This document shows positions 1 through 64,000 of a stretch of DNA of 64,000 nucleotides, piece after piece. Source of the stretch: Kangiella sp. HZ709 (GTDB lineage: Bacteria; Pseudomonadota; Gammaproteobacteria; Enterobacterales; Kangiellaceae); assembly GCF_009674675.1 (NCBI RefSeq), contig NZ_WKJC01000002.1, positions 310,001 through 374,000 on the forward strand, given 5' to 3'. How positions within the stretch are numbered: the stretch's first letter is position 1; every line of letters begins with the position of its first letter. Both the position numbers and the translations under genes were made by a program. Below the pieces are notes generated by a model. It was not told where the DNA came from. It saw nothing but the letters and a program-made list of their open reading frames with translations, and searched no databases.

Positions 1-954
1 CATCCCAAGTATCATAACTAAAAAAACGAAGCTTGAAAGTCCAACCGCCCAGCGAGCACTCATGGAAACAAATTTAATCTCAGTTAATCCTTTAAGATTT
101 TCAAGGTGCTCCTTTTCTAATTTATCCAGTTCCTCGATCAAGGTTTCTGTAGACTCATAGCGCAAATCTGGATTCTTTTGTAAAAGTCTAAAGACAATAG
201 TTTGCCATACAAGTCCAGCCTCAAAATTTAAGTTTAAAGGTTCAGGGTTTTGTTGCAGTACAGCTTGCAAAATAGCGGCGTGATTAATTGCTTTAAACGG
301 TAATTCACCCTTACTCGCTTGATATAAAATAACTCCTAGCGAATAATAATCAGTTTTGGTGTCAATGCCACGCCCTGAAATCTGCTCAGGCGACATATAA
401 GCAGGAGTACCCATAATTTGCGAGTCACGATCGGCATCATTCGAATCCTGTTTTAGTTTTTCTTCCAGGAACTCACTTTCAATTTTAGCAATACCAAAAT
501 CGGTAATTTTAAAACTAGCACCATCATCGATAACAAATATATTTTCAGGCTTAAGATCTCGATGGATAACACCTTGCCTGTGAGCATAACCTAAGGCCTG
601 GCTTAAACTTCTAGCCAGAGGTATTAGCTCATCAAGGCTCAGCACACCTTTCTCGTATAGAAATTCATCCAAAGTAACGCCATCCAATAATTCCATGGCA
701 ATAAAGGGCCGCCCATTCCAAATACCTGTATCGTAAATAGTAACAATCGATGGATGACTCAATCGGCCTGCAGATTTTGCTTCGCTAACAAAAAGCTCTC
801 GATACTCTACCTTTTCTATTAACTCGTGCTTTAAAAGCTTAATTGCAAGCTCACGTCCTATGTCTGGGTCTTGCGCTTTATAGACAACGGACATAGCGCC
901 ACGCCCAAGTTCTTCTAGAATTTTGTAGCGCCCAATAAAGGTATTTTCGACCAT
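1..954 (-). CDS. Ser/Thr protein kinase (PknB/Stk type), C-terminus cut by window edge
   Basis: This is a eukaryotic-type protein kinase that phosphorylates Ser/Thr on partner proteins. The 318 visible codons hold the complete kinase domain: glycine-rich loop GRGAMS near residue 18, ATP lysine in AIKLL (about K39), catalytic loop HRDLKPEN (about D133), DFG at about 152 and the P+1 motif GTPAYMSPEQ. A hydrophobic segment (WAVGLSSFVFLVMI) begins just before the window edge, so the protein is probably membrane-anchored with more sequence outside the window. The ATG lies 2 bp after the stop of the FHA gene, so PP2C, FHA and kinase form one operon. Family assignment is firm; substrates are unknown. 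Confidence 0.93.
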   Translation of the reverse strand, partial: MVENTFIGRYKILEELGRGAMSVVYKAQDPDIGRELAIKLLKHELIEKVEYRELFVSEAKSAGRLSHPSIVTIYDTGIWNGRPFIAMELLDGVTLDEFLYEKGVLSLDELIPLARSLSQALGYAHRQGVIHRDLKPENIFVIDDGASFKITDFGIAKIESEFLEEKLKQDSNDADRDSQIMGTPAYMSPEQISGRGIDTKTDYYSLGVILYQASKGELPFKAINHAAILQAVLQQNPEPLNLNFEAGLVWQTIVFRLLQKNPDLRYESTETLIEELDKLEKEHLENLKGLTEIKFVSMSARWAVGLSSFVFLVMILGM

Positions 955-956
955 AA

Positions 957-1499
957 CTAGATGAGTAAGAAAATAATGACCAACAATGATATAGCCGCAA
1001 TGGCTACCGCTGAAAATGCAAACCAGTTAGTGGCTGGTTTTTCAACCATTTCAACAACGTCACTTTCGTCGACTAGAGTGAATAAGAACTCCGTATGACC
1101 CACTTGAATTCTGTCACCGAAAGATAAAACTCTATCAGTAATTTTTTCACCATTAACAATAGTGCCATTAGAAGACAATAAGTTTAGAATTTTCCATTCA
1201 CCACCTTGATAGGTAATTTGCGCATGGGTAGATGATGCCGCAGGGTCATAGATAGTGACATTATTGCCTTTACCACGACCAATAATATTTTTACCTTTTA
1301 CTAAAACAAACTGCTCTCCAACATGAGGTTTACTAGTCGCAACTAAAGCAGCAACTTTTGTACCGTCATCTTCTTGCCGTTGGATTTCTTCAGCAATCAT
1401 TTGATCAACTTTTTTAGAATCAAAGACTAATGTCCCTTGGGGACCTGCTTTATCTTCGCGGTATTGATTTTTATCTGTTGGTTTCTTTTCAGAACTCAT
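957..1499 (-). CDS. FHA-domain protein with C-terminal membrane anchor
   Basis: FHA domains bind phosphothreonine peptides. The 180-residue protein has a hydrophilic N-terminus (1-50, with a GTLVFD segment that could be a phosphorylation site), an FHA domain at about 60-140 with the expected IIGRG, SSTHAQI and SSNGTIVNG signatures, and a single C-terminal transmembrane helix (about 160-180). Its ATG overlaps the stop of the PP2C gene by 4 bp (ATGA), and the kinase starts 2 bp after its own stop, so translation of the three genes is probably coupled. It is probably the membrane-bound reader or substrate of the kinase; that role is inferred from context. Confidence 0.9.
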   Translation of the reverse strand: MSSEKKPTDKNQYREDKAGPQGTLVFDSKKVDQMIAEEIQRQEDDGTKVAALVATSKPHVGEQFVLVKGKNIIGRGKGNNVTIYDPAASSTHAQITYQGGEWKILNLLSSNGTIVNGEKITDRVLSFGDRIQVGHTEFLFTLVDESDVVEMVEKPATNWFAFSAVAIAAISLLVIIFLLI

Positions 1500-2302
1500 A
1501 TTTTTTCCTTCTTAAATTTTGAGAGCCAACTATTTAATAAGCTCTTGAAATCACCCTTAGGTTCTTTTTTCGGTTCTTTGATAGGTGAGTCTATTAAAAT
1601 TAAAGACAGGTTGTCCTTTCCCCCATTTTCACATGCCATTTCTACTAGTTGCTCAATTTTCGCTTGATTATCTCTTGGCTGACGCAAACATTGAATTAAC
1701 TCTGCTTCACTGACTTCTTCATACAATCCATCACTGACTATCAAAACCGATTGGCCAAAATCCCACTCGTGTTCAATCAAACCAATATCCAACTGATGCT
1801 TATCCTCAATACCCAGACATTGCGTGATAACATGACTTTGAGGATGATCTTTTGCTTCAACTGGGTTAAGCAAACCTGCATCAATGAGCTTTTGCACCAA
1901 AGTATGATCTTTGGTTAATTGGACTAAAGTCGATTCCTGAGAGCTCCATAAATAAGCTCTACTATCACCAACCCAAGCAATCTTATAACGTTCACCTTCA
2001 TTTAAAAGAGTCACCACTGTGGCGCCTCTATCTTCAGCTTCATGACGATTATAAGCTTTGATCACTGAATGAGCTGAATGGACTGCGGTTCTTAAGTTAC
2101 CGCCTTGTCTAATGGACTTACTGATTTCATCGATCACAAACTGACTGGCCTGCTCACCCTGAGCCAGGCCACCAACCCCGTCCGACAAAACCCAAAGTCC
2201 CAAATCTGCTGCAGCAAAAACTTTATCGTCATTGGTTTGACGTTCAATCCCTTGATGAGAAAGCATCGCAAAATTTAGTTTATTTTGATTTAATACCGAC
2301 AT
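1496..2302 (-). CDS. PP2C-family Ser/Thr phosphatase
   Basis: This 268-residue PPM/PP2C phosphatase is expected to reverse the action of the kinase two genes downstream. The metal-binding and catalytic motifs are present in order: LSDGVGG (about 40), GATVV (about 93), WVGDSRAYL (about 115), DHT (about 132), VSDGLYEEV (about 190) and GGKDNLSLIL near the C-terminus. A basic tail rich in Lys follows the domain. It is the first gene of the PP2C-FHA-kinase operon and overlaps the FHA gene by 4 bp. It has no signal peptide or membrane helix, so it is cytosolic. Such modules accompany type VI secretion or cell-wall control in some bacteria, but nothing visible here decides this. Confidence 0.93.
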   Translation of the reverse strand: MSVLNQNKLNFAMLSHQGIERQTNDDKVFAAADLGLWVLSDGVGGLAQGEQASQFVIDEISKSIRQGGNLRTAVHSAHSVIKAYNRHEAEDRGATVVTLLNEGERYKIAWVGDSRAYLWSSQESTLVQLTKDHTLVQKLIDAGLLNPVEAKDHPQSHVITQCLGIEDKHQLDIGLIEHEWDFGQSVLIVSDGLYEEVSEAELIQCLRQPRDNQAKIEQLVEMACENGGKDNLSLILIDSPIKEPKKEPKGDFKSLLNSWLSKFKKEKI

Positions 2303-2404
2303 TACCCCTCCTAGAAATTGAAGTTTAACTGCTTGAAATTATTATATATGTTAAACAATCCACAAATCGAAATTTAGAAATGAAAACTAGGTCCTTGAAA
2401 TAGC

Positions 2405-2432
2405 TTGCGCGGGACCAGATATAACCTATAAT
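2405..2432 (+). promoter_or_regulatory. Sigma70 promoter of ssrA
   Basis: A TTGCGC element at 2405-2410 and a perfect TATAAT at 2427-2432 are separated by 16 bp. This places transcription start close to the mature tmRNA 5' end at 2444. It lies in the 141-bp gap between the divergent PP2C gene and ssrA. Confidence 0.75.
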
Positions 2433-2443
2433 CCCACACTCTA

Positions 2444-2793
2444 GGGGGCGACATGGCTTCGACGTGGATTACGAACCTCTAGGTGCATGTCGAGATGTTA
2501 GCGAATCTCGTAAAATCAAAGCTAAAACTTTATAGTTGCAAACGAAGACAACTACGCTTTAGCCGCTTAATCGGCTAACTGTCGCCTCTGAGCGTTCTTG
2601 GTAGGAGCTCGACAGTCATTACAGGGACTAGCAGGTAACTGTGCTCGGCAGCCAACTGCGAAACTATCCTCGAGATCGTCTTACTAAGCCTGCCCATCGG
2701 CTCGAGTTAGATTAAATTAAAGGTGGTTCTAAACATGTAGAGCCTAGAGCAGAGGATTTGCGGACGGGGGTTCAATTCCCCCCGCCTCCACCA
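2444..2793 (+). ncRNA. ssrA: tmRNA (one-piece)
   Basis: This is transfer-messenger RNA for rescue of stalled ribosomes. The 5' end GGGGGCG pairs with CGCCTCC before the ACCA end (2790-2793), giving a 7-bp acceptor stem with one G-U pair. The T arm reads GGGGTTCAATTCCCC. The resume codon GCA is at 2538 and the tag ORF runs to TAA at 2568-2570, encoding ANEDNYALAA, close to the enterobacterial tag. Length (350 nt) and the GACATGGCTTCGACG 5' segment fit one-piece gammaproteobacterial tmRNAs. The CCA end is encoded. Identification is firm; the exact 5' end is from pairing. Confidence 0.97.
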
Positions 2794-2840
2794 AATTTAT
2801 TTACAGCTTTCAATTACTTGATTCCTTTTGTGATTTTTAA

Positions 2841-2876
2841 ATTGCTCAATCCAAACTTATTCATAGGTTGAGCAAT
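2841..2876. terminator. Shared terminator between ssrA and metX-hom
   Basis: The inverted repeat TTGCTCAA (2842-2849) / TTGAGCAA (2868-2875), extended by an A-T pair, is followed by an AT-rich tail on both strands. It sits between the 3' end of ssrA (+) and the stop of the metX-hom gene (-), so it could serve both. The T-run is weaker than at other terminators here. Confidence 0.5.
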
Positions 2877-2931
2877 AAAAATTTTATAACTCCTTAGTAT
2901 AAAATTTCAAAAGTTGAAAATAGATTCCATA

Positions 2932-6430
<3,499 letters not shown>

Positions 6431-6520
6431 TTATTGGGAATAACCCAGTTAAAATAACGGTTCCTATAAAGAGAATTAAAATATTACAAGCGCATGAAAC
6501 ACGCATAGAAAAGTGCTCTC

Positions 6521-6634
6521 TCTTTATATTCACCTGACGAAAATTCGTCGGTTCAGGAATTGGCACCTTACTTTCATGGAAAGCTGGTTGCCTGAGGGTC
6601 ACAGAGCCTGTCTCTCACCTCATCGGTATAAAGA
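6521..6634 (-). promoter_or_regulatory. SAM-I (S-box) riboswitch upstream of metY
   Basis: Read on the minus strand, the leader shows the S-box hallmarks: a GAGG segment, CAGGCAACC, and GGTGCCAATTCC, enclosed by a P1 stem formed by TCTTTATA (6634-6627) and TATAAAGA (6528-6521). A P4-like hairpin GACGAA/TTCGTC follows GGTGCCAATTCC. SAM-I aptamers turn off methionine genes when SAM is plentiful. Here it precedes metY and metX-hom by about 110 nt. The expression platform is not a classical terminator: TATAAAGAGA (6528-6519) can instead pair with TCTCTTTATA (6474-6465). Confidence 0.87.
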
Positions 6635-6637
6635 TGC

Positions 6638-6654
6638 AAACCTTATTAAGGTTT
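6638..6654. repeat. Perfect 17-bp palindrome 5' of the SAM riboswitch
   Basis: AAACCTTA-T-TAAGGTTT is a perfect inverted repeat just upstream of the riboswitch aptamer, within the presumed metY leader or just after its promoter. It could be an operator or a leader hairpin. It does not match the MetJ box (AGACGTCT). Confidence 0.4.
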
Positions 6655-6981
6655 ACGTGTGTATTTTTAATTCATTCAATTATTAAAAGCAACTCTTTTT
6701 TTACATTAAGCCGTTACATGGTGGTTATGAATGAGTAACAGACCTCGTTGATTAAAAATATAGCCTGACAATATCTATCTTAATTTGTGTAGAATACAAA
6801 GTTTTCCAATTTCTATTAAAAACACTTGTACTACTTTTTAATTTTAGTATTATTTAAGTCAATCGTGATTTGATCCTATTGCCGCGATTTAAAAGAAGGT
6901 GCTAAAACGGAAAATAAATAATTCTACTCTGAATTCATATTTCCCCAGGATTTAACTTTAATAAACATTAGGAGTTTTCTA
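6655..6981. promoter_or_regulatory. Divergent promoter region between metY and the AlkB-like operon
   Basis: The 327-bp stretch has no gene that I can see. On the minus strand TTGCTT, 17 bp, TAAAAA precedes the riboswitch and may be the metY promoter. On the plus strand TTGTAC (6826-6831), 16 bp, TATTAT (6848-6853) could drive the AlkB-like operon with a leader of about 120 nt. A TAGGAG ribosome site sits just before the ATG at 6982. The promoters are predictions from consensus only. Confidence 0.4.
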
Positions 6982-8121
6982 ATGCGATTTTTCGTGAATG
7001 CACGATATTTAATCGTGCCTGTCTCTTCTATAGTGACGATTACAGGAGTCTTGCTGGGTGGAATTTACGCTTGGCTTGGCATGACTTTATTTGGTTTATA
7101 TACGGTTGTTGATACAGTGACCAAAAATATTCGATTTAGGGCTGAAAAGGATGTTAATGGCAATTCATATGGCGTCAAAACATTTCAATACTTAGTGATG
7201 TACTTGATGTTACCGGTATTTATATTGCTGCAACTAGTACTCGCATGGCGGCTATATCAGTATACCAGCGGAATGCCGATTGAAGCTGCAAATATAGGTT
7301 TTTTTAATTATCAGCTAGGGATTTCTGGGTTGCATTTAATTGGTGCAACTATCTCAACCGCACTATGGGCAGGGCTTGGAATCATCTACGGCCATGAGTT
7401 GTCTCATAATAAAAAAGAGGGTTTCTTTGTTTCGCGTTTGATAATGGCGTTAAGCGGTGCATCACACTTTACTTATGCTCATGTTTATAACCACCACTTG
7501 GATCTGGGGCATGAAGATGATCCTGCAACAGCACCAAGAGGTCGAAATGTTTATTGGCATGCTTGGTTATCGCATGTAGGTCAATCAAAGTTCTCTTATG
7601 ATTTAGAAAAAAACAAGTTTAACCGACAAGGAAAATCGACTTTTAGTCTTAAAAACAAATGGATTTTGGGTTATCTATACAGTTTGCCATCGATATTTTT
7701 ATTCGTATGGTCAGGTGGATTATTAGGTGTTATTGCGTTAATTATCGTTTGGACGATTTCTAATTTCTTATTAGAAGCGCTGAATTTTATGGGACATTAC
7801 GGCTTAATAAGACAGGAGGGAAAACCTGTTGAACATCGACATTCATGGGATAACGATAATGTTTTCACCAGTTGGTTTTTTATCGAAATTGGTCGTCAAG
7901 GTGATCACCACGTTAGAGGTGAAACCTATTTTTGGGAGCTCGATGATGTTGGGGCACCAAATTATGGCATAGGTTATTTCTCCCTGTTCATTTTAACGTT
8001 AGTACCATTCGTATTTCGTAAATTTGTAAAGCACTTACTTGAAGACTGGGATAATAACCATGCAACTGATGAGGAGCGCTTGATTGCCAAGAAATTTACA
8101 TCCATTGGTATCGAGAGTTAA
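6982..8121 (+). CDS. AlkB-like membrane di-iron monooxygenase (alkane hydroxylase family)
   Basis: This integral-membrane non-haem di-iron oxygenase (379 residues) resembles AlkB/XylM and is likely to hydroxylate a terminal methyl group of a hydrophobic substrate. It has about six hydrophobic helices and the expected histidine clusters: GHELSH (H138, H142), YAHVYNHH (H167, H171, H172), NFMGHYGL (H272) and GRQGDHH (H309, H310). The clusters depart from textbook AlkB (for example MGHYG in place of IEHYG), so the substrate is uncertain. The next gene encodes a ferredoxin that could deliver electrons. No rubredoxin or reductase gene is nearby. A TAGGAG site precedes the ATG. Confidence 0.85.
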   Translation: MRFFVNARYLIVPVSSIVTITGVLLGGIYAWLGMTLFGLYTVVDTVTKNIRFRAEKDVNGNSYGVKTFQYLVMYLMLPVFILLQLVLAWRLYQYTSGMPIEAANIGFFNYQLGISGLHLIGATISTALWAGLGIIYGHELSHNKKEGFFVSRLIMALSGASHFTYAHVYNHHLDLGHEDDPATAPRGRNVYWHAWLSHVGQSKFSYDLEKNKFNRQGKSTFSLKNKWILGYLYSLPSIFLFVWSGGLLGVIALIIVWTISNFLLEALNFMGHYGLIRQEGKPVEHRHSWDNDNVFTSWFFIEIGRQGDHHVRGETYFWELDDVGAPNYGIGYFSLFILTLVPFVFRKFVKHLLEDWDNNHATDEERLIAKKFTSIGIES

Positions 8122-8126
8122 AGCAG

Positions 8127-8456
8127 ATGTTTGGTTTATTTGACAAAGCAAAAGAGCACACTGCTTACATTAACGATGAATCCTCTCCGCTAATGCTTAA
8201 AGTTGAAAAAGGCAAAACCCTATTAAATGCAGCTTTAAGCTCAGGCCTCCCATGGCCTCATCGTTGTAAAGTAGGTAGTTGTGGCTCTTGTATAGCCCAA
8301 ATTTTATCAGGAAAAATAAAACCACAAATTGATTTTACCTATGTTCTTAATGCTGACGAAATTGCTAACGGATACATTCTAGCTTGTCAGTCAGAACTAT
8401 GTTCGGACGTTAGAGTAAAAGTCAATTTGGACAAAAGCAAAAAGAGGAGTAAATAA
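8127..8456 (+). CDS. Plant-type [2Fe-2S] ferredoxin
   Basis: This 109-residue ferredoxin holds the cluster-binding pattern C-x4-C-x2-C (HRCKVGSCGSC, about residue 47) with the fourth cysteine in ILACQSE. It starts 5 bp after the AlkB-like gene and ends in TAATG shared with the next start, so it belongs to that operon. It is the probable electron donor to the monooxygenase, in the way XylA-type or AlkB-linked ferredoxins act. No FAD reductase domain is fused, so a reductase must be encoded elsewhere. Confidence 0.9.
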   Translation: MFGLFDKAKEHTAYINDESSPLMLKVEKGKTLLNAALSSGLPWPHRCKVGSCGSCIAQILSGKIKPQIDFTYVLNADEIANGYILACQSELCSDVRVKVNLDKSKKRSK

Positions 8457-8668
8457 TGAAAAGTTTCAAAGCCTTTATTATCATGGTACTTTGGACAGCA
8501 TTAATCGGTTATGGCCTATATACTGTCGAAGCTCATTGGCATTATCGCAAAATAGAATGGGCATTAGCAATATCGGTTATTCTATTATTAACGCATATGT
8601 CGAATATGGTGATTTACTTTAAGTTAACCAATAAAGAGCCCTATCAGTGGTTTAAGAGCAATAATTAG
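8456..8668 (+). CDS. Small two-helix membrane protein of the monooxygenase operon
   Basis: I do not recognise this 70-residue protein. It has two predicted transmembrane helices (about 5-23 and 35-55) joined by a short loop containing HWHYRK, and a short polar C-terminus. The ATG overlaps the ferredoxin stop by 1 bp (TAATG), with AAGAGGAG just upstream, so it is co-translated with the ferredoxin and monooxygenase. It may be an accessory subunit that positions the ferredoxin or stabilises the oxygenase; this is inference from context only. Confidence 0.7.
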   Translation: MKSFKAFIIMVLWTALIGYGLYTVEAHWHYRKIEWALAISVILLLTHMSNMVIYFKLTNKEPYQWFKSNN

Positions 8669-8681
8669 TATAAAAGAAAAA

Positions 8682-8712
8682 ACCTCTTCCGAGCTTTTAG
8701 CTTGGTAGAGGT
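8682..8712 (-). terminator. Strong hairpin with T-run on the minus strand only
   Basis: ACCTCTTCCGAGC (8682-8694) pairs with GCTTGGTAGAGGT (8700-8712), 13 positions with one mismatch and one G-U, loop TTTTA. On the minus strand it runs into TTTTTTCTTTT; on the plus strand no T-run follows. It therefore terminates leftward transcription although both flanking genes point right. It may still stop the AlkB-like operon less efficiently. Confidence 0.6.
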
Positions 8713-8804
8713 GGCCGCTTCAAAGAATCTAGAATTAAGTAACTCGAAGCCTGACTGATCATTAACATTTAAAGCTATACTATCAATAAAACGGTAATGA
8801 CTTT

Positions 8805-9686
8805 ATGCAAGAAACAATCCTTACCACTATATTCCTGCCATCAGCCTTGTTTATCATCATGCTGGGCATGGGCCTATCCTTAACCCTGGCAGACTTTAAA
8901 AGATTATGGCTTTATCCTAAAGCTATAACACTTGGTCTAGTAGGCCAGATATTGCTACTGCCTTTATGCGGGCTCTTGATCATTCAAATTTTTAATCTTC
9001 CTCCAGAGCTTGCTGTAGGAATTATGATCCTAGCAGCATGCCCAGGCGGTACCACATCCAACCTTATTAGTTATTTAGCCAAAGGGGATATGGCTCTTTC
9101 TATTAGTTTGACCGCTATCAGTAGTTTGCTTACTACCTTAACCATTCCCATTATAGTATCGATGTCTTTAGTGTTTTTTATGCAAGCAGAAAAAAGCATA
9201 GAACTGCCAATTTTTAAGACCATAAGCACTCTCTTTATGGTGACCATTCTACCGGTAATTATAGGAATGTTAATCAAACGAAAAGTTCCAAAGTTTGCTA
9301 GCAGACAAGAAAAAATGGTAACTATTTTTTCTATTTGCTTTATGACCTTACTCGTCATTGGAATTATCTTTCAACAACGATCAGTTATCCTCGATGCTAT
9401 ATTAGAGCTAGGTCTATCGACATTAAGCTTAAACTTACTAACTATGTTAGCTGGATTTTCAATCGCCAAAGCTTTTGCTTTAAACTCTAAACAAACGTTA
9501 ACCATTAGTATTGAAATTGGAGTCCAAAATGCCACCCTTGCTTTTTTAGTTGCATTTACACTTCTTCAGCAATCTAACCTTGCAATCCCTGCCGCCATTT
9601 ATTCTCTAGCCATGTATCTTACCAGTGCCATTATCATTACTCTTAGTTATAGAAAAAAACATATTAGGTATGCTTCAAAAGAGTAG
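8805..9686 (+). CDS. Bile acid:sodium symporter (BASS) family transporter
   Basis: This 293-residue inner-membrane protein has about nine to ten hydrophobic helices and the BASS hallmark ILAACPGGTTSNLISYLAKGD around residues 75-95, plus GVQNATLA near 240. Members of this family carry organic anions such as bile acids, pyruvate or pantoate with sodium. The substrate cannot be told from sequence. It stands alone, with a TATACT -10 element at 8776-8781 and no clear Shine-Dalgarno before its ATG. Confidence 0.87.
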   Translation: MQETILTTIFLPSALFIIMLGMGLSLTLADFKRLWLYPKAITLGLVGQILLLPLCGLLIIQIFNLPPELAVGIMILAACPGGTTSNLISYLAKGDMALSISLTAISSLLTTLTIPIIVSMSLVFFMQAEKSIELPIFKTISTLFMVTILPVIIGMLIKRKVPKFASRQEKMVTIFSICFMTLLVIGIIFQQRSVILDAILELGLSTLSLNLLTMLAGFSIAKAFALNSKQTLTISIEIGVQNATLAFLVAFTLLQQSNLAIPAAIYSLAMYLTSAIIITLSYRKKHIRYASKE

Positions 9687-9770
9687 TACCGGTTTGACCT
9701 GTTCTTCCGTATTGCCGTCTTTCACTAGTATGGCTAAAGCTGCAATGAAGCTTTTAACAGTGAAATAAAA

Positions 9771-9800
9771 AAGCCGCCAATATAAAAATTAGCGGCCTCT
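9771..9800 (-). terminator. Terminator of the Asp-box protein operon
   Basis: GCCGC-AAT (9773-9781) pairs with ATT-GCGGC (9788-9796). On the minus strand it is followed by TTTTTTATTT. It lies 35 bp beyond the stop of the gene at 9831-12959. Confidence 0.75.
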
Positions 9801-9830
9801 AATATCTTGCAATGTAATTAACTACTACAT

Positions 9831-12800
9831 TTAACTATCGATAAACTCATCAAAGGACTTTATTCTTAGTCCTTTGATATTATTGCTCGATGCCAAAGAT
9901 AGCAACTTACTTAATTCATTCCCTTTCATACCATTCAGCTTTTTAGTAGCTTCTGACAATTCCTTTTTGAGTAATTGTAAGTTATTAATTTCAGCTTTAG
10001 ATGGAGCTACAAAACTACCTGAAACTTTTCCATATAGTTTCGATATTTTTTCACGTAACTGAGGTTCTACTGAGCCTACATAGTTATCACCCTTAGTAAT
10101 GACGAGAGTGTCCTTTAATTGATTAAGTTTTTCAATTACAGGTTGAGCTTGCGCTTTCACATCACCATTGATCTTAGAGAGCTCATTAGCTTTAGCAAGA
10201 TACTCATCAATCTGATAAACCTGATAGGCCAAATCTTGACTCATATCATAAAGATCCATTGTTGTTTTTTGCAAAGATTTTCGTTCCTTTGATTTCAACA
10301 AAGAAGACTTATCATTGACTAATTCAATCTCAGACTCGTATGTTTTCTTACCTTTAGTCATAACCACCTTGTAAGTACCAGCAGGAACTTGCGGACCGGT
10401 AAATGCACCAAATGTAAAAGTCTTACCCTTTGCAACTTTAGGTGGCTTCATACGGCCATTCCAAGAAACAATATTAATACCTTTCGATTTGCCTGCGGGT
10501 AAATCAGCAATTTTATCGCCTGATTTGTCATAAAGCTCTATTTTCATTTTTCCAAAAATATGACGCTTCTTGAGTAAGTACTTTAATTGGGCCTGACGAT
10601 TTGGGTTCGGTCCAACAAACTGAGTTTCTTTACTACCGCCACCAAAACCACTTTCCTCAATAATGGTCGCAGGTTTTGTCGCAAAAAAATGTACATCTTT
10701 TTCGAGATTTTCAGCAGTAACTTCACGCAAAGGACTTATATCATCAATGATAATAACGCCCCTTCCATGTGTTCCCATAACAATGTCATTAGTTTGCTTT
10801 TGTAATTCAATATAATGAACCGCTGTACGTGGCATATTATTATCAAATAAACTCCAGCTTTGGCCACTATCGACTGTTACATAAAGTCCGAATTCAGTTC
10901 CTAGGAATAGTAAATCAGAATTAACGTAGTCTTCTTGAATATTACGCGCAAATCCATAAAGATCATTACTCCCAATATTGCTCCAAGTTTTACCATAATC
11001 CGTAGTTTTATAAACATAGGCCGATGTATCGTTATTAGTATGCCCATCAAAAACAGCGTACGCAGTTCCTTTACCATGCACACTAGCTTCGATATGCGCT
11101 ACCCAAGTATTTGCAGGTAATCCAGGAATGTTCTTAACAACATTGCTCCAAGTTTTACCACCGTTCTTACTTACTTGAACGTTACCATCATCAGTACCTA
11201 CCCATAGTATTTTCCTATCGAGTGGCGATTCTGCAATTGTAAAGATAGTAGTGTGGTTCTCTGCACCAGAGTTATCCGCCGATAGACCACCAGAATCTTC
11301 TTGGTTTTGTTTAGCAGGATCATTTGTTGTTAAGTCGGGAGAGATTTTCTTCCAAGTATCTCCCATGTCATCCGACACATGCACAAATTGACTACCAACA
11401 AACAGACGATCTGGCTTGTGATGACTTGTCTCTATAGGAGTGTTCCAATTGAAACGCAACTTAGGATCACCCTCCTCCGCCAATGGTTGAATGGTTTTGG
11501 TTTGGTTTTGTTTAATGTCATATCGCCAAATATTTTCGGCGCCCTGCATTTCTGAATAAACGATATCCTTCGTAGGGTGCTTCAAAACCCTAAAGCCATC
11601 GCCAAAACCAACTGAGTTCCAATCACGAGCTTCAATACCACCAGGGGAACTTGAAGGACCATACCAAGAGCCATTATCTTGTAAGCCACCATATACGTTA
11701 TAAGGTTCTTTATTATCAACACTGACATGATAAAACTGAGATACTGGAATATTCTCAACAATTTCCATCGTTGTACCACCGTCCCAAGTACGGTAAACCC
11801 CACCATCTGTCGCTACAAACATTCTATCCGAATTATTTATATCGAAGACAAAATCATGTATGTCAGCATGCATGCTGCCTAAGTTCCTAAAGGTTTTACC
11901 ACCATCACGGCTTATTGAGCCACTTAAGCCGCCTTTTGCAACTACATCAGGATTTCTTGGATCTACAACTATCCTAGAAAAATAAAATGGTCTAACAACT
12001 AATTCAAAGTCATTATTAAGATGTTTCCAACTTGCGCCAGCATCATCAGAACGATATAAACCTTTATCGGAATCTTTTTCAGTTTCTAAAACTGCATAAA
12101 GTCGCTTGCTATCAGAAGGAGCTACCGCTAAGGCTATACGCCCTAATTTTCCATCAGGGAATCCTTTGTGGATCTTCTCCCAACTTTTACCTGCATCAAC
12201 TGATTTATACAAAGCACTTTCTAACCCTCCAGAGCTAAAAGACCACCCTGTACGTCGGAATTCCCACATAGATGCGTACAATATATTAGGGTTATTTGGA
12301 TCCATAATAAGATCAGAAGCACCCGTTGTAGCACTTACATATAAAATTTTATCCCAACTTTTACCTCCATCAGTTGATTTATACACACCCCGTTCGTCGC
12401 TATCACCCCATAAGGCGCCTAATACTCCAACATAGATCTCGTTAGGATTATTTGGGTTAATTTCAATACTCGATATTCGCTCAGAATTTTGAAAACCTAC
12501 TTTCTCCCAATTAACGCCACCGTCAGTTGACTTGTAGAGTCCATCACCTACAGAAACACTGTTTCTAGTCCAAATTTCACCGGTACCAACCCAAATATTC
12601 TTATCCGGTTTAGTAGGATCAAGTGCTACAGCGCCTATCGATTGCGGGTGATCGTCAAAAATGGGTTGGAATGTGGCTCCACCATTTGAGGTACGCCAAA
12701 CTCCTCCACCAGCAGTGCCAGCATAAAAAACTCTATCGTTGGTGGGATGGTTTTCCAGATCAATAATTCGCCCACTCATTAAAGCAGGACCAATTTGCCT

Positions 12801-12959
12801 TGCTTTGAGATCACCAAACAGTGACTTCCCTTTAAGTGGGATAAACTTTTTATTTTTATCACTTTTAACTGATAAGCCTGTAATACTATTAGCTTCGGTA
12901 ATAAAACTCACAGTAAGAAGTGAAGCAGCAACACTAGCTGCGACTAATATTTTTCTCAT
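9831..12959 (-). CDS. Secreted BNR/Asp-box beta-propeller protein (sortilin/VPS10-like, glycosyl hydrolase-related)
   Basis: The 1042-residue protein has a signal peptide (residues 1-23) and at least ten Asp-box repeats of the S/T-x-D-x-G-x-T/S-W kind, such as STDGGVNWEK, STDGGKSWDK, SVDAGKSWEK, SDDMGDTWKK and TTDYGKTWSN. These fill residues 70-750 and predict one or two large beta-propellers, as in sortilin and xyloglucanases. The C-terminal 250 residues are a beta domain followed by a helical, lysine-rich region. No catalytic residues can be assigned, so binding or scaffolding is as likely as hydrolysis. It shares an operon with the LolA-like gene 23 bp upstream and has a good AGGAG site. 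Confidence 0.85.
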   Translation of the reverse strand: MRKILVAASVAASLLTVSFITEANSITGLSVKSDKNKKFIPLKGKSLFGDLKARQIGPALMSGRIIDLENHPTNDRVFYAGTAGGGVWRTSNGGATFQPIFDDHPQSIGAVALDPTKPDKNIWVGTGEIWTRNSVSVGDGLYKSTDGGVNWEKVGFQNSERISSIEINPNNPNEIYVGVLGALWGDSDERGVYKSTDGGKSWDKILYVSATTGASDLIMDPNNPNILYASMWEFRRTGWSFSSGGLESALYKSVDAGKSWEKIHKGFPDGKLGRIALAVAPSDSKRLYAVLETEKDSDKGLYRSDDAGASWKHLNNDFELVVRPFYFSRIVVDPRNPDVVAKGGLSGSISRDGGKTFRNLGSMHADIHDFVFDINNSDRMFVATDGGVYRTWDGGTTMEIVENIPVSQFYHVSVDNKEPYNVYGGLQDNGSWYGPSSSPGGIEARDWNSVGFGDGFRVLKHPTKDIVYSEMQGAENIWRYDIKQNQTKTIQPLAEEGDPKLRFNWNTPIETSHHKPDRLFVGSQFVHVSDDMGDTWKKISPDLTTNDPAKQNQEDSGGLSADNSGAENHTTIFTIAESPLDRKILWVGTDDGNVQVSKNGGKTWSNVVKNIPGLPANTWVAHIEASVHGKGTAYAVFDGHTNNDTSAYVYKTTDYGKTWSNIGSNDLYGFARNIQEDYVNSDLLFLGTEFGLYVTVDSGQSWSLFDNNMPRTAVHYIELQKQTNDIVMGTHGRGVIIIDDISPLREVTAENLEKDVHFFATKPATIIEESGFGGGSKETQFVGPNPNRQAQLKYLLKKRHIFGKMKIELYDKSGDKIADLPAGKSKGINIVSWNGRMKPPKVAKGKTFTFGAFTGPQVPAGTYKVVMTKGKKTYESEIELVNDKSSLLKSKERKSLQKTTMDLYDMSQDLAYQVYQIDEYLAKANELSKINGDVKAQAQPVIEKLNQLKDTLVITKGDNYVGSVEPQLREKISKLYGKVSGSFVAPSKAEINNLQLLKKELSEATKKLNGMKGNELSKLLSLASSNNIKGLRIKSFDEFIDS

Positions 12960-12982
12960 AATGTGCTCCTAAGCTTATTCAG

Positions 12983-13744
12983 TTATTTATTCTTCTCGTC
13001 TGCTTTTGGCATTGAAAATTCGCTAGGATCTACATCAACATTTAACTCAATAGTTTTTATTTCTATAGGAGCCGACTGACCACCTTTAATCCCTTGAGCA
13101 ATAGAAAATGGGAAATACAAACCTTCCACTTCTTGAAAGTCACTAGCCTTTACTTGGCTTATTTGACCTTTTGCAGGACCAGACTTAATCTCCGTTTCTT
13201 GAACTAATGGAATCATTGAATCTTTATCAAAGTAATAATAAGTAACGTCATCCACTTTCTTACCTTCAATCGTCACAGGCTCTTTAGTTAACTTCAACTT
13301 GTAAGTTTCTACGCCGTCGATAGTCTCTTCGCCTAACATTTCTAGGCTATACCCTTTTTCTTTATAATTATAAAGTGCATCAGGAAAGTCATTAATATTT
13401 AACTTTGTGTTTTCTGTTTGTTCACTATCTGCTTTTTCGGCCTTCATGGTCATGAAGTTTGTACTCCACACAGTTTCCCCATCAAAAACGCCTTGTTTAA
13501 GCTTCTTTCCTTGGAATTCAAACTCCATGTAAGAACGACCATCTTTCATTTGAACTAAAGTCACAGGAAATTTCATGCTCCCCTGGTTAAATTCACCGGT
13601 CATTCGAATGCTTTCTACTTTACCCCAGGCCTCAAGCCCCCCGGTATTTTCAAAGTAAGTATTAATAATTTCATCTTTGGTTACTTCAGCCATAGCAACG
13701 CTGCTCATAAAGCCTGCCGCTAATAATAATGCGAACTTTTTCAT
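12983..13744 (-). CDS. Periplasmic LolA-like (outer-membrane lipoprotein-sorting) family protein
   Basis: The 253-residue protein starts with a clean signal peptide (AVAMAE cleavage near 19). The rest alternates beta strands in the style of LolA/LolB half-barrels: MKDGRSYMEFEFQGKKLKQG, DGETVWS, DGVETYKLKLT, YYFDKDSMIPLVQETEI. Proteins like this often accompany large secreted peptidases or propeller proteins rather than serving as the real LolA. It is the first gene of a two-gene operon with the Asp-box protein 23 bp downstream, suggesting that it escorts or binds that protein or its ligand. The GAGGG ribosome site supports the start. Confidence 0.72.
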   Translation of the reverse strand: MKKFALLLAAGFMSSVAMAEVTKDEIINTYFENTGGLEAWGKVESIRMTGEFNQGSMKFPVTLVQMKDGRSYMEFEFQGKKLKQGVFDGETVWSTNFMTMKAEKADSEQTENTKLNINDFPDALYNYKEKGYSLEMLGEETIDGVETYKLKLTKEPVTIEGKKVDDVTYYYFDKDSMIPLVQETEIKSGPAKGQISQVKASDFQEVEGLYFPFSIAQGIKGGQSAPIEIKTIELNVDVDPSEFSMPKADEKNK

Positions 13745-13922
13745 TATATTTCCCTCAAGGTTGATAAATTAACTTAATGATTCTAACTCAAACCTTGTCT
13801 CAGACTATTACAAAGATGTTAATAAATATTTCTCAATAAAAACTGTGCAGGGCAGTATAGACAGCGTACTTGATATAAGCAGTTAAATAGCAACTATAGG
13901 ATTTTCTTAAGAACAATAAAAA

Positions 13923-13940
13923 AGGAGGCTATAGCCTCCT
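13923..13940 (-). terminator. Terminator of the DUF3016 gene
   Basis: AGGAGGCT-AT-AGCCTCCT is a perfect 8-bp inverted repeat, followed on the minus strand by TTTTTATTG. It lies 38 bp beyond the DUF3016 stop. Confidence 0.8.
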
Positions 13941-13977
13941 TCTGGTTGTCGGATTTCCATATCTCACTTCTTTGTCA

Positions 13978-14478
13978 CTAACTCGAGAATTTTTTCTTGA
14001 ACCAATCTGTTAATAATCGTTTTTCATAACCTAGATAGTCTCTTGCAATTTGTCGAGTACGGATTTTATTCTGAAATGCAAGGTCCTTTAATTCAACATT
14101 ACCAGAACTTATAGTTTGTTCATTAACATCGGTAACGCGATAAGTGAATTTTATCTTCGGATAATCAATCGATTTAACGATTCTATTTTCCCGAAAGTTG
14201 TTAAGGCCGCTAGCATTGCCAGGCAACACACGCCCGGCCAAGTCTAAATCTTCTACTTTAATATATAGCTTTTGCGAATCAGGCAGCCTTTTTGATAATT
14301 TAGCAAAGTGTTTCTCTAAATTTTTAAACACTCTCTTTTCAAATTTTTTTTGACTGCCATCAATAGCTTCTACATCAGTATAATTTTCGGGGTTACTCCA
14401 CTCTACTGACGAGTCTGCAAAGACTTGTATTGGAAATATTGTCAGCAATGAAAGAACAAGTACTTTAAATCGTTTCAT
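13978..14478 (-). CDS. DUF3016 family secreted protein
   Basis: The 166-residue protein has a signal peptide (IQVFA|DSS, about residue 21) and matches DUF3016, recognisable from the SVEWSNPENYTDV start, the LAGRVLPG segment and a FTYRVTD strand, ending in a basic helix YEKRLLTDWFKKKF. The family is common in marine gammaproteobacteria and has no known role. It is monocistronic with its own terminator. A GAGAAG site precedes the ATG. Confidence 0.82.
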   Translation of the reverse strand: MKRFKVLVLSLLTIFPIQVFADSSVEWSNPENYTDVEAIDGSQKKFEKRVFKNLEKHFAKLSKRLPDSQKLYIKVEDLDLAGRVLPGNASGLNNFRENRIVKSIDYPKIKFTYRVTDVNEQTISSGNVELKDLAFQNKIRTRQIARDYLGYEKRLLTDWFKKKFSS

Positions 14479-14540
14479 AATCTTCTCATTTTATATTGCT
14501 CTTAATAATTTGACATCACAACCTCATCAATAGTTACAAC

Positions 14541-15320
14541 TTATTTCACTGATAACCTAGATAGAACGTGACCTACAGCAAAGTTTGCAAAGGAAGCAGT
14601 AACATGAGTTACAGAGCCTATGCCTACATCACAAGCCAATTTTAACGCACGCTCACTGTCAGGTTTGGCTTGTGTAATAGTGCCATCAGGCATGGGGTAG
14701 GCGGCCTGCTCTGTAGAATAGACACATGGTACTTGATATTTACGTTTTGGATTTCTAGAGTATTGGTAGTCATATCGTAAGATAGAGCGAGTTTTGGCCA
14801 ACAACGGGTCGTTATGCGTTTTGGTTATATCCGCTATCCCTATTTGAGTGGCATCTACTTTGCCGCCTGCTCCGCCTACGCAAATCAATTTAATTTTACT
14901 ACTTTTACAGTGGCGAATTAAGGCTGCTTTACTACGAGCGCTATCAATGGCATCAATAACATAGTCAAATTCCTTGCTGATGTATTGCCCAGTGTTTTCT
15001 GGCTTTAAAAGATCTTCAATGACTGTCACTTTACAATCAGGATTAATTTGCTTAATCCTTTCAACCAACACTTCAGCCTTACCTATTCCAATGGTTGAAT
15101 CTAAAGCAACCAATTGTCGATTAATATTGGTTTTACTTACATCATCAGGATCAATTAAAGTGAGTCGTCCAATACCTGAACGAGCTAAAGATTCTACTGC
15201 CCAAGAGCCAACGCCGCCAACGCCTATCACACAGACATGACTAGCTTGAAACTTCTCTAGACCTTTACGCCCGTAAAGCCTTTCAATTCCACCAAATCTT
15301 TGCTTAAAACCCTCTGCCAC
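14541..15320 (-). CDS. tcdA: tRNA threonylcarbamoyladenosine dehydratase
   Basis: TcdA (CsdL) is an E1/ThiF-like enzyme that uses ATP to cyclise t6A37 in tRNA to ct6A. The 259-residue protein has the nucleotide-binding GVGGVGSWAVESLARSG (about 33), LIDPDDVSKTNINRQ, DAIDSARSKAALI and GGAGGKVDATQI motifs in the order of the E. coli enzyme. The start is GTG at 15320, preceded by AGG. The partner sulfur-transfer genes csdA/csdE are not adjacent. Confidence 0.93.
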   Translation of the reverse strand: MAEGFKQRFGGIERLYGRKGLEKFQASHVCVIGVGGVGSWAVESLARSGIGRLTLIDPDDVSKTNINRQLVALDSTIGIGKAEVLVERIKQINPDCKVTVIEDLLKPENTGQYISKEFDYVIDAIDSARSKAALIRHCKSSKIKLICVGGAGGKVDATQIGIADITKTHNDPLLAKTRSILRYDYQYSRNPKRKYQVPCVYSTEQAAYPMPDGTITQAKPDSERALKLACDVGIGSVTHVTASFANFAVGHVLSRLSVK

Positions 15321-15480
15321 TATCTAACCTAGCTTTATCTAAAATATCAGTCTATTTACAGTAATTATAACAGCCAAAGCGAAGGGGTTCACAAAGGATC
15401 ATAACTAAATTTGTAATGAATCACTTTCTAAATGCATAAAAATGGTTACAATGCGGCAAAACTTCAAGCAGGTATAAATA

Positions 15481-16242
15481 ATGAACAAATTGCAACTTAT
15501 CACAGCAGCCTCTTTATTAGCGATTTCTGGTATGGCAACAGCTGATGTATTAGGCGTCTATGCAGGCGTACAACGCTGGGATTATGACGTTGATGGTAAC
15601 ATCAATTCTGGCACTAGTAACATTGATGTTAATAATGACTTAGGTCTTGGTAGTGATGATAACATCACTAAATATGTTACCTTTGAACATCCAGTGCCTT
15701 TTTTACCTAATGTCGCGATTTATCAAAATGATTTACGTGGTGTTTCTAATGGTATTGCCGGTCAAAGTTTTGATTTTAACGGTATCAGTGTTATAGCCAA
15801 TGATGCTACTCAATTGATTTATAACTTAGATCACGACGAGTACATATTATATTATGAAATTCTAGATAACTGGGTGAATTTAGATTTAGGTTTCAGCGCC
15901 AAAAAATTTGACGGAGGTGTAACTGTAGAAACACGCTTAGGAACCAACAATGGTGCAAGCTCTACAGTAGACATTTCTGGTACTGTTCCAATGGTATACG
16001 GTAAAGCTCATTTTGAACTACCATTGTCAGAGCTGAGTGCTGGAGCTCAAATTTCATTAGGTCAATTCCAGGATGACAAATTATCCGATACCAAAATCTA
16101 CCTCGCCTATGGCGGTGAGGATACTAGCTTTGGTTTAGAGTTAGGTTATCGAATTTTTGAGCTTGAATTTGATGACTTTGATGCCTTATCAAGTGATTTA
16201 ACCATCGATGGTTTTTATGCAGGATTTAGATTTCACTTCTAA
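15481..16242 (+). CDS. TIGR04219-family outer-membrane beta-barrel protein
   Basis: This 253-residue protein has a signal peptide (GMATA|DVLG, about 21) and alternating amphipathic strands ending in YAGFRFHF, the aromatic C-terminal signature recognised by the BAM complex. The DVLGVYAGVQRWDYDV beginning of the mature protein fits the TIGR04219 family of small outer-membrane proteins, whose function is unknown. It is monocistronic, with AGGT before the ATG and a strong terminator after the stop. Confidence 0.82.
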   Translation: MNKLQLITAASLLAISGMATADVLGVYAGVQRWDYDVDGNINSGTSNIDVNNDLGLGSDDNITKYVTFEHPVPFLPNVAIYQNDLRGVSNGIAGQSFDFNGISVIANDATQLIYNLDHDEYILYYEILDNWVNLDLGFSAKKFDGGVTVETRLGTNNGASSTVDISGTVPMVYGKAHFELPLSELSAGAQISLGQFQDDKLSDTKIYLAYGGEDTSFGLELGYRIFELEFDDFDALSSDLTIDGFYAGFRFHF

Positions 16243-16260
16243 ACATTTCCTGTAGATTTA

Positions 16261-16288
16261 AAAAGGCCGAATTATTCGGCCTTTTTTA
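16261..16288. terminator. Bidirectional terminator
   Basis: AAAAGGCCGAA (16261-16271), loop TTA, TTCGGCCTTTT (16275-16285), then more T. A-run and T-run flank the stem, so it can end both the TIGR04219 gene (+) and the AmpG-like gene (-). Confidence 0.92.
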
Positions 16289-17644
16289 TTATTTTTTATT
16301 GAGCATCTTTTCCCGGTACATTAGCGCTATATTGATTAGTAATGCTGGCACACCCAAAATCGCTGAATAAGTAAAAAACAGTTCATAGCCCCAAGCATCT
16401 ACATCTGCGCCGCTAAAGCCTCCAAGTATTTTCCCAAACAGCGTCATTAAAGAGGTGTATAAAGCATATTGTGTCGCTGTAAACTCCTTATTAACTAAGC
16501 TAGCTAAATAAGTCATCAACACGCCTAAGGCAAAACCTCCCACCAAATTATCCATACTGATTACAGCGATTAATAGATTTGTACTTTTTGGTTCACCAGC
16601 CATATACGTAAATAACAAATTAGTTAATATAACTAATACACTTGCTGTAAATAAGCATCGCAAAATGTGCAACTTGTTAGCAAAGTAACCACCTAAAAGC
16701 GCGCCAACAATTGTCATGATTAATCCATACAATTTTGAAATGGTAGCTATTTCAGAATTTGTAAAACCTAAGTCTCTATAAAATACCCCGGCCATCACCC
16801 CCATTACAATATCGCTCAACCTAAAGGTAGCAATAAAAGCTATAATCACAATCCCCCACCATTTAAATCTTAGTAAAAAGTCTACAATGGGGGAGAAGAT
16901 TGACCGGATAATGATTTTTACGAATTGATTATCTTTTAAGGAATGTGATGAATTAGAAAAGAGTTTATTGGATATCCTCTTTTCAAGTTCCGAATTGCCA
17001 ACAGCAACGGTTTTATGTTCTGGTTCTGGTGACAAGAGCCAACCAATTAAACCAATAGCCATACAAAGTGCCATAATTTGATAGCTAAATTCCCAGCTAC
17101 CTGCGTCCGCTAAATATAACGCACCTGCTCCCGCTAATATCATGGCTAATCGATAACCCATAATATACATTCCTGCAGCAGCTCCTTGAGTTTTATCTTC
17201 GTTGGACTCTACTCGAAAAGCATCAATAACAATATCTTGAGTAGCCGAGAAAAAAGCTGTCACCAATGCAAAAATAATTACTTTTTCTAGATGCAAAGAA
17301 GCATCTATATATGAGATGGATACTAGACAGAAGCAGATCCCAATTTGACAGAGCAATAACCAGCTTCGTCTTTTACCAAAAAGGCTTTCCACAAAAGGTA
17401 ACTTGATATTGTCAACTAGCGGCGCCCAAAGTACTTTAATTGAATAAGCCAACCCAATCCATGATGCATACCCTATATCAGAGCGAGAAACTCCAGCATC
17501 TTTTAATAAGAGCGACAAAGTTCCTAAGACCAATAACAACGGAAGACCGGCAGAAAAACCCAAAAGTAGCATCCGCAGGACTTCTGGCTGGAAATAAACA
17601 AAGTTTTTTATTTTGGGGGAAAGTGCTATCTTTGGATTATTCAA
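16289..17644 (-). CDS. ampG: AmpG-like muropeptide MFS permease
   Basis: AmpG permeases import anhydro-muropeptides from the periplasm for cell-wall recycling. The 451-residue protein has 12 or more membrane helices and AmpG landmarks: MLLLGFSAGLPLLLV (25-39), a GYASWIGLAYSIKVLWAPLVD segment and FGKRRSW after the second helix, and TQDIVIDAFRVE in helix 5. No ATG is available before the conserved N-terminal region; the start appears to be TTG at 17644 because an in-frame TAA lies 6 bp further up. It is divergent from the PanE-MsrB gene with only 22 bp between the start codons. Confidence 0.87.
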   Translation of the reverse strand: MNNPKIALSPKIKNFVYFQPEVLRMLLLGFSAGLPLLLVLGTLSLLLKDAGVSRSDIGYASWIGLAYSIKVLWAPLVDNIKLPFVESLFGKRRSWLLLCQIGICFCLVSISYIDASLHLEKVIIFALVTAFFSATQDIVIDAFRVESNEDKTQGAAAGMYIMGYRLAMILAGAGALYLADAGSWEFSYQIMALCMAIGLIGWLLSPEPEHKTVAVGNSELEKRISNKLFSNSSHSLKDNQFVKIIIRSIFSPIVDFLLRFKWWGIVIIAFIATFRLSDIVMGVMAGVFYRDLGFTNSEIATISKLYGLIMTIVGALLGGYFANKLHILRCLFTASVLVILTNLLFTYMAGEPKSTNLLIAVISMDNLVGGFALGVLMTYLASLVNKEFTATQYALYTSLMTLFGKILGGFSGADVDAWGYELFFTYSAILGVPALLINIALMYREKMLNKK

Positions 17645-17660
17645 GATTTATCTCTATTAG
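17632..17660 (+). promoter_or_regulatory. Predicted promoter giving a leaderless panE-msrB mRNA
   Basis: TTGGAT (17632-17637), 17 bp, TATTAG (17655-17660). The expected start point 7 nt beyond the -10 is the A of the ATG at 17667. No Shine-Dalgarno is present before this ATG, which fits a leaderless transcript. The -35 lies inside the start of the divergent AmpG gene. Confidence 0.5.
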
Positions 17661-17666
17661 ATACTT

Positions 17667-18929
17667 ATGATTTCTATTCTTGGTGCTGGTGCAATCGGTC
17701 AGCTGCTAGCCCATAAATTAACCGAAGCTTCTATTGATTGCCAGTTTATTATTCGCGATCAGTCGAATTATGAAGATAAGTGGCTAATAAATACTCTTGA
17801 TAGTAGCGAAACGAGAAGTATTGCCACTAGCCAAGTCTCAGACACTGACACCTTATCTTTAATAGCTGTTTGTGTTAAATCGCCTCAACTGCATGAAGCG
17901 CTGGCGAGTATCAAACATAGGCTTGATGATAATAGTCAGTTAATATTATTTCAAAACGGTATGGGGCATGAGCTCATTGCTCAACAATTTGTGCCAGAAA
18001 CCAATATCTTTTTTGCCAGCAATACCCATGGCGCCTTTAAAAACTCAGCGCACTCAATTACCTACGCTGGTAAAGGCAGTGTTCAAATAGGCTCTCTTAA
18101 CAGTTCACCAAAACCTTACTGGCTGGCTGACTTTAAAAGCGCCAGTTTAAATGTCGAGTGGAGCAATTCCATTGAAACCACTTTATTGAAAAAGCTCTTA
18201 ATTAACTCAGTTATTAATCCATTAGCCGCTATTTATCAGTGCAAAAATGGTGATTTGCTTGCCGATAAATACCAGCCGCGATTATTGGCTTTAATCAATG
18301 AAAATAGCCAATTCGCAAAATCCATGCAGCTGGACTTTGCAACTAGCCTTAAACAAATTATCTTTGAGGTGTTAGAAAAAACCGCTGATAACTACAACTC
18401 CATGCTGCAAGACGTTCAAAATAATCAGCCAACTGAAATTAATTCCATCAATGGCTATTTATTGGATCTAATGACTCGCCATGAGTTTAACGCCTCTCAT
18501 AATTGGCGACTGTGGAGTGATTTTCATATCAGCTACCCTCCTTTAAAAACTCAAGGCATTGCCAAAGCTAAAACTTTCGATCAGTTACAATACAGCATCA
18601 CTCAAAACGCAGGAACAGAGCGTCCTTTTACTGGAACATATAACCAACATCATGATACAGGCGATTATTTATGTGCTTGTTGTGATTCGGTTTTATTTGA
18701 TGATAAAGGAAAATTCGACTCAGGTTGCGGTTGGCCAAGTTTTGATAAAGCTATAAATAATAAAGCCATCGCTTATCGCGATGATATATCCCATGGCATG
18801 CACCGTACTGAAATATTGTGCGCCCAATGTGGCTCTCACCTTGGTCATGTTTTTGATGATGGTCCAACCGAAACTGGTGTAAGATATTGCGTGAATTCAG
18901 CCAGTTTAGATTTTATAAGACAGGAATAA
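17667..18929 (+). CDS. Fusion: ketopantoate reductase (PanE-like) + methionine-(R)-sulfoxide reductase (MsrB)
   Basis: Two enzymes lie in one 420-residue frame. Residues 1-290 are a ketopantoate reductase: Rossmann GAGAIGQLL at 5, QNGMGHE at about 95, the catalytic lysine region LLKKLLINSVINPL (about 175) and SMLQDVQNNQPTEINS (about 245). Residues 300-420 are MsrB, starting near FDQLQYSITQNAGTERPF, with zinc cysteines C336/C339 (CACC) and CAQC, GCGWPSF, GHVFDDGP and catalytic Cys408 in RYCVNS. All catalytic residues appear present in both halves. I know no functional reason for this pairing. The next gene, a thioredoxin-like lipoprotein, starts 2 bp later and may be co-translated. Confidence 0.9.
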   Translation: MISILGAGAIGQLLAHKLTEASIDCQFIIRDQSNYEDKWLINTLDSSETRSIATSQVSDTDTLSLIAVCVKSPQLHEALASIKHRLDDNSQLILFQNGMGHELIAQQFVPETNIFFASNTHGAFKNSAHSITYAGKGSVQIGSLNSSPKPYWLADFKSASLNVEWSNSIETTLLKKLLINSVINPLAAIYQCKNGDLLADKYQPRLLALINENSQFAKSMQLDFATSLKQIIFEVLEKTADNYNSMLQDVQNNQPTEINSINGYLLDLMTRHEFNASHNWRLWSDFHISYPPLKTQGIAKAKTFDQLQYSITQNAGTERPFTGTYNQHHDTGDYLCACCDSVLFDDKGKFDSGCGWPSFDKAINNKAIAYRDDISHGMHRTEILCAQCGSHLGHVFDDGPTETGVRYCVNSASLDFIRQE

Positions 18930-18931
18930 CC

Positions 18932-19444
18932 ATGAAAAACCTTTTACTCGTATCGCTTTTAGTTTCCTTCAACTTGGTTGCCTGCGCTACCGCTGATGAA
19001 CAAAAGCATAGTGTTAAGTCCAGCCAGAACTTTGCCGTTGGCGACATCACTACTGATGAATTAAAGGCCAACAAGAAGTTTTTTGCTCACCACGATATTA
19101 AGCTCAATGCTAAAGATATAGCACTTATAAAAGCTATCGATAAACCCATTACTATCACCACCTACTTTGGTTTATGGTGCCACGATAGTAAGCGTGAGGT
19201 GCCTGAGTTACTAGAATTGTTAGCCTCCGCTGACAACGCCAATATTAGTCACCAATTAATTGCGCTCGACATCAGTAAACAGGAACCTTTGAATCGCCAG
19301 CAAAAAGATGGGGTCAAATTTACCCCAACTATTATTATCAAAAGTGATACTAGTGATGATAATCAGAATAAAGAATTAGGCAGAATTATCGAAAAGCCAA
19401 AAAAGTCATTGGCTGAAGATATTGCAGGGTTTGTTAATCGCTAG
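18932..19444 (+). CDS. Thioredoxin-fold lipoprotein with WCxxS site
   Basis: The 170-residue protein starts at ATG 18932, with AGGA upstream and 2 bp after the PanE-MsrB stop. It has a lipoprotein signal peptide with lipobox LVAC, so it should be anchored in a membrane. The mature part has a thioredoxin-like core: TITTYFGLWCHDSKREVPEL (one redox cysteine, the second replaced by Ser) and a cis-proline loop KFTPTIII. A single-cysteine site suggests a reductase using a mixed disulfide, or a sensor. Being linked to MsrB it may act in oxidative repair, but it is outside the cytoplasm while MsrB has no signal. Its TAG overlaps the stop of the convergent SPOR gene. Confidence 0.78.
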   Translation: MKNLLLVSLLVSFNLVACATADEQKHSVKSSQNFAVGDITTDELKANKKFFAHHDIKLNAKDIALIKAIDKPITITTYFGLWCHDSKREVPELLELLASADNANISHQLIALDISKQEPLNRQQKDGVKFTPTIIIKSDTSDDNQNKELGRIIEKPKKSLAEDIAGFVNR

Positions 19445-20109
19445 TTTTTGCGAACCCAAGTATTTATCAAGGGATAAAGCTGTTTCAAACTAGACGCAGC
19501 TTTATTAGCTTCACTGGCATTGACAAAGCTTCCATAATTAACTCTGTACCAAGCCTGCCCTTTAACAAATTTTTCAGAAACTAAAGAACCTTTAACTTTA
19601 GCTGAAAGGTCATTGGCTTGGTTTTCTTGCCTAAATGCCCCTAACTGAATAGTCCAAGCACCTAACAGCTTATTACTATCGAGTTCTTTATTACTAATCT
19701 GGCTGTTTGGAACCGCTGTTTCGTCTCCCAAAGTTAACTTAGTCGTTATTTGCGGCTCTTCCTCAACAGTATTGTCATTGTTACTAGTTGCGTCTTGGCT
19801 GTGAGTGTCTTGCGAGCTATTATCAAGAATATCCTTGCCGGAATTTTCTGCTACTTGTTGCTCGATTAGTGTCGCTTGATTATTTGTTTGTAGAGTAGAC
19901 TTAGACGGAGTCACATTCTTTTGGGCATTGAAGCTAACAAACTCTTTATCCCCTTCAGCACAATGCCATTCCCGATCGGTTTGCGGCTTGCATTGCCACC
20001 ATTGTGAATCCTCTTTAGTATTGCTCTGACTTTGAAATGCTTGGCGGCTGGAACAACCCAAAACTATCATTAAGCTACCACAAATAAAAACTAGTCGAAA
20101 AAACTGCAA
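19441..20109 (-). CDS. SPOR-domain lipoprotein
   Basis: SPOR domains bind denuded peptidoglycan at the division septum. This 222-residue protein has a lipobox (VLGC, Cys about 19), a short segment WWQCKPQTDREWHCAEGDKE with paired cysteines that could form a small disulfide-bonded domain, a long Gln/Asn/Ser-rich linker (about 60-145), and a C-terminal SPOR domain (150-222: WTIQLGAFRQENQA, WYRVNYGSF, EANKAASSL). It is likely a septal or cell-wall-binding lipoprotein. The stop codon overlaps the convergent thioredoxin-like gene by 3 bp, leaving no terminator between them. Confidence 0.85.
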   Translation of the reverse strand: MQFFRLVFICGSLMIVLGCSSRQAFQSQSNTKEDSQWWQCKPQTDREWHCAEGDKEFVSFNAQKNVTPSKSTLQTNNQATLIEQQVAENSGKDILDNSSQDTHSQDATSNNDNTVEEEPQITTKLTLGDETAVPNSQISNKELDSNKLLGAWTIQLGAFRQENQANDLSAKVKGSLVSEKFVKGQAWYRVNYGSFVNASEANKAASSLKQLYPLINTWVRKN

Positions 20110-20245
20110 TTCTAAAACCTGAGATTTTGAGGAATGGTTATAAATTATCCTGTTCGCTTCTACGCATCAAGTAGTTTCGCTTGCGTCGAATAAAAAAATT
20201 ATACAAGATAGTCCATTAATAATTTTTTACAGCGCTAGGTATTAA

Positions 20246-20836
20246 ATGAGCAAACCTGTATCGCAAGAAGCACTAGACACCCTCTTTAACAATGCTAGAA
20301 CCTATAATTCGTGGAACCAAGAAGCCGTTTCTGATGATCTAATTAAACAACTGGATGAGCTCGTAAAAATGGGGCCAACATCAGCTAACTGTTGTCCAAT
20401 GCGTGTGGTTTACGTTAAAAGCGAAGAAGCCAAAGCCAAATTAAAAGACTGCCTGATGGAGGGCAATGTTGAAAAAACTATGACAGCACCAGTATGTGCC
20501 ATTATTGGTATGGATATGCAGTTTTATGAGAAGCTGCCGCAACTGTTCCCGCATACAGATGCAAAAAGCTGGTTTGTTGGTAAAGAGAAATTCATTGAAT
20601 CCACTGCCTTTCGAAATTCGAGCTTACAAGGCGGCTATTTTATCATGGCTGCTAGAGCATTAGGCCTGGATTGTGGTCCCATGTCAGGCTTTAGCCCGAA
20701 AAAGATAAATGAGACTTTCTTTGCCGGAACCAGCACTAAAGTTAACTTTTTATGCAACCTCGGTTATGGCACCGAAAAAGACTTATTTCCAAGAAGTCCT
20801 CGCTTAGATTTTGACGAAGCCAACAGCATTGTATAA
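20246..20836 (+). CDS. RutE/HadB-like nitroreductase-family oxidoreductase (malonic semialdehyde reductase type)
   Basis: This 196-residue flavoprotein matches the RutE subgroup of the nitroreductase family: ARTYNSW near residue 16, GPTSANCCPMRVVYV (49-63), FRNSSLQGGYFIMAARALGLDCGPMSGF (about 125-150), and a C-terminal LGYGT. RutE reduces malonic semialdehyde in pyrimidine catabolism, but no other rut gene is near, so it may instead be a general quinone or aldehyde reductase. AGGT precedes the ATG; the gene is followed within 55 bp by a membrane protein gene on the same strand. Confidence 0.83.
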   Translation: MSKPVSQEALDTLFNNARTYNSWNQEAVSDDLIKQLDELVKMGPTSANCCPMRVVYVKSEEAKAKLKDCLMEGNVEKTMTAPVCAIIGMDMQFYEKLPQLFPHTDAKSWFVGKEKFIESTAFRNSSLQGGYFIMAARALGLDCGPMSGFSPKKINETFFAGTSTKVNFLCNLGYGTEKDLFPRSPRLDFDEANSIV

Positions 20837-20888
20837 ATTAAACGAGTATAACTATTAGATTACAACAAAAGATAGAAGGATAAAGACG

Positions 20889-21755
20889 ATGAATGAACAA
20901 GATAATAACCCCTATCAAGCGCCAGAAGCAGATATTCAAACGCCTGAAAATGAAGGTGAACTACTAGCAACCCCTAATACGGTTCCTATTGGCCGCGGCT
21001 TTACATGGCTTGAAAAAGGCATTAGTAATACCTTAAAGCCTCAAATTGGCATGTGGATGTTAATAGGCCTGGTTTACGTCATTATTTCTTTAGTGCTGAA
21101 CTTTATTCCTATTATCAATATGATTGTGCCAACTTTATTGGCTCCAGTATTTGCTGCTGGTTTAGCATTAGGTGCGCATAGAGTTTATACCGGTGAAAAG
21201 CTCGAAATTGGACAGTTGTTTGCAGGCTTCTCCTTACCTCAATCCAGCCAGTTATTCTTGTTTGGCTTGATTACCATTGTTGTCTATATCGCTCTATTTA
21301 TGTTGATGTTTGCTTTTGTAGGGTTTGACTTCATCACTCTCATGATGTCTGGAGATGATCCTGACCCTGCAGTTATTTCATCAATGATGGGGAAATTCAT
21401 TTTACTAATTCCATTAGGACTTATTGCAGGTGTTATTTTCTTACTTGCTTTATGGTTCCCACCAACTTTAATCGGTCTTCATGGTATTTCTGCAATGCAA
21501 GCTTTAAAACTTGGTTTTAAAGGCGCAACTAAAAATATTGGAGCCGTCGTTGTATTCTTATTAATGCTAATAGTCTTAGGTATTGCCGTAGGTATTATTT
21601 TTGCATTACTAATGGGTATTATTGGATTTATCTCACAAACAATGGCTTTAGTTTTAATGTTTATTATTATGATCCCATTGGCGTTATTGGCGGTTGGTTT
21701 CTGGGCAGGCACCACTTACCACGCATACCGTGATATTTTTATCGGTGAAGAGTAA
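20889..21755 (+). CDS. BPSS1780-family multi-pass membrane protein
   Basis: The 288-residue protein begins with a polar NNPYQAPEADIQTP segment typical of this family of uncharacterised inner-membrane proteins, then about six hydrophobic helices from residue 48 onwards, with a cytoplasmic loop containing GHRVYTGEK-like sequence (GAHRVYTGEKLEIGQLF). I cannot assign a function. It has an AGAAGGA ribosome site and may be co-transcribed with the RutE-like gene. A strong bidirectional terminator follows. Confidence 0.75.
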   Translation: MNEQDNNPYQAPEADIQTPENEGELLATPNTVPIGRGFTWLEKGISNTLKPQIGMWMLIGLVYVIISLVLNFIPIINMIVPTLLAPVFAAGLALGAHRVYTGEKLEIGQLFAGFSLPQSSQLFLFGLITIVVYIALFMLMFAFVGFDFITLMMSGDDPDPAVISSMMGKFILLIPLGLIAGVIFLLALWFPPTLIGLHGISAMQALKLGFKGATKNIGAVVVFLLMLIVLGIAVGIIFALLMGIIGFISQTMALVLMFIIMIPLALLAVGFWAGTTYHAYRDIFIGEE

Positions 21756-21780
21756 GCTTTTACTCATAACTTGTTATAAA

Positions 21781-21808
21781 AAAAGAGGAGCTTAGCTCCT
21801 CTTTTTTT
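21781..21808. terminator. Bidirectional terminator
   Basis: AGAGGAGCT (21784-21792), T, AGCTCCTCT (21794-21802), flanked by A-run and T-run. It separates the convergent BPSS1780-family gene and S9 peptidase gene. Confidence 0.92.
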
Positions 21809-21824
21809 ATTTAAAATATATTCA

Positions 21825-24266
21825 TTACTTTAAGTGTTCTTCAAACAAATAGTAAATACGCTTGTACTCATCTAGCCAGCTCGATGGCTCGGTAAAGCCA
21901 TGGGGCTCGATAGGATAAATTGCCGTTTCAAAGTATTGGGTTTTCTCCAGTTCAATCAAGCGCTGCACTAGCCGAACTGTATCTTTAAAAAATACATTAT
22001 CATCAACCATGCCATGAGCAATTAATAAAGGTTTATTTAAGCCTTCTGCAAACTCAATCGGTGAGCTGTTCTCAAAGGCTTCCGGGTCGATTTCAGGAGT
22101 ATTGAGAATATTTGAAGTGTAACCATGATTGTAATGCGCCCAATCGGTCACTGGTCTTAATGAGGCTCCGGCAGCAAAAGCTTCCGGCTCAGTAAATAAA
22201 GCCATAAAGGTTAAGAAACCGCCATAGGAACCTCCATAGATACCCACTTTATCTCTATTAACATTAGTATTGGCCGCCAGCCAATCCGCACCATCACGTA
22301 AATCTATAACTTCTGGTGTGCCCATTTGGCGATAAATAGCGGTTCGCCAATCTCTGCCATAACCCTTTGAAGCACGATAATCCATATCTAAAACGATATA
22401 GCCTTGTTGGGTTAAAAAGGTATGGAACATAAACTCTCTAAAGTACCCTGACCAGCCCTGGTGTGCGTTTTGCAGATAACCGGCACCATGGATAAATATT
22501 ACAGCAGGATATTTGTCTGCTTTAGTCGCATCAAAATCTTTTGGTTTGTAGAGTCTAGAATAAATAGGCTGATCCACTTGGCTCGATGGCACTTCGATAA
22601 ATTCTGGCGTCACCCAATCCATTTCCTTAAATTTTTCAGAAACGGTATTGGTCAATTGAGTTATAGTTTTATTCTCTTTTAACGAAACATGATAAAGCTC
22701 TGTAGGCATAGTCGCCGTTGAATGGCTCACTACTAATTGCTCTCCATCGTTGGCTAAATTGAAACTGTTCAAGCCGCCTAGGTCGGTAACTGCTTCTGTT
22801 GAATTATCACTTAAAGTAACCCGATAAATTTCATAAATGCCCGGATGTTTTTTATTAGCTCGATAATAAAGATAGTTACCAGCAGCCGATAAGCGCACAT
22901 TATTAACGATATAACGACCTTTGGTCAGAGCCGATGTTTTTCGCCCTTTACTTAAATATAAATGGCTGTAGCCGGTTTCTTCGGAAGTGTAATACAGAGT
23001 TTCATTATCCGTCAGCCAGCCAAAATCATTAAAATCCCAATCATTAACCCAAGCACCATCTCGCAGATGATGGATACTCTTTAACTTTTGATTTTTAACT
23101 TCTAAACTCGCAATCCAACGATCTTTGTTATCATCGGAATACAACATAAAGGCAACCTTAGAAGCGTCCTCTGACCAATCGATACCGCCAGTGGCATTCC
23201 ACTTGAAAATTGCGGTGCCTCGCTCACCTTTTCGAGGTTGATACTCTTTACCATTTCTTTTGGCTGTTAAACGTTTAATATCCGCTAACGGATCTTCATC
23301 GATAGTTTCTAAATCCGATAAGTCGATTGGTGTTTTGCTATGATTAACGAGATCCAATAAATATAAAGATTCGTTTCGCGGCTGATAAGTTCCTACTAAC
23401 GGGCGAACCTTATTATTTTTTACATAGCCATCTTCAGTGACGAAGCGCGGCATATTATCGGGCTTGCCTAGTTGCTTGGTTTTTGCATAAGTTCCCAATA
23501 AAAGATAACGACCGTCCGGCGATAATGAAGTAGTGCTAATTTCTACTTTAGAACCCAAATACCAAGGCTTATTAGCCTCAAGATCTGTGGCCGCTTGTAA
23601 CTGCTCTTGTCTTTGCTTTCTATCTTCAGCATTTTTTTGCTGTTTTTGAATATAATCAAAATAACGCGTTTGTTGCTTGCTTAAATAGTCATCGGTTTTC
23701 TTAATGTCAGGGTCATCGCTCAATTTAAATTGGGCAACTTGACTAATAAGACCGGTATTTAAATCAATCGAGTAAAGGTCACTATTCAAGTAAAAAGCAA
23801 CAACATCATTACCAATAAATTGCGGACGAGACTCAATCGCATTGGTTCTGGTCAATTGACGATAATCGCCACTGGATAAATACTTAACCCATATATCACC
23901 CTGACTACTAAATGCTTTTAAGCTATTGTTGGAGTTATAAACTGCTCTGCCCTGATCCAGTTTTATCAGTTCTTTATCGACTACTTTACGCGTGGATTTG
24001 TCGTCTAAATTAACTTGCCACGTGTGCCTGTTGATTGAACCAGTCTCTTTTTGCTGATAGTAAATAGTTTTACCATCATCACTAAAATAAGGATTACTTG
24101 GAGCATTACCTATCCAATCTGGATCTGCCATCACTTGCTCAAGTGTTAAAGGCTTACTAATGGTTTTGGTGACAAGATCTTTTGTAACCGAAGTATCAGC
24201 TATAAGACCATAAGGAACAGATGTGATACTAACAGCGACAAGCATAGCAATTCGGCAATAAATCAT
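21825..24266 (-). CDS. Secreted S9-family prolyl oligopeptidase / dipeptidyl-peptidase
   Basis: The 813-residue enzyme has a signal peptide (about 1-23), an N-terminal beta-propeller (residues 40-560, with WD-like blades such as WSEDASKVAFML and TDNETLYYTSEETG), and a C-terminal alpha/beta hydrolase. The catalytic triad is visible: Ser about 680 in GGSYGGF, Asp about 756 in HGMVDDNVF, and His about 789 in EPHGF. S9 enzymes of this kind cleave short peptides, often after proline, in the periplasm. It is monocistronic. A long Gln/Lys-rich insertion (DYIQKQQKNAEDRKQRQEQ region, about 200-225) looks like a coiled-coil arm. Confidence 0.9.
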   Translation of the reverse strand: MIYCRIAMLVAVSITSVPYGLIADTSVTKDLVTKTISKPLTLEQVMADPDWIGNAPSNPYFSDDGKTIYYQQKETGSINRHTWQVNLDDKSTRKVVDKELIKLDQGRAVYNSNNSLKAFSSQGDIWVKYLSSGDYRQLTRTNAIESRPQFIGNDVVAFYLNSDLYSIDLNTGLISQVAQFKLSDDPDIKKTDDYLSKQQTRYFDYIQKQQKNAEDRKQRQEQLQAATDLEANKPWYLGSKVEISTTSLSPDGRYLLLGTYAKTKQLGKPDNMPRFVTEDGYVKNNKVRPLVGTYQPRNESLYLLDLVNHSKTPIDLSDLETIDEDPLADIKRLTAKRNGKEYQPRKGERGTAIFKWNATGGIDWSEDASKVAFMLYSDDNKDRWIASLEVKNQKLKSIHHLRDGAWVNDWDFNDFGWLTDNETLYYTSEETGYSHLYLSKGRKTSALTKGRYIVNNVRLSAAGNYLYYRANKKHPGIYEIYRVTLSDNSTEAVTDLGGLNSFNLANDGEQLVVSHSTATMPTELYHVSLKENKTITQLTNTVSEKFKEMDWVTPEFIEVPSSQVDQPIYSRLYKPKDFDATKADKYPAVIFIHGAGYLQNAHQGWSGYFREFMFHTFLTQQGYIVLDMDYRASKGYGRDWRTAIYRQMGTPEVIDLRDGADWLAANTNVNRDKVGIYGGSYGGFLTFMALFTEPEAFAAGASLRPVTDWAHYNHGYTSNILNTPEIDPEAFENSSPIEFAEGLNKPLLIAHGMVDDNVFFKDTVRLVQRLIELEKTQYFETAIYPIEPHGFTEPSSWLDEYKRIYYLFEEHLK

Positions 24267-24448
24267 TGGGACTCTCTTTTGCTTTAAAGTGGGACAAGGG
24301 GCGTATAATCAAGCATTTAGCTTACTTGGCAGATAGATGATGTCAAGCGTTATCAAGAGACCTATATCGAGGCCACAAACGGTTTGAGATTTTTTGTACT
24401 CCTCAGTAAGATAAGCCTCTAAATTACCACTTAACCCTAGAGTTAATT

Positions 24449-26182
24449 ATGTCTAAGAAAACTATTACTAACAGCTTAGCTTTGCTCTTAAGCTTTAGTT
24501 TATTGGCTGCCTGTGAAAAAGCAGAGAAACCAGAAGTAAAGCCTGAGGCAATGCCTACAAAAGCTGAAACCAATTCAGATCAAGACAAGATACAAAAAAC
24601 GACTAATACAGTTGTGAAAAGTAACTTCGAAGAAGTCTATAACAGCTTTGACTTGGATTTTTACAAAGCTAACGTCAAAATTTTAGCTTCCGATGACTTT
24701 ACTGGTCGTGAGCCCGCTACTGAAGGCGGCAAAAAAACCACTGACTTTATTACTGAACAGTTTAAAAATGCTGGCCTAATGCCAGGTAATGGCGATAGTT
24801 ATTTGCAGCAAGTTCCTCTTATTAGCATTGAAGCTGATGCCAATATGGAATTAACGCTCGGAGATGAGAAATTAAAATATTTCGATGAGTTTGTTGCCGG
24901 CACCTCTAAATCTGTTGAAAGAGCAGAACTGAAAGATTCTGAGTTAGTCTTTGTTGGTTACGGTGTGGTTGCACCTGAGTATGGTTGGAATGATTATGCT
25001 GGCATCGATATGAAAGGTAAAACTGCGGTTATCTTAGTCAATGACCCAGGCTTTATGACCGAAGATCCTGAGTTATTCCAAGGGCGTACCATGACTTACT
25101 ATGGACGCTGGACTTATAAATATGAAGAAGCTGGTCGTCAAGGCGCAGCTGGCGCAATCATTGTACACGATACAGCGCCAGCATCTTATGGCTGGGGCGT
25201 GGTTTCAAATAGCTGGTCAGGCGCACAATATCAACTAGCTGATGCTGGCGATGAACCAAAGCCAGACGTAGAAGCTTGGATCACTCTAGACAAGGCTAAA
25301 GCCTTATTTAAGCGTTCTGGATTAGATTTTGAGAAAGAGCAAGCTAAAGCTCTTACCCGAGAATTCCAACCGGTGACTTTAGATCAAACAGCTTCAGTCG
25401 CCTTTACTAATAGTATCAAGCGTTCTCAATCAGCCAATGTTATCGCAACTTTAAAAGGCTCCGAGAAACCTGAAGAACATGTGATCTATATGGGACATTG
25501 GGATCATTTAGGTTTAAAAGCGCACTTTGAAGGCGATCAAATTTTCAATGGCGCGATTGATAATGCCACAGGTATCTCTGGTATTATTAGTATTGCCAAA
25601 GCCTTTAATAAAGTGAACATTAAGCCTAAGCGCTCAGTAACCTTTATGGCGATTACTGCTGAAGAACAAGGCTTATTGGGTTCAAAATATTTCGCTGCTA
25701 ACCCTACTGTTACGACTAAAAATATTGTTGGTGCCTTCAATATCGATAGTATGAATGTTAGCGGCCGAGTCAATGATCTCACTGTGGTTGGTTTTGGTAA
25801 ATCAGAACTCGAGCAATACGTAACAAAAGCCGCTAAACGTCAAAATCGAGTGACTAAAGTAGAAGCCGATCCAAGTCGCGGTGGTTATTATCGTTCTGAT
25901 CATTTCAGTTTAGCTAAAAAAGGCGTTCCAGCAATTTTTGCAGGCGGTGGTTCTGACTTTGTAGAAGAAGACAAAGCTATGGCAGAAAAATGGAATGCTT
26001 TACGCGGAAAATGCTACCACCAGCTATGTGACGAATATCAAGAAGGCTGGGCTTGGAATGCGGCTATGCAAGATGTAAAAATCTTATTTGAAGCAGGTTA
26101 TCTTTTAAGCACCGATAACAATTATCCAAATTGGTATAAAGGCACTGAATTTAAAGCGATTAGAGATAAAGATCGTCAATAA
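24449..26182 (+). CDS. M28-family zinc aminopeptidase lipoprotein
   Basis: The 577-residue protein carries a lipobox (LLAAC, Cys about 22) and so is membrane-anchored outside the cytoplasm. A PA-like domain (about 150-290: VFVGYGVVAPEYGWNDYAG, GKTAVILVNDPG) is inserted before the catalytic core. Zinc-ligand motifs are in order: GHWDHLG (about 350), NGAIDNATG, AITAEEQGLLGSKYF (Glu about 404-405), NIDSMN (about 430) and SDHFSLAKKGVPAIF (about 490). These di-zinc exopeptidases trim N-terminal residues from peptides and would complement the neighbouring divergent S9 peptidase. Confidence 0.9.
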   Translation: MSKKTITNSLALLLSFSLLAACEKAEKPEVKPEAMPTKAETNSDQDKIQKTTNTVVKSNFEEVYNSFDLDFYKANVKILASDDFTGREPATEGGKKTTDFITEQFKNAGLMPGNGDSYLQQVPLISIEADANMELTLGDEKLKYFDEFVAGTSKSVERAELKDSELVFVGYGVVAPEYGWNDYAGIDMKGKTAVILVNDPGFMTEDPELFQGRTMTYYGRWTYKYEEAGRQGAAGAIIVHDTAPASYGWGVVSNSWSGAQYQLADAGDEPKPDVEAWITLDKAKALFKRSGLDFEKEQAKALTREFQPVTLDQTASVAFTNSIKRSQSANVIATLKGSEKPEEHVIYMGHWDHLGLKAHFEGDQIFNGAIDNATGISGIISIAKAFNKVNIKPKRSVTFMAITAEEQGLLGSKYFAANPTVTTKNIVGAFNIDSMNVSGRVNDLTVVGFGKSELEQYVTKAAKRQNRVTKVEADPSRGGYYRSDHFSLAKKGVPAIFAGGGSDFVEEDKAMAEKWNALRGKCYHQLCDEYQEGWAWNAAMQDVKILFEAGYLLSTDNNYPNWYKGTEFKAIRDKDRQ

Positions 26183-26204
26183 ACTCTATACAAATTTCCT
26201 CAAT

Positions 26205-26231
26205 AAAAAAGCACCTCTTGGTGCTTTTTTA
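26205..26231. terminator. Bidirectional terminator
   Basis: AAAAAAGCACC (26205-26215), TCTT, GGTGCTTTTTT (26220-26230). It separates the convergent M28 and SDR genes. Confidence 0.92.
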
Positions 26232-26268
26232 TTAGTTGATGTAACTCAGTAATCTTCTGTTTACAGCC

Positions 26269-27060
26269 TTAAGTAACTTTTGCTTTTCTTATCATTCGAG
26301 CAAATATTTTCGGCAAGAAACGCTTGATGTAAACCGCATAGGTTTCTTTACCGCCAATAAAGGCTTCATCTTTTTTTGCGAGATAAGCTTTAATGATTTT
26401 CTTAGCGCAAACGCTGGCATCCATTCCATTGTTTTGCGCATCATCCATCTTATTTTGCTCAGAACCATCCGCTAACAAAGCTTTGTATGTAATATTGGTT
26501 TTAATAAAGCCAGGGTAGACCGTCATAAATTGAACACCTGTACCGGAAAGCTCTGCGCGTAAACTATCCATATAGGCAGTAATCGCATGCTTGGAAGCTG
26601 AATAAGCAGAGCGCAATGGCGTAGTAAACTTTCCAACTAAGCTACTCACAGTAACAATTCCGCCAGATTTATTAGCCACTAAATGTGGCAACAAAGCTTG
26701 GCTTAAAGCAACGGTTCCCAAATAATTTATTTCCATCAAGCGACGATGAACCGATAGTTGTGTATCAAGCACTGGCGCTCTTTGGCTTAAACCTGCATTG
26801 TTAATTAATAAGTCTATCTTTCCAACGTTCGAAACCACTGAGTCAACCAAATTTTGAAATTCGGTATTTACAGCAAGATCTAAAGGTACAATGATATGTT
26901 GCTCGCTATTTTCACAAGCCTCTCTCACTCTACCTAACTCTTTTTCACGCCTAGCCGATAAAATAAGTTTCGCGCCCAGTTTGGCAAACTCGTATGCCAA
27001 GGCCTCACCAATGCCAGAAGAAGCCCCTGTAATCCAAACTGTTTTGTTAGTAAATGTCAT
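26269..27060 (-). CDS. Short-chain dehydrogenase/reductase
   Basis: This classical SDR (263 residues from ATG 27060) has the NAD(P)-binding TGASSGIG (about 12-19), the NNAG motif (about 87), and the catalytic Ser-Tyr-Lys set with YSASK (about 153-157). A C-terminal basic tail (KRFLPKIFARMIRKAK) suggests membrane association, as in the DltE/YqjQ-like SDRs. A GTG 15 bp further up is in frame, but neither has a strong ribosome site; the ATG fits family length better. The substrate is unknown. Confidence 0.85.
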   Translation of the reverse strand: MTFTNKTVWITGASSGIGEALAYEFAKLGAKLILSARREKELGRVREACENSEQHIIVPLDLAVNTEFQNLVDSVVSNVGKIDLLINNAGLSQRAPVLDTQLSVHRRLMEINYLGTVALSQALLPHLVANKSGGIVTVSSLVGKFTTPLRSAYSASKHAITAYMDSLRAELSGTGVQFMTVYPGFIKTNITYKALLADGSEQNKMDDAQNNGMDASVCAKKIIKAYLAKKDEAFIGGKETYAVYIKRFLPKIFARMIRKAKVT

Positions 27061-27191
27061 AAATAATATCGTCACTAAATCATGATTATTTATAACCTAA
27101 TTCTATAGCTCCGACCACTTCTAATTTCTTTTATAAAGAATCCCAGCCATGATATAAAAGCTGCGCTTTTTAAGAATAATAAGGACAAACT

Positions 27192-28481
27192 ATGTCAGAT
27201 ACCATTTTTCAAGATGCACTTACCAGAGTCAAAAACATCGGTGAAAGTGCTAACGTCAGCAAAGAAGTAATTAATGCTTTAATGCATCCAATGCGCACCA
27301 TGACAGCGTCGCTACCTGTTCGTATGGACGATGGCTCTACGGAATATTTTACCGGTTATCGTTGCCGTTATAACAATGCGCTAGGCCCAACCAAAGGTGG
27401 TATCCGTTTTCATCCAGATGTGAACTTAGCCGAGGTTCAAGCTCTGGCATTATGGATGAGCATCAAATGTGCCGTAGTTGGTCTACCCTATGGTGGCGGT
27501 AAAGGTGGCGTAACGGTGGATCCAAAAAAGCTATCTCGCATGGAGCTTGAGCGTTTATCACGTTCATATGTTCGCCAAATGGCTGATGTCATCAGTCCTG
27601 AAAGAGATATACCTGCACCTGACGTCTATACCAATGAACGAATTATGGGTTGGATGATGGACGAGTATGAAGCCATTACCCGTAAGAAAGCGCCAGGAGT
27701 CATTACCGGTAAACCTATTAGTTTAGGTGGTAGTTTAGGTCGTGATGATGCCACCGGCCGCGGTGCTTACCTTTGTATTTTAGAGCTTGAAACTAAACAT
27801 AGTTGGCAACCCTCAGATATTACCGTTGCGGTTCAAGGTTTTGGTAATGGCGGTTACCATGCTGCACGTTTATTGCATGAGCGTGGTTATAAGATCGTTG
27901 CTATCAGTGACTCTAAGGGTGGTATCCACTCTAAGAACGGATTCGATGTACCCAGTATCTATGAAGAAAAACAACGTTCACGTCAAGTTCGGGCCGTTTA
28001 TTGCAATCATTCAGTTTGCGAGCAGGTAGAGCATCAACCAATTTCCAACGAAGAGTTACTCGAGCTGGATGTGGACATTTTAATACCTGCGGCATTAGAT
28101 GGCGTTATTGGAAGTCATAATATTGATAATATCAAAGCTAGCTATATCGTTGAAGTTGCTAATGGACCTGTCTTATCCGATGTGGACGACGTGCTACATG
28201 AGAAAGGCATCCACGTGATCCCTGATGTCTTGGCAAATGCTGGTGGTGTGACGGTTTCCTACTTTGAGTGGGTGCAAAACCGCTCTGGCTATGCCTGGGA
28301 GTTGACTGATGTCCACGAACGTCTTGGTAAGATCATGTCTAAGGCATTCAATCAAATTTGGGAGCTTGCTAAAGCTGAAAATCGCAGCATGAGAAATGCC
28401 GCTTACACTGTCGCAATGCGCCGTATTGGTGAAGCCATTGAAGCCCATGGCACTCGTGACTATTTCGATACCGACGCATAA
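27192..28481 (+). CDS. Glu/Leu/Phe/Val dehydrogenase (NAD-type glutamate dehydrogenase)
   Basis: The 429-residue enzyme is of the RocG/GudB length class and interconverts glutamate and 2-oxoglutarate plus ammonia. Motifs are intact: GPTKGGIRFHPDV (about 64), KCAVVGLPYGGGKGGV with the catalytic lysine (about 100), ERDIPAPDVYTNE (about 138), and the Rossmann GFGNGGYHAARLL (about 216-228). Its size and sequence suggest a catabolic NAD enzyme, which would deaminate glutamate from amino-acid degradation such as the hydroxyproline and arginine/citrulline routes encoded nearby. It is monocistronic with a perfect terminator. Confidence 0.92.
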   Translation: MSDTIFQDALTRVKNIGESANVSKEVINALMHPMRTMTASLPVRMDDGSTEYFTGYRCRYNNALGPTKGGIRFHPDVNLAEVQALALWMSIKCAVVGLPYGGGKGGVTVDPKKLSRMELERLSRSYVRQMADVISPERDIPAPDVYTNERIMGWMMDEYEAITRKKAPGVITGKPISLGGSLGRDDATGRGAYLCILELETKHSWQPSDITVAVQGFGNGGYHAARLLHERGYKIVAISDSKGGIHSKNGFDVPSIYEEKQRSRQVRAVYCNHSVCEQVEHQPISNEELLELDVDILIPAALDGVIGSHNIDNIKASYIVEVANGPVLSDVDDVLHEKGIHVIPDVLANAGGVTVSYFEWVQNRSGYAWELTDVHERLGKIMSKAFNQIWELAKAENRSMRNAAYTVAMRRIGEAIEAHGTRDYFDTDA

Positions 28482-28498
28482 ATTATAAAACATAAAGA

Positions 28499-28532
28499 AA
28501 AAGGCTGACTCCGTTGGAAGTCAGCCTTTTTT
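28499..28532. terminator. Bidirectional terminator
   Basis: AAGGCTGACT (28501-28510) and AGTCAGCCTT (28519-28528) form a perfect 10-bp stem flanked by A-run and T-run, between gdh (+) and the LysR gene (-). Confidence 0.92.
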
Positions 28533-28557
28533 GTCTTTAGCTACTTTTTATGCATTA

Positions 28558-29463
28558 TCAAAAGAAAATTTCGTCTTCAGAATCATCGTTAACTTTCGAT
28601 AAGAGCCATTCTCTGAAAGCAACAATCTTAGGTCGATCATGAGAGTTTTCAGGGCAGACCAAATCGTAGGAGTAACCACTATCTAGAATAATATCAAAAG
28701 GAGCCACTAAGCGCCCTGATTCTAAATCCATCTGAGATAAAACGCTATGTCCCATGGCGATGCCTTGTCCGTGACGAGCAGCCTGCAATACCATTCCCGA
28801 GTGACTGAAAACAGTCCCATGCGCTAAATCAACACCATCAACTTGCGCATGCTTTAACCAGCTTCGCCATTCATCGGTAGATATATCGTGCAGCAAGGTA
28901 TGATTTTTTAAATCTTCTGGCTTCTCCACTGGCTTTTTGTCCAACAATTGTGGCGAGCACACTGGCATTAAATGCTCCTCAAATAAGCGATCGGAAATTA
29001 AATTATCGTAATCACCTTTGCCATAATAAACAGCTACATCAACATCTTCTCTGACAAAATCAACTTCTGTATCAGAAGCTTTAATACGTACATCAATATC
29101 AGGGTACAACTCATTAAACTCAGCCAATCTTGGCACCAGCCATAAAGTGGCAAAAGTAGGTATCACGCTTACAGTCAAGGATCCTGTCGCACCTTTTGCT
29201 TTCACCTGCTCAGTGGCATTGATAAGTTTTTCAAACACATCGCGAATTTTGGGCCAATACAACTGACCTTCATCGGTTAATAAGAGTTTACGATTACGTC
29301 TAATAAACAATTGAATACCCAAAAAATCCTCTAAAGATTTAATTTGGTGGCTGATGGCAGCTTGAGTGACAAATAACTCTTCCGCTGCTTTAGTAAAACT
29401 TAAATGTCTCGCAGCGACTTCGAAAGCTCGTAAGCTATTGAGTGGTGGTAACTTTCTTGGCAT
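28558..29463 (-). CDS. LysR-family regulator (GcvA-like)
   Basis: The 301-residue regulator has an N-terminal winged HTH beginning LPPLNSLRAFEVAARHLSFTKAAEEL, typical of the GcvA/AmpR branch, and a periplasmic-binding-like effector domain (about 95-300). I chose ATG 29463, which has AGGAG 6 nt upstream; a longer in-frame start at 29511 lacks one. It is divergent from ctlX and convergent with gdh, so either could be its target. The effector is unknown. Confidence 0.9.
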   Translation of the reverse strand: MPRKLPPLNSLRAFEVAARHLSFTKAAEELFVTQAAISHQIKSLEDFLGIQLFIRRNRKLLLTDEGQLYWPKIRDVFEKLINATEQVKAKGATGSLTVSVIPTFATLWLVPRLAEFNELYPDIDVRIKASDTEVDFVREDVDVAVYYGKGDYDNLISDRLFEEHLMPVCSPQLLDKKPVEKPEDLKNHTLLHDISTDEWRSWLKHAQVDGVDLAHGTVFSHSGMVLQAARHGQGIAMGHSVLSQMDLESGRLVAPFDIILDSGYSYDLVCPENSHDRPKIVAFREWLLSKVNDDSEDEIFF

Positions 29464-29948
29464 CTTTGCTCCTAGCAATAACCAGCGATTAGTTTTTTTA
29501 ATGCTTCGCATTAAAATTTATCGTTTGAAACTGGTCAAACAAGTGATTAAAATTTGCACTACAGTTGAGGTGCAGCAATTAATCTTTTCTAAATACCATT
29601 GTATAACAAAGGTTTAAGAAAAGCTTCATGCTCCTTGCTAAAGTCCAAAGAACTGTGAAGTGAGTTCATTTTGGCAAAGTTTAACCTTAAAGATCAAATG
29701 TTTTATTAAGTTTTTTAATCGATTTAATAACTTTTTAAAGATTTGAACTTGTTAGTTTGGTTTTCATGTTTTACATGGATGTTTTGTAGTTAGTTAGAGT
29801 TTTTTCATAGATTGACTCCTTAATTAGCGAAACTGGCATTGTTATACCTACCCCCATTTGGTTTTATGTCCAGATATTGCTAATAAATACGGCTTGCAAC
29901 TTGCAAGCCTTTTTTTTATCTTGCCTAAAACTATTAATTGAAAACACT
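29464..29948. promoter_or_regulatory. 485-bp divergent region between LysR gene and ctlX
   Basis: No protein gene is evident here; the longest ATG ORFs are under 15 codons. The region is very AT-rich (long T and A tracts at 29700-29760 suggest bent DNA). GTTTGA-N6-TCAAAC (29523-29540) is a palindrome close to the LysR start. A weak promoter (TTAATT 29820-29825, 17 bp, TATACC 29843-29848) lies upstream of the terminator at 29891-29917. Confidence 0.4.
29891..29918 (+). terminator. Terminator/attenuator 31 nt upstream of ctlX
   Basis: GGCTTGCAA (29891-29899), C, TTGCAAGCC (29901-29909), then eight T. It is a textbook intrinsic terminator pointing toward ctlX, with no gene before it. It must end a short RNA or attenuate ctlX transcription. 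Confidence 0.85.
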
Positions 29949-30869
29949 ATGCGTCATACCACCCACTCTGTATTTATGGTTCCACCAACCGATTTTTGTT
30001 TTAATGAGCAAACTGGAGCCGATAACGAATTTCAAAATCGACCTAAAATTGATCCATTAATGCTCAAAGAAGATGCTATGGCTGAGTTTAACCAAATGGT
30101 TAATATTCTTAGAGATAACTTTGTTGAAGTTTTAGTATTGAATAAAACACAAGATTTGCCTGAACTACCTGACGCGGTTTTCCCGAATAATTGGTTTTCT
30201 ACCGACGAGTTGGGACAAATTACTTTATTTCCGATGAAGACGGAAAATCGTAAAGCAGAAGTTAGACCTAGTGAGCTTATAGCTTTAGCTAACAAAAGTG
30301 GGTATCAACAAAAAGAGCTTACAAATATATCTGACTCTCAACAGATTTTAGAGGGTACTGGCTCGATTATTTTCGACCACAAAAATAAGATTGCTTATGC
30401 CGCTATTTCTGATCGGTGTGAAAAAAATATTTTTGAACAGTACGCGAAAGATAATGGTTATCAAGCGATAAGTTTTGAGAGTAAAAGCTCCAATGGAAAA
30501 CCTTTTTATCATACCAACGTCATGTTAAGTATTGGTGAAGGGTTCGCCGCCATTTGTGTGGATGCCATTACGGAGTCTGATCGTGACAAAGTTATCGGTA
30601 GCCTAAAAGCCCACCATAAACAGATTATTGAGTTAAGCCTTGAACAAACCGAAAAAAGTTTTTGTGCCAATATTTTACAGCTACGCAACCTACGCGGTGA
30701 GTTACTGATAGTGATGTCAGATTCGGCGTATCACGGCTTTAGTAAGGAGCAAAAAAACTTACTTAAACTGCATGGTAAGTTAGTTCCTTGTCCAATTGAT
30801 ACTATTGAATCAGTTGGTGGTGGTAGTGCGCGCTGTATGCTAGCTGAGAACTTTTTGCCTCAGGCGTGA
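29949..30869 (+). CDS. ctlX: CtlX-type citrulline hydrolase (amidinotransferase fold)
   Basis: This 306-residue member of the arginine deiminase/amidinotransferase superfamily resembles citrulline utilisation hydrolase CtlX. Visible signatures are DAVFPNNWFSTDELG (about 58-72), LEGTGSIIFDH (about 136), YHTNVMLSIGEGFA (about 190, catalytic His) and the C-terminal SVGGGSARCMLAENF with the nucleophilic cysteine. It probably hydrolyses citrulline or another guanidino/ureido compound. The start at ATG 29949 matches the family N-terminus (TTHSVFMVPPTDF); no clear ribosome site precedes it. A strong terminator lies only 31 nt upstream, implying attenuation or a very short leader. Confidence 0.85.
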   Translation: MRHTTHSVFMVPPTDFCFNEQTGADNEFQNRPKIDPLMLKEDAMAEFNQMVNILRDNFVEVLVLNKTQDLPELPDAVFPNNWFSTDELGQITLFPMKTENRKAEVRPSELIALANKSGYQQKELTNISDSQQILEGTGSIIFDHKNKIAYAAISDRCEKNIFEQYAKDNGYQAISFESKSSNGKPFYHTNVMLSIGEGFAAICVDAITESDRDKVIGSLKAHHKQIIELSLEQTEKSFCANILQLRNLRGELLIVMSDSAYHGFSKEQKNLLKLHGKLVPCPIDTIESVGGGSARCMLAENFLPQA

Positions 30870-30894
30870 ATTAAAAGCTCATAAAAATCTAAAT

Positions 30895-30921
30895 AAAAAA
30901 GCGGCAATAGCCGCTTTTTTA
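30895..30921. terminator. Bidirectional terminator
   Basis: AAAAAAGCGGC (30895-30905), AATA, GCCGCTTTTTT (30910-30920), between convergent ctlX and the DUF819 gene. Confidence 0.92.
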
Positions 30922-30940
30922 TTACTTACTCTAGTTCAAG

Positions 30941-32248
30941 CTACCCGCCTACAACAGCTCTCATCATAATCGCTGTTAATATGGCTCCAACCGAGCCAAC
31001 CGCATAACCTAAAATGGCTAGTAGAACACCTACAGGGGCTAATGATGGGTGGAATGCCGAAGCAACCACTGGTGCAGAAGCTGCACCTCCAATATTAGCT
31101 TTAGAGCCAACCGCTACAAAAAAGTATGGTGCTCGAATCAACTTAGCCACAATAAACAAAATCGCCACGTGGATAATCATCCATACAATACCTATAAAGA
31201 ACACTTGGTAATGTTCAAATATTTTAGTTAAATCCATTTTCATACCAATGGCTGCTACTAAAACATATATAAATACGGAGCCAATTTTCGATGAGCCAGC
31301 ATGGTCCATTTCCCGAACTTTGGTCCGTGACAATATTAAAGCTGCAATGGTCGCAGTAATAATCATCCAAAAGAAATGGCTGCCAAAGCCCACATTTTTA
31401 AAGACTGTATACGCTGTCCCACCTTCTTCTACAGATGCTAGAATCACGCCAGGAGCCCAATTACCAATTAAGTGGCCTAAAGCTACGATCGCAAAACCCA
31501 AACCTAAAATCATCATAAAATCGTTTAAATTAGGGATACGTTCGTTTTCTTTAGTGTATTTCTCTACTGTAACTTTCAACTCTTCAATAGCAGAGTTATC
31601 TGCTTTTAGCCAACGATCAACAGAATCAGACTTTTTAATTAAAAATAGTAAAATTACCATCCAAATTTCTGCTACCAAAACATCCATTACGGCCATAGTC
31701 CCAAACAAGGTATCACTAACATCATAAAGAACTTGCATAGACGCTTGGTTAGCACCACCACCAATCCAACTACCGGCAACAGTTGCAAGTCCAGCCCAAA
31801 TTTCTTCACCTTTAGGAACGACGCCATCAGTTATCCCAACCCATTCAGGGGCCACCATGGCAAAGATTAACACGGCCAAAGGTCCACCAATAATGACACC
31901 GACAGTTCCAGCGAAGAACATGGCCACTGCACGCCAACCCAGACCGATGATTTTTTCAAAATCAATACTTAAGGTCAGTAAAAACAAACTGGCAGGTAAT
32001 AAATAACGAGAAGCTATGTAGTAAATATTATCGGCAGAACCTTTATCGAAGAAGCCTAAAGTATTTAACAAACCTGGCACAAAATAGCACAGCAATAAGG
32101 CTGGAATATGCTTATAAAAGCTATGCCAAAAGCCTTGCTTACGACTGGAGGTAAAAAAGATTAAACCTAGCACAGCCATGATCACGCCAAATGCGACCGC
32201 GTCTGATTGGATAAAAGCTACTTTCTCAGTAGTTTCTGAAATTGCCAT
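30941..32248 (-). CDS. DUF819-family membrane protein
   Basis: The 435-residue protein has about twelve hydrophobic helices, and it resembles the YjcL/DUF819 transporter-like family: SDAVAFGVIMAVLGLIFF (about 15-32), ASRYLLPASLFLLTLSIDFEKI (about 80-100), a central GSWIGGGANQASMQ, and GSKANIGGAASAPVVASAFHPSLAPVG near the C-terminus. These paired glycine-rich re-entrant-like motifs suggest a two-fold transporter resembling sodium symporters. The substrate is unknown. GGGAGA precedes the ATG, and the Mpo1-like gene ends 29 bp upstream of it on the same strand, so they may form an operon. Confidence 0.85.
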   Translation of the reverse strand: MAISETTEKVAFIQSDAVAFGVIMAVLGLIFFTSSRKQGFWHSFYKHIPALLLCYFVPGLLNTLGFFDKGSADNIYYIASRYLLPASLFLLTLSIDFEKIIGLGWRAVAMFFAGTVGVIIGGPLAVLIFAMVAPEWVGITDGVVPKGEEIWAGLATVAGSWIGGGANQASMQVLYDVSDTLFGTMAVMDVLVAEIWMVILLFLIKKSDSVDRWLKADNSAIEELKVTVEKYTKENERIPNLNDFMMILGLGFAIVALGHLIGNWAPGVILASVEEGGTAYTVFKNVGFGSHFFWMIITATIAALILSRTKVREMDHAGSSKIGSVFIYVLVAAIGMKMDLTKIFEHYQVFFIGIVWMIIHVAILFIVAKLIRAPYFFVAVGSKANIGGAASAPVVASAFHPSLAPVGVLLAILGYAVGSVGAILTAIMMRAVVGG

Positions 32249-32277
32249 TAAACTCTCCCAAACTCAATTATTTATAG

Positions 32278-32745
32278 TTATTTAATAAATCCGATTTTTC
32301 TAAACAGGTAGTTAATTTCCCAAGCCGGCCCCACTAACAAAAACTGTACATCTTTCATAAATGAAGGTTTCTTACCTTCGATATGATGACCTATGAACTG
32401 GCCTACCCAAGCAATGATAAAAGCCACAACAGCAATTTGCCACACAGGAATGGTCGTTGCTTGCGATAACCACGCAGTAAACCAAAGCATACCCACTGCC
32501 ATTAATAACATGGCAAAAAATATCTTGAAGCCAAAAGTAAAATAGAAAAACATCGCTAGTAACATAAAAAGGCTAGCCCAGTTTAACCAAGGATTCATTT
32601 GCATAAACTCTGGAACTGGAATTGACCATAACAATGCAATAACCGTCCATACGATAACCGGAACACAAACCCAATGAATGAGTTTATTAGTTGGATTCCT
32701 ATGGCTTTCACTGTATTCAGCGATCCATTGGTGACCTGATTTCAT
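32278..32745 (-). CDS. Mpo1-like (DUF962) membrane protein
   Basis: The 155-residue protein has the DUF962 layout: an N-terminal SHRNPTNKLIHWVCVPV motif (about 14-31), four hydrophobic helices, and GHHIEGKKPSF (about 114-125). The yeast homologue Mpo1 is an Fe-dependent dioxygenase in alpha-oxidation of 2-hydroxy fatty acids, and the conserved histidines are present here. The bacterial role is not established. It has a good AGGATG ribosome site and probably leads the DUF819 gene. Confidence 0.85.
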   Translation of the reverse strand: MKSGHQWIAEYSESHRNPTNKLIHWVCVPVIVWTVIALLWSIPVPEFMQMNPWLNWASLFMLLAMFFYFTFGFKIFFAMLLMAVGMLWFTAWLSQATTIPVWQIAVVAFIIAWVGQFIGHHIEGKKPSFMKDVQFLLVGPAWEINYLFRKIGFIK

Positions 32746-32926
32746 ATTTACATCCTACTACCCTAAATGAGAATAATGGTATCACAATGTTCCACGGATA
32801 TCTTATTGAAAAAGTAGAATGTTAAATTTATTCAAACCATTGTTAGTTCCTTGATTTTTCAAGCTTTTTATTCATAATTAGTTTGCTAGTTAGCATTTTC
32901 AATTTAACAATTAGGGGATTATCACA

Positions 32927-33328
32927 ATGGGTATGATGAGTGAGTTTAAAGAGTTTGCAATGAAAGGCAACGTGATGGATATGGCTGTGGGTATCATCAT
33001 TGGCGGTGCTTTCGGTAAAATCGTAAGTTCTTTCGTAAATGATGTTTTGATGCCACCTTTGGGCGTTCTTTTAGGCGGTGTTGATTTTAAAGACTTAGCT
33101 TATACCGTTCAAGAAGCTGCCGGAGATACTCCAGCAGTTACTTTAAACTATGGTAACTTTATACAAACAGCTCTTGATTTCTTGATCATTGCATTCGCAA
33201 TTTTCATGATGGTTAAAGCAATGAACTCAATGAAGAAGAAAGAAGAAGAAGCTCCAGCTGAGCCACCAAAGCCTTCTAGTGAAGAAGTCCTTCTTTCAGA
33301 AATTAGAGATCTATTAAAGAAAGACTAA
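32927..33328 (+). CDS. mscL: Large-conductance mechanosensitive channel MscL
   Basis: MscL is a homopentameric inner-membrane channel that opens under high membrane tension to release solutes in osmotic downshock. The 133-residue protein has the amphipathic start [19 protein letters not shown], pore helix TM1 with [22 protein letters not shown] (about 21-42), a periplasmic loop, TM2 (about 85-103), and a C-terminal charged helix ending [11 protein letters not shown]. It is monocistronic with AGGGG before the ATG. The upstream region shows no obvious repeat. Confidence 0.96.
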
Positions 33329-33340
33329 TATCTCGGCCTA

Positions 33341-33371
33341 AAAAAAGCCTGCTATATGCAGGCTTTTTTTA
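33341..33371. terminator. Bidirectional terminator
   Basis: AGCCTGC (33346-33352), TATAT, GCAGGCT (33358-33364), flanked by A7 and T7. It serves mscL (+) and the hydroxyproline dehydrogenase gene (-). Confidence 0.92.
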
Positions 33372-33373
33372 TT

Positions 33374-34639
33374 TTAAAACCTTGTAGGTCGATAAGGTTT
33401 AACGTCAATTGAAGTTTCCTTCCCTTGTATTAGCTGCGCAATTAATTTTCCAGTTGCCGGTGCTAATGTCATGCCTAGCATGTTATGTCCTGTGGCTAAT
33501 AACACATTGTCTAGCTTCGAAGTTCGACCTATTATTGGCAAACTATCCCAAGTCATAGGGCGCCAACCAGTCCAAGGTTCATCATAACTTTCTTGAATCG
33601 ATACATTTAAATAAGGTTTAGAAGCATTAAAAAGCTGCTTTACTCTATGTTTTGGTATCTTTGTGTTAAAGCCAGAAAACTCCATCATAGAACCAAGCCT
33701 TAAATGATTATCGAATGGTGTTAACCCTACTCTATGTTCTGGAAATAAAACTGGGACACTGGGGCAATGTTCGGGTCTTGGAATGGTTACCGAGTAACCT
33801 TTAGCAGGCTCTACCGGTAAACTTATTTCTAACTCTTTAGATAAACCTCTGCTCCAAGCCCCTGTGGCAAAAACAAACTGCTCTGCATTTATCGAGCCAA
33901 GAGACGTTTTTAAAAGTCTAACTCTTCCATTGCTTTTATTTATTGAATCTAAACGGCAATGCTCAATGAATTTTACGCCTTTTTGTTGTAACAACTGAGT
34001 CCAGCTAGCCGTCATTGCATCAGGTTTTACTGATGCATCATCTTTATATAAAAAAGCCCCAGCTAAATCTTTTTTATAACTTGAATCAAATTCAATTAAG
34101 TCTTCTGTAGTTAGAAATTGAGCTGAATGATTAAACTCATCAGTTAATAATCGATCCGTATGCCTAAACTCGTTTAAGCCTCGTTTAGTCTGAAATACGT
34201 AAAGTAAACCTGTTTCTTTCCACTGAGCATCAATCGGATAGTTTGAAAATAAATTAGAATATTCTTGCCGTGAAAATTCTAAAATTTGGTTTAGACTTTT
34301 TGCTGCTTTTATCATATCACCATGATTACAGCGCCGGGCAAATTGTAGGAGCCAAAAGTAAAATGAAGGTCTAAGTTGCGGTTTAATTCGAAAAGCAGAT
34401 TTAGGATTAAATAAAGACTTAATCCCAGTCCAAACCATACCTGGTTCAGTTAATGGCAATAGATGACTAGGACAAATATAGCCACAATTTCCATAAGAAC
34501 AAGCCGCGCCAATTTTACCCTGATCAATTATTGTTACAGAATAGCCTTCTTCTACTAAATAATGGGCGCAAGCAAGGCCTATGATGCCGGCACCAACGAT
34601 AGCAATATCTGTAGACTTGAATAGATTCGAGCCATCCAT
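33374..34639 (-). CDS. FAD-dependent D-amino acid dehydrogenase, probably D-hydroxyproline dehydrogenase
   Basis: The 421-residue DadA-like flavoprotein has the FAD-binding IVGAGIIGLACAHYLVEEG (about 14-32), SYGNCGYICPSHLLPL (about 49-64) and the C-terminal GHNMLGMTLAPATGKLIAQL. In this operon it most likely oxidises cis-4-hydroxy-D-proline to 1-pyrroline-4-hydroxy-2-carboxylate, step two of trans-4-hydroxy-L-proline catabolism. It is the last gene of the minus-strand unit, 3 bp after the epimerase stop, so translation is probably coupled. A role on other D-amino acids cannot be excluded. Confidence 0.87.
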   Translation of the reverse strand: MDGSNLFKSTDIAIVGAGIIGLACAHYLVEEGYSVTIIDQGKIGAACSYGNCGYICPSHLLPLTEPGMVWTGIKSLFNPKSAFRIKPQLRPSFYFWLLQFARRCNHGDMIKAAKSLNQILEFSRQEYSNLFSNYPIDAQWKETGLLYVFQTKRGLNEFRHTDRLLTDEFNHSAQFLTTEDLIEFDSSYKKDLAGAFLYKDDASVKPDAMTASWTQLLQQKGVKFIEHCRLDSINKSNGRVRLLKTSLGSINAEQFVFATGAWSRGLSKELEISLPVEPAKGYSVTIPRPEHCPSVPVLFPEHRVGLTPFDNHLRLGSMMEFSGFNTKIPKHRVKQLFNASKPYLNVSIQESYDEPWTGWRPMTWDSLPIIGRTSKLDNVLLATGHNMLGMTLAPATGKLIAQLIQGKETSIDVKPYRPTRF

Positions 34640-34642
34640 TAA

Positions 34643-35569
34643 TTAAATACCAAACTTGAAAGGGTCTTTAGGATCAAATATCAAAGTAGATTCAGCGGAA
34701 ATATAAGCTTTGCCTATTATGGTTGGAATAATTTTACCATCATCAGTGCGTCGATACTTTGCTTCAAAACGACTATTGATAATACTATCTTGAACCCAAG
34801 TTTCATTTTCAGCCAGTAAGCCTTTTGCTGCAAGCGCAGCTAACTTAGCGCTTGTCCCAGTTCCACACGGCGAACGGTCATAAGCATCGCCTGGGCACAA
34901 AACATAATTCTTACTATTAGCTCCTTCGCGCTCAGCAGTGCTAAAGAATTCAATGTGATCAATTTCTGCACCACCCTGTCCGGTTATATTATTTCTATTC
35001 AACTCTAGCTTAATCATTTTGGCATAACGACGAAGTTGCGGCTCATTTTCCAAATTAATAGCTACTGGCGTTTGATGAGCGAGGAAAAACCAATTTCCAC
35101 CCCAGGCAACATCACCTGTCACAGTCCCTAATTCATCAATTTGAACAGAAACATTTTCTCGATAAAGGTGGCTTTCTACATTTTCAACACTGACCGTATT
35201 TTTATCAAGCATCTTGACGGTAACTACTCCTACAGGAGTTTCAATTTTTATTTCGGATTCAGAAACCAAACCTAAATGAGCTAAGGTTACTGCAACACCA
35301 ATAGTCCCATGACCACACATACCTAAGTAACCAGAGTTATTAAAAAATATAACCCCTGTCGAACATTTTGGGTTCGTTGCTGGGCAAAGCAAAGCACCTA
35401 CAAGGACATCTGAACCTCTTGGTTCTAAAATAATACTCTTACGGATATGATCATAATTCTCTTTCATAAGCGCTAACCGCTCTGGTAAAGAACCATTACC
35501 CAAATCAGGACCACCTTCAACAATTACTCTTGTTGGTTCACCTGCAGTATGAGAATCAATAACTCGCAC
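34643..35569 (-). CDS. lhpA: 4-hydroxyproline 2-epimerase (proline racemase family)
   Basis: This cofactor-free epimerase converts trans-4-hydroxy-L-proline to cis-4-hydroxy-D-proline using two cysteines. Both are visible: MCGHGTIGV (Cys about 88) and SPCGTGTSAK (Cys about 236). The N-terminal RVIDSHTAGEPTRVIV matches the family. The 308-residue length is typical of hydroxyproline epimerases. The start is GTG at 35569, with GGAG 8 nt upstream that overlaps the end of the preceding gene. It lies between the deaminase and dehydrogenase genes, 3 bp from each. Confidence 0.92.
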   Translation of the reverse strand: MRVIDSHTAGEPTRVIVEGGPDLGNGSLPERLALMKENYDHIRKSIILEPRGSDVLVGALLCPATNPKCSTGVIFFNNSGYLGMCGHGTIGVAVTLAHLGLVSESEIKIETPVGVVTVKMLDKNTVSVENVESHLYRENVSVQIDELGTVTGDVAWGGNWFFLAHQTPVAINLENEPQLRRYAKMIKLELNRNNITGQGGAEIDHIEFFSTAEREGANSKNYVLCPGDAYDRSPCGTGTSAKLAALAAKGLLAENETWVQDSIINSRFEAKYRRTDDGKIIPTIIGKAYISAESTLIFDPKDPFKFGI

Positions 35570-35572
35570 GAT

Positions 35573-36526
35573 TTAGTCTCCTAAATAATTTTTACCACCC
35601 CATTGTTTCCACCAGTTTCGAAAACGTTTCCATTCGGAATCAACAAAAGATTGTTGGCTAACCGTTAAATTATCAAAACTATTAAGCTGATACTGGTACT
35701 CTTTGTGGCCCTCTAATACCATTAAGCGTTTATAGTACAATACTAAATCTGGCTCTTCGTCGAACTTTGATAAAATACTTAAGGCATCACTTAACTCATT
35801 TGCAAATCCTAGTGCTTGAGCGTCGCCTTCTCTCGCCCTATGGCATAAAGCAGCAAAATATAGAATCTCTTTAGGTAAAGCATTACCAACACCGGTAATT
35901 GCCCCATCAGCACCACACCTAACAAATCCGTGCAACACTTGAGTATCAACTCCCACCATCAAAGATAAATCAGGGTCACCTGAAGTAATATTTTCAGCTG
36001 CATAGGTCATTGCTGCAGCACCTCCAAATTCTTTAAAACCTACTAAATTAGGATGAGCTTTACGCAACTTAAAAAATAAATCAGACTTTGTTTCATAACC
36101 ATAATATGGGCTGTTGTAAATAACACTCGGTAACTCATTAGCAGCTTTAAGAATAGCCGAGAAGTGACTAAATTGAGCGGAAACAACCGTAGTTCTAGAA
36201 AGTAATCGTGGAATCACCATTAAACCTTTAGCGCCTATATTTTGAGCATGCTGTGCAAGCTCAACCGCATTAGCGGTATTCTGAGCCCCCGTACCAACAA
36301 TAACCGAAATACCTGCATTAACTAACTTAGTAACTCCTAGCTTCCTTTGCTCAATGCTAAGAAGAGGCCAGTCGCCCATAGAGCCACAATAAACCACAGA
36401 ACTCATTCCTTGCTGAATTAAATCCTTAGCAGTCGCTACTAAGCTCGTAAAATTGGGCTGCCCAAATTCATTACATGGAGTCATTAGCGCTGGCATACAA
36501 CCAGTAAATATTCGCTCACCGTTCAT
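35573..36526 (-). CDS. 1-pyrroline-4-hydroxy-2-carboxylate deaminase (DapA family)
   Basis: The 317-residue protein is a DapA/NAL-fold Schiff-base aldolase-type enzyme. Signatures are TGCMPALMTPCNEFGQPNF at the start, YCGSMGDWPLL (about 46), VIYNSPYYGYE with the active Tyr (about 136) and the Schiff-base lysine in GFKEFGGA (about 165). In hydroxyproline clusters this subfamily deaminates 1-pyrroline-4-hydroxy-2-carboxylate to 2-oxoglutarate semialdehyde. It is the first gene of the minus-strand hydroxyproline operon and is divergent from the AraC regulator. Confidence 0.9.
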   Translation of the reverse strand: MNGERIFTGCMPALMTPCNEFGQPNFTSLVATAKDLIQQGMSSVVYCGSMGDWPLLSIEQRKLGVTKLVNAGISVIVGTGAQNTANAVELAQHAQNIGAKGLMVIPRLLSRTTVVSAQFSHFSAILKAANELPSVIYNSPYYGYETKSDLFFKLRKAHPNLVGFKEFGGAAAMTYAAENITSGDPDLSLMVGVDTQVLHGFVRCGADGAITGVGNALPKEILYFAALCHRAREGDAQALGFANELSDALSILSKFDEEPDLVLYYKRLMVLEGHKEYQYQLNSFDNLTVSQQSFVDSEWKRFRNWWKQWGGKNYLGD

Positions 36527-36551
36527 TTCATTACTCGCTTAAATATTTATC

Positions 36552-36578
36552 AAATATTGCATGAATATTTTTCTTGCA
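36552..36578. promoter_or_regulatory. Operator candidate between the hydroxyproline operon and its AraC regulator
   Basis: AAATATT-GCATG-AATATTT (36552-36570) is an inverted repeat, and TTGCA occurs twice (36557-36561, 36574-36578) as a direct repeat spaced 17 bp. Direct repeats of this spacing are usual AraC-family sites. Both lie in the 132-bp divergent region. Confidence 0.4.
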
Positions 36579-36658
36579 ATAGAGCTTTAGTTACTGTTTA
36601 TAATATACTTTTAGAAGATGCCATGTCTATGCAGATAAAGGCAGTATAACTTTAATTT

Positions 36659-37426
36659 ATGCACAATAATGAGAATTCAAATCAATTGATATCAGCTTTG
36701 GGTAATCCGCAAGTAGCTGAGTTACTATTTGATCAACTACCCGATATAGTTTTCTTTGTTAAAAGTGCGCAAGGGCACTATCAATTGGTGAATCAATCCT
36801 TGGTGGAGCGGTGTGGCTTATCTGATAAAGACGAATTAATAGGAAAGCTTCCCACTGAAGTTTTTGGTAAGAAGCTAGGACGGCGATATGAACAACAAGA
36901 TCTGCAAGTAGTAAAAACCAAAGAACCTCTCATACGGTATTTAGAACTTCATAACTATCGCTCGCAAGAAACAGGCTGGTGTCTGACAACGAAAATACCC
37001 ATTCTCAGTACCAGAGGATGTGCAGGGGTAGTTGGAATCTCTCAAGATTTAAAGTCACCCGAAAAAATCGACACTAATCTATATAACATTACTGAAGCAA
37101 TAGAGTTTGCTGAAAATAATTTAAGCGAAAACCCAACAATTGTCGAAATGGCTAAGCTTGCGAAGATGTCGCCCTATCAACTCGATAGAAGAATGAGAAT
37201 GGTCTATGGATTAACCACTGGTAAATGGTTGCTTAAAACCAAAATTTCTCAAGCGTCAAAAATACTAACTGATACTAACGATTCAATTTTAGATATCGCT
37301 TTAGCCGTGGGCTATAACGATCAAAGCGCATTCACTAGACAATTTAAAAAAGCTACTGGCTTAACGCCCACCGAATTTCAAAAGCATAATCAGACTTCAG
37401 ATAAAGTCTCTCGGAGAATACTATGA
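36659..37426 (+). CDS. PAS-AraC transcriptional regulator of hydroxyproline catabolism
   Basis: The 255-residue regulator has an N-terminal PAS domain (about 18-125: LPDIVFFVKSAQGHYQLVNQSLVERCG) and a C-terminal AraC DNA-binding domain (about 145-240) with two HTH units, the second reading ILDIALAVGYNDQSAFTRQFKKATGLTPTEF. It is divergent from the deaminase-epimerase-dehydrogenase operon and overlaps the aldehyde dehydrogenase start by 4 bp (ATGA), so it is probably the activator of both units. A PAS sensor in place of a cupin arm suggests it senses a pathway intermediate. Confidence 0.9.
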   Translation: MHNNENSNQLISALGNPQVAELLFDQLPDIVFFVKSAQGHYQLVNQSLVERCGLSDKDELIGKLPTEVFGKKLGRRYEQQDLQVVKTKEPLIRYLELHNYRSQETGWCLTTKIPILSTRGCAGVVGISQDLKSPEKIDTNLYNITEAIEFAENNLSENPTIVEMAKLAKMSPYQLDRRMRMVYGLTTGKWLLKTKISQASKILTDTNDSILDIALAVGYNDQSAFTRQFKKATGLTPTEFQKHNQTSDKVSRRIL

Positions 37427-38934
37427 TCATTGGTAAACACTTAATTGCAGGTAAATGGAAAACTTGTACCTCTTCAAATTCTTTTTCGGTACAACACTTG
37501 AATGGTGAGTCACATCAGTTCCCAAATGCTTCTAAAAAGATAGTCGATGATGCCGTTAATGCTGCTAGTGTCGCTTTTAAAAGTTATGGCCAAACAAACT
37601 CCAAACAAAGAGCTAGTTTTTTAAGAGCTATATCAACCGAACTAGAAACCTTTACCAAAAAAATTATTGCTGTATGTCAACAAGAATCAGGATTACCAGA
37701 GGCTCGCCTAATAGGTGAAATGGCACGCACCAGAAGTCAATTAGAGATGTTTGCATCTCATATTGAAAAAGGTACTTATCTAGACAGGCAACATGACATT
37801 GCATTACCTGATCGTCAACCACTTCCTAGACCAGATATAAAGCGAGTTATGCGCCCCTTTGGTCCAGTAGCAATATTTGGTGCCTCAAATTTTCCATTGG
37901 CTTTTTCAACTGCTGGAGGAGATACTGCCTCTGCGTTAGCAGCAGGTTGCCCGGTGATCGTTAAAGGCCATCCCGCTCATCCAGCGACATCGGACTTAGT
38001 TGCCCAAGCTATTCTAAATGCCATTAATAAATCTGGATTAGATCTAGGAGTTTTTTCACTGATACATGACTCAAGTCACGAAGCCGCTCAACACTTAGTT
38101 AAGCACCCTGAGATCACTGCAGCGGGGTTCACTGGCTCAATTAAAGGAGGAAGAGCACTCTTTGACTTATGTGCTCAACGCCCTAACCCTATTCCATTCT
38201 ACGCAGAAATGGGCTCTTTAAACCCTCTGTTTGTTTTACCGAATGCTGTTGATTCTTCAGCAGAGGAAATTGCCAAAAACTGGGCAAGCTCAATGACAAT
38301 GGGGGCAGGTCAATTTTGCACTAAACCTGGCTTATTAATACTTCCAACTGGCAAAAGTGGAGATGAGTTTGTAACCACAGCTATTACTGAATTGCAAAAA
38401 ATGACTTCAACGACTATGTTAACCGAAGATATTGCAAGCGCATTTTCAAAAAATTCTCAAGCCGTTATTGACGATGACAACATTGAAAATATATTGATTA
38501 ACCAATTCTACAAACGTGAGGCTTTGCCACAAATATTTAGTTGCAATGCTAAATCTTGGTTAAATAACTCTAAACTCCAGGAAGAAGTTTTTGGCCCTCT
38601 AGGGGTAATTGTTAGAACCTCATCTCCTGAAGAGATGATACTAATTGCTGAGCAATTAAATGGTCAACTAACTGCAACGTTACACCTTGAACAAGATGAT
38701 TTCACGCAAGCGAAAACATTAATTAGAATATTGGAAAATAAAGCTGGGAGGATTTTAGTTAATGGATTCCCTACAGGCGTAGAAGTTGCAGATTCAATGG
38801 TACACGGAGGTCCATATCCAGCTAGCACTTATATGTCAACTACATCGGTAGGATCGCACGCTATTCAACGTTTTTTAAAACCTGTTTGTTATCAAAATAT
38901 GCCTGAAGAATTATTACCAGAAGAATTGAGATAG
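37423..38934 (+). CDS. 2-oxoglutarate semialdehyde (2,5-dioxovalerate) dehydrogenase
   Basis: The 503-residue NADP-type aldehyde dehydrogenase has the NFPLAFSTAGGDTASALAAGCPVIVKGHPAHP segment typical of the dioxovalerate subgroup (about 160-190), the catalytic Glu in AEMGSLNP (about 264) and catalytic Cys in GAGQFCTKPG (about 300). It would finish hydroxyproline breakdown by making 2-oxoglutarate for the TCA cycle. Its ATG overlaps the regulator's stop by 4 bp. The stop lies 1 bp from the stop of the convergent D-cysteine desulfhydrase gene, leaving no room for a separate terminator. Confidence 0.92.
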   Translation: MIIGKHLIAGKWKTCTSSNSFSVQHLNGESHQFPNASKKIVDDAVNAASVAFKSYGQTNSKQRASFLRAISTELETFTKKIIAVCQQESGLPEARLIGEMARTRSQLEMFASHIEKGTYLDRQHDIALPDRQPLPRPDIKRVMRPFGPVAIFGASNFPLAFSTAGGDTASALAAGCPVIVKGHPAHPATSDLVAQAILNAINKSGLDLGVFSLIHDSSHEAAQHLVKHPEITAAGFTGSIKGGRALFDLCAQRPNPIPFYAEMGSLNPLFVLPNAVDSSAEEIAKNWASSMTMGAGQFCTKPGLLILPTGKSGDEFVTTAITELQKMTSTTMLTEDIASAFSKNSQAVIDDDNIENILINQFYKREALPQIFSCNAKSWLNNSKLQEEVFGPLGVIVRTSSPEEMILIAEQLNGQLTATLHLEQDDFTQAKTLIRILENKAGRILVNGFPTGVEVADSMVHGGPYPASTYMSTTSVGSHAIQRFLKPVCYQNMPEELLPEELR

Positions 38935-38935
38935 C

Positions 38936-39802
38936 TTAGATTCTGTCACCTTGTAGTCCACCCGTATTAATTAACAATACCTTTGAGCCTGGCGAAATTT
39001 CTTCGCCAGCTACCATATCATGCAAAGCATAAATCATTTTAGCGTTGTATACTTTATCAAATTTAAACCCATTATAGCCTTCGAATTCAGCTTTTATTTG
39101 CATTAACTGAGCATTGATTTTTGCAAAGCCGCCACAATGATGTTCTAAATCTAGACTCCAATTCTCTAATTCTGGTAAATAATCAGACAACTCATCCTTC
39201 AAATAACTCGCGCCTTTAAACGCTGCTACACCAATAACCTTGGAGTTTGGAAATCCCTTTGCCAATCCCACCATGGTGGCGCCAGAGCCAGTGGCTGTCA
39301 AAATGAAATCATAATGCTTGTCAACCTCCTTAGCGATCTCAGCAACACCTTTAATGGCTAGTTCGGAAAAACCACCTTCAGAAATCCAATAACTATCTTC
39401 TACTTCCGCAAAGCTCTTTATGTTTTGTTGTTCTCTTAGAGCCTGATATTCATTACGTGACACAAACTCCAGCTCCATCCCCCAATCGATACAATCGCGC
39501 AAGGTCGGGGTCAGTTCTTGCTGTGAGTTTGCTCGAACAAAACCTTTAGCAACCAATCCCGCTGCTTTGGCAGAATATGCAAGTGCATGCAGATGGTTTG
39601 AGTAATTCCCGCCCATCGATATCACTTGGCTTTTGCCAAGCCTTTGCGCTTCTTGAATTAGGTATTTTAGTTTGCGCCATTTATTTCCTGAAACGATCGG
39701 GTGAATTAAATCATCTCGTTTGATATCAACAGAAATTTTATTCATATCAAAAATCGGATGCTTAAATATTTCTACTGGCGAGGGAACTTTAATATCTCGC
39801 AT
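38936..39802 (-). CDS. D-cysteine desulfhydrase / ACC deaminase-like PLP enzyme
   Basis: The 288-residue type-II-fold PLP enzyme has the DIKRDDLIHPIVSGNKWRKLKYL start, with the PLP lysine (about K42) and MGGNYSNHLHALAYSAKAAGL (about 63-83), and LTATGSGATMVGLAKG (about 167). These fit the D-cysteine desulfhydrase/ACC deaminase group. The usual family length is about 330, so this is a short member. D-cysteine or ACC activity cannot be separated from sequence alone. It starts 2 bp after the HxlR gene stop, so the two are co-translated. Confidence 0.83.
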   Translation of the reverse strand: MRDIKVPSPVEIFKHPIFDMNKISVDIKRDDLIHPIVSGNKWRKLKYLIQEAQRLGKSQVISMGGNYSNHLHALAYSAKAAGLVAKGFVRANSQQELTPTLRDCIDWGMELEFVSRNEYQALREQQNIKSFAEVEDSYWISEGGFSELAIKGVAEIAKEVDKHYDFILTATGSGATMVGLAKGFPNSKVIGVAAFKGASYLKDELSDYLPELENWSLDLEHHCGGFAKINAQLMQIKAEFEGYNGFKFDKVYNAKMIYALHDMVAGEEISPGSKVLLINTGGLQGDRI

Positions 39803-39804
39803 GA

Positions 39805-40134
39805 CTATAATTCACTTTGTAAGGATTCTAATTGTTCAAGAATTTTTAAAAATTTTTGCCCAAACTCAGTAAAAGAATACTCTACCTTTGGTGGTGTTTG
39901 GTTAAAGACTTCTTTATGTAAAATTCCAAACTCAATATTTTTTCGTAAACAATCGTTCAATACCTTAGTTGTTAATCCTTCAACACTCTTTACCATTGCA
40001 CCAGGTCGATTAATGCCATTGCCCAATAATTGATAGACCGTTAATGACCATTTACAACCAAAAATAGTCTCCACCATTCTTGCGATTTTTTGCGGTGGTG
40101 ATTTTCTTAAAAATGTTTTTTCTTTATTTTTCAT
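39805..40134 (-). CDS. HxlR-family winged-helix regulator
   Basis: The 109-residue protein matches the HxlR domain: [41 protein letters not shown] (about 26-68, recognition helix around TTKVLND) and [19 protein letters not shown]. HxlR proteins sense aldehydes, redox stress or quinones, often through cysteines; Cys27 and Cys63 are present here. It is divergent from the SDR-cupin unit and leads the D-cysteine desulfhydrase gene, so it may control both. The ribosome site is weak. Confidence 0.87.
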
Positions 40135-40245
40135 AAATATATACCAAAAAGTGCCTATCGCACTAATTTGTACTTACTTTTATTAAATCAAATTTGGCTT
40201 AAGATTATCACACTCCAAAAACTTTTTTATAGTGAGATTGTTCAA

Positions 40246-41010
40246 ATGTTTTCGACAAATCATAGTGCTTTAATTATTGGCGGTTCTAGCGGCATGGGTT
40301 TAGCTACAGCAAAACAATTAATTCAACATGGCACCCACACCATCATTGTGGGCAACAACCAAGATAAACTCAATAGTGCAGTTGCAGAATTAACTCCATT
40401 AGGTTCAGTTGAGTCGCTACAAGCCAATTTATATGATAAAGACAGCGTTAAATCTTTAATTGAAAATATTAAAACCCATAAAAACAACATTAAATACCTT
40501 GTAAACGCTGCAGGCTATTTTAGCCCTAAAAGCTTTCTAGAACATACGGCTGATGACTATGAGCTATATATGGGTTTAAACAAAGCCACTTTTCAAATTT
40601 CACAAGTTGTCGCAGAAAAAATGCAACAAGCAGATGGCGGCAGTATTGTTAACATTGGTTCTATGTGGGCTAAACAAGCCATTAAAGCAACCCCATCTTC
40701 TGCTTATTCGATGGCTAAGGCAGGACTTCATGCACTAACTCAACACATGGCTATGGAGCTTGCGGAGGCTAACATACGCGTGAATGCAGTGTCTCCTGCT
40801 GTAGTGAAAACCCCTATTTATGAGTCCTTTATTGCTCCATCAGAAGTTGATGATGCTCTGGAAGGATTTAATGACTTCCATCCGATTGGCCGGGTCGGAA
40901 CCAGTGATGATATTGCCAATACAATCTGTTATCTTTTATCGGATAAAGCCAGCTGGGTAACAGGAGCTATTTGGGATACCGATGGTGGCGTAATGGCAGG
41001 AAGAAACTAA
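40246..41010 (+). CDS. Short-chain dehydrogenase/reductase
   Basis: The 254-residue classical SDR has [16 protein letters not shown] (about 9-24, cofactor binding), NAAG (about 88), [22 protein letters not shown] (catalytic Ser, Tyr, Lys about 138-160) and the [20 protein letters not shown]-terminus. I chose ATG 40246, which fits the family N-terminus; the open frame extends 78 bp further up without a better start. It is followed within 32 bp by a double-cupin gene on the same strand. Confidence 0.87.
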
Positions 41011-41042
41011 CACAGTAAGATAATGTCAAAAGAGAAACTGCT

Positions 41043-41696
41043 ATGTTAAATATGAACTTCGACAAACGGCTGGTGATTCATACTACCGAAAAAGATTGGT
41101 TGCCATCGCCAATGCAAGGGGTTTCCAGAATTCCGTTAGAACGAGAAGCGGCGGAATCAGGAAGGACAACCAGTGTCGTTCGCTATGACGTGGATTCTAA
41201 ATTCAGCGAACACTTTCATCCAGGTGGCGAAGAAATATTTGTTTTAGCCGGAACATTTTCGGATGAAAATGGTGACTACCCTGCCGGTACCTATATTCGC
41301 AATCCTCCTGGTTCAAATCATGCACCTTTTAGTAAAGAGGGTTGTTTGCTCTATGTCAAACTCAATCAGTTCTCTAAAGGTGATAACGCTCAAATTATCA
41401 TTAACACTACCAAAACGGCTTGGCACCAAGGTATAGGTAACTTGCAAGTGATGCCACTGCATAATTTTCAGCATGAAAATATCGCTTTAGTAAAGTGGCC
41501 AGCCAATGAAAAGTTCCAACCGCATCGCCACTTTGGAGGTGAAGAGATTTTCGTATTAAGCGGAACTTTTCAAGATGAATTTGGAGCCTATCCTAAATAT
41601 AGCTGGATCAGAAGTCCTCACTTAAGTCAGCACTTTCCTTTTACTGAAGAAGAAACCATTATTTTGGTAAAAACAGGACACCTACCAATAGATTGA
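41043..41696 (+). CDS. Double-cupin protein (ChrR-like)
   Basis: The 217-residue protein contains two tandem cupin domains, each with the metal-binding HxH-x3-E pattern: FHPGGEEIFVLAGTFSDENGDYPAGTYIRNPPGSNH (about 59-94) and HRHFGGEEIFVLSGTFQDEFGAYPKYSWIRSP (about 160-192). The copies are clearly duplicated. Similar cupins occur in the anti-sigma factor ChrR, but no N-terminal zinc-binding anti-sigma domain is present, so this may be an enzyme or a small-molecule binder. It is co-directional with the SDR gene and ends 11 bp from a convergent lipoprotein gene. Confidence 0.83.
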   Translation: MLNMNFDKRLVIHTTEKDWLPSPMQGVSRIPLEREAAESGRTTSVVRYDVDSKFSEHFHPGGEEIFVLAGTFSDENGDYPAGTYIRNPPGSNHAPFSKEGCLLYVKLNQFSKGDNAQIIINTTKTAWHQGIGNLQVMPLHNFQHENIALVKWPANEKFQPHRHFGGEEIFVLSGTFQDEFGAYPKYSWIRSPHLSQHFPFTEEETIILVKTGHLPID

Positions 41697-41707
41697 TGAA
41701 AAGTTAA

Positions 41708-42298
41708 TTAATCACATACCTGTTTCTCGGTTTCTTGGTAAAATATAGTGAGATCAGTAGCTCCGCTATTGCTCTGTTTAGACCTATTTAAGTTTGTGGT
41801 ATTAAACAGCGTTAGCTCGCAATCATCAGTTAAATGCACTTCGTATTCAGCATTTTCTTTTGGCGTTAACGCATGATATTGGTAATAACAAATATTACTA
41901 TTTTCGCTACTTACTATTGTCGATAACGAAATCGCCAAAGTTAAAGGGCGCCCTGACTCTACTTGTATACTAGGATAATCCTTATCATTACCACTAGTTT
42001 TACTGCTATCCTGATACAACAATATGCCCATATAATCTTCACTCGATTTATCAAGACTTCGCCGCCTTGGGCATTCGAGTTTTTGATAACCTTCAACTAC
42101 TAATATTCTTTTGCCATCCTCCGCCTCTGTATCTGCAAGCGTTATGAAGTGGATATTGGCATCAGATAATGACTTATTCGGCATTTGGCTACATGAAAAT
42201 AATAGCACGCTCATTACAATGATAAAAAAGCGCCCTGTTACTTTTATACTTTCTTTTAATTTCACTTTAAACTCAATCTTATAACCGACAGTCACCAT
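41708..42298 (-). CDS. Hypothetical lipoprotein
   Basis: I do not recognise this protein. The 196-residue frame has a lipoprotein signal ending in LLFSC (Cys about 36 if the first ATG is used), then a polar beta-rich domain with a few cysteines (for example KLECPRRRS, NSNICYYQYHA and a C-terminal QVCD). A GTG 33 bp further in, with GAG six nt upstream, gives a more typical signal length, so the start is uncertain. It is convergent with the double-cupin gene and upstream of pstS. Confidence 0.6.
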   Translation of the reverse strand: MVTVGYKIEFKVKLKESIKVTGRFFIIVMSVLLFSCSQMPNKSLSDANIHFITLADTEAEDGKRILVVEGYQKLECPRRRSLDKSSEDYMGILLYQDSSKTSGNDKDYPSIQVESGRPLTLAISLSTIVSSENSNICYYQYHALTPKENAEYEVHLTDDCELTLFNTTNLNRSKQSNSGATDLTIFYQETEKQVCD

Positions 42299-42353
42299 AA
42301 CCTTTTAATAAAATTTAAACCGTGCACATTTATCAATAAAACCACTAGACATA

Positions 42354-42377
42354 AAAAATCCGACCCAAATGAGTCGG
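42354..42377 (-). terminator. Terminator of pstS
   Basis: On the minus strand CCGAC, 8-nt loop, GTCGG is followed by ATTTTTTAT. It lies 49 bp beyond the pstS stop. Confidence 0.8.
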
Positions 42378-42425
42378 CTTAGAGAGGGATTTTACGACTT
42401 TCGTCTAATTAATAAAGTCAGACAA

Positions 42426-43385
42426 TTACTTCATTAATTTTTTAAGTTGCTTTTCAGCTACTTTAGCAGGCAATGGGATATAACCATCTTTAACCACTAC
42501 TTCTTGACCTACTTTAGAAAGAACCATCTTTAAGAATTCTAACTCAAGAGGACCTAGAGGCTTATTAGGATGCTTGTTTACATAAACTAAAAGCTGACGA
42601 CCTAAAGGATAAGTTTTGTTGATTGCATTCTCAGGAGTTGCAGCAACGAAATCTTTACCTTCTTTCTTCGCTAAAGGAACTGCTTTAACACCAGAAGTGA
42701 TATAACCGATACCTGAGTAACCGATACCATTCTTAGATAAGCTTACCGACTGAACTACAGAAGCAGAACCCGGTTGCTCGTTTACAGTGTTCTTGAAATC
42801 ACCTTTACAAAGGCCTTTCTTTTTGAAGTAACCGTAAGTACCAGATACAGAGTTACGACCATAAAGCTGGATGTCACCACCGTCGATACCTAGCTCTTTC
42901 CAGTCAGCGATGTCGCCTTCAGCACCACACTTACGAGTAGAAGAGAAGATAGCGTCAACTTGAGGAATCGTTAAACCTTCGATTGGGTTATCTTTGTGTA
43001 CATATACTGCTAAAGCATCGATAGCAACAGCGATAGGGGTTGGCTTATAACCGTGCTTCTTCTCGAAAGATTCTAACTCTTTGTCCTTCATCTTACGGCT
43101 CATAGGACCGAAGTTTGAAGTACCTTCTGATAATGCAGGTGGCGCAGTAGAGGAGCCAGCCGCTTGAATTTGGATGTTTACGTTTGGATATTGACGCTTG
43201 AACTCTTCAGCCCATAAAGTCATCAAGTTAGCTAATGTATCTGAACCTACAGAAGATAAGTTACCTGAGATACCACTAGTTTTCTTGTAAACGTTTAAGT
43301 TTTCATCAACTTTAGCTTCGGCCATTGCGCCAAGTGAGAAAGTTGAAACTGTTGCCGCTAGAGCAACTTTTTTGAATAAGTTCAT
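42426..43385 (-). CDS. pstS: Phosphate-binding periplasmic protein PstS
   Basis: The 319-residue protein has a signal peptide (SLGAMA|EAK) and PstS features: [24 protein letters not shown] (about 43-66), [13 protein letters not shown] (phosphate-binding serines, about 76) and [14 protein letters not shown] (about 180). It captures phosphate for the PstSCAB transporter. It is transcribed after phoR but is separated from it by 137 bp that hold a three-unit Pho box and a -10, so it has its own strong PhoB-dependent promoter. GGAG precedes the ATG, and a terminator ends the unit. Confidence 0.95.
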
Positions 43386-43443
43386 TTGAACACTCCAAAT
43401 AGATTTAAGTAAATTTATAAGACGCGGTAATTATGGAGGTTTA

Positions 43444-43485
43444 ATATTAAAAAGGTGTGACTGCTATGTGACGGTTTTATGACAA
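43444..43485 (-). promoter_or_regulatory. Pho box (three direct repeats) and -10 of pstS
   Basis: On the minus strand TTGTCAT (43485-43479), CCGTCAC (43474-43468) and CAGTCAC (43463-43457) follow each other at exactly 11-bp steps, matching the PhoB site CTGTCAT-N4-CTGTCAT. TAATAT (43449-43444) follows 7 nt later as the -10. Confidence 0.85.
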
Positions 43486-43522
43486 TGCATATCTGCATTT
43501 AATAAGGATAAAATAAAGTTAG

Positions 43523-44812
43523 CTACTTGGTTTTAGGGAAATAACAACAAAAGCAACTGCCTTTGCCTAAAGTACTTTCTATTCTTAATTCCGCATTATG
43601 GTATTCCAGTACATGCTTTACAATCGCTAACCCAAGACCTGTACCACCTTGTGAGCGGTTTCTTCCTGGGTCGACGCGATAAAATCGCTCAGTAAGTCTG
43701 GGCAGATGCTTAGCATCGATTCCGGCACCATTGTCTTGGACTTTAACAATGTGATGTGAATCACTTTCCTGCCAGTAAATGTCTATTCTCCCCTTGGCTG
43801 GCGTATAGCGAACCGCATTGAAAACTAAATTCGAAAAAGCACTTCTTAATTGCTTTTCAGAAGCTTGGATCATTGCATTAGTGTGCGAATGGAATAGTAT
43901 TTGTTGTTCTTTCTCGCCGCTTAATGCTCTCGCTTCTGCACAAATTGAATCAAGCAATAAATTGATATCAATAGCTTTATGCCCATTAGTATCCACTTTT
44001 GAATCTAGTTTCGATAGCAACAATAAATCATCAACTAAATGCCCCATATTTAATGCCTGTTGGCGCATCATATTTAAGGGCTTACTAACTGAATTTAGAT
44101 TAGGGTTTATCTCAGGATCAAGCATCTCTAAATAACCTGTGATTACTGTCAATGGAGTCCTTAACTCGTGAGAGACATTAGCAACGAAATCTTGTCGTAC
44201 TGTTTCTAAATGAAATTTTTCAGTGACATCACGAATTATTACCAGTCGCTGATCTTCGTTATAAGGTGTAATACTAATGCTTAACATTAATTCTGAATTA
44301 GCAGGCGAAGGAATTGTTAAAGGCTTTCCATAATCTCTAGCTGCTTCATATTCAATAAAGTCAGGATGGCGCAATAGATTAAAAAGTCTTTGTCCCAAAT
44401 CCAAACTTGGTTTTAAACCTAACAGTTTTGACGCAGCTTTATTAAACCAACGAATCTCACCAAGATTACTAATAATCATCGCACCTTCTTTTAAAGCACG
44501 AGTAGAATCTCGAAACTCTGAAATAATCGAGTTTAATTTCTTAAGGTCTTTCCGATGCTTGCGTTGGCGCTGATAGAGTTGGTTGAAAAGCTCTCCCCAT
44601 ATCCCTGGCGCAGAAGGAGGATAAATTGCTTTAGAGATAAAAGCCCAATGAAATAATCTAGAAAGTTGAATTAGGTTCCAAACTAAATAACCAAATAAAA
44701 TGACCGCTATAAAAAGAGCCGCTTTAGAAAAAAGAGAACCAATCAACCCGACTACAAAAGCTATGAACAATAATGTCCATAACTCAGCTTGCCAGTATCG
44801 ACTCTTCCACAT
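43523..44812 (-). CDS. phoR: Phosphate regulon sensor kinase PhoR
   Basis: The 429-residue membrane histidine kinase has two N-terminal helices (about 11-50), a PAS domain (about 100-190), the phospho-acceptor His215 in VSHELRTPLT, and an ATPase domain with the N box (LRSAFSNLVFNAVRYTP), G1 (DNGAGI) and GTGLGLAIVK motifs. It phosphorylates PhoB when phosphate is scarce, under inhibition by PhoU and the Pst transporter. It is 19 bp downstream of phoB, at the end of the pst-pho operon. The architecture is the standard PhoR layout. Confidence 0.95.
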   Translation of the reverse strand: MWKSRYWQAELWTLLFIAFVVGLIGSLFSKAALFIAVILFGYLVWNLIQLSRLFHWAFISKAIYPPSAPGIWGELFNQLYQRQRKHRKDLKKLNSIISEFRDSTRALKEGAMIISNLGEIRWFNKAASKLLGLKPSLDLGQRLFNLLRHPDFIEYEAARDYGKPLTIPSPANSELMLSISITPYNEDQRLVIIRDVTEKFHLETVRQDFVANVSHELRTPLTVITGYLEMLDPEINPNLNSVSKPLNMMRQQALNMGHLVDDLLLLSKLDSKVDTNGHKAIDINLLLDSICAEARALSGEKEQQILFHSHTNAMIQASEKQLRSAFSNLVFNAVRYTPAKGRIDIYWQESDSHHIVKVQDNGAGIDAKHLPRLTERFYRVDPGRNRSQGGTGLGLAIVKHVLEYHNAELRIESTLGKGSCFCCYFPKTK

Positions 44813-44831
44813 TTATAGATTCCTACGCAAT

Positions 44832-45524
44832 TTATTTAGAGGAAAAACGATAACCAGAACCACGAACCGTTTGCACATAATTCTCAACTTCATAAGGAAC
44901 TAAAGCTTTACGCAGACGACGAATATGAACATCTACTGTTCTCTCTTCAACCACTACTTGTTGTCCCCATACAGAGTCTAGCAGTTGATTACGGGAAAAA
45001 ACTCTGTCTACATTACTCATAAAAAAGTGCAATATTTTATATTCAGTAGGCCCTAAGTGGACGTCTTCACCACGAATAGTAACGCGATGACCTGCAGTGT
45101 CTATAGAAATATCACCATGTTGCAATTGTTCTGTTGCCTTATTAATAGCGCCAGTTCTTCGTAAAACAGCTTGTACTCGCGCTAAAAGTTCACGCGGCGA
45201 AAAAGGTTTAACAACATAATCGTCAGCGCCAGCTTCAAGTCCTTGCACTCGATCATCTTCCTCACCACGAGCCGTCAGCATAATTACAGGCAAGTCTTGG
45301 TTCGCAGGATCCTTCTTCAGCTTTTTCGTAAACTCAATGCCAGAAGCACCTGGCAGCATCCAATCGACTAAAAAGAGATCAGGCTGAAAGCCTTCTTTTA
45401 GTATAACAAACACTCTTTCTGCAGTAGCTGCTTGCTCAACTTGGTAGCCGGCTTGCTCCATACAAAAAGCTAACATTTCACGAATATCACGCTCATCTTC
45501 CAAGATTAATATTTTTGCGCTCAT
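44832..45524 (-). CDS. phoB: Phosphate response regulator PhoB
   Basis: The 230-residue OmpR-family regulator has a receiver domain with phospho-Asp about 54 (FLVDWMLPG), the acidic cluster ILEDE, and KPFSP lysine, followed by a winged helix (about 130-228) ending ERTVDVHIRRLRKAL and TVRGSGYRFS. It binds Pho boxes such as those at 43457-43485, 51199-51216 and possibly 58979-58996. No Pho box lies directly before it, so it depends on the pstC promoter or a weak internal one. Confidence 0.96.
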   Translation of the reverse strand: MSAKILILEDERDIREMLAFCMEQAGYQVEQAATAERVFVILKEGFQPDLFLVDWMLPGASGIEFTKKLKKDPANQDLPVIMLTARGEEDDRVQGLEAGADDYVVKPFSPRELLARVQAVLRRTGAINKATEQLQHGDISIDTAGHRVTIRGEDVHLGPTEYKILHFFMSNVDRVFSRNQLLDSVWGQQVVVEERTVDVHIRRLRKALVPYEVENYVQTVRGSGYRFSSK

Positions 45525-45555
45525 GCTAATTCTCTAAATAAGTATTTATTTAAAA

Positions 45556-46290
45556 TTACTGCGCTTCACGAGCGCGACGACTCATTTCATCCCAACTCAT
45601 ATGGCGAACATCTTGCCCTTGAACCATGTATACAACATATTCACAGATATTATTAGCATGGTCGCCAATTCTTTCTAAGGCTCGAGCTGACCACATAAAG
45701 TCTAATACTTCAGAGATTCTGCGAGGCTCTTCCATCATATAAGTAATTAATTGACGAGAAATTGCATCGTATTCATCATCTGCTTGGGTATCTAATTTTG
45801 CTACTTCTAATGCGGTCTCAACATCCATCCGCGCAAAAGCATCTAAGGAGTCATGTAACATTTTCTTCACATGATTACCAAGATGAACCATAGCACCATA
45901 ATGTAGCTTGCCATCTAATGGATTAGATTTCCCGGTTGCAATATCTTTTGCTAAACGAGCAATTTTTTCAGCTTCATCACCAATACGCTCTAAATCAGTA
46001 ATGGTTTTTAAAACCGTGATAATCAAACGTAAATCACCAGCTGCTGGTTGACGCTTTGCTAATATCTTGGTGCAATCGTCATCAATTTTAATTTCAAAAT
46101 CATTAACTTTTTCGTCATTATCAATGACTTCTTGCGCAAGGGCTGAATCATGCTTAGTAAAAGCTTCTAATGCTTTACTCATTTGCTCTTCAACCAAACC
46201 GCCCATTGCTAATACATCTTCACGAATGTTTTCTAGATCAGCATTAAATTGTTGCGAGATATGTTGACCTAATACTTCATTATCCATCAT
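45556..46290 (-). CDS. phoU: Phosphate signalling protein PhoU
   Basis: The 244-residue protein has the two three-helix PhoU bundles with the repeated acidic metal-binding patterns (EVNDFEIKIDDDCTKILAKRQPAAGDLR about 60-85; DDEYDAISRQLITYM about 175). It conveys the state of the Pst transporter to PhoR. It lies 34 bp after pstB and 31 bp before phoB in the same direction. GAGGT precedes the ATG pair. Confidence 0.95.
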   Translation of the reverse strand: MMDNEVLGQHISQQFNADLENIREDVLAMGGLVEEQMSKALEAFTKHDSALAQEVIDNDEKVNDFEIKIDDDCTKILAKRQPAAGDLRLIITVLKTITDLERIGDEAEKIARLAKDIATGKSNPLDGKLHYGAMVHLGNHVKKMLHDSLDAFARMDVETALEVAKLDTQADDEYDAISRQLITYMMEEPRRISEVLDFMWSARALERIGDHANNICEYVVYMVQGQDVRHMSWDEMSRRAREAQ

Positions 46291-46324
46291 TTTGAATTAC
46301 CTCAGTTCGTCTCTTATTTGCTGA

Positions 46325-47143
46325 TTAACCGTAACGGCCAGTAATGTAATCTTCTGTTTTCTTTTGAGTTGGATTTGTGAATATCTTATCCGTATTATCA
46401 AACTCAACTAAGTCACCAATATACATGAATGCAGTATAGTCAGAAACACGCGCAGCTTGTTGCATATTATGAGTAACAATTACAATCGTATAATCTTTTT
46501 TCAAGTCATGAATCAACTCTTCAATTTTCAAAGTTGAAATTGGATCCAGTGCAGAAGCCGGCTCATCCAACAATAAAACTTCTGGTTGCACGGCAATGGC
46601 ACGCGCGATACATAACCTCTGTTGCTGACCACCTGACATACCTAAGGCATTATCATGTAAACGATCTTTTACTTCATCCCAAAGTGCTGCACCTTTTAAA
46701 GCCCACTCGACCACTTCATCCAAAGTACGCTTCTTATTAATTCCTTGTAAACGCAAACCATAAGCTACATTTTCATAAATAGACTTAGGAAAAGGATTCG
46801 GTTTTTGGAATACCATACCAACATTACGACGTAATTCGGCCACATCTAAACCAGGTTTATATATATTTTCACCGCCCATACGAATTTCGCCATTGATTTT
46901 TGCAATATCAACTAAGTCATTCATGCGATTAAAGCAACGCAATAAAGTTGATTTACCACAACCAGAAGGACCAATGAAAGCGGTCACTTTCTTTTCTGGA
47001 ATCTGCAAATCAATATCATATAAAGCTTGCTTATCACCATAGAACAAGTTGAGCTTTTCAACTTCAATGGCAATTTTTTCATTCGCTAAAGGATTATTTT
47101 GTTTAGCAGTTGTTTTAGTAACTTCAGTCATTTTATTCACCAT
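46325..47143 (-). CDS. pstB: Phosphate ABC transporter ATPase PstB
   Basis: This 272-residue ATPase powers the Pst importer. It has Walker [10 protein letters not shown] (about 54), the signature [13 protein letters not shown] (about 168), and Walker [13 protein letters not shown]. The second ATG (47131), with GGTGA 5 nt upstream, is an equally good or better start than 47143; both fit family length. It sits 9 bp downstream of pstA. Confidence 0.96.
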
Positions 47144-47152
47144 TAAAGTTGA

Positions 47153-48766
47153 TTATTGCTCAAGCGATTTATACTTTTCGCGTAAGTTATTACGGATCTT
47201 AATCGCCGCAATATTCAATAAAATAATAATTAATACTAGTAATAAAGCAGTGGCATAAACCAAGGGTCTAGCTGCTTCTACGTTCGGGCTTTGAAAGCCA
47301 ACATCATAAATATGGAAGCCTAAGTGCATAAACTTACGCTCTAAATGCAAGAAAGGTGCATTACCATCTAATGGCAAGGTAGGTGCTAACTTTACAACAC
47401 CAACTAGCATCAAGGGAGCTACCTCACCCGCTGCACGAGCAACTGCTAGAATTAAACCCGTCATCATCGCAGGACTCGCCATTGGCAATACGGTTTTCCA
47501 TAGGGTTTCAAACTTTGTCGCACCTAAAGCTAAACTACCTTCGCGAATGGCACTTGGGATACGAGCCAAACCTTCTTCAGTTGAAACGATTACCACTGGC
47601 AATGTTAAAAGTGCTAAGGTTAGTGATGCCCAAATTAAACCTGGAGTACCAAACATTGGCGATGGTTTAACTTCTGGATAGAACAAATCATCGATTGTCC
47701 CACCCATAAAATAAACAAAGAAACCTAAGCCAAATACACCGTAAACAATCGACGGAACGCCTGCTAAGTTATTTACCGCAATTCGTATAGTTCGAGTCAG
47801 TGGCCCTTGCTTGGCATATTCACGCATATAAACCGCAGCAATAACACCCATTGGAGTCACTACTATCGACATTAACAATACCATTAAAACCGTTCCAAAA
47901 ATCGCAGGGAAAACACCACCTTCAGTATTCGCTTCTCTTGGTTCATCAAAAATAAACTCGCCAATTTTAGAGAAGTAATGCCCGATTTTTGCAAAGAAGC
48001 CCATAGCATTCGGTTGGAAAGAACGTACCATCATCTGGGCATTTACAGACTTAGTTTGACCACCGACCAATTCGAACTCGGCAGAATCTCGTTTAATCGC
48101 CGCGTAAAGCTTTTGCAAGTCTGCTTGGTAATCCAAAAACTGTTGATTTAAATCTGCGCGTTGTGAATCTAATTCAGCAAGTGCTTCGTCAGTCAGTTCA
48201 TCATCAAGCTCTAGTCGTCTTTGCTCTAAACGAAGCTCTTCAATATCGTAATTAATACTACCAATATCATCAGATTCAATTTCACGAATTTGATGATGCA
48301 AGTCATTAGCACGCTCAATTATCGCTTCAAGATTATCTGCAGTAGGCTCAACAGACTTTCCATCCATAGTTACGGACTTAATAAATCCGTATAAGTTGCC
48401 CCACTCGTGACGCTCTAGAACTATGACATTCTCATCCACCTTGGTTTCTTGGATATCCTTTAAATCCAACCAACGGAAGTCAATTCCGTATTGATCACGG
48501 TTACCCGTTTTAATCAAATACTGCTCACGCTCTACACCATTTTGAATGTCTTCTTCATGGTTGTGAATTTCGCCCATAACCAACTGGTTAGAACCATCTT
48601 GTGAAACCGTAAAAGTATTAACTTCAGCAGGCCAAAAATGGCTTAAGCCTCGAACCGCTATCAATAACAATAACCCTACTACCATAATAATAGAGATACT
48701 GATTGCGCCTGCGTTTAACCAAACCCAGTGTTGGCCGCCTTGTAAGAAATTTTTATTAGCACTCAT
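47153..48766 (-). CDS. pstA: Phosphate ABC permease PstA with large periplasmic insertion
   Basis: The 537-residue protein is almost twice the E. coli PstA length. Helix 1 (about 13-35) is followed by some 200 periplasmic residues, including an acidic coiled-coil-like stretch (about 140-220), before the permease core (about 290-530). The core carries the EAA-type loop motif EGSLALGATKFETLWKTVLPMASP (about 407-430). Enlarged PstA/PstC pairs are known in Pseudomonas and Vibrio. It lies between pstC (12 bp) and pstB (9 bp). Confidence 0.93.
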   Translation of the reverse strand: MSANKNFLQGGQHWVWLNAGAISISIIMVVGLLLLIAVRGLSHFWPAEVNTFTVSQDGSNQLVMGEIHNHEEDIQNGVEREQYLIKTGNRDQYGIDFRWLDLKDIQETKVDENVIVLERHEWGNLYGFIKSVTMDGKSVEPTADNLEAIIERANDLHHQIREIESDDIGSINYDIEELRLEQRRLELDDELTDEALAELDSQRADLNQQFLDYQADLQKLYAAIKRDSAEFELVGGQTKSVNAQMMVRSFQPNAMGFFAKIGHYFSKIGEFIFDEPREANTEGGVFPAIFGTVLMVLLMSIVVTPMGVIAAVYMREYAKQGPLTRTIRIAVNNLAGVPSIVYGVFGLGFFVYFMGGTIDDLFYPEVKPSPMFGTPGLIWASLTLALLTLPVVIVSTEEGLARIPSAIREGSLALGATKFETLWKTVLPMASPAMMTGLILAVARAAGEVAPLMLVGVVKLAPTLPLDGNAPFLHLERKFMHLGFHIYDVGFQSPNVEAARPLVYATALLLVLIIILLNIAAIKIRNNLREKYKSLEQ

Positions 48767-48778
48767 AAATCAAATCTC

Positions 48779-51022
48779 CTAAAGCGAACCGTATTTGGTG
48801 CGCAAGCGTTGTCTAACCACTTCCGCAATGGTGTTAAATAGAAAGGTAAATAGAAATAATACAAAGGCTGCTAAGAATAGAACGCGATAGTGCGACGAGC
48901 CCAATTCCGACTCAGGCATTTCAACCGCAATATTGGCAGAAAGGGTTCTCATGCCTTCGAAGATATTCATGTCCATAATCGGCGTGTTACCGGTTGCCAT
49001 TAATACAATCATGGTTTCACCAACCGCACGACCTAATCCGATCATCAATGCTGAGAAAATACCTGGACTTGCTGTTGGCAGTACAACGCGCACCATGGTT
49101 TGCCATGGGCTTGCCCCTAAAGCTAAAGAGCCATTGGTTAAATGCTTAGGAACACTAAACACTGCATCTTCAGTAATCGAGAAAATAGTTGGAATCACTG
49201 CAAAACCCATCGCAATACCAACGACCAATGAGTTACGCTGATCGTAATTAATACCAATTGAGTTTAACCAGGCTGGCATATTGCCATCAAACATCGCAGC
49301 TTCGATTGGCTCGCCTAACCAGAATGCAAACATAGTACCGAAGATGATAACGGGGAATAATAAAGCGGCTTGCCAACCATCTGGGATCTTGTGCTTGATT
49401 GAACCCGGAGCCCTATGCCATGCATAACCAAATAAAACGGTCAGGATGGGCAACATAAATAACACTAGGATAATCCCCATTAGGTTTTCTTCGACCATTG
49501 GCGCTAACCATAAACCTGCCAGGAAGCCTAAAATAACCGTTGGCAATGCTTCCATAATCTCAACAGTAGGCTTAACCATGCTCCGCATCTTTGGCGCCAT
49601 AAAGTAAGCGGTAAAGATTGCACCAAATATTGCTAAAGGAACTGCAAATAACATGGCATAGAATGCTGCTTTTAAAGTACCAAAACTTAAAGGCACTAAC
49701 GAAAACTTAGACTCAAAATCATTAGTCGAAGCTGATGATTGCCAGGTTACCGATGGCTCTTCATAACTTTCATACCAAACCTCACCCCATAATGCTGACC
49801 AAGAAATCTCTGGGTGTTCATTTTCAACATCAAATAAATTGGTAGTACCATCTTGCCCCAACACCACCAACTTATTACTACGCGAGTTGATAGCAATCGC
49901 TGTTAATGGCTGGCCAAAATTCACCGTATCCAGATGTCTTTCTGAAGTCGTGTAGAAAACACCGACGCGGCCATTGGCATCAGCGGCAATAAACCCTTTA
50001 CGGCGCTCTTCAGTAATAATATTAGTAATCGCAGCATCAGCTAATTCAAAATCGCGAATTTCAGTAAATAAAAAGTTGTTACCCTCTTCACGTACTGGGA
50101 ACCACTGGGTGATAACACCATTCGAGTCTCCAATTAGAACCGAAGTTTGGCCCAATAAGAACACGGCTTCAGTAACTGTAACGCCTTGCTCTACTAGAGT
50201 TTTAGTTTCAGATAGCTTCCAATCACTTCCTTTCCAACGGTAAACCTGAGATTGGCCATTTTCTGCAATTAGATAGAGCCAGCTAGGACCTTCCGTTGCC
50301 AATATAAATTTAGGAGAGAAATTAAGTTGGATGTTAGATGCTGAGTCTTCTTCTAAAGAGAAACCATCATCAAACATATCTTCTTCAACGGTGTATAATT
50401 TAGAAACAAGCTGATTATCAACCGTTAAAGCGGTAATTAACAAACCATCTTCCCATAGTTTGCCGTTAATCGCTTTGATTGAGCTGTCCGCTAATTCGAA
50501 TGCGTCCTCACCAAACGGATATTCTAAACTTGCGTTGATTTTACGCTTATCGTTTGGGTAAGTAATTTGATATTTCTGAGATACCAGTTTGAATGAGCCA
50601 TCTTCAAAGCCAATAGCCATAAGACCTTTAAGATCCATTTTGCTATAAGCGGTCATTGCCGAATCTGCTTCAAGAGACTCATTCAATATAATATTGTTGG
50701 TTTCTATATCGACAAACTGCATTTCACCGGCATTATTTAAGCTAAAAGCAATTTCGCCGTATTCTTCAACTCCTAAGTAAGCTACTTCAGATTGAGTCCA
50801 TTGAAACTCTTTGTTTAATTCTACACTGGCCGGTTTAAAGATCGGTAAAACCACCCAAAGTAGATAAAAACATATAAGGACAACAGCCGCAATTACCGAA
50901 AGGCCACCAGCAGCAATACCATACCTTGCCAGTAAGTCTTTGATTTTACGACGCTTATGCTTACCACTATGAGTTTGCTCATCTAGCAGCTTGCGAGTCT
51001 TATCTTTGATTGATGTTTCCAT
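48779..51022 (-). CDS. pstC: Phosphate ABC permease PstC with periplasmic propeller-like domain
   Basis: The 747-residue protein, more than twice E. coli PstC, has helix 1 (about 36-62), then about 380 residues of beta-rich sequence with WD-like repeats (for example VVLGQDGTTNLFDVENEHPEIS), and the permease domain from about 455 to the end with the EAA motif NGSLALGASPWQTMVRVVLPTASPG. It pairs with the enlarged PstA. It is the first gene of the minus-strand pst-pho operon and is divergent from the porin gene. Confidence 0.93.
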   Translation of the reverse strand: METSIKDKTRKLLDEQTHSGKHKRRKIKDLLARYGIAAGGLSVIAAVVLICFYLLWVVLPIFKPASVELNKEFQWTQSEVAYLGVEEYGEIAFSLNNAGEMQFVDIETNNIILNESLEADSAMTAYSKMDLKGLMAIGFEDGSFKLVSQKYQITYPNDKRKINASLEYPFGEDAFELADSSIKAINGKLWEDGLLITALTVDNQLVSKLYTVEEDMFDDGFSLEEDSASNIQLNFSPKFILATEGPSWLYLIAENGQSQVYRWKGSDWKLSETKTLVEQGVTVTEAVFLLGQTSVLIGDSNGVITQWFPVREEGNNFLFTEIRDFELADAAITNIITEERRKGFIAADANGRVGVFYTTSERHLDTVNFGQPLTAIAINSRSNKLVVLGQDGTTNLFDVENEHPEISWSALWGEVWYESYEEPSVTWQSSASTNDFESKFSLVPLSFGTLKAAFYAMLFAVPLAIFGAIFTAYFMAPKMRSMVKPTVEIMEALPTVILGFLAGLWLAPMVEENLMGIILVLFMLPILTVLFGYAWHRAPGSIKHKIPDGWQAALLFPVIIFGTMFAFWLGEPIEAAMFDGNMPAWLNSIGINYDQRNSLVVGIAMGFAVIPTIFSITEDAVFSVPKHLTNGSLALGASPWQTMVRVVLPTASPGIFSALMIGLGRAVGETMIVLMATGNTPIMDMNIFEGMRTLSANIAVEMPESELGSSHYRVLFLAAFVLFLFTFLFNTIAEVVRQRLRTKYGSL

Positions 51023-51090
51023 AGCGCCTAGGAATAATATTGGTTGCGAGGGATTATAACGCTCAAATATTACAGTTATGTTAAACCACG

Positions 51091-51115
51091 GTCATAAACA
51101 TTCATACTTTATGAC
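51091..51115. promoter_or_regulatory. Inverted repeat with Pho-like arms upstream of pstC
   Basis: GTCATAAA (51091-51098) and TTTATGAC (51108-51115) form an inverted repeat, spacer 9 bp. Read on the minus strand, TTGTCATAAAG is a good single PhoB unit, but the next 11-bp unit (TATGAATG) is poor. TAACAT (51084-51079) could be the pstC -10. Confidence 0.45.
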
Positions 51116-51198
51116 AACTCAACTGTATAATATTCGTACAGCTATAATTGTATGTAAAGTTCCTTAAAAATCTGCAATTTCATCGTTCTTTAGTCATT

Positions 51199-51232
51199 CT
51201 GTCATTGAATTGTCATATTTAGCCCTTACAAT
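51199..51232 (+). promoter_or_regulatory. Pho box and -10 of the porin gene
   Basis: CTGTCAT-TGAA-TTGTCAT (51199-51216) matches the PhoB consensus at 13 of 14 core positions, with a third partial unit (TAGTCAT) 11 bp upstream. TACAAT (51227-51232) follows 10 nt later as the -10. Confidence 0.85.
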
Positions 51233-51274
51233 GCGCAGCGTCTATTAAATAAAACCCTCTTTTTGGAGATGACA

Positions 51275-52399
51275 ATGAAATTGAAATTATTAGCAGTAGC
51301 TGTTGCAGCTGCAATCACTACACCAGCAGCATTTGCTGAAAACTCTTCAGTTAAAGCTGGTAAAGGCATCACAGTTAAAACTGGTGATACTTCATTAAAT
51401 ATCGGCGGTCGATTAATGTTTGACTTTGACTACTTTGATGGCGACGCTTTCGCAAGTGGCGATACATCGGGATCTGACTCAGAGATTCGTCGCGCGCGTT
51501 TATTCGCAAAAGGAAAAGTTGGCAAAAACTGGGAAGCAAAATTACGTGCAGACTTTAAAGAAGACGGCTCAACTAAATTTGACGAAGCATACTTAAAGTA
51601 TAAAGGCTGGGACTTTGCAGATTTAACTATCGGTACTCACAAAGCAAACTTTGGTTTAGAGCAAGTGACTTCATCTAAAGATATCACTGCTATCGAGCGT
51701 ACTATGGCAACTAATGCTTTCACCATCGGTAACAAAAAAGGTATCGCTTTAAGTAAAGGCACTAACGACTACACTTGGGGTTTAGGCGTTTATGATTTAG
51801 GTGATGAAGGTAATCACATTGCTACAGCTGTTACTGGTCGTTTGACTTTCTCACCTGTTAATACTAAAGAAGAAGTTTTCCACTTAGGTGCTGGCTTTAC
51901 AAAGCAGCGTTTAGCAAATGATGAATTTAAAAATGCTGATCAGCGTTTAGAAATCCACTTAGCTGATGAAAAAGTTGGTTCAGGCACAATCGTTGGCCAA
52001 AGCTTTAGCGGTTATAACTTAGAAGTAGCCTATGCTGCAGGTCCTTTCCATGCACAAGGTGAATACTACGATGGCGAAGTTGATGGCGGCAATGACACAG
52101 ATTTAACTGGTTACTATGCTCAGGTCGGCTACATCATCACAGGTGAATCTCGTCCATACAGCAAAGGTAAATTCAAGCGTGTTAAACCAAAAGGTAAAGA
52201 TGGTGCTTGGGAAGTATTCGGTCGCTGGAGTTCTTATGAGCCAGGTACCGATGAAGCTGAAGCTTTAACTTTAGGTTTAAACTACTATGCTAACAATGCT
52301 ATTCGCGTTGGTTTAAACTACGTAATGGGTGATTTAACTGAAGGCGGCGTCAACAAAGACGGTAATGCTTTCGCAGTACGCGTTCAATACGTATTCTAA
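51275..52399 (+). CDS. Phosphate-selective porin (OprO/OprP family)
   Basis: This 374-residue outer-membrane porin has a signal peptide (AAFA|ENS, about 22), alternating amphipathic strands and a terminal VQYVF that ends in Phe for BAM recognition. The N-terminal strand NIGGRLMFDFDYFDGD and EIRRARLFAKGKVGKNWEAKLRADF resemble OprO/OprP, which admit phosphate or polyphosphate. The start chosen is ATG 51275 (GGAG 6 nt upstream); TTG 51263 is in frame but lacks a site. A Pho box lies upstream, tying it to phosphate starvation together with the divergent pst operon. Confidence 0.92.
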   Translation: MKLKLLAVAVAAAITTPAAFAENSSVKAGKGITVKTGDTSLNIGGRLMFDFDYFDGDAFASGDTSGSDSEIRRARLFAKGKVGKNWEAKLRADFKEDGSTKFDEAYLKYKGWDFADLTIGTHKANFGLEQVTSSKDITAIERTMATNAFTIGNKKGIALSKGTNDYTWGLGVYDLGDEGNHIATAVTGRLTFSPVNTKEEVFHLGAGFTKQRLANDEFKNADQRLEIHLADEKVGSGTIVGQSFSGYNLEVAYAAGPFHAQGEYYDGEVDGGNDTDLTGYYAQVGYIITGESRPYSKGKFKRVKPKGKDGAWEVFGRWSSYEPGTDEAEALTLGLNYYANNAIRVGLNYVMGDLTEGGVNKDGNAFAVRVQYVF

Positions 52400-52414
52400 T
52401 AAGTTATCACTTAT

Positions 52415-52442
52415 AAAAAAGCGCCTTTATGGCGCTTTTTTT
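52415..52442 (+). terminator. Terminator of the porin gene
   Basis: AAAAAAGCGCC, TTTAT, GGCGCTTTTTTT. The stem is GCGCC (52421-52425) with GGCGC (52431-52435). Confidence 0.9.
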
Positions 52443-52564
52443 GTGTCTGTAATGCTCCACTATAAGTACATAGTAAGGTGAAAATTTACTAGCCGTTTTC
52501 TCACTGTTGCAACTTAACCTGAAACATTTAAGATGTAGTAATTACTAATAGCCTATATAAAACT

Positions 52565-53644
52565 ATGTGGGACAAGTTTTTAAATTCAATTACTAATAAT
52601 TGGCAAGGAATTGCATGGCCGGCTCTAACTTTGATCCTCGGCTATTTCATCTATCAGCTTTTACAAAGGTATTTCTTACACAAAGAAAAAGCTTCCAATA
52701 ATGCCGTTCTACAAAGGCAGATCACCAGCTTTATTTTTATCCTTTTCCTAGTGATAACCTTCGTCTTAGTACTACCAATTAAAGACAGTATGCAAAGCCA
52801 AATTATTGGGCTTATTGGTATATTGCTTTCGGCTTCAATTGCTTTAAGTTCGACTACTTTTCTGGGTAATTTAATGGCTGGTATTTGGCTTCGCTCGGTC
52901 AAAAACTTTCGAGTAGGAGACTTTGTAGAAATAAAGGACCATTTTGGCAGGGTTTCTGCCCGAGGATTACTGCATATAGAAATACAAAATCGAGAGCGGG
53001 ATTTAATTACCCTACCGAATATGTTTTTAGTCGCCAATCCCGTCACGGTTATGCATAACGATGGCACGATTATTAGTATTGAAGTATCACTTGGTTATGA
53101 TGTCGACCACTCCATTATCGAACCTATTTTATGCCAAGCAGCCCTCAAAGCTGGATTAGATAATCCATATGTCTATATAGAATCCTTAGGTGATTTTTCT
53201 ATTGTTTATAAAGTTCATGGCTTAGCAAAAGAGATAAACACTATGCTTTCGGCTCGCTCGAGACTGAACTCTTGTGTTTTAGATGCATTGCATGAAGCTA
53301 ATGTTGAAATTGTTTCTCCCTCTTTTATGAACCAACGTCAAGTTTCAGAGCAAATGTTTATCCCTACGGAACGTATTCGAAAAACAAACTCAAAGATAAA
53401 TCCTGAAGATGTTATTTTTGATAAAGCTGAAAAAGCTGAAAAACTAGATGACCACCGAAAAGCACATCGTGACTTACTTGCAGAGATCAGCAAACTCAAA
53501 TCTGCTATTAAGGATGAAAGCGATACTGCTAACAAAGATCAATTAACTGCAAGGCTAGACAAACTGATTGCACGCGAAGAAAAAACACATCGGTATCTGA
53601 AGGCGAAAGAACAAGAAATTAACTTAGAGGGAAAAGATAAATAG
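52565..53644 (+). CDS. MscS-family mechanosensitive channel with C-terminal coiled coil
   Basis: The 359-residue protein has three hydrophobic helices (about 15-35, 50-68, 75-100), the MscS beta domain (FRVGDFVEIKDHFGRVSARGLLHIEIQNRERDLITLPN, about 115-155), a mixed alpha/beta domain (about 165-255) and a charged C-terminal extension (about 285-355) rich in Lys and Glu that is likely coiled coil. It is a small MscS-type channel that would release solutes on osmotic shock. The start ATG 52565 lacks a clear ribosome site. Confidence 0.87.
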   Translation: MWDKFLNSITNNWQGIAWPALTLILGYFIYQLLQRYFLHKEKASNNAVLQRQITSFIFILFLVITFVLVLPIKDSMQSQIIGLIGILLSASIALSSTTFLGNLMAGIWLRSVKNFRVGDFVEIKDHFGRVSARGLLHIEIQNRERDLITLPNMFLVANPVTVMHNDGTIISIEVSLGYDVDHSIIEPILCQAALKAGLDNPYVYIESLGDFSIVYKVHGLAKEINTMLSARSRLNSCVLDALHEANVEIVSPSFMNQRQVSEQMFIPTERIRKTNSKINPEDVIFDKAEKAEKLDDHRKAHRDLLAEISKLKSAIKDESDTANKDQLTARLDKLIAREEKTHRYLKAKEQEINLEGKDK

Positions 53645-53650
53645 GAATCA

Positions 53651-53680
53651 CAAAAAAGCGCCTCGAAGGGCGCTTTTTTA
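53651..53680. terminator. Bidirectional terminator
   Basis: AAAAAAGCGCC (53652-53662), TCGAAG, GGCGCTTTTTT (53669-53679), between the convergent MscS-type and BI-1 genes. Confidence 0.92.
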
Positions 53681-53689
53681 ATTGAAATG

Positions 53690-54406
53690 TTAGTCTTCGC
53701 CAAAGGCCATGAAAAGACGTAACACGTAGATAAATAGCATTGCTATACTTGAGAATAAATGAATCGAAGCAGCCACATATTTATCTTCAGGGTAATGATG
53801 AATAATGTTAGAAGTATCGTACAAAATTGATGCTCCAGAAATACCAATCATAATCACGCTGAACCAAATACCTAAGTTATAGCCAAAAATGAAACCGCCT
53901 ACAATAGCTACTAATGCTAGTCCAACCCCCCAGTAAACTAAGCCTTTTAAGAATGAAAAGTCTTTGCGAGTGAAAAAGGCGATTGCAGTGAGGATAGCCG
54001 TACCAGCCAAAGTTACACCGACTGCACTCTCAATCATGCCAGGTGCCTTCACAATAGCCATTAATAATAGCGGCGAGAAAAATACTGCATATAAGGCGGT
54101 GAATATTACAAGGTTCAAGTACTGAACAGCTTTAGAATCACTAGAGCCAGCATACCTTGAGGCAAACCATCCTATACCTACAAAGGCTGCGACCATAGCA
54201 ATCATCCCAATGGTACCTAAGGAAGACATAAATATGGCTATCTTAGTAGATATACCAGACTGATAAAGATAGACGCTGATCAGCGTGAAAGCAATGATCG
54301 CTGCCAACAAATGATTATAAGTTTTTGTAATAAATGCACTTCTACGATCAACGCTTACCTGACTTACAGGTGTTCTATAAGCATCATTAACTTCTTGGTA
54401 ACTCAT
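53690..54406 (-). CDS. Bax inhibitor-1/YccA-family membrane protein
   Basis: The 238-residue protein has a polar N-terminus (VSVDRRSAFITKTYNHL) and seven hydrophobic helices, matching the BI-1/YccA/YbhL family. The C-terminal segment SGASILYDTSNIIHHYPEDKYVAASIHLFSSI carries the conserved aspartates of the family's proton/calcium site. In E. coli, YccA modulates FtsH. GAGG precedes the ATG. The gene follows ssb on the same strand after 63 bp. Confidence 0.92.
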   Translation of the reverse strand: MSYQEVNDAYRTPVSQVSVDRRSAFITKTYNHLLAAIIAFTLISVYLYQSGISTKIAIFMSSLGTIGMIAMVAAFVGIGWFASRYAGSSDSKAVQYLNLVIFTALYAVFFSPLLLMAIVKAPGMIESAVGVTLAGTAILTAIAFFTRKDFSFLKGLVYWGVGLALVAIVGGFIFGYNLGIWFSVIMIGISGASILYDTSNIIHHYPEDKYVAASIHLFSSIAMLFIYVLRLFMAFGED

Positions 54407-54469
54407 ATTCTTTCCTCAAACAATAATTTTTGTGTGTATAACCTTCGATGCTGCCGAATAAAAACATAT

Positions 54470-54934
54470 TTAAAACGGAATATCATCATCAAAATCGTCG
54501 TCTACCGGCGGGGCTACTGGCGCTTGTTGTTGCGGCTTTTGTGGCGCAGAACCTTGTCCACCAAAGGCAGCTTCACCGCCACCTTGACGGCCACCTAACA
54601 TTTGCATCACGCCATTAAAGTCTAATACCACTTCAGTAGTGTAACGATCGGCCCCCGATTGATCTTGCCATTTACGAGTTTGTAATTTGCCTTCTAAATA
54701 GACCTGCGAGCCTTTGCGTAAATATTCACCAGCAATTTCCGCCAACTTGCCAAAGATCACCACACGGTGCCATTCGGTTTTTTCTTGTTGCTGACCTGTA
54801 TTCTTATCTTTCCAAGTTTCCGAAGTAGCAATAGTAAGGTTGGCGATACCTCGACCATCTGGAGTGTATCTAACTTCCGGATCTTTTCCTAAATTACCGA
54901 CTAAAATAACTTTATTTACGCCACGACTGGCCAT
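54470..54934 (-). CDS. ssb: Single-stranded DNA-binding protein
   Basis: The 154-residue SSB has an N-terminal OB fold ([33 protein letters not shown] start, [34 protein letters not shown]), a Gln/Pro/Gly-rich linker, and the acidic [10 protein letters not shown] tail used to recruit repair and replication proteins. It is divergent from uvrA as in E. coli, and a LexA-like box lies between. GGAGG precedes the ATG. Confidence 0.97.
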
Positions 54935-55297
54935 GCTGCCTCCAAAATGCTTTTTATTTCAATTAGTTATTAATTTAATATTAATATAATTGGGCTTATT
55001 TTATAAAATTCAATCGCACTATCTTATCTGCTTTTATAGGCTAAAGGTAGCACTGATTATGCAAATTAAGAGTAAAGCAATATGAACTCAAGCTCCATCG
55101 TTTTTTTCTCAAACAAGCTAAGCCAAAATCTGTAAAAAATTGCAGATATCAGCTTAATTTAAATCAGCTTTAGCATTTCGCCAAACCGTAAAAAGGGTTA
55201 TAGTTACTGGTTTGTTGGGCTTTTTGACATAAGTCCATGATTTTGAATTTTTACTCGAAACTGAATTTAAATTAGCATTGATTTGCGGAATATCTCT
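54935..55297. promoter_or_regulatory. ssb/uvrA divergent region with LexA-like box
   Basis: This 363-bp stretch contains no gene that I can support. CTGTAAAAAATTGCAG (55130-55145) fits CTG-N10-CAG and matches the LexA consensus CTGT-N8-ACAG except for one A to G change. It lies 153 bp from uvrA and 196 bp from ssb. The gap before ssb (54960-55010) is extremely AT-rich. SOS control is inferred from the site and from E. coli precedent. Confidence 0.55.
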
Positions 55298-58123
55298 ATG
55301 GATAAAATCGAAATACGCGGCGCCAAAACCCATAACCTTAAGAACGTCGATTTGACCTTGCCTCGTGACAAGCTGATTGTGATCACAGGCTTATCCGGTT
55401 CTGGCAAGTCATCTTTGGCTTTTGATACGTTATACGCCGAAGGGCAGCGTCGTTATGTGGAGTCATTATCGGCTTATGCGCGTCAATTTTTATCCTTGAT
55501 GGAAAAGCCCGATGTGGAACATATTGAAGGATTATCACCGGCGATTTCTATTGAGCAAAAATCGACTTCTCATAATCCGCGCTCAACGGTCGGGACTATC
55601 ACCGAAATTTATGACTACTTGCGTTTATTATTTGCACGAGTCGGTACGCCGCATTGCCCTACTCACCAATTACCTTTGGAAGCTCAAACCGTTTCGCAAA
55701 TGGTTGATTTAGTATTAGAGCAGCCTGAAGGCTCAAAATTAATGTTGTTATCGCCAGTGGTTCAAAACCGTAAAGGCGAGCATGTGCAACTGATACAAGA
55801 GTTGCAAGCTAAAGGCTTCGTACGCGCTCGAATTGATGGCACTGTGTATGATCTTGCTGAAGCGCCAGAACTCGACCTCTATAAGAAACATACAATTGAA
55901 GTGATTGTTGACCGCTTTAAAGTCAAAGAGGGCTTACAACAGCGACTGGCCGAATCTTTTGAAACGGCCTTAGAGCTATCTGAGGGTATTGCCCGTGTTA
56001 TGTCTATGGATGGAGATCCTGACTTTGAGGAAATGGTCTTCTCGGCAAAATATGCCTGCCCTACTTGTGGCCATTCTATTCCAGAATTAGAACCCAGAAT
56101 TTTCTCGTTTAATAATCCTGCTGGGGCTTGCCAAACCTGTGACGGTTTAGGCGTTGATCAGTTCTTCGACCCTGACAAAATCATTACTAATGATGATGTG
56201 TCACTGGCAGGAGGAGCTATCCGCGGCTGGGATAGACGCAATGTGTATTATTTCCACATGCTTAAATCATTAGCCAAGCACTACAAATTCGATATTGAAT
56301 CACCTTGGGCATCTCTGACTAAAAAAATTCAAAAGGTCATTTTGTTTGGTAGTGGTAACACCGAAATCGAGTTTGAATACAATAATGATAAAGGCGCAGT
56401 GTATCGTCGCACTCATACCTTTGAGGGCATTATTCCTAATATGCAGCGTCGTTTTCGCGAAACTGAATCTGGTGCCGTACGGGATGATTTAATCAAATAC
56501 ATGACCACTCAATCATGTGGAGATTGCGACGCTACCCGTTTAAATGAAAATTCACGCAACGTATTTATCGATGGCACCGCAATTCATCAAGTGACTCGCT
56601 GGTCAATCGAAGATGCTTATAACTATTTTGAAAACTTATCCCTTCCAGGAAAGCGAGGCGAAATTGCTTCTAAAGTTCTGAAAGAAATTGGCGATCGCTT
56701 AAGTTTCTTGGTCAATGTTGGCCTCGATTATCTCACTATGGAGCGTAGTGCCGATACTTTATCAGGCGGTGAAGCGCAACGTATTCGACTGGCTAGCCAA
56801 ATTGGTGCTGGGCTAGTAGGCGTTATGTATATTCTCGATGAACCATCGATTGGTCTGCATCAAAGAGATAATGATCGCTTGTTAAAAACTCTAAACCATT
56901 TGCGCGATTTAGGTAATACTGTAATCGTGGTTGAGCATGACGAAGATGCCATTCGAGCTGCTGACTATATCGTCGATATTGGTCCTGGTGCAGGCGTGCA
57001 TGGCGGTGAAGTGGTTGGTAAAGGTTCGCTTGCGCAAATTAAGAAAAATAAAAATTCTTTAACCGCGCAGTATTTAACTGGCGCTAAAGAAATTTCGGTT
57101 CCAGCTGAACGCACACCGTACAATAAAAAGAAAACTATTCAGTTAACTGGCGCGGAAGGTAACAACTTAACTAGTGTTAATCTTGAAATCCCTGTTGGCT
57201 TAATGACTTGCGTGACTGGTGTTTCAGGTTCAGGTAAATCGACACTAATTAACGATACACTTTATCCAATTGTTGCCCGCGAAATTAATCGCTCAAGCTT
57301 ACAACCTAAAAAATATAATTCAATTTCTGGTTTAGACCATATTGATAAAGTCGTTGATATTGATCAGTCGCCAATTGGCCGAACGCCTCGCTCGAACCCT
57401 GCAACTTACACCGGGATTTTCACCCCTATTCGCGAGTTGTTTGCTGGTACTCAAGAGTCACGCTCGCGCGGTTATAAGCCTGGACGCTTTAGCTTCAATG
57501 TAAAAGGTGGACGCTGTGAAGCCTGTCAAGGCGATGGCGTTATCAAAGTCGAGATGCACTTCTTACCGGATGTTTATGTGGCTTGCGATGTCTGTAAAGG
57601 CAAACGCTACAATCGAGAAACTTTAGAAATTACCTATAAAGGTAAGAATATTCATGAGGTTTTAGATTTAACGGTTGAAGACGCGCGAGAATATTTTGAC
57701 GCCATCCCTGTGATAGCTCGTAAACTGCAAACCTTAATTGATGTTGGCTTGTCATATATCAAGCTCGGTCAATCCGCTACTACCCTTTCCGGTGGTGAAG
57801 CACAAAGGGTCAAGCTCTCTCGCGAACTCTCGAAACGAGACACCGGAAAAACCTTATACATACTGGATGAACCTACTACCGGCTTACATTTCCATGATGT
57901 TAATCAGCTACTACAAGTACTGCATCGATTACGCGATCACGGTAATACCTTAATCGTTATTGAGCACAATTTAGATGTCATCAAAACCGCTGACTGGATT
58001 GTAGACTTAGGCCCAGAAGGTGGCAGTAAAGGCGGACAAATTATCGCTACTGGTACGCCAGAAAAAGTCTCTAAGACTAAGGGCTCATTTACTGGTAAAT
58101 ATCTCAAGCCGCTTTTGAAGTAA
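55298..58123 (+). CDS. uvrA: Excinuclease ABC subunit A
   Basis: UvrA scans DNA for bulky damage and loads UvrB. The 941-residue protein has two ABC modules: Walker [10 protein letters not shown] (about 31) and GVSGSGKST (about 642), signatures [14 protein letters not shown] and [15 protein letters not shown], Walker [10 protein letters not shown] and LDEPTTGLH. Zinc motifs CPTCG...CQTC (about 254-280) and CEACQGDG...CDVCKG (about 740-770) are present. I chose ATG 55298 because the family N-terminus begins [12 protein letters not shown] 55283 is in frame with no better site. It is monocistronic with a terminator. Confidence 0.97.
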
Positions 58124-58136
58124 AAGGGTACCTTTT

Positions 58137-58165
58137 AAAAAAGCCAGCTTTACGCTGGCTTTTTT
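58137..58165 (+). terminator. Terminator of uvrA
   Basis: AAAAAAGCCAGC (58137-58148), TTTAC, GCTGGCTTTTTT (58154-58165). Confidence 0.92.
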
Positions 58166-58259
58166 ATAGACTTTTTAAGCCTCCTAAATAATTCTTATAA
58201 TGTGAAGCTTACTTAAGTGTTATATTAACTTTAATTTTCTAGTAAATTAAGGAGGATAT

Positions 58260-58733
58260 ATGCGAATCATACTTTTAGGACTGGTATCATTAATTATTAT
58301 TTCTTGCCAATCGCTTACGTCAACTAACTCTTCATTACCAATTAAAGGATCTAATAAAGCATCCAATGATTCATGCTCAGGCGCAATTTATCATCAGTAT
58401 GTTAGCGGACGTTCTGGTCACACCTTATCAAGCTGGACCAGCTGCAACGTGGTTGGCGGCTTAATTAAGATGGTAGCTTCTGCAAATGGTTGCTGCAGTA
58501 CTAACAATCAAACCTGGCCCGTCAGCATAACGTTCGATAAAGCTAGCGAAATCGCTGTATTACAAATTAACCGTTACAAATTTACCGCAACTAAAAATGA
58601 CCATCGATTTGAGATTCAAAGGTCAGACAACGGCAAAGAGCTTTATTTCAAATTTAACGTTGAAACTAGAGATGACTCTGGGAAATATTTACGGGTAAAA
58701 GCTAACTCCTGGTTTTACGTGATAGACCAATAA
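58260..58733 (+). CDS. Hypothetical cysteine-containing lipoprotein
   Basis: I do not recognise this 157-residue protein. It has a lipobox (IISC, Cys about 16), a Ser/Asn-rich linker, then a compact beta domain (about 38-155) with four cysteines after the lipidated one (DSCSG, TSCNV and NGCCS) that could form disulfides in the periplasm. It has a strong ribosome site, TAAGGAGG, and is monocistronic. No clear terminator follows on the plus strand. Confidence 0.7.
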   Translation: MRIILLGLVSLIIISCQSLTSTNSSLPIKGSNKASNDSCSGAIYHQYVSGRSGHTLSSWTSCNVVGGLIKMVASANGCCSTNNQTWPVSITFDKASEIAVLQINRYKFTATKNDHRFEIQRSDNGKELYFKFNVETRDDSGKYLRVKANSWFYVIDQ

Positions 58734-58758
58734 ACGATATTTATAAATACTAACCTAT

Positions 58759-58790
58759 AAAAAAGCCCAGAGGGGGTAGTATCTCTGGGC
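58759..58790 (-). terminator. Minus-strand terminator of the small membrane-protein gene
   Basis: On the minus strand GCCCAGAG (58790-58783), 10-nt loop, CTCTGGGC (58772-58765), then TTTTTT. The plus-strand tail (TTACTTGC) is not T-rich, so it serves the leftward transcript containing the ORF at 58847-58927. Confidence 0.82.
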
Positions 58791-58846
58791 TTACTTGCTA
58801 TCCTTGGCTTTAACTGACAATTCCTTTAATTGTTCTCTTATTTTTT

Positions 58847-58927
58847 CTACGAAAGCATTACCACTAAAGTACCGAATATTATCGTACAGGTAATGATCCA
58901 AGATAAATCTTCGAAATACTCATTCAT
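58847..58927 (-). CDS. Small single-helix membrane protein, 26 codons, possibly frameshifted from 45
   Basis: This short ORF encodes an acidic start (MNEYFEDLS) followed by one transmembrane helix (WIITCTIIFGTLVVMLS). It has an excellent ribosome site, AAGGAG, 5 nt before the ATG, a Pho-box-like site and -10 upstream, and a dedicated terminator downstream. It stops at TAG, but adding one T to the TTT at 58851-58853 would continue the protein in the next frame for 20 more residues, giving a basic amphipathic helix (FVEKIREQLKELSVKAKDSK) that ends at TAA 58791, just before the terminator. So it is either a genuine 26-residue peptide, a frameshift, or a base-calling slip. I recognise no family. 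Confidence 0.6.
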   Translation of the reverse strand: MNEYFEDLSWIITCTIIFGTLVVMLS

Positions 58928-58964
58928 GGTGTCTCCTTAAGTGGGTTAGTTAAGATGACGCTAT

Positions 58965-58996
58965 CTTATAATTCACAGATGACAAGTTGATGTCAG
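58965..58996 (-). promoter_or_regulatory. Pho-box-like site and -10 before the small membrane-protein ORF
   Basis: On the minus strand CTGACAT-CAAC-TTGTCAT (58996-58979) matches the PhoB consensus at 12 of 14 core positions with the correct 11-bp step. TATAAG (58970-58965) follows 8 nt later. Predicted start is about 30 nt before the ORF's ATG. Confidence 0.6.
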
Positions 58997-59137
58997 TTCA
59001 ATGGCAACTATTTGAATCTAACACTATTAAGCAATTGTTATATCTCGTTACACTTTACCATTGAGGCTTACATGATATCTTGGTAAAACGAGTGTTGGTC
59101 AATTTTAATCAACTTATTTAGTAAAGTGGGGACAACC

Positions 59138-61735
59138 ATGACAAAGAGTAAAATCAGTCAAGCGCTAGCCATTGCTCTATTTGGCGCCAGCATGACTTTT
59201 GCCATGCCAACCGCTGAGGCAGCTGCTCCAGCCAAAGGCAAGAAAGAACAGAAAAAAGAAAAATCCATCCAAGATGCCGTTAAGGATATTACAAAAATCG
59301 AAGGTTTATTCGATTTGTACCAAGATCCAAAAACTGGCGGCTTAAAAATGATCATCAAAAAAGATCAGTTAGGTAAAGAATTCCTCCACTTTGTACAAGT
59401 TAGAGACGGCTTAGTAGATGTTGGCATGTTCCGTGGCGCTTATCGCGGCACACGTATTTACTCTATCGATCGCCATTATAAAAATATTGAATTCAAAGCA
59501 GAAAATACTAGCTTTTATTTCGACCCGGAAAATGCAGTTTCAAAAGCAAAAGACGCTAATATCAACAGTCCGGTTATTACCAGTTTAAAAATTGAAGCTG
59601 AAGATAAAGAAACAGGTGATGTGTTAGTAGATGCTAGTAAATTGTTCCTATCTGAGTCATTAATGCAGATCAAACCTTCTCCGCGTCCAGGCGCACGACC
59701 TGGTCAACGTTTAGGCTTAGGTAAATTGAGCAAAAGCAAAACCAAGTTTATTGAAATTGATAACTACCCTGAAAATACCGACTTTGAAGTTGAGTACGTT
59801 TATGACAACCCAGCTCCAGTAGTCCCTGCTGCAAGAACTGTCACGCCGGGTTTATTCGCTTTAACTGATGCTCGCTCGATTGAAGTCACTATGCGCCATT
59901 CTTTGATCGAAGTACCTGACAATAGCTATCAGCCTCGTTTTGACGATCCACGTGTTGGTTATTTTATGAATCAAGTACACGATATGACTGCGGTTGGTGA
60001 TTATACGCCTTACCGTGATGTTATTCGTCGCTGGCATTTAGAGAAAAAAGATCCAACGGCAGCAATGTCTGAGCCTGTTGAGCCTATCGTATGGTGGATT
60101 GAAAACACCACTCCTGAGTACATTCGCGAAACGGTAAAAAATGCAACGCTTGAGTGGAACAAAGCTTTCGAAACGGCAGGTTTTAAAAACGCTGTACAGG
60201 TAAAAGTGCAACCTGACGATGCTGACTGGGATGCAGGGGATATCCGTTATAACGTATTACGCTGGACTTCATCGCCACGCCCTCCTTTCGGCGGTTATGG
60301 CCCAAGTTTTGCTAATCCTCGCACCGGTCAGTTATTGGGTGCGGACATCATGTTGGAATATTCAGTATTTAACCGTATTGCTTTTGCTGAAGACTTAATG
60401 GCTACCGAAGCTATGAGTATCGAGCAAGCGATGGAGCAGTCATTAGAATATAAGCACGATGTTCATCAGGCTATGTATCAAGATGCTATGGACGGCCGCA
60501 TGATGATGGAAGCAATGGCAAATAACCCAGAAGAAGTTAGCGATTTCTTGCATGACTTCATTCACTTCTTAGTATTGCATGAAGTTGGGCATACGCTTGG
60601 TTTAAACCATAATATGAAGTCTAGCCAATTACACGATTTAGCTTCAGTTAGCGACAAAGCTAAAACTGCTAGCATGGGCTTAACTGGCTCAGTGATGGAT
60701 TACCCTGCAATTAACTTCAGCACTGACGGTAAGCAAGGTCATTATTATACAACAACTCCAGGTCCTTATGATTTGTGGGCCATTGAGTTTGGTTATAAGC
60801 CATCGCTTAACGACGCAGCAGCTGAAGAAGCACGTATGAACGCGTTACTAGCTCGCTCAACTGAGCCTGAACTGGCCTTTGGTAATGATGCTGACGATAT
60901 GCGTTCTCCAGGTAAAGCGATTGACCCTCGAATCAACGTTGGTGACATGACCTCTGATGCGGTTGGCTTTGCCATTAATCAGATGGATCATATTCGCAGT
61001 GTAGAAGATAAGTTGATTGAGCGCCTAGTTAAAGATGGCCAATCATATCAAGGTTTAGTTAGTGGCTTTGGTGCTTTACAACGTCAGTATGGTGGTCATG
61101 CTAGAACTATTTCACGCTATATTGGTGGTGTTTATTTAGATCGCGGCTTTGCAGGACAAAATGGTGCGACTGAACCATTCCGACCTGTAGAAAAAGCCAA
61201 ACAAAAAGAAGCCATGGAAGCTTTATCTAAGTATGTGTTTGCTGAAGATGCCTTTGAGTTTAACAAAGATATTTTAAGTAAGTTGCAGCTTCAACGTCGA
61301 GGCTTTAACCACTTTTCGTTCACTGAAGATCCAAAGTTGCACGATATGGTATTAAATATGCAGCGCGGAATTCTAGTTCAAGTACTTCACCCGGTTGTAC
61401 AAAAGCGTATCATTGACTCTAGTATGTATGGCAATGAATACAGTTTGTCTGAAGTGATGGGCGACTTAACCAACGCAGTATTTAAAGGTGACTCTGGCGA
61501 TGTCAATTCAATGCGTCAAAACCTACAAATCGAATACTTGAAAGGTTTAGCACGAATTGCAAAAGCAGATCCAAAAGCTGGTTATAGCAATCAAAGCGTT
61601 TCATTAGCTCGTCAGCAGTTGAAAAACATCGACTCTGATACCAGTGTTGCTTTCTGGCAATCTGATGCTACAAGAGCTCATAATCAATATGTTAAAGATA
61701 TGATTAAAGCTGCTCTGGAAATGAAAAAAGTTTAG
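59138..61735 (+). CDS. Secreted zinc-dependent metalloprotease (DUF4953/DUF5117-type, metzincin-like)
   Basis: The 865-residue protein has a signal peptide (AEAAAPA region, about 28), a Lys-rich segment (KKEQKKEK), a beta-rich N-terminal domain (about 50-260) and a protease domain with HEVGHTLGLNH (H481, H485, H491: the full HExxHxxGxxH metzincin motif) and a Met-turn GSVMDYP about 30 residues later. This arrangement, with the DNSYQPRFDDPRVGYF segment, fits the DUF5117/DUF4953 zinc-protease family of marine bacteria. I chose ATG 59138 over the in-frame GTG 59126. It is monocistronic with a terminator. Confidence 0.9.
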   Translation: MTKSKISQALAIALFGASMTFAMPTAEAAAPAKGKKEQKKEKSIQDAVKDITKIEGLFDLYQDPKTGGLKMIIKKDQLGKEFLHFVQVRDGLVDVGMFRGAYRGTRIYSIDRHYKNIEFKAENTSFYFDPENAVSKAKDANINSPVITSLKIEAEDKETGDVLVDASKLFLSESLMQIKPSPRPGARPGQRLGLGKLSKSKTKFIEIDNYPENTDFEVEYVYDNPAPVVPAARTVTPGLFALTDARSIEVTMRHSLIEVPDNSYQPRFDDPRVGYFMNQVHDMTAVGDYTPYRDVIRRWHLEKKDPTAAMSEPVEPIVWWIENTTPEYIRETVKNATLEWNKAFETAGFKNAVQVKVQPDDADWDAGDIRYNVLRWTSSPRPPFGGYGPSFANPRTGQLLGADIMLEYSVFNRIAFAEDLMATEAMSIEQAMEQSLEYKHDVHQAMYQDAMDGRMMMEAMANNPEEVSDFLHDFIHFLVLHEVGHTLGLNHNMKSSQLHDLASVSDKAKTASMGLTGSVMDYPAINFSTDGKQGHYYTTTPGPYDLWAIEFGYKPSLNDAAAEEARMNALLARSTEPELAFGNDADDMRSPGKAIDPRINVGDMTSDAVGFAINQMDHIRSVEDKLIERLVKDGQSYQGLVSGFGALQRQYGGHARTISRYIGGVYLDRGFAGQNGATEPFRPVEKAKQKEAMEALSKYVFAEDAFEFNKDILSKLQLQRRGFNHFSFTEDPKLHDMVLNMQRGILVQVLHPVVQKRIIDSSMYGNEYSLSEVMGDLTNAVFKGDSGDVNSMRQNLQIEYLKGLARIAKADPKAGYSNQSVSLARQQLKNIDSDTSVAFWQSDATRAHNQYVKDMIKAALEMKKV

Positions 61736-61757
61736 ATAACAATCTAAATCCTTCGAT

Positions 61758-61787
61758 AAAAAAACCGGCTTGATGCCGGTTTTTTTT
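61758..61787. terminator. Bidirectional terminator
   Basis: AAACCGGC (61762-61769), TTGAT, GCCGGTTT (61775-61782), flanked by A7 and T8. It ends the metalloprotease gene (+) and probably the methyltransferase unit (-). Confidence 0.92.
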
Positions 61788-61806
61788 ATTCTTAAGGACC
61801 TATTAT

Positions 61807-62610
61807 TTATTTTGATTCTTGACCAAAGTCAGTAATATTTAGTCCAAATTCATCCAACGCGGTTTGATCTAACTTAAGCTCTGTTAATGGAGGGATTACC
61901 ATTGTTGAAATGGAATTCAACTCAATCTCTGGCAATCGCTCTAGCGGAAACTTTTCTATCCTTGCTTCCTGTATCGGCAAGAAAGGTGCTTCATAAATGA
62001 TCACTTCATGCTCTAGCGGATAGTATTTATTTAAAATCCTTACGGTAGCTTGTAAATTTTCTTTGCTGGTCTTAAAGGTTTTTAAGGTGTGCTCGCCAGC
62101 TAAACTAATTTGCCATAAAATTAAATGCGCACCAACGTTTGGCTGAATACCCCCAAATAAAAACTGACTGGTTTCATAGTTTTGACAACCATAAGTTCCT
62201 GGATCGATTCCAAGATCTGCATACAAGCAAGCGTCAGCAGAAACACCCGGCAACATACGAGCAGGATAACCCTCGGATTTAAGATCTTGAATAGCAAAAT
62301 GACCAACACAGGCAAAAATACCTGGGTGACCGTATAAGGCCAATACTACTTTAGCGCCCTGTTTTACCTCATTTACCACTTCAGCAGCCATCTCTCGATA
62401 AGTCTGTCTACGTGACTTACCTTCTGCGTAGAGGTATTGCAAGCTCTTGTAGTTTGGATTAACAGATTTGAGCCAATCCTCAGACATAAAGTCAGGTAAA
62501 ATCCCGTACACTTTATCTGCTGCCTGTAAATAGCTTTCTGATAATTTAGTAATTTGACCAGCTAGCGTGATACCTGTACCAACACAGGTTAAAGAACCGT
62601 TTTTATTCAT
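61807..62610 (-). CDS. Tetrapyrrole-methylase-fold SAM methyltransferase, split-borosin alpha-N-methyltransferase-like (SonM type)
   Basis: The 267-residue protein has the TP-methylase start (LTCVGTGITLAGQIT, about 8-22) and ALYGHPGIFACVGH (91-104). As I recall them, OphMA active residues Y66/R72/Y76/Y98 have counterparts here at Y61/R67/Y71/Y93 with identical spacing. Segments PGVSADACLYADLGIDPG and QFLFGG, plus LILWQISLAGEHTL, also recall SonM from Shewanella, which methylates backbone amides of a separate peptide. That makes a borosin role more likely than a cobalamin or sirohaem methylase. No precursor ORF is adjacent: only 23 bp separate it from the GGDEF gene upstream. The ribosome site is weak. 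Confidence 0.75.
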   Translation of the reverse strand: MNKNGSLTCVGTGITLAGQITKLSESYLQAADKVYGILPDFMSEDWLKSVNPNYKSLQYLYAEGKSRRQTYREMAAEVVNEVKQGAKVVLALYGHPGIFACVGHFAIQDLKSEGYPARMLPGVSADACLYADLGIDPGTYGCQNYETSQFLFGGIQPNVGAHLILWQISLAGEHTLKTFKTSKENLQATVRILNKYYPLEHEVIIYEAPFLPIQEARIEKFPLERLPEIELNSISTMVIPPLTELKLDQTALDEFGLNITDFGQESK

Positions 62611-62633
62611 TTTTTAACTTTTAATTGTATTTA

Positions 62634-64000
62634 TTAGGTGAAACTGAAAACTTGATTACGACCCATTTGTTTTGCTTTATACATCGCATCATCTGCTGAC
62701 TGCAACAGCTCTTCTAACGATGTGAGCTGAGGATAACTAGCAACCCCAAAACTTGCCGTAATGGCAAATTGCTCTTTAAACGATGAATGAGAAATACTTT
62801 TAAATGATTCCAAACATCGGCGTGCGAAAACTTCTGCATGTTCTTTAGCCGTATTGGGTAGCACCACTATAAACTCTTCTCCTCCAAGGCGTCCAAAAAT
62901 ATCCTGCTCTCTAATTTCCGCCGTAACCTTTTCCGCTACTTGCTTTAGTACCCAGTCTCCAATGGCATGCCCATATCTATCATTAATTGATTTAAAATAG
63001 TCCAAATCAAAAGCTACTAAACTGTACTTATCACTATTTCTAGTTGCAGATTCATGCAAATCCTCGGCTCGTTGCAAAACATAACGTCTTGAAAAAATCC
63101 CTGTCAAACCATCTTTCCTTGATAACTCTTGATACCTTTCTTTTTGTTTTTTAAATTTAAAAGTTAGCAATAAAATAAGGCCAATTAAAAAGGCTGCACC
63201 TACTGAAAATAATTGATAAAGCTGTTTAGACTTTTTCTCAACCTCAGAATTTAACTTTAGTAATTGATTTTCTTGATCTAAAATTTTAACTTGAACTTCA
63301 TTTTCTAACTGTGAATGTTTAACCTGCTGATAGGCAAGATTTCGACTTGCCAAGTCTTTTTGTATCGCTTGATTCTGTTTATAAGCCTGCTCATATAGCT
63401 TAATGGCATTAGATTCATTACCTTGATTGCTGGAAACTTGTGCTTGTAAATATAAAGCTTGTTGTCTGATCGCAGACAAAGGTAGCTCTTGGGTTTTCTT
63501 GATTATGTCCTTCAGCTTAATACTACTTAAATCAAACGCTCTATTTTCAAAATCAATTTTAGCCAAATAAAGTAATACATCGACTTCTTCGGGTAAATAC
63601 GGAGTTTGCTCAAGAAAGTTATTTGCCAACTCTAGATTCAGCTTTGCTTCTCGATATTTTTTCTTATAGAGCAAATTTTTGCCTAAAGTTTTGTGTAAAT
63701 TCGCCAATACTAGATTAGCACCAATGTCTTTGCAGTAGTCCAAATCAGCGTAGATATCTTGTGTAAGGTCTACCTCATTATTTTGATTCCAAAGAATGGA
63801 GCTCTTTTGCGCTTTTGCGTAACACTGATCTTTTTGATCTTCTTTATCGTTAGCAATTTTCATTGCTAACTCTGAATATTTAAAAGCCTCTGGCCACGCT
63901 TTTATATTTTGAAAAAGATTAGCCGCACTATGATAGAAATTAAAACTAGTTTCTATATTCGGATTATCTTCAAGTATAGCAATAGCGCTATAGAGATATT
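62634..64000 (-). CDS. TPR-repeat, single-helix diguanylate cyclase (GGDEF), N-terminus outside the window
   Basis: The frame stays open to the window edge, so the N-terminus is outside. The visible part has TPR-like helical pairs (for example AFKYSELAMKIAND, REAKLNLELANNF, NAIKLYEQAYKQNQ), a coiled coil, one transmembrane helix (FSVGAAFLIGLILLLTF) and a C-terminal GGDEF domain with active-site GGEEF. An inhibitory RxxD site (REQD) sits five residues before GGEEF. It would make cyclic di-GMP with product feedback. The methyltransferase gene follows 23 bp downstream, so they probably share an mRNA. Confidence 0.9.
   Translation of the reverse strand, partial: YLYSAIAILEDNPNIETSFNFYHSAANLFQNIKAWPEAFKYSELAMKIANDKEDQKDQCYAKAQKSSILWNQNNEVDLTQDIYADLDYCKDIGANLVLANLHKTLGKNLLYKKKYREAKLNLELANNFLEQTPYLPEEVDVLLYLAKIDFENRAFDLSSIKLKDIIKKTQELPLSAIRQQALYLQAQVSSNQGNESNAIKLYEQAYKQNQAIQKDLASRNLAYQQVKHSQLENEVQVKILDQENQLLKLNSEVEKKSKQLYQLFSVGAAFLIGLILLLTFKFKKQKERYQELSRKDGLTGIFSRRYVLQRAEDLHESATRNSDKYSLVAFDLDYFKSINDRYGHAIGDWVLKQVAEKVTAEIREQDIFGRLGGEEFIVVLPNTAKEHAEVFARRCLESFKSISHSSFKEQFAITASFGVASYPQLTSLEELLQSADDAMYKAKQMGRNQVFSFT

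Follow-up and report, generated by a model that had tools for sequence, protein, structure and literature searches.

Does a methyltransferase of the split borosin kind really stand alone in this Kangiella genome, or is there a peptide for it to act on? The question is raised by the minus-strand gene at 61807..62610 of the window, by which we mean the whole 64,000-nucleotide stretch that we analyzed (G000:C4:310001-374000 of the host genome). A preliminary description had proposed that the product is an orphan split-borosin-type alpha-N-methyltransferase without an adjacent precursor, and that its gene lies between a 23-bp gap to a GGDEF gene and a terminator. The reading frame is real: it starts with ATG and encodes 267 amino acids. 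Both flanks are there as well. The gap occupies 62611..62633 (the stop codon of the GGDEF gene ends at 62634), and a hairpin resembling an intrinsic terminator, flanked by A and T runs, lies at 61758..61786. The hairpin separates the methyltransferase gene from a convergent gene for a large metalloprotease-like protein (59126-61735, plus strand), which has a HEVGHTLGLNHN motif by eye and a weak match to a serralysin model.

When we searched the PDB with phmmer, the methyltransferase matched SonM first (7ltc_A; E = 1.4e-87, 296 bits), followed by the fused borosins dbOphM (5.9e-49), OphMA (from 1.5e-48), and MroMA (from 7e-38). Everything listed below them is an antibody chain, at E = 0.19 or worse. 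The preliminary description had named SonM and OphMA as the proteins to search against, and its identification of the enzyme is borne out. The OphMA-type borosins share a homologous methyltransferase domain and the same Y/R/Y/Y spacing (we take the catalytic set of OphMA to be Y66/R72/Y76/Y98), but the precursor that we describe below is a separate gene. The corresponding set in the window's enzyme is Y61/R67/Y71/Y93. These residues are invariant across 13 aligned enzymes, the window's among them, and they align onto Y58/R67/Y71/Y93 of SonM, which according to the text of PMC8429565 are the residues that Miller et al. mutated. All 20 genomes of the genus carry at least one match to the enzyme, and the closest named contigs among the matches listed are from Kangiella.

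A different placement, with TP-methylases of the cobalamin or sirohaem type or with YabN-like proteins, had been flagged from the start as the one to check. The enzyme does match TP_methylase in Pfam (E = 2.1e-17), and it has weak matches to models of CobA, CobI, and YabN. But none of its 12 NCBIfam matches (cobalamin enzymes, sirohaem enzymes, and YabN) comes anywhere near the cut-off; the best scores of this type are 45.8 of 525 bits for YabN and 24.8 of 163.25 bits for CobI. Set against 296 bits for SonM, the catalytic residues, and a co-encoded precursor with a borosin-binding domain, they make this placement extremely improbable. We have a discrete enzyme homologous to SonM, the catalytic set, and a separate precursor with a borosin-binding domain, which are the marks of a type IV split borosin. 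Judging from sequence, the methyltransferase is almost certainly a member of that family.

The methyltransferase seemed to be an orphan because the end of the window cuts the GGDEF gene and the precursor lies beyond it. The precursor gene is wholly outside the window, on the same (minus) strand, 373–591 bp past its end (window-equivalent 64373-64591; G000:C4:374373-374591), with one gene between it and the methyltransferase. It encodes 72 amino acids, or 76 if an earlier ATG is used; a GGAG lies shortly ahead of the start of the 72-aa version. The product resembles SonA (8t1s_B, E = 1.5e-11; 7ltc_B, 3.6e-11) and consists of a borosin-binding domain and a C-terminal core. It also matches LigA in Pfam, below the cut-off, and the SonA chains were deposited under the name LigA. 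Its L61 and I63 align with L63 and I65 of SonA, the two residues of SonA that are methylated (according to the text of PMC8429565). Since the sequence past the end of the window holds a SonA-like precursor, we rejected the orphan hypothesis. More generally, if an enzyme near the end of a contig or a window looks like an “orphan,” the sequence past that end is the first place to look.

The precursor is the first gene of what is apparently one operon. The gene for the receptor cyclase, as we will call the GGDEF protein, starts 8 bp behind it on the same strand (window-equivalent 64364), and the methyltransferase gene comes last, after the 23-bp gap. This order of precursor (A), receptor cyclase (G), and methyltransferase (M) is kept in 9/9 orthologous Kangiella loci (own included, at least 70% identical), which were drawn from the 20 genomes of the genus; 7–11 bp separate A from G and 6–28 bp separate G from M. 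In the Shewanella loci that we compare below, in contrast, the order is M-A-G. Among the 110 methyltransferases of a phylogenetic tree, the window's family contributes nine different A-G-M rows, which group in a single supported clade (100/100); the tree has 11 A-G-M rows in all and 53 plain M-A-G rows. From this tree, which is midpoint-rooted and has some long branches, the methyltransferase seems to have changed place in the window's lineage. The enzyme adds a new member to the type IV split borosins, and its gene order is unusual.

Could the methyltransferase still have some other substrate, or serve the genome's other precursor in trans? The genome does contain a second locus, with an 88-aa precursor of its own. 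However, the SonA-like precursor is the second gene upstream of the methyltransferase in 9/9 orthologous loci, and the second locus comes with a methyltransferase of its own. The preliminary description had suggested a scan of the whole genome for precursors; our SonA-like precursor profile, which does not detect the 88-aa precursor, found a single place, in the enzyme's own operon. Trans use of the second precursor is unlikely because the operon has its own, and we consider any form of true orphan very unlikely.

The second split borosin locus (L002 1184-2238; G000:C3, about 1.2924–1.2934 Mb; L047 6371-7425) encodes a 252-aa methyltransferase, the 88-aa precursor, which has an acidic tail, and then a 574-aa TPR-GGDEF protein. 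A phmmer search of the PDB with the 88-aa precursor found nothing relevant, and it was recognized solely by an iterated profile and by its position. About 630–1910 bp upstream of the methyltransferase in L047 is a gene that by eye resembles leucyl aminopeptidase. Other Kangiella genomes have it ahead of comparable loci too, which could be either chance synteny or a sign of a peptide-trimming enzyme. Elsewhere on the same contig (L149 1435-2529; G000:C3, about 1.7028 Mb) is an exported-looking, TPR-only protein of 364 amino acids, with MutH-like and RppH-like genes (by eye) as neighbors. This 4-kb locus contains neither a methyltransferase nor a precursor. Since relatives (L066) have a methyltransferase and a precursor beside similar genes, it may be what remains of a third borosin locus that was lost.

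What is the protein encoded between the precursor and the methyltransferase? It has 576 amino acids, and its last 454 codons and stop codon lie in the window (62634..64000, minus strand). It has a signal-peptide-like start, a TPR region, one transmembrane-like stretch, a GGEEF domain, and an RxxD I-site. A GGDEF domain with the GG[DE]EF motif and an I-site is what the sequence of a diguanylate cyclase should have, and the intact GGEEF and I-site predict that the protein makes c-di-GMP. We compared 90 precursor-linked cyclases from L033–L146 (near-duplicates of genus loci included) by hydropathy and motifs only. All 90 have a transmembrane-like stretch before the GGDEF domain, 79 have an N-terminal hydrophobic stretch, 86 have GG[DE]EF, and 80 have the I-site. 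Lysine and arginine are commoner after the transmembrane stretch than before it in 79/90. This bias and the hydropathy predict that the TPR region is periplasmic and that the cyclase faces the cytoplasm. The TPR region contains two cysteines that never vary among 30 aligned cyclases and 6 exported TPR proteins; by eye, the pair is absent from the kinase receptor of L154. An AlphaFold2 model of the orthologous cyclase from L067 (mean pLDDT 89.4) has a long helix (317–416) that joins the TPR region to the GGDEF domain.

The host genome has 14 GGDEF matches in 2.41 Mb. A single-sequence search of this genome with the TPR part of the window's cyclase found itself and one 21% match; relatives of the TPR region needed a profile search. 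As a control we used L150, a TPR-cyclase from the same genome without a borosin link. Just 105 bp separate it from the listed upstream gene, which leaves no room for a precursor.

The described system that is closest to the window's is SonM-SonA from Shewanella oneidensis, a type IV split borosin (PMC8429565, as far as its text was available). It has the same enzyme family and catalytic residues, and a precursor with a borosin-binding domain and two hydrophobic positions that match the methylated ones. The window's enzyme is 46–54% identical to the Shewanella enzymes among the best 80 of at least 586 places. We found a precursor and a GGDEF match after the methyltransferase in 37 of the 39 named Shewanella and Parashewanella loci listed, including Shewanella sp. 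ANA-3 (L085); S. oneidensis MR-1 is left out of this count. The other two (L110 and L114) are cut by contig ends, and a TPR protein begins there. In two of the 37 (L086 and L091), the cyclase is split over two frames.

In the available main text of PMC8429565 (supplement aside), neither “GGDEF” nor “diguanylate” occurs, and at this first description no split borosin had a known final product. GGDEF is named in the Fig. 1 legend of a scheme of borosin architectures (PMC11395268), and sections 3, 4, 9, and 28 of that paper give it no role. The phrase “histidine kinase” in another borosin paper (PMC9505594, in the part available) turned out to concern another system. In the literature that we searched, no paper had borosin together with tetratricopeptide or di-GMP. 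As far as our searches go, the pairing of a precursor with a TPR receptor of exchangeable output is undiscussed in print; an earlier notice is possible in supplements or in the papers on borosin types V–X, which were reportedly defined by Imani et al. in 2022 and Cho et al. in 2022. The suggestion that this might be an undescribed system therefore holds only in an unforeseen way: the enzyme is of the described type IV, and the recurrent pairing of precursor and receptor is the part that we have not seen discussed.

To see how regular this pairing is, we surveyed the best 80 of at least 586 confirmed methyltransferase places, all in named genomes. Because of the kinship among these loci, the counts that follow, all for the best 80 of at least 586, are not independent events. 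In 77/80 loci, the methyltransferase has a precursor within 4 kb. A GGDEF gene on the same strand is within 4 kb in 72/80, or in 67 of the 70 loci with at least 4 kb on both flanks, and it is directly after the precursor in 69/80. Farther than 4.5 kb from the methyltransferase, the survey loci hold 7 GGDEF genes in 355 kb. The full-flank loci without a GGDEF gene (L131, L132, and L140) are from Kangiellaceae and have exported TPR-only proteins instead. A match to a TPR profile is nearby in 78/80. This profile was trained on the TPR regions of 90 cyclases from L033–L146, so a match is in part built in for the GGDEF cases; L154–L171 and L190–L202 are outside the training set. In one of the two loci without a match (L141), the sequence ends at the methyltransferase. 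In the other (L072), 1.4 kb is left, and L072 belongs to a Kangiella family whose longer members (L042, L044, and L045) carry the receptor solely behind a second precursor.

These longer members have the layout M-A-m-A-G (L042 5682-9112, and likewise L044 and L045), with two methyltransferases and two different precursors per locus. The core of the first precursor ends in LLLLTPEA or LLLLTPDA, and there is no receptor directly behind it. Also, a GNAT acetyltransferase-like gene adjoins the methyltransferase in several loci, all of them from outside Shewanella: L106 (7740-8348), L113 (7798-8304), L120 (7801-8322), L124 (7789-8304), L144 (7782-8384), and the Kangiella loci L042, L044, L045, L048, and L050. 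It was identified by Pfam in L144 (Acetyltransf_3) and by eye in the others. It is possibly a second tailoring enzyme.

We then asked what lies directly downstream of each precursor (on the same strand, at −260 to +300 bp) in 100 loci: the 80 named loci (best 80 of at least 586), 18 fetched regions, which we describe below, and the host's own two loci. Among 102 precursors recognized at E = 0.05, a TPR-profile protein is directly downstream of 95, a methyltransferase of 5, and neither of 2; these two are in L072 and in L145, where a first precursor is followed by a second. The genus loci (L033–L066) were counted separately and have 38 precursors, followed by a TPR protein in 25 cases, a methyltransferase in 9, and neither in 4 (the family of L042–L045). 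Methyltransferases aside, genes of at least 250 codons directly after a precursor match the TPR profile in 91/91 cases, 72 of them with GGDEF, while the other genes of this size in the same 100 loci match it in 19/444 cases (Fisher p = 2e-84, kinship ignored). Of these 19, 8 are further receptors in tandem, 6 are TPR-only proteins after A-M, and for 5 (L116, L137, L164, L165, and L166) the precursor was missed or is off the contig.

The reverse search gives a similar picture. In 61 genomes, all 52 TPR-profile hits of at least 120 bits are within 6 kb of a methyltransferase, as are 20/25 hits at 95–120 bits and 2/21 weaker hits. The profile favors borosin-linked proteins because it was built from such proteins.

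In these 61 relatives, 20 of 78 methyltransferase matches (two short fragment rows left out) lack a TPR-profile match that scores 75 bits or more and lies no farther than 6 kb away. The 18 fetched regions cover 19 of these 20. The twentieth (L043, on a 5.9-kb contig) has a precursor and no TPR gene. In 17/18 fetched regions a TPR-profile protein follows the precursor; in L163 the contig breaks off after 130 codons of an exported-looking protein. With a threshold of E = 0.5, the precursor profile detects a precursor in 17/18 regions. Many of the receptors in these regions have a kinase in place of the cyclase. Pfam identifies TPR and HATPase_c in 6/6 kinase-like receptors (L154, L155 twice, L160, L162, and L164) and HisKA in 5/6; the receptor of L162 also has receiver domains, and that of L169 has TPR only. 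By eye, there is an SHELRTP motif in the kinase-like proteins of L157, L158, L159, L161, L165, L166, L167, and L170, and the TPR proteins of L156, L168, L169, and L171 have a hydrophobic C-terminal end. Across all of the kinase receptors that we scanned with Pfam, HATPase_c is found in 8/8 and HisKA in 7/8. Thus, the outputs behind the TPR region are a diguanylate cyclase, a histidine kinase, a hybrid kinase, or none (an anchored or exported TPR protein). In the genus loci, such output-less TPR proteins occur one to four per locus where they replace the cyclase.

We also made an even draw of 398 Pseudomonadota genomes, of which 15 had methyltransferase matches with E no higher than 1e-40, 18 in total. 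Five of these matches are in genomes already covered (G000 twice, G041, G050, and G051), which leaves 13 new loci. A TPR protein is present in 12/13, ten of them with GGDEF; two others (L200 and L201) have kinase and receiver domains, and L201 has Hpt too. The precursor profile recognizes a precursor in 8/13. In L194, L195, L196, and L199, a short reading frame of the right kind (by eye), below the threshold, lies before the receptor; in L196, it and the cyclase are divergent from the methyltransferase. The last locus, L202, encodes a protein of 1174 amino acids that is 33% identical to the window's (2840-6364, minus strand; TP-methylase domain at residues 70–211 by Pfam), with neither a recognized precursor nor a TPR partner nearby. 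It is possibly another borosin-like type.

The exported or anchored TPR proteins without an output, which replace the cyclase in some loci, suggest another role for the TPR protein: it could be a partner in maturation or transport (a chaperone, a docking platform, or an immunity protein), with the GGDEF or kinase output being secondary. But intact outputs dominate, both among the cyclases (GG[DE]EF in 86/90, I-site in 80/90) and among the kinases (HATPase_c in 8/8, HisKA in 7/8), and we regard this role as quite improbable.

Some loci speak to whether the TPR protein belongs with the precursor or with the enzyme. L106 and L123 have the layout M-A-G-A-G and L155 has A-T-M-A-T, so that each receptor has its own precursor and there is just one enzyme. 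In L078, L087, L088, L117, L118, L134, and L138, two or three cyclases are behind one precursor, which suits a receptor model less well.

We also tested whether the core and the TPR region vary together. In 44 SonA-like loci, with the GGDEF-domain and methyltransferase distances held constant, the correlation of core with TPR distances is 0.56, and it is 0.41 if the leader is also held constant. In the same unranked test, core correlates with methyltransferase at −0.26 and with GGDEF at 0.22. In rank-based tests, core with TPR gives 0.33 in these 44 loci and 0.48 in 35 Shewanella and Parashewanella loci (permutation p = 0.002 each, which is the floor of 499 permutations), and core with methyltransferase gives −0.14 and −0.05. 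The Mantel-type permutations leave kinship in. In the acidic-tail class (28 loci), core with TPR is not significant (0.08, p = 0.17), and core with GGDEF is 0.22 (p = 0.03). So, in the SonA-like class the core distances track the TPR region rather than the methyltransferase; the acidic-tail class does not show this. Because the precursor and the TPR region are neighbors, they may instead have been transferred together as a cassette. The rank-based correlation of leader with TPR is higher than that of core with TPR (0.60 in the 44 SonA-like loci and 0.70 in the 35), and core with GGDEF is positive, so a co-inherited cassette could explain part of the signal.

These results bear on another way to read the operon, namely as a type IV split borosin that makes a secreted bioactive peptide, such as a toxin or a metallophore, with the TPR cyclase or kinase being a mere regulator, which adjusts production or responds to the environment without binding the peptide. 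Biosynthetic gene clusters often include regulator genes, the conserved layout suits co-regulation equally well, and a bacterial borosin natural product has reportedly been described (Crone et al. 2023, known to us by title). However, mere regulation would not require a place beside the precursor rather than the enzyme. Also, the TPR half is constant while the output domain varies, each precursor has its own receptor in L106, L123, and L155, and core distances in the SonA-like loci track the TPR region instead of the methyltransferase. We consider the secreted bioactive peptide rather unlikely.

Is the TPR region of a kind that binds peptides? A Foldseek search with the whole cyclase gave GGDEF-containing structures among the 50 matches listed, so we modeled the exported TPR protein of L131 instead (pLDDT 91.3). 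Its best matches among the 50 listed are TPR-peptide complexes of LGN (E from 5.5e-10), and the next are the pheromone receptors Rap (from 8.4e-8) and NprR (1.3e-5). TM scores to TPR-peptide folds are about 0.5–0.7, and a match of TPR folds is generic, so all that the model shows is a predicted solenoid of the type that binds peptides.

The likeness to Rap and NprR, of the RRNPP family, is in the TPR solenoid, which has a similar shape (TM about 0.6, for a generic fold). In those systems, too, a peptide gene is beside the receptor gene. Rap and NprR are cytoplasmic receptors of Gram-positive bacteria, whereas the window's TPR region is predicted to be periplasmic, with a separate cytoplasmic output, and its peptide is a borosin precursor. 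Because hydropathy predicts a TPR region outside the cytoplasm, we do not class the TPR cyclases as members of RRNPP.

Precursor genes are mostly directly before the gene of a membrane sensor, so borosin peptides may be signals. For the window's A-G-M operon, we think it fairly probable, from sequence comparisons, that the methylated core is the ligand of the TPR receptor and switches its c-di-GMP output. In this scheme, the SonM-type enzyme would bind the N-terminal borosin-binding domain of the 72-aa precursor in the cytoplasm and would methylate amides in the backbone of the C-terminal core, L61 and I63 being the likeliest sites by analogy with SonA. The core would then be released from the precursor, would reach the periplasm or the outside, and would bind the periplasmic TPR solenoid of its cognate membrane protein; the bound TPR region would switch the cytoplasmic GGDEF domain and hence c-di-GMP. 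The three genes of the operon include no exporter or transporter and no (leader) peptidase. Backbone N-methylation is said to favor membrane permeability (in the text of PMC8429565), so passive exit of the N-methylated core is conceivable, although this is a guess.

Whether the same holds for split borosins more broadly we would put at an even chance: they may be a form of RiPP signaling in Proteobacteria, with dedicated ligands for periplasmic TPR receptors whose outputs are swapped, and N-methylation may help the peptides to cross the membrane without an exporter. If this is true, it would tie the biosynthesis of RiPPs to signaling by c-di-GMP and by two-component systems, and the paired receptors would give genome mining a handle on which core suits which sensor. 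The pairing of precursor and TPR protein turns the function of the class into a question of whether the methylated core binds the TPR region and alters c-di-GMP or phosphorylation.
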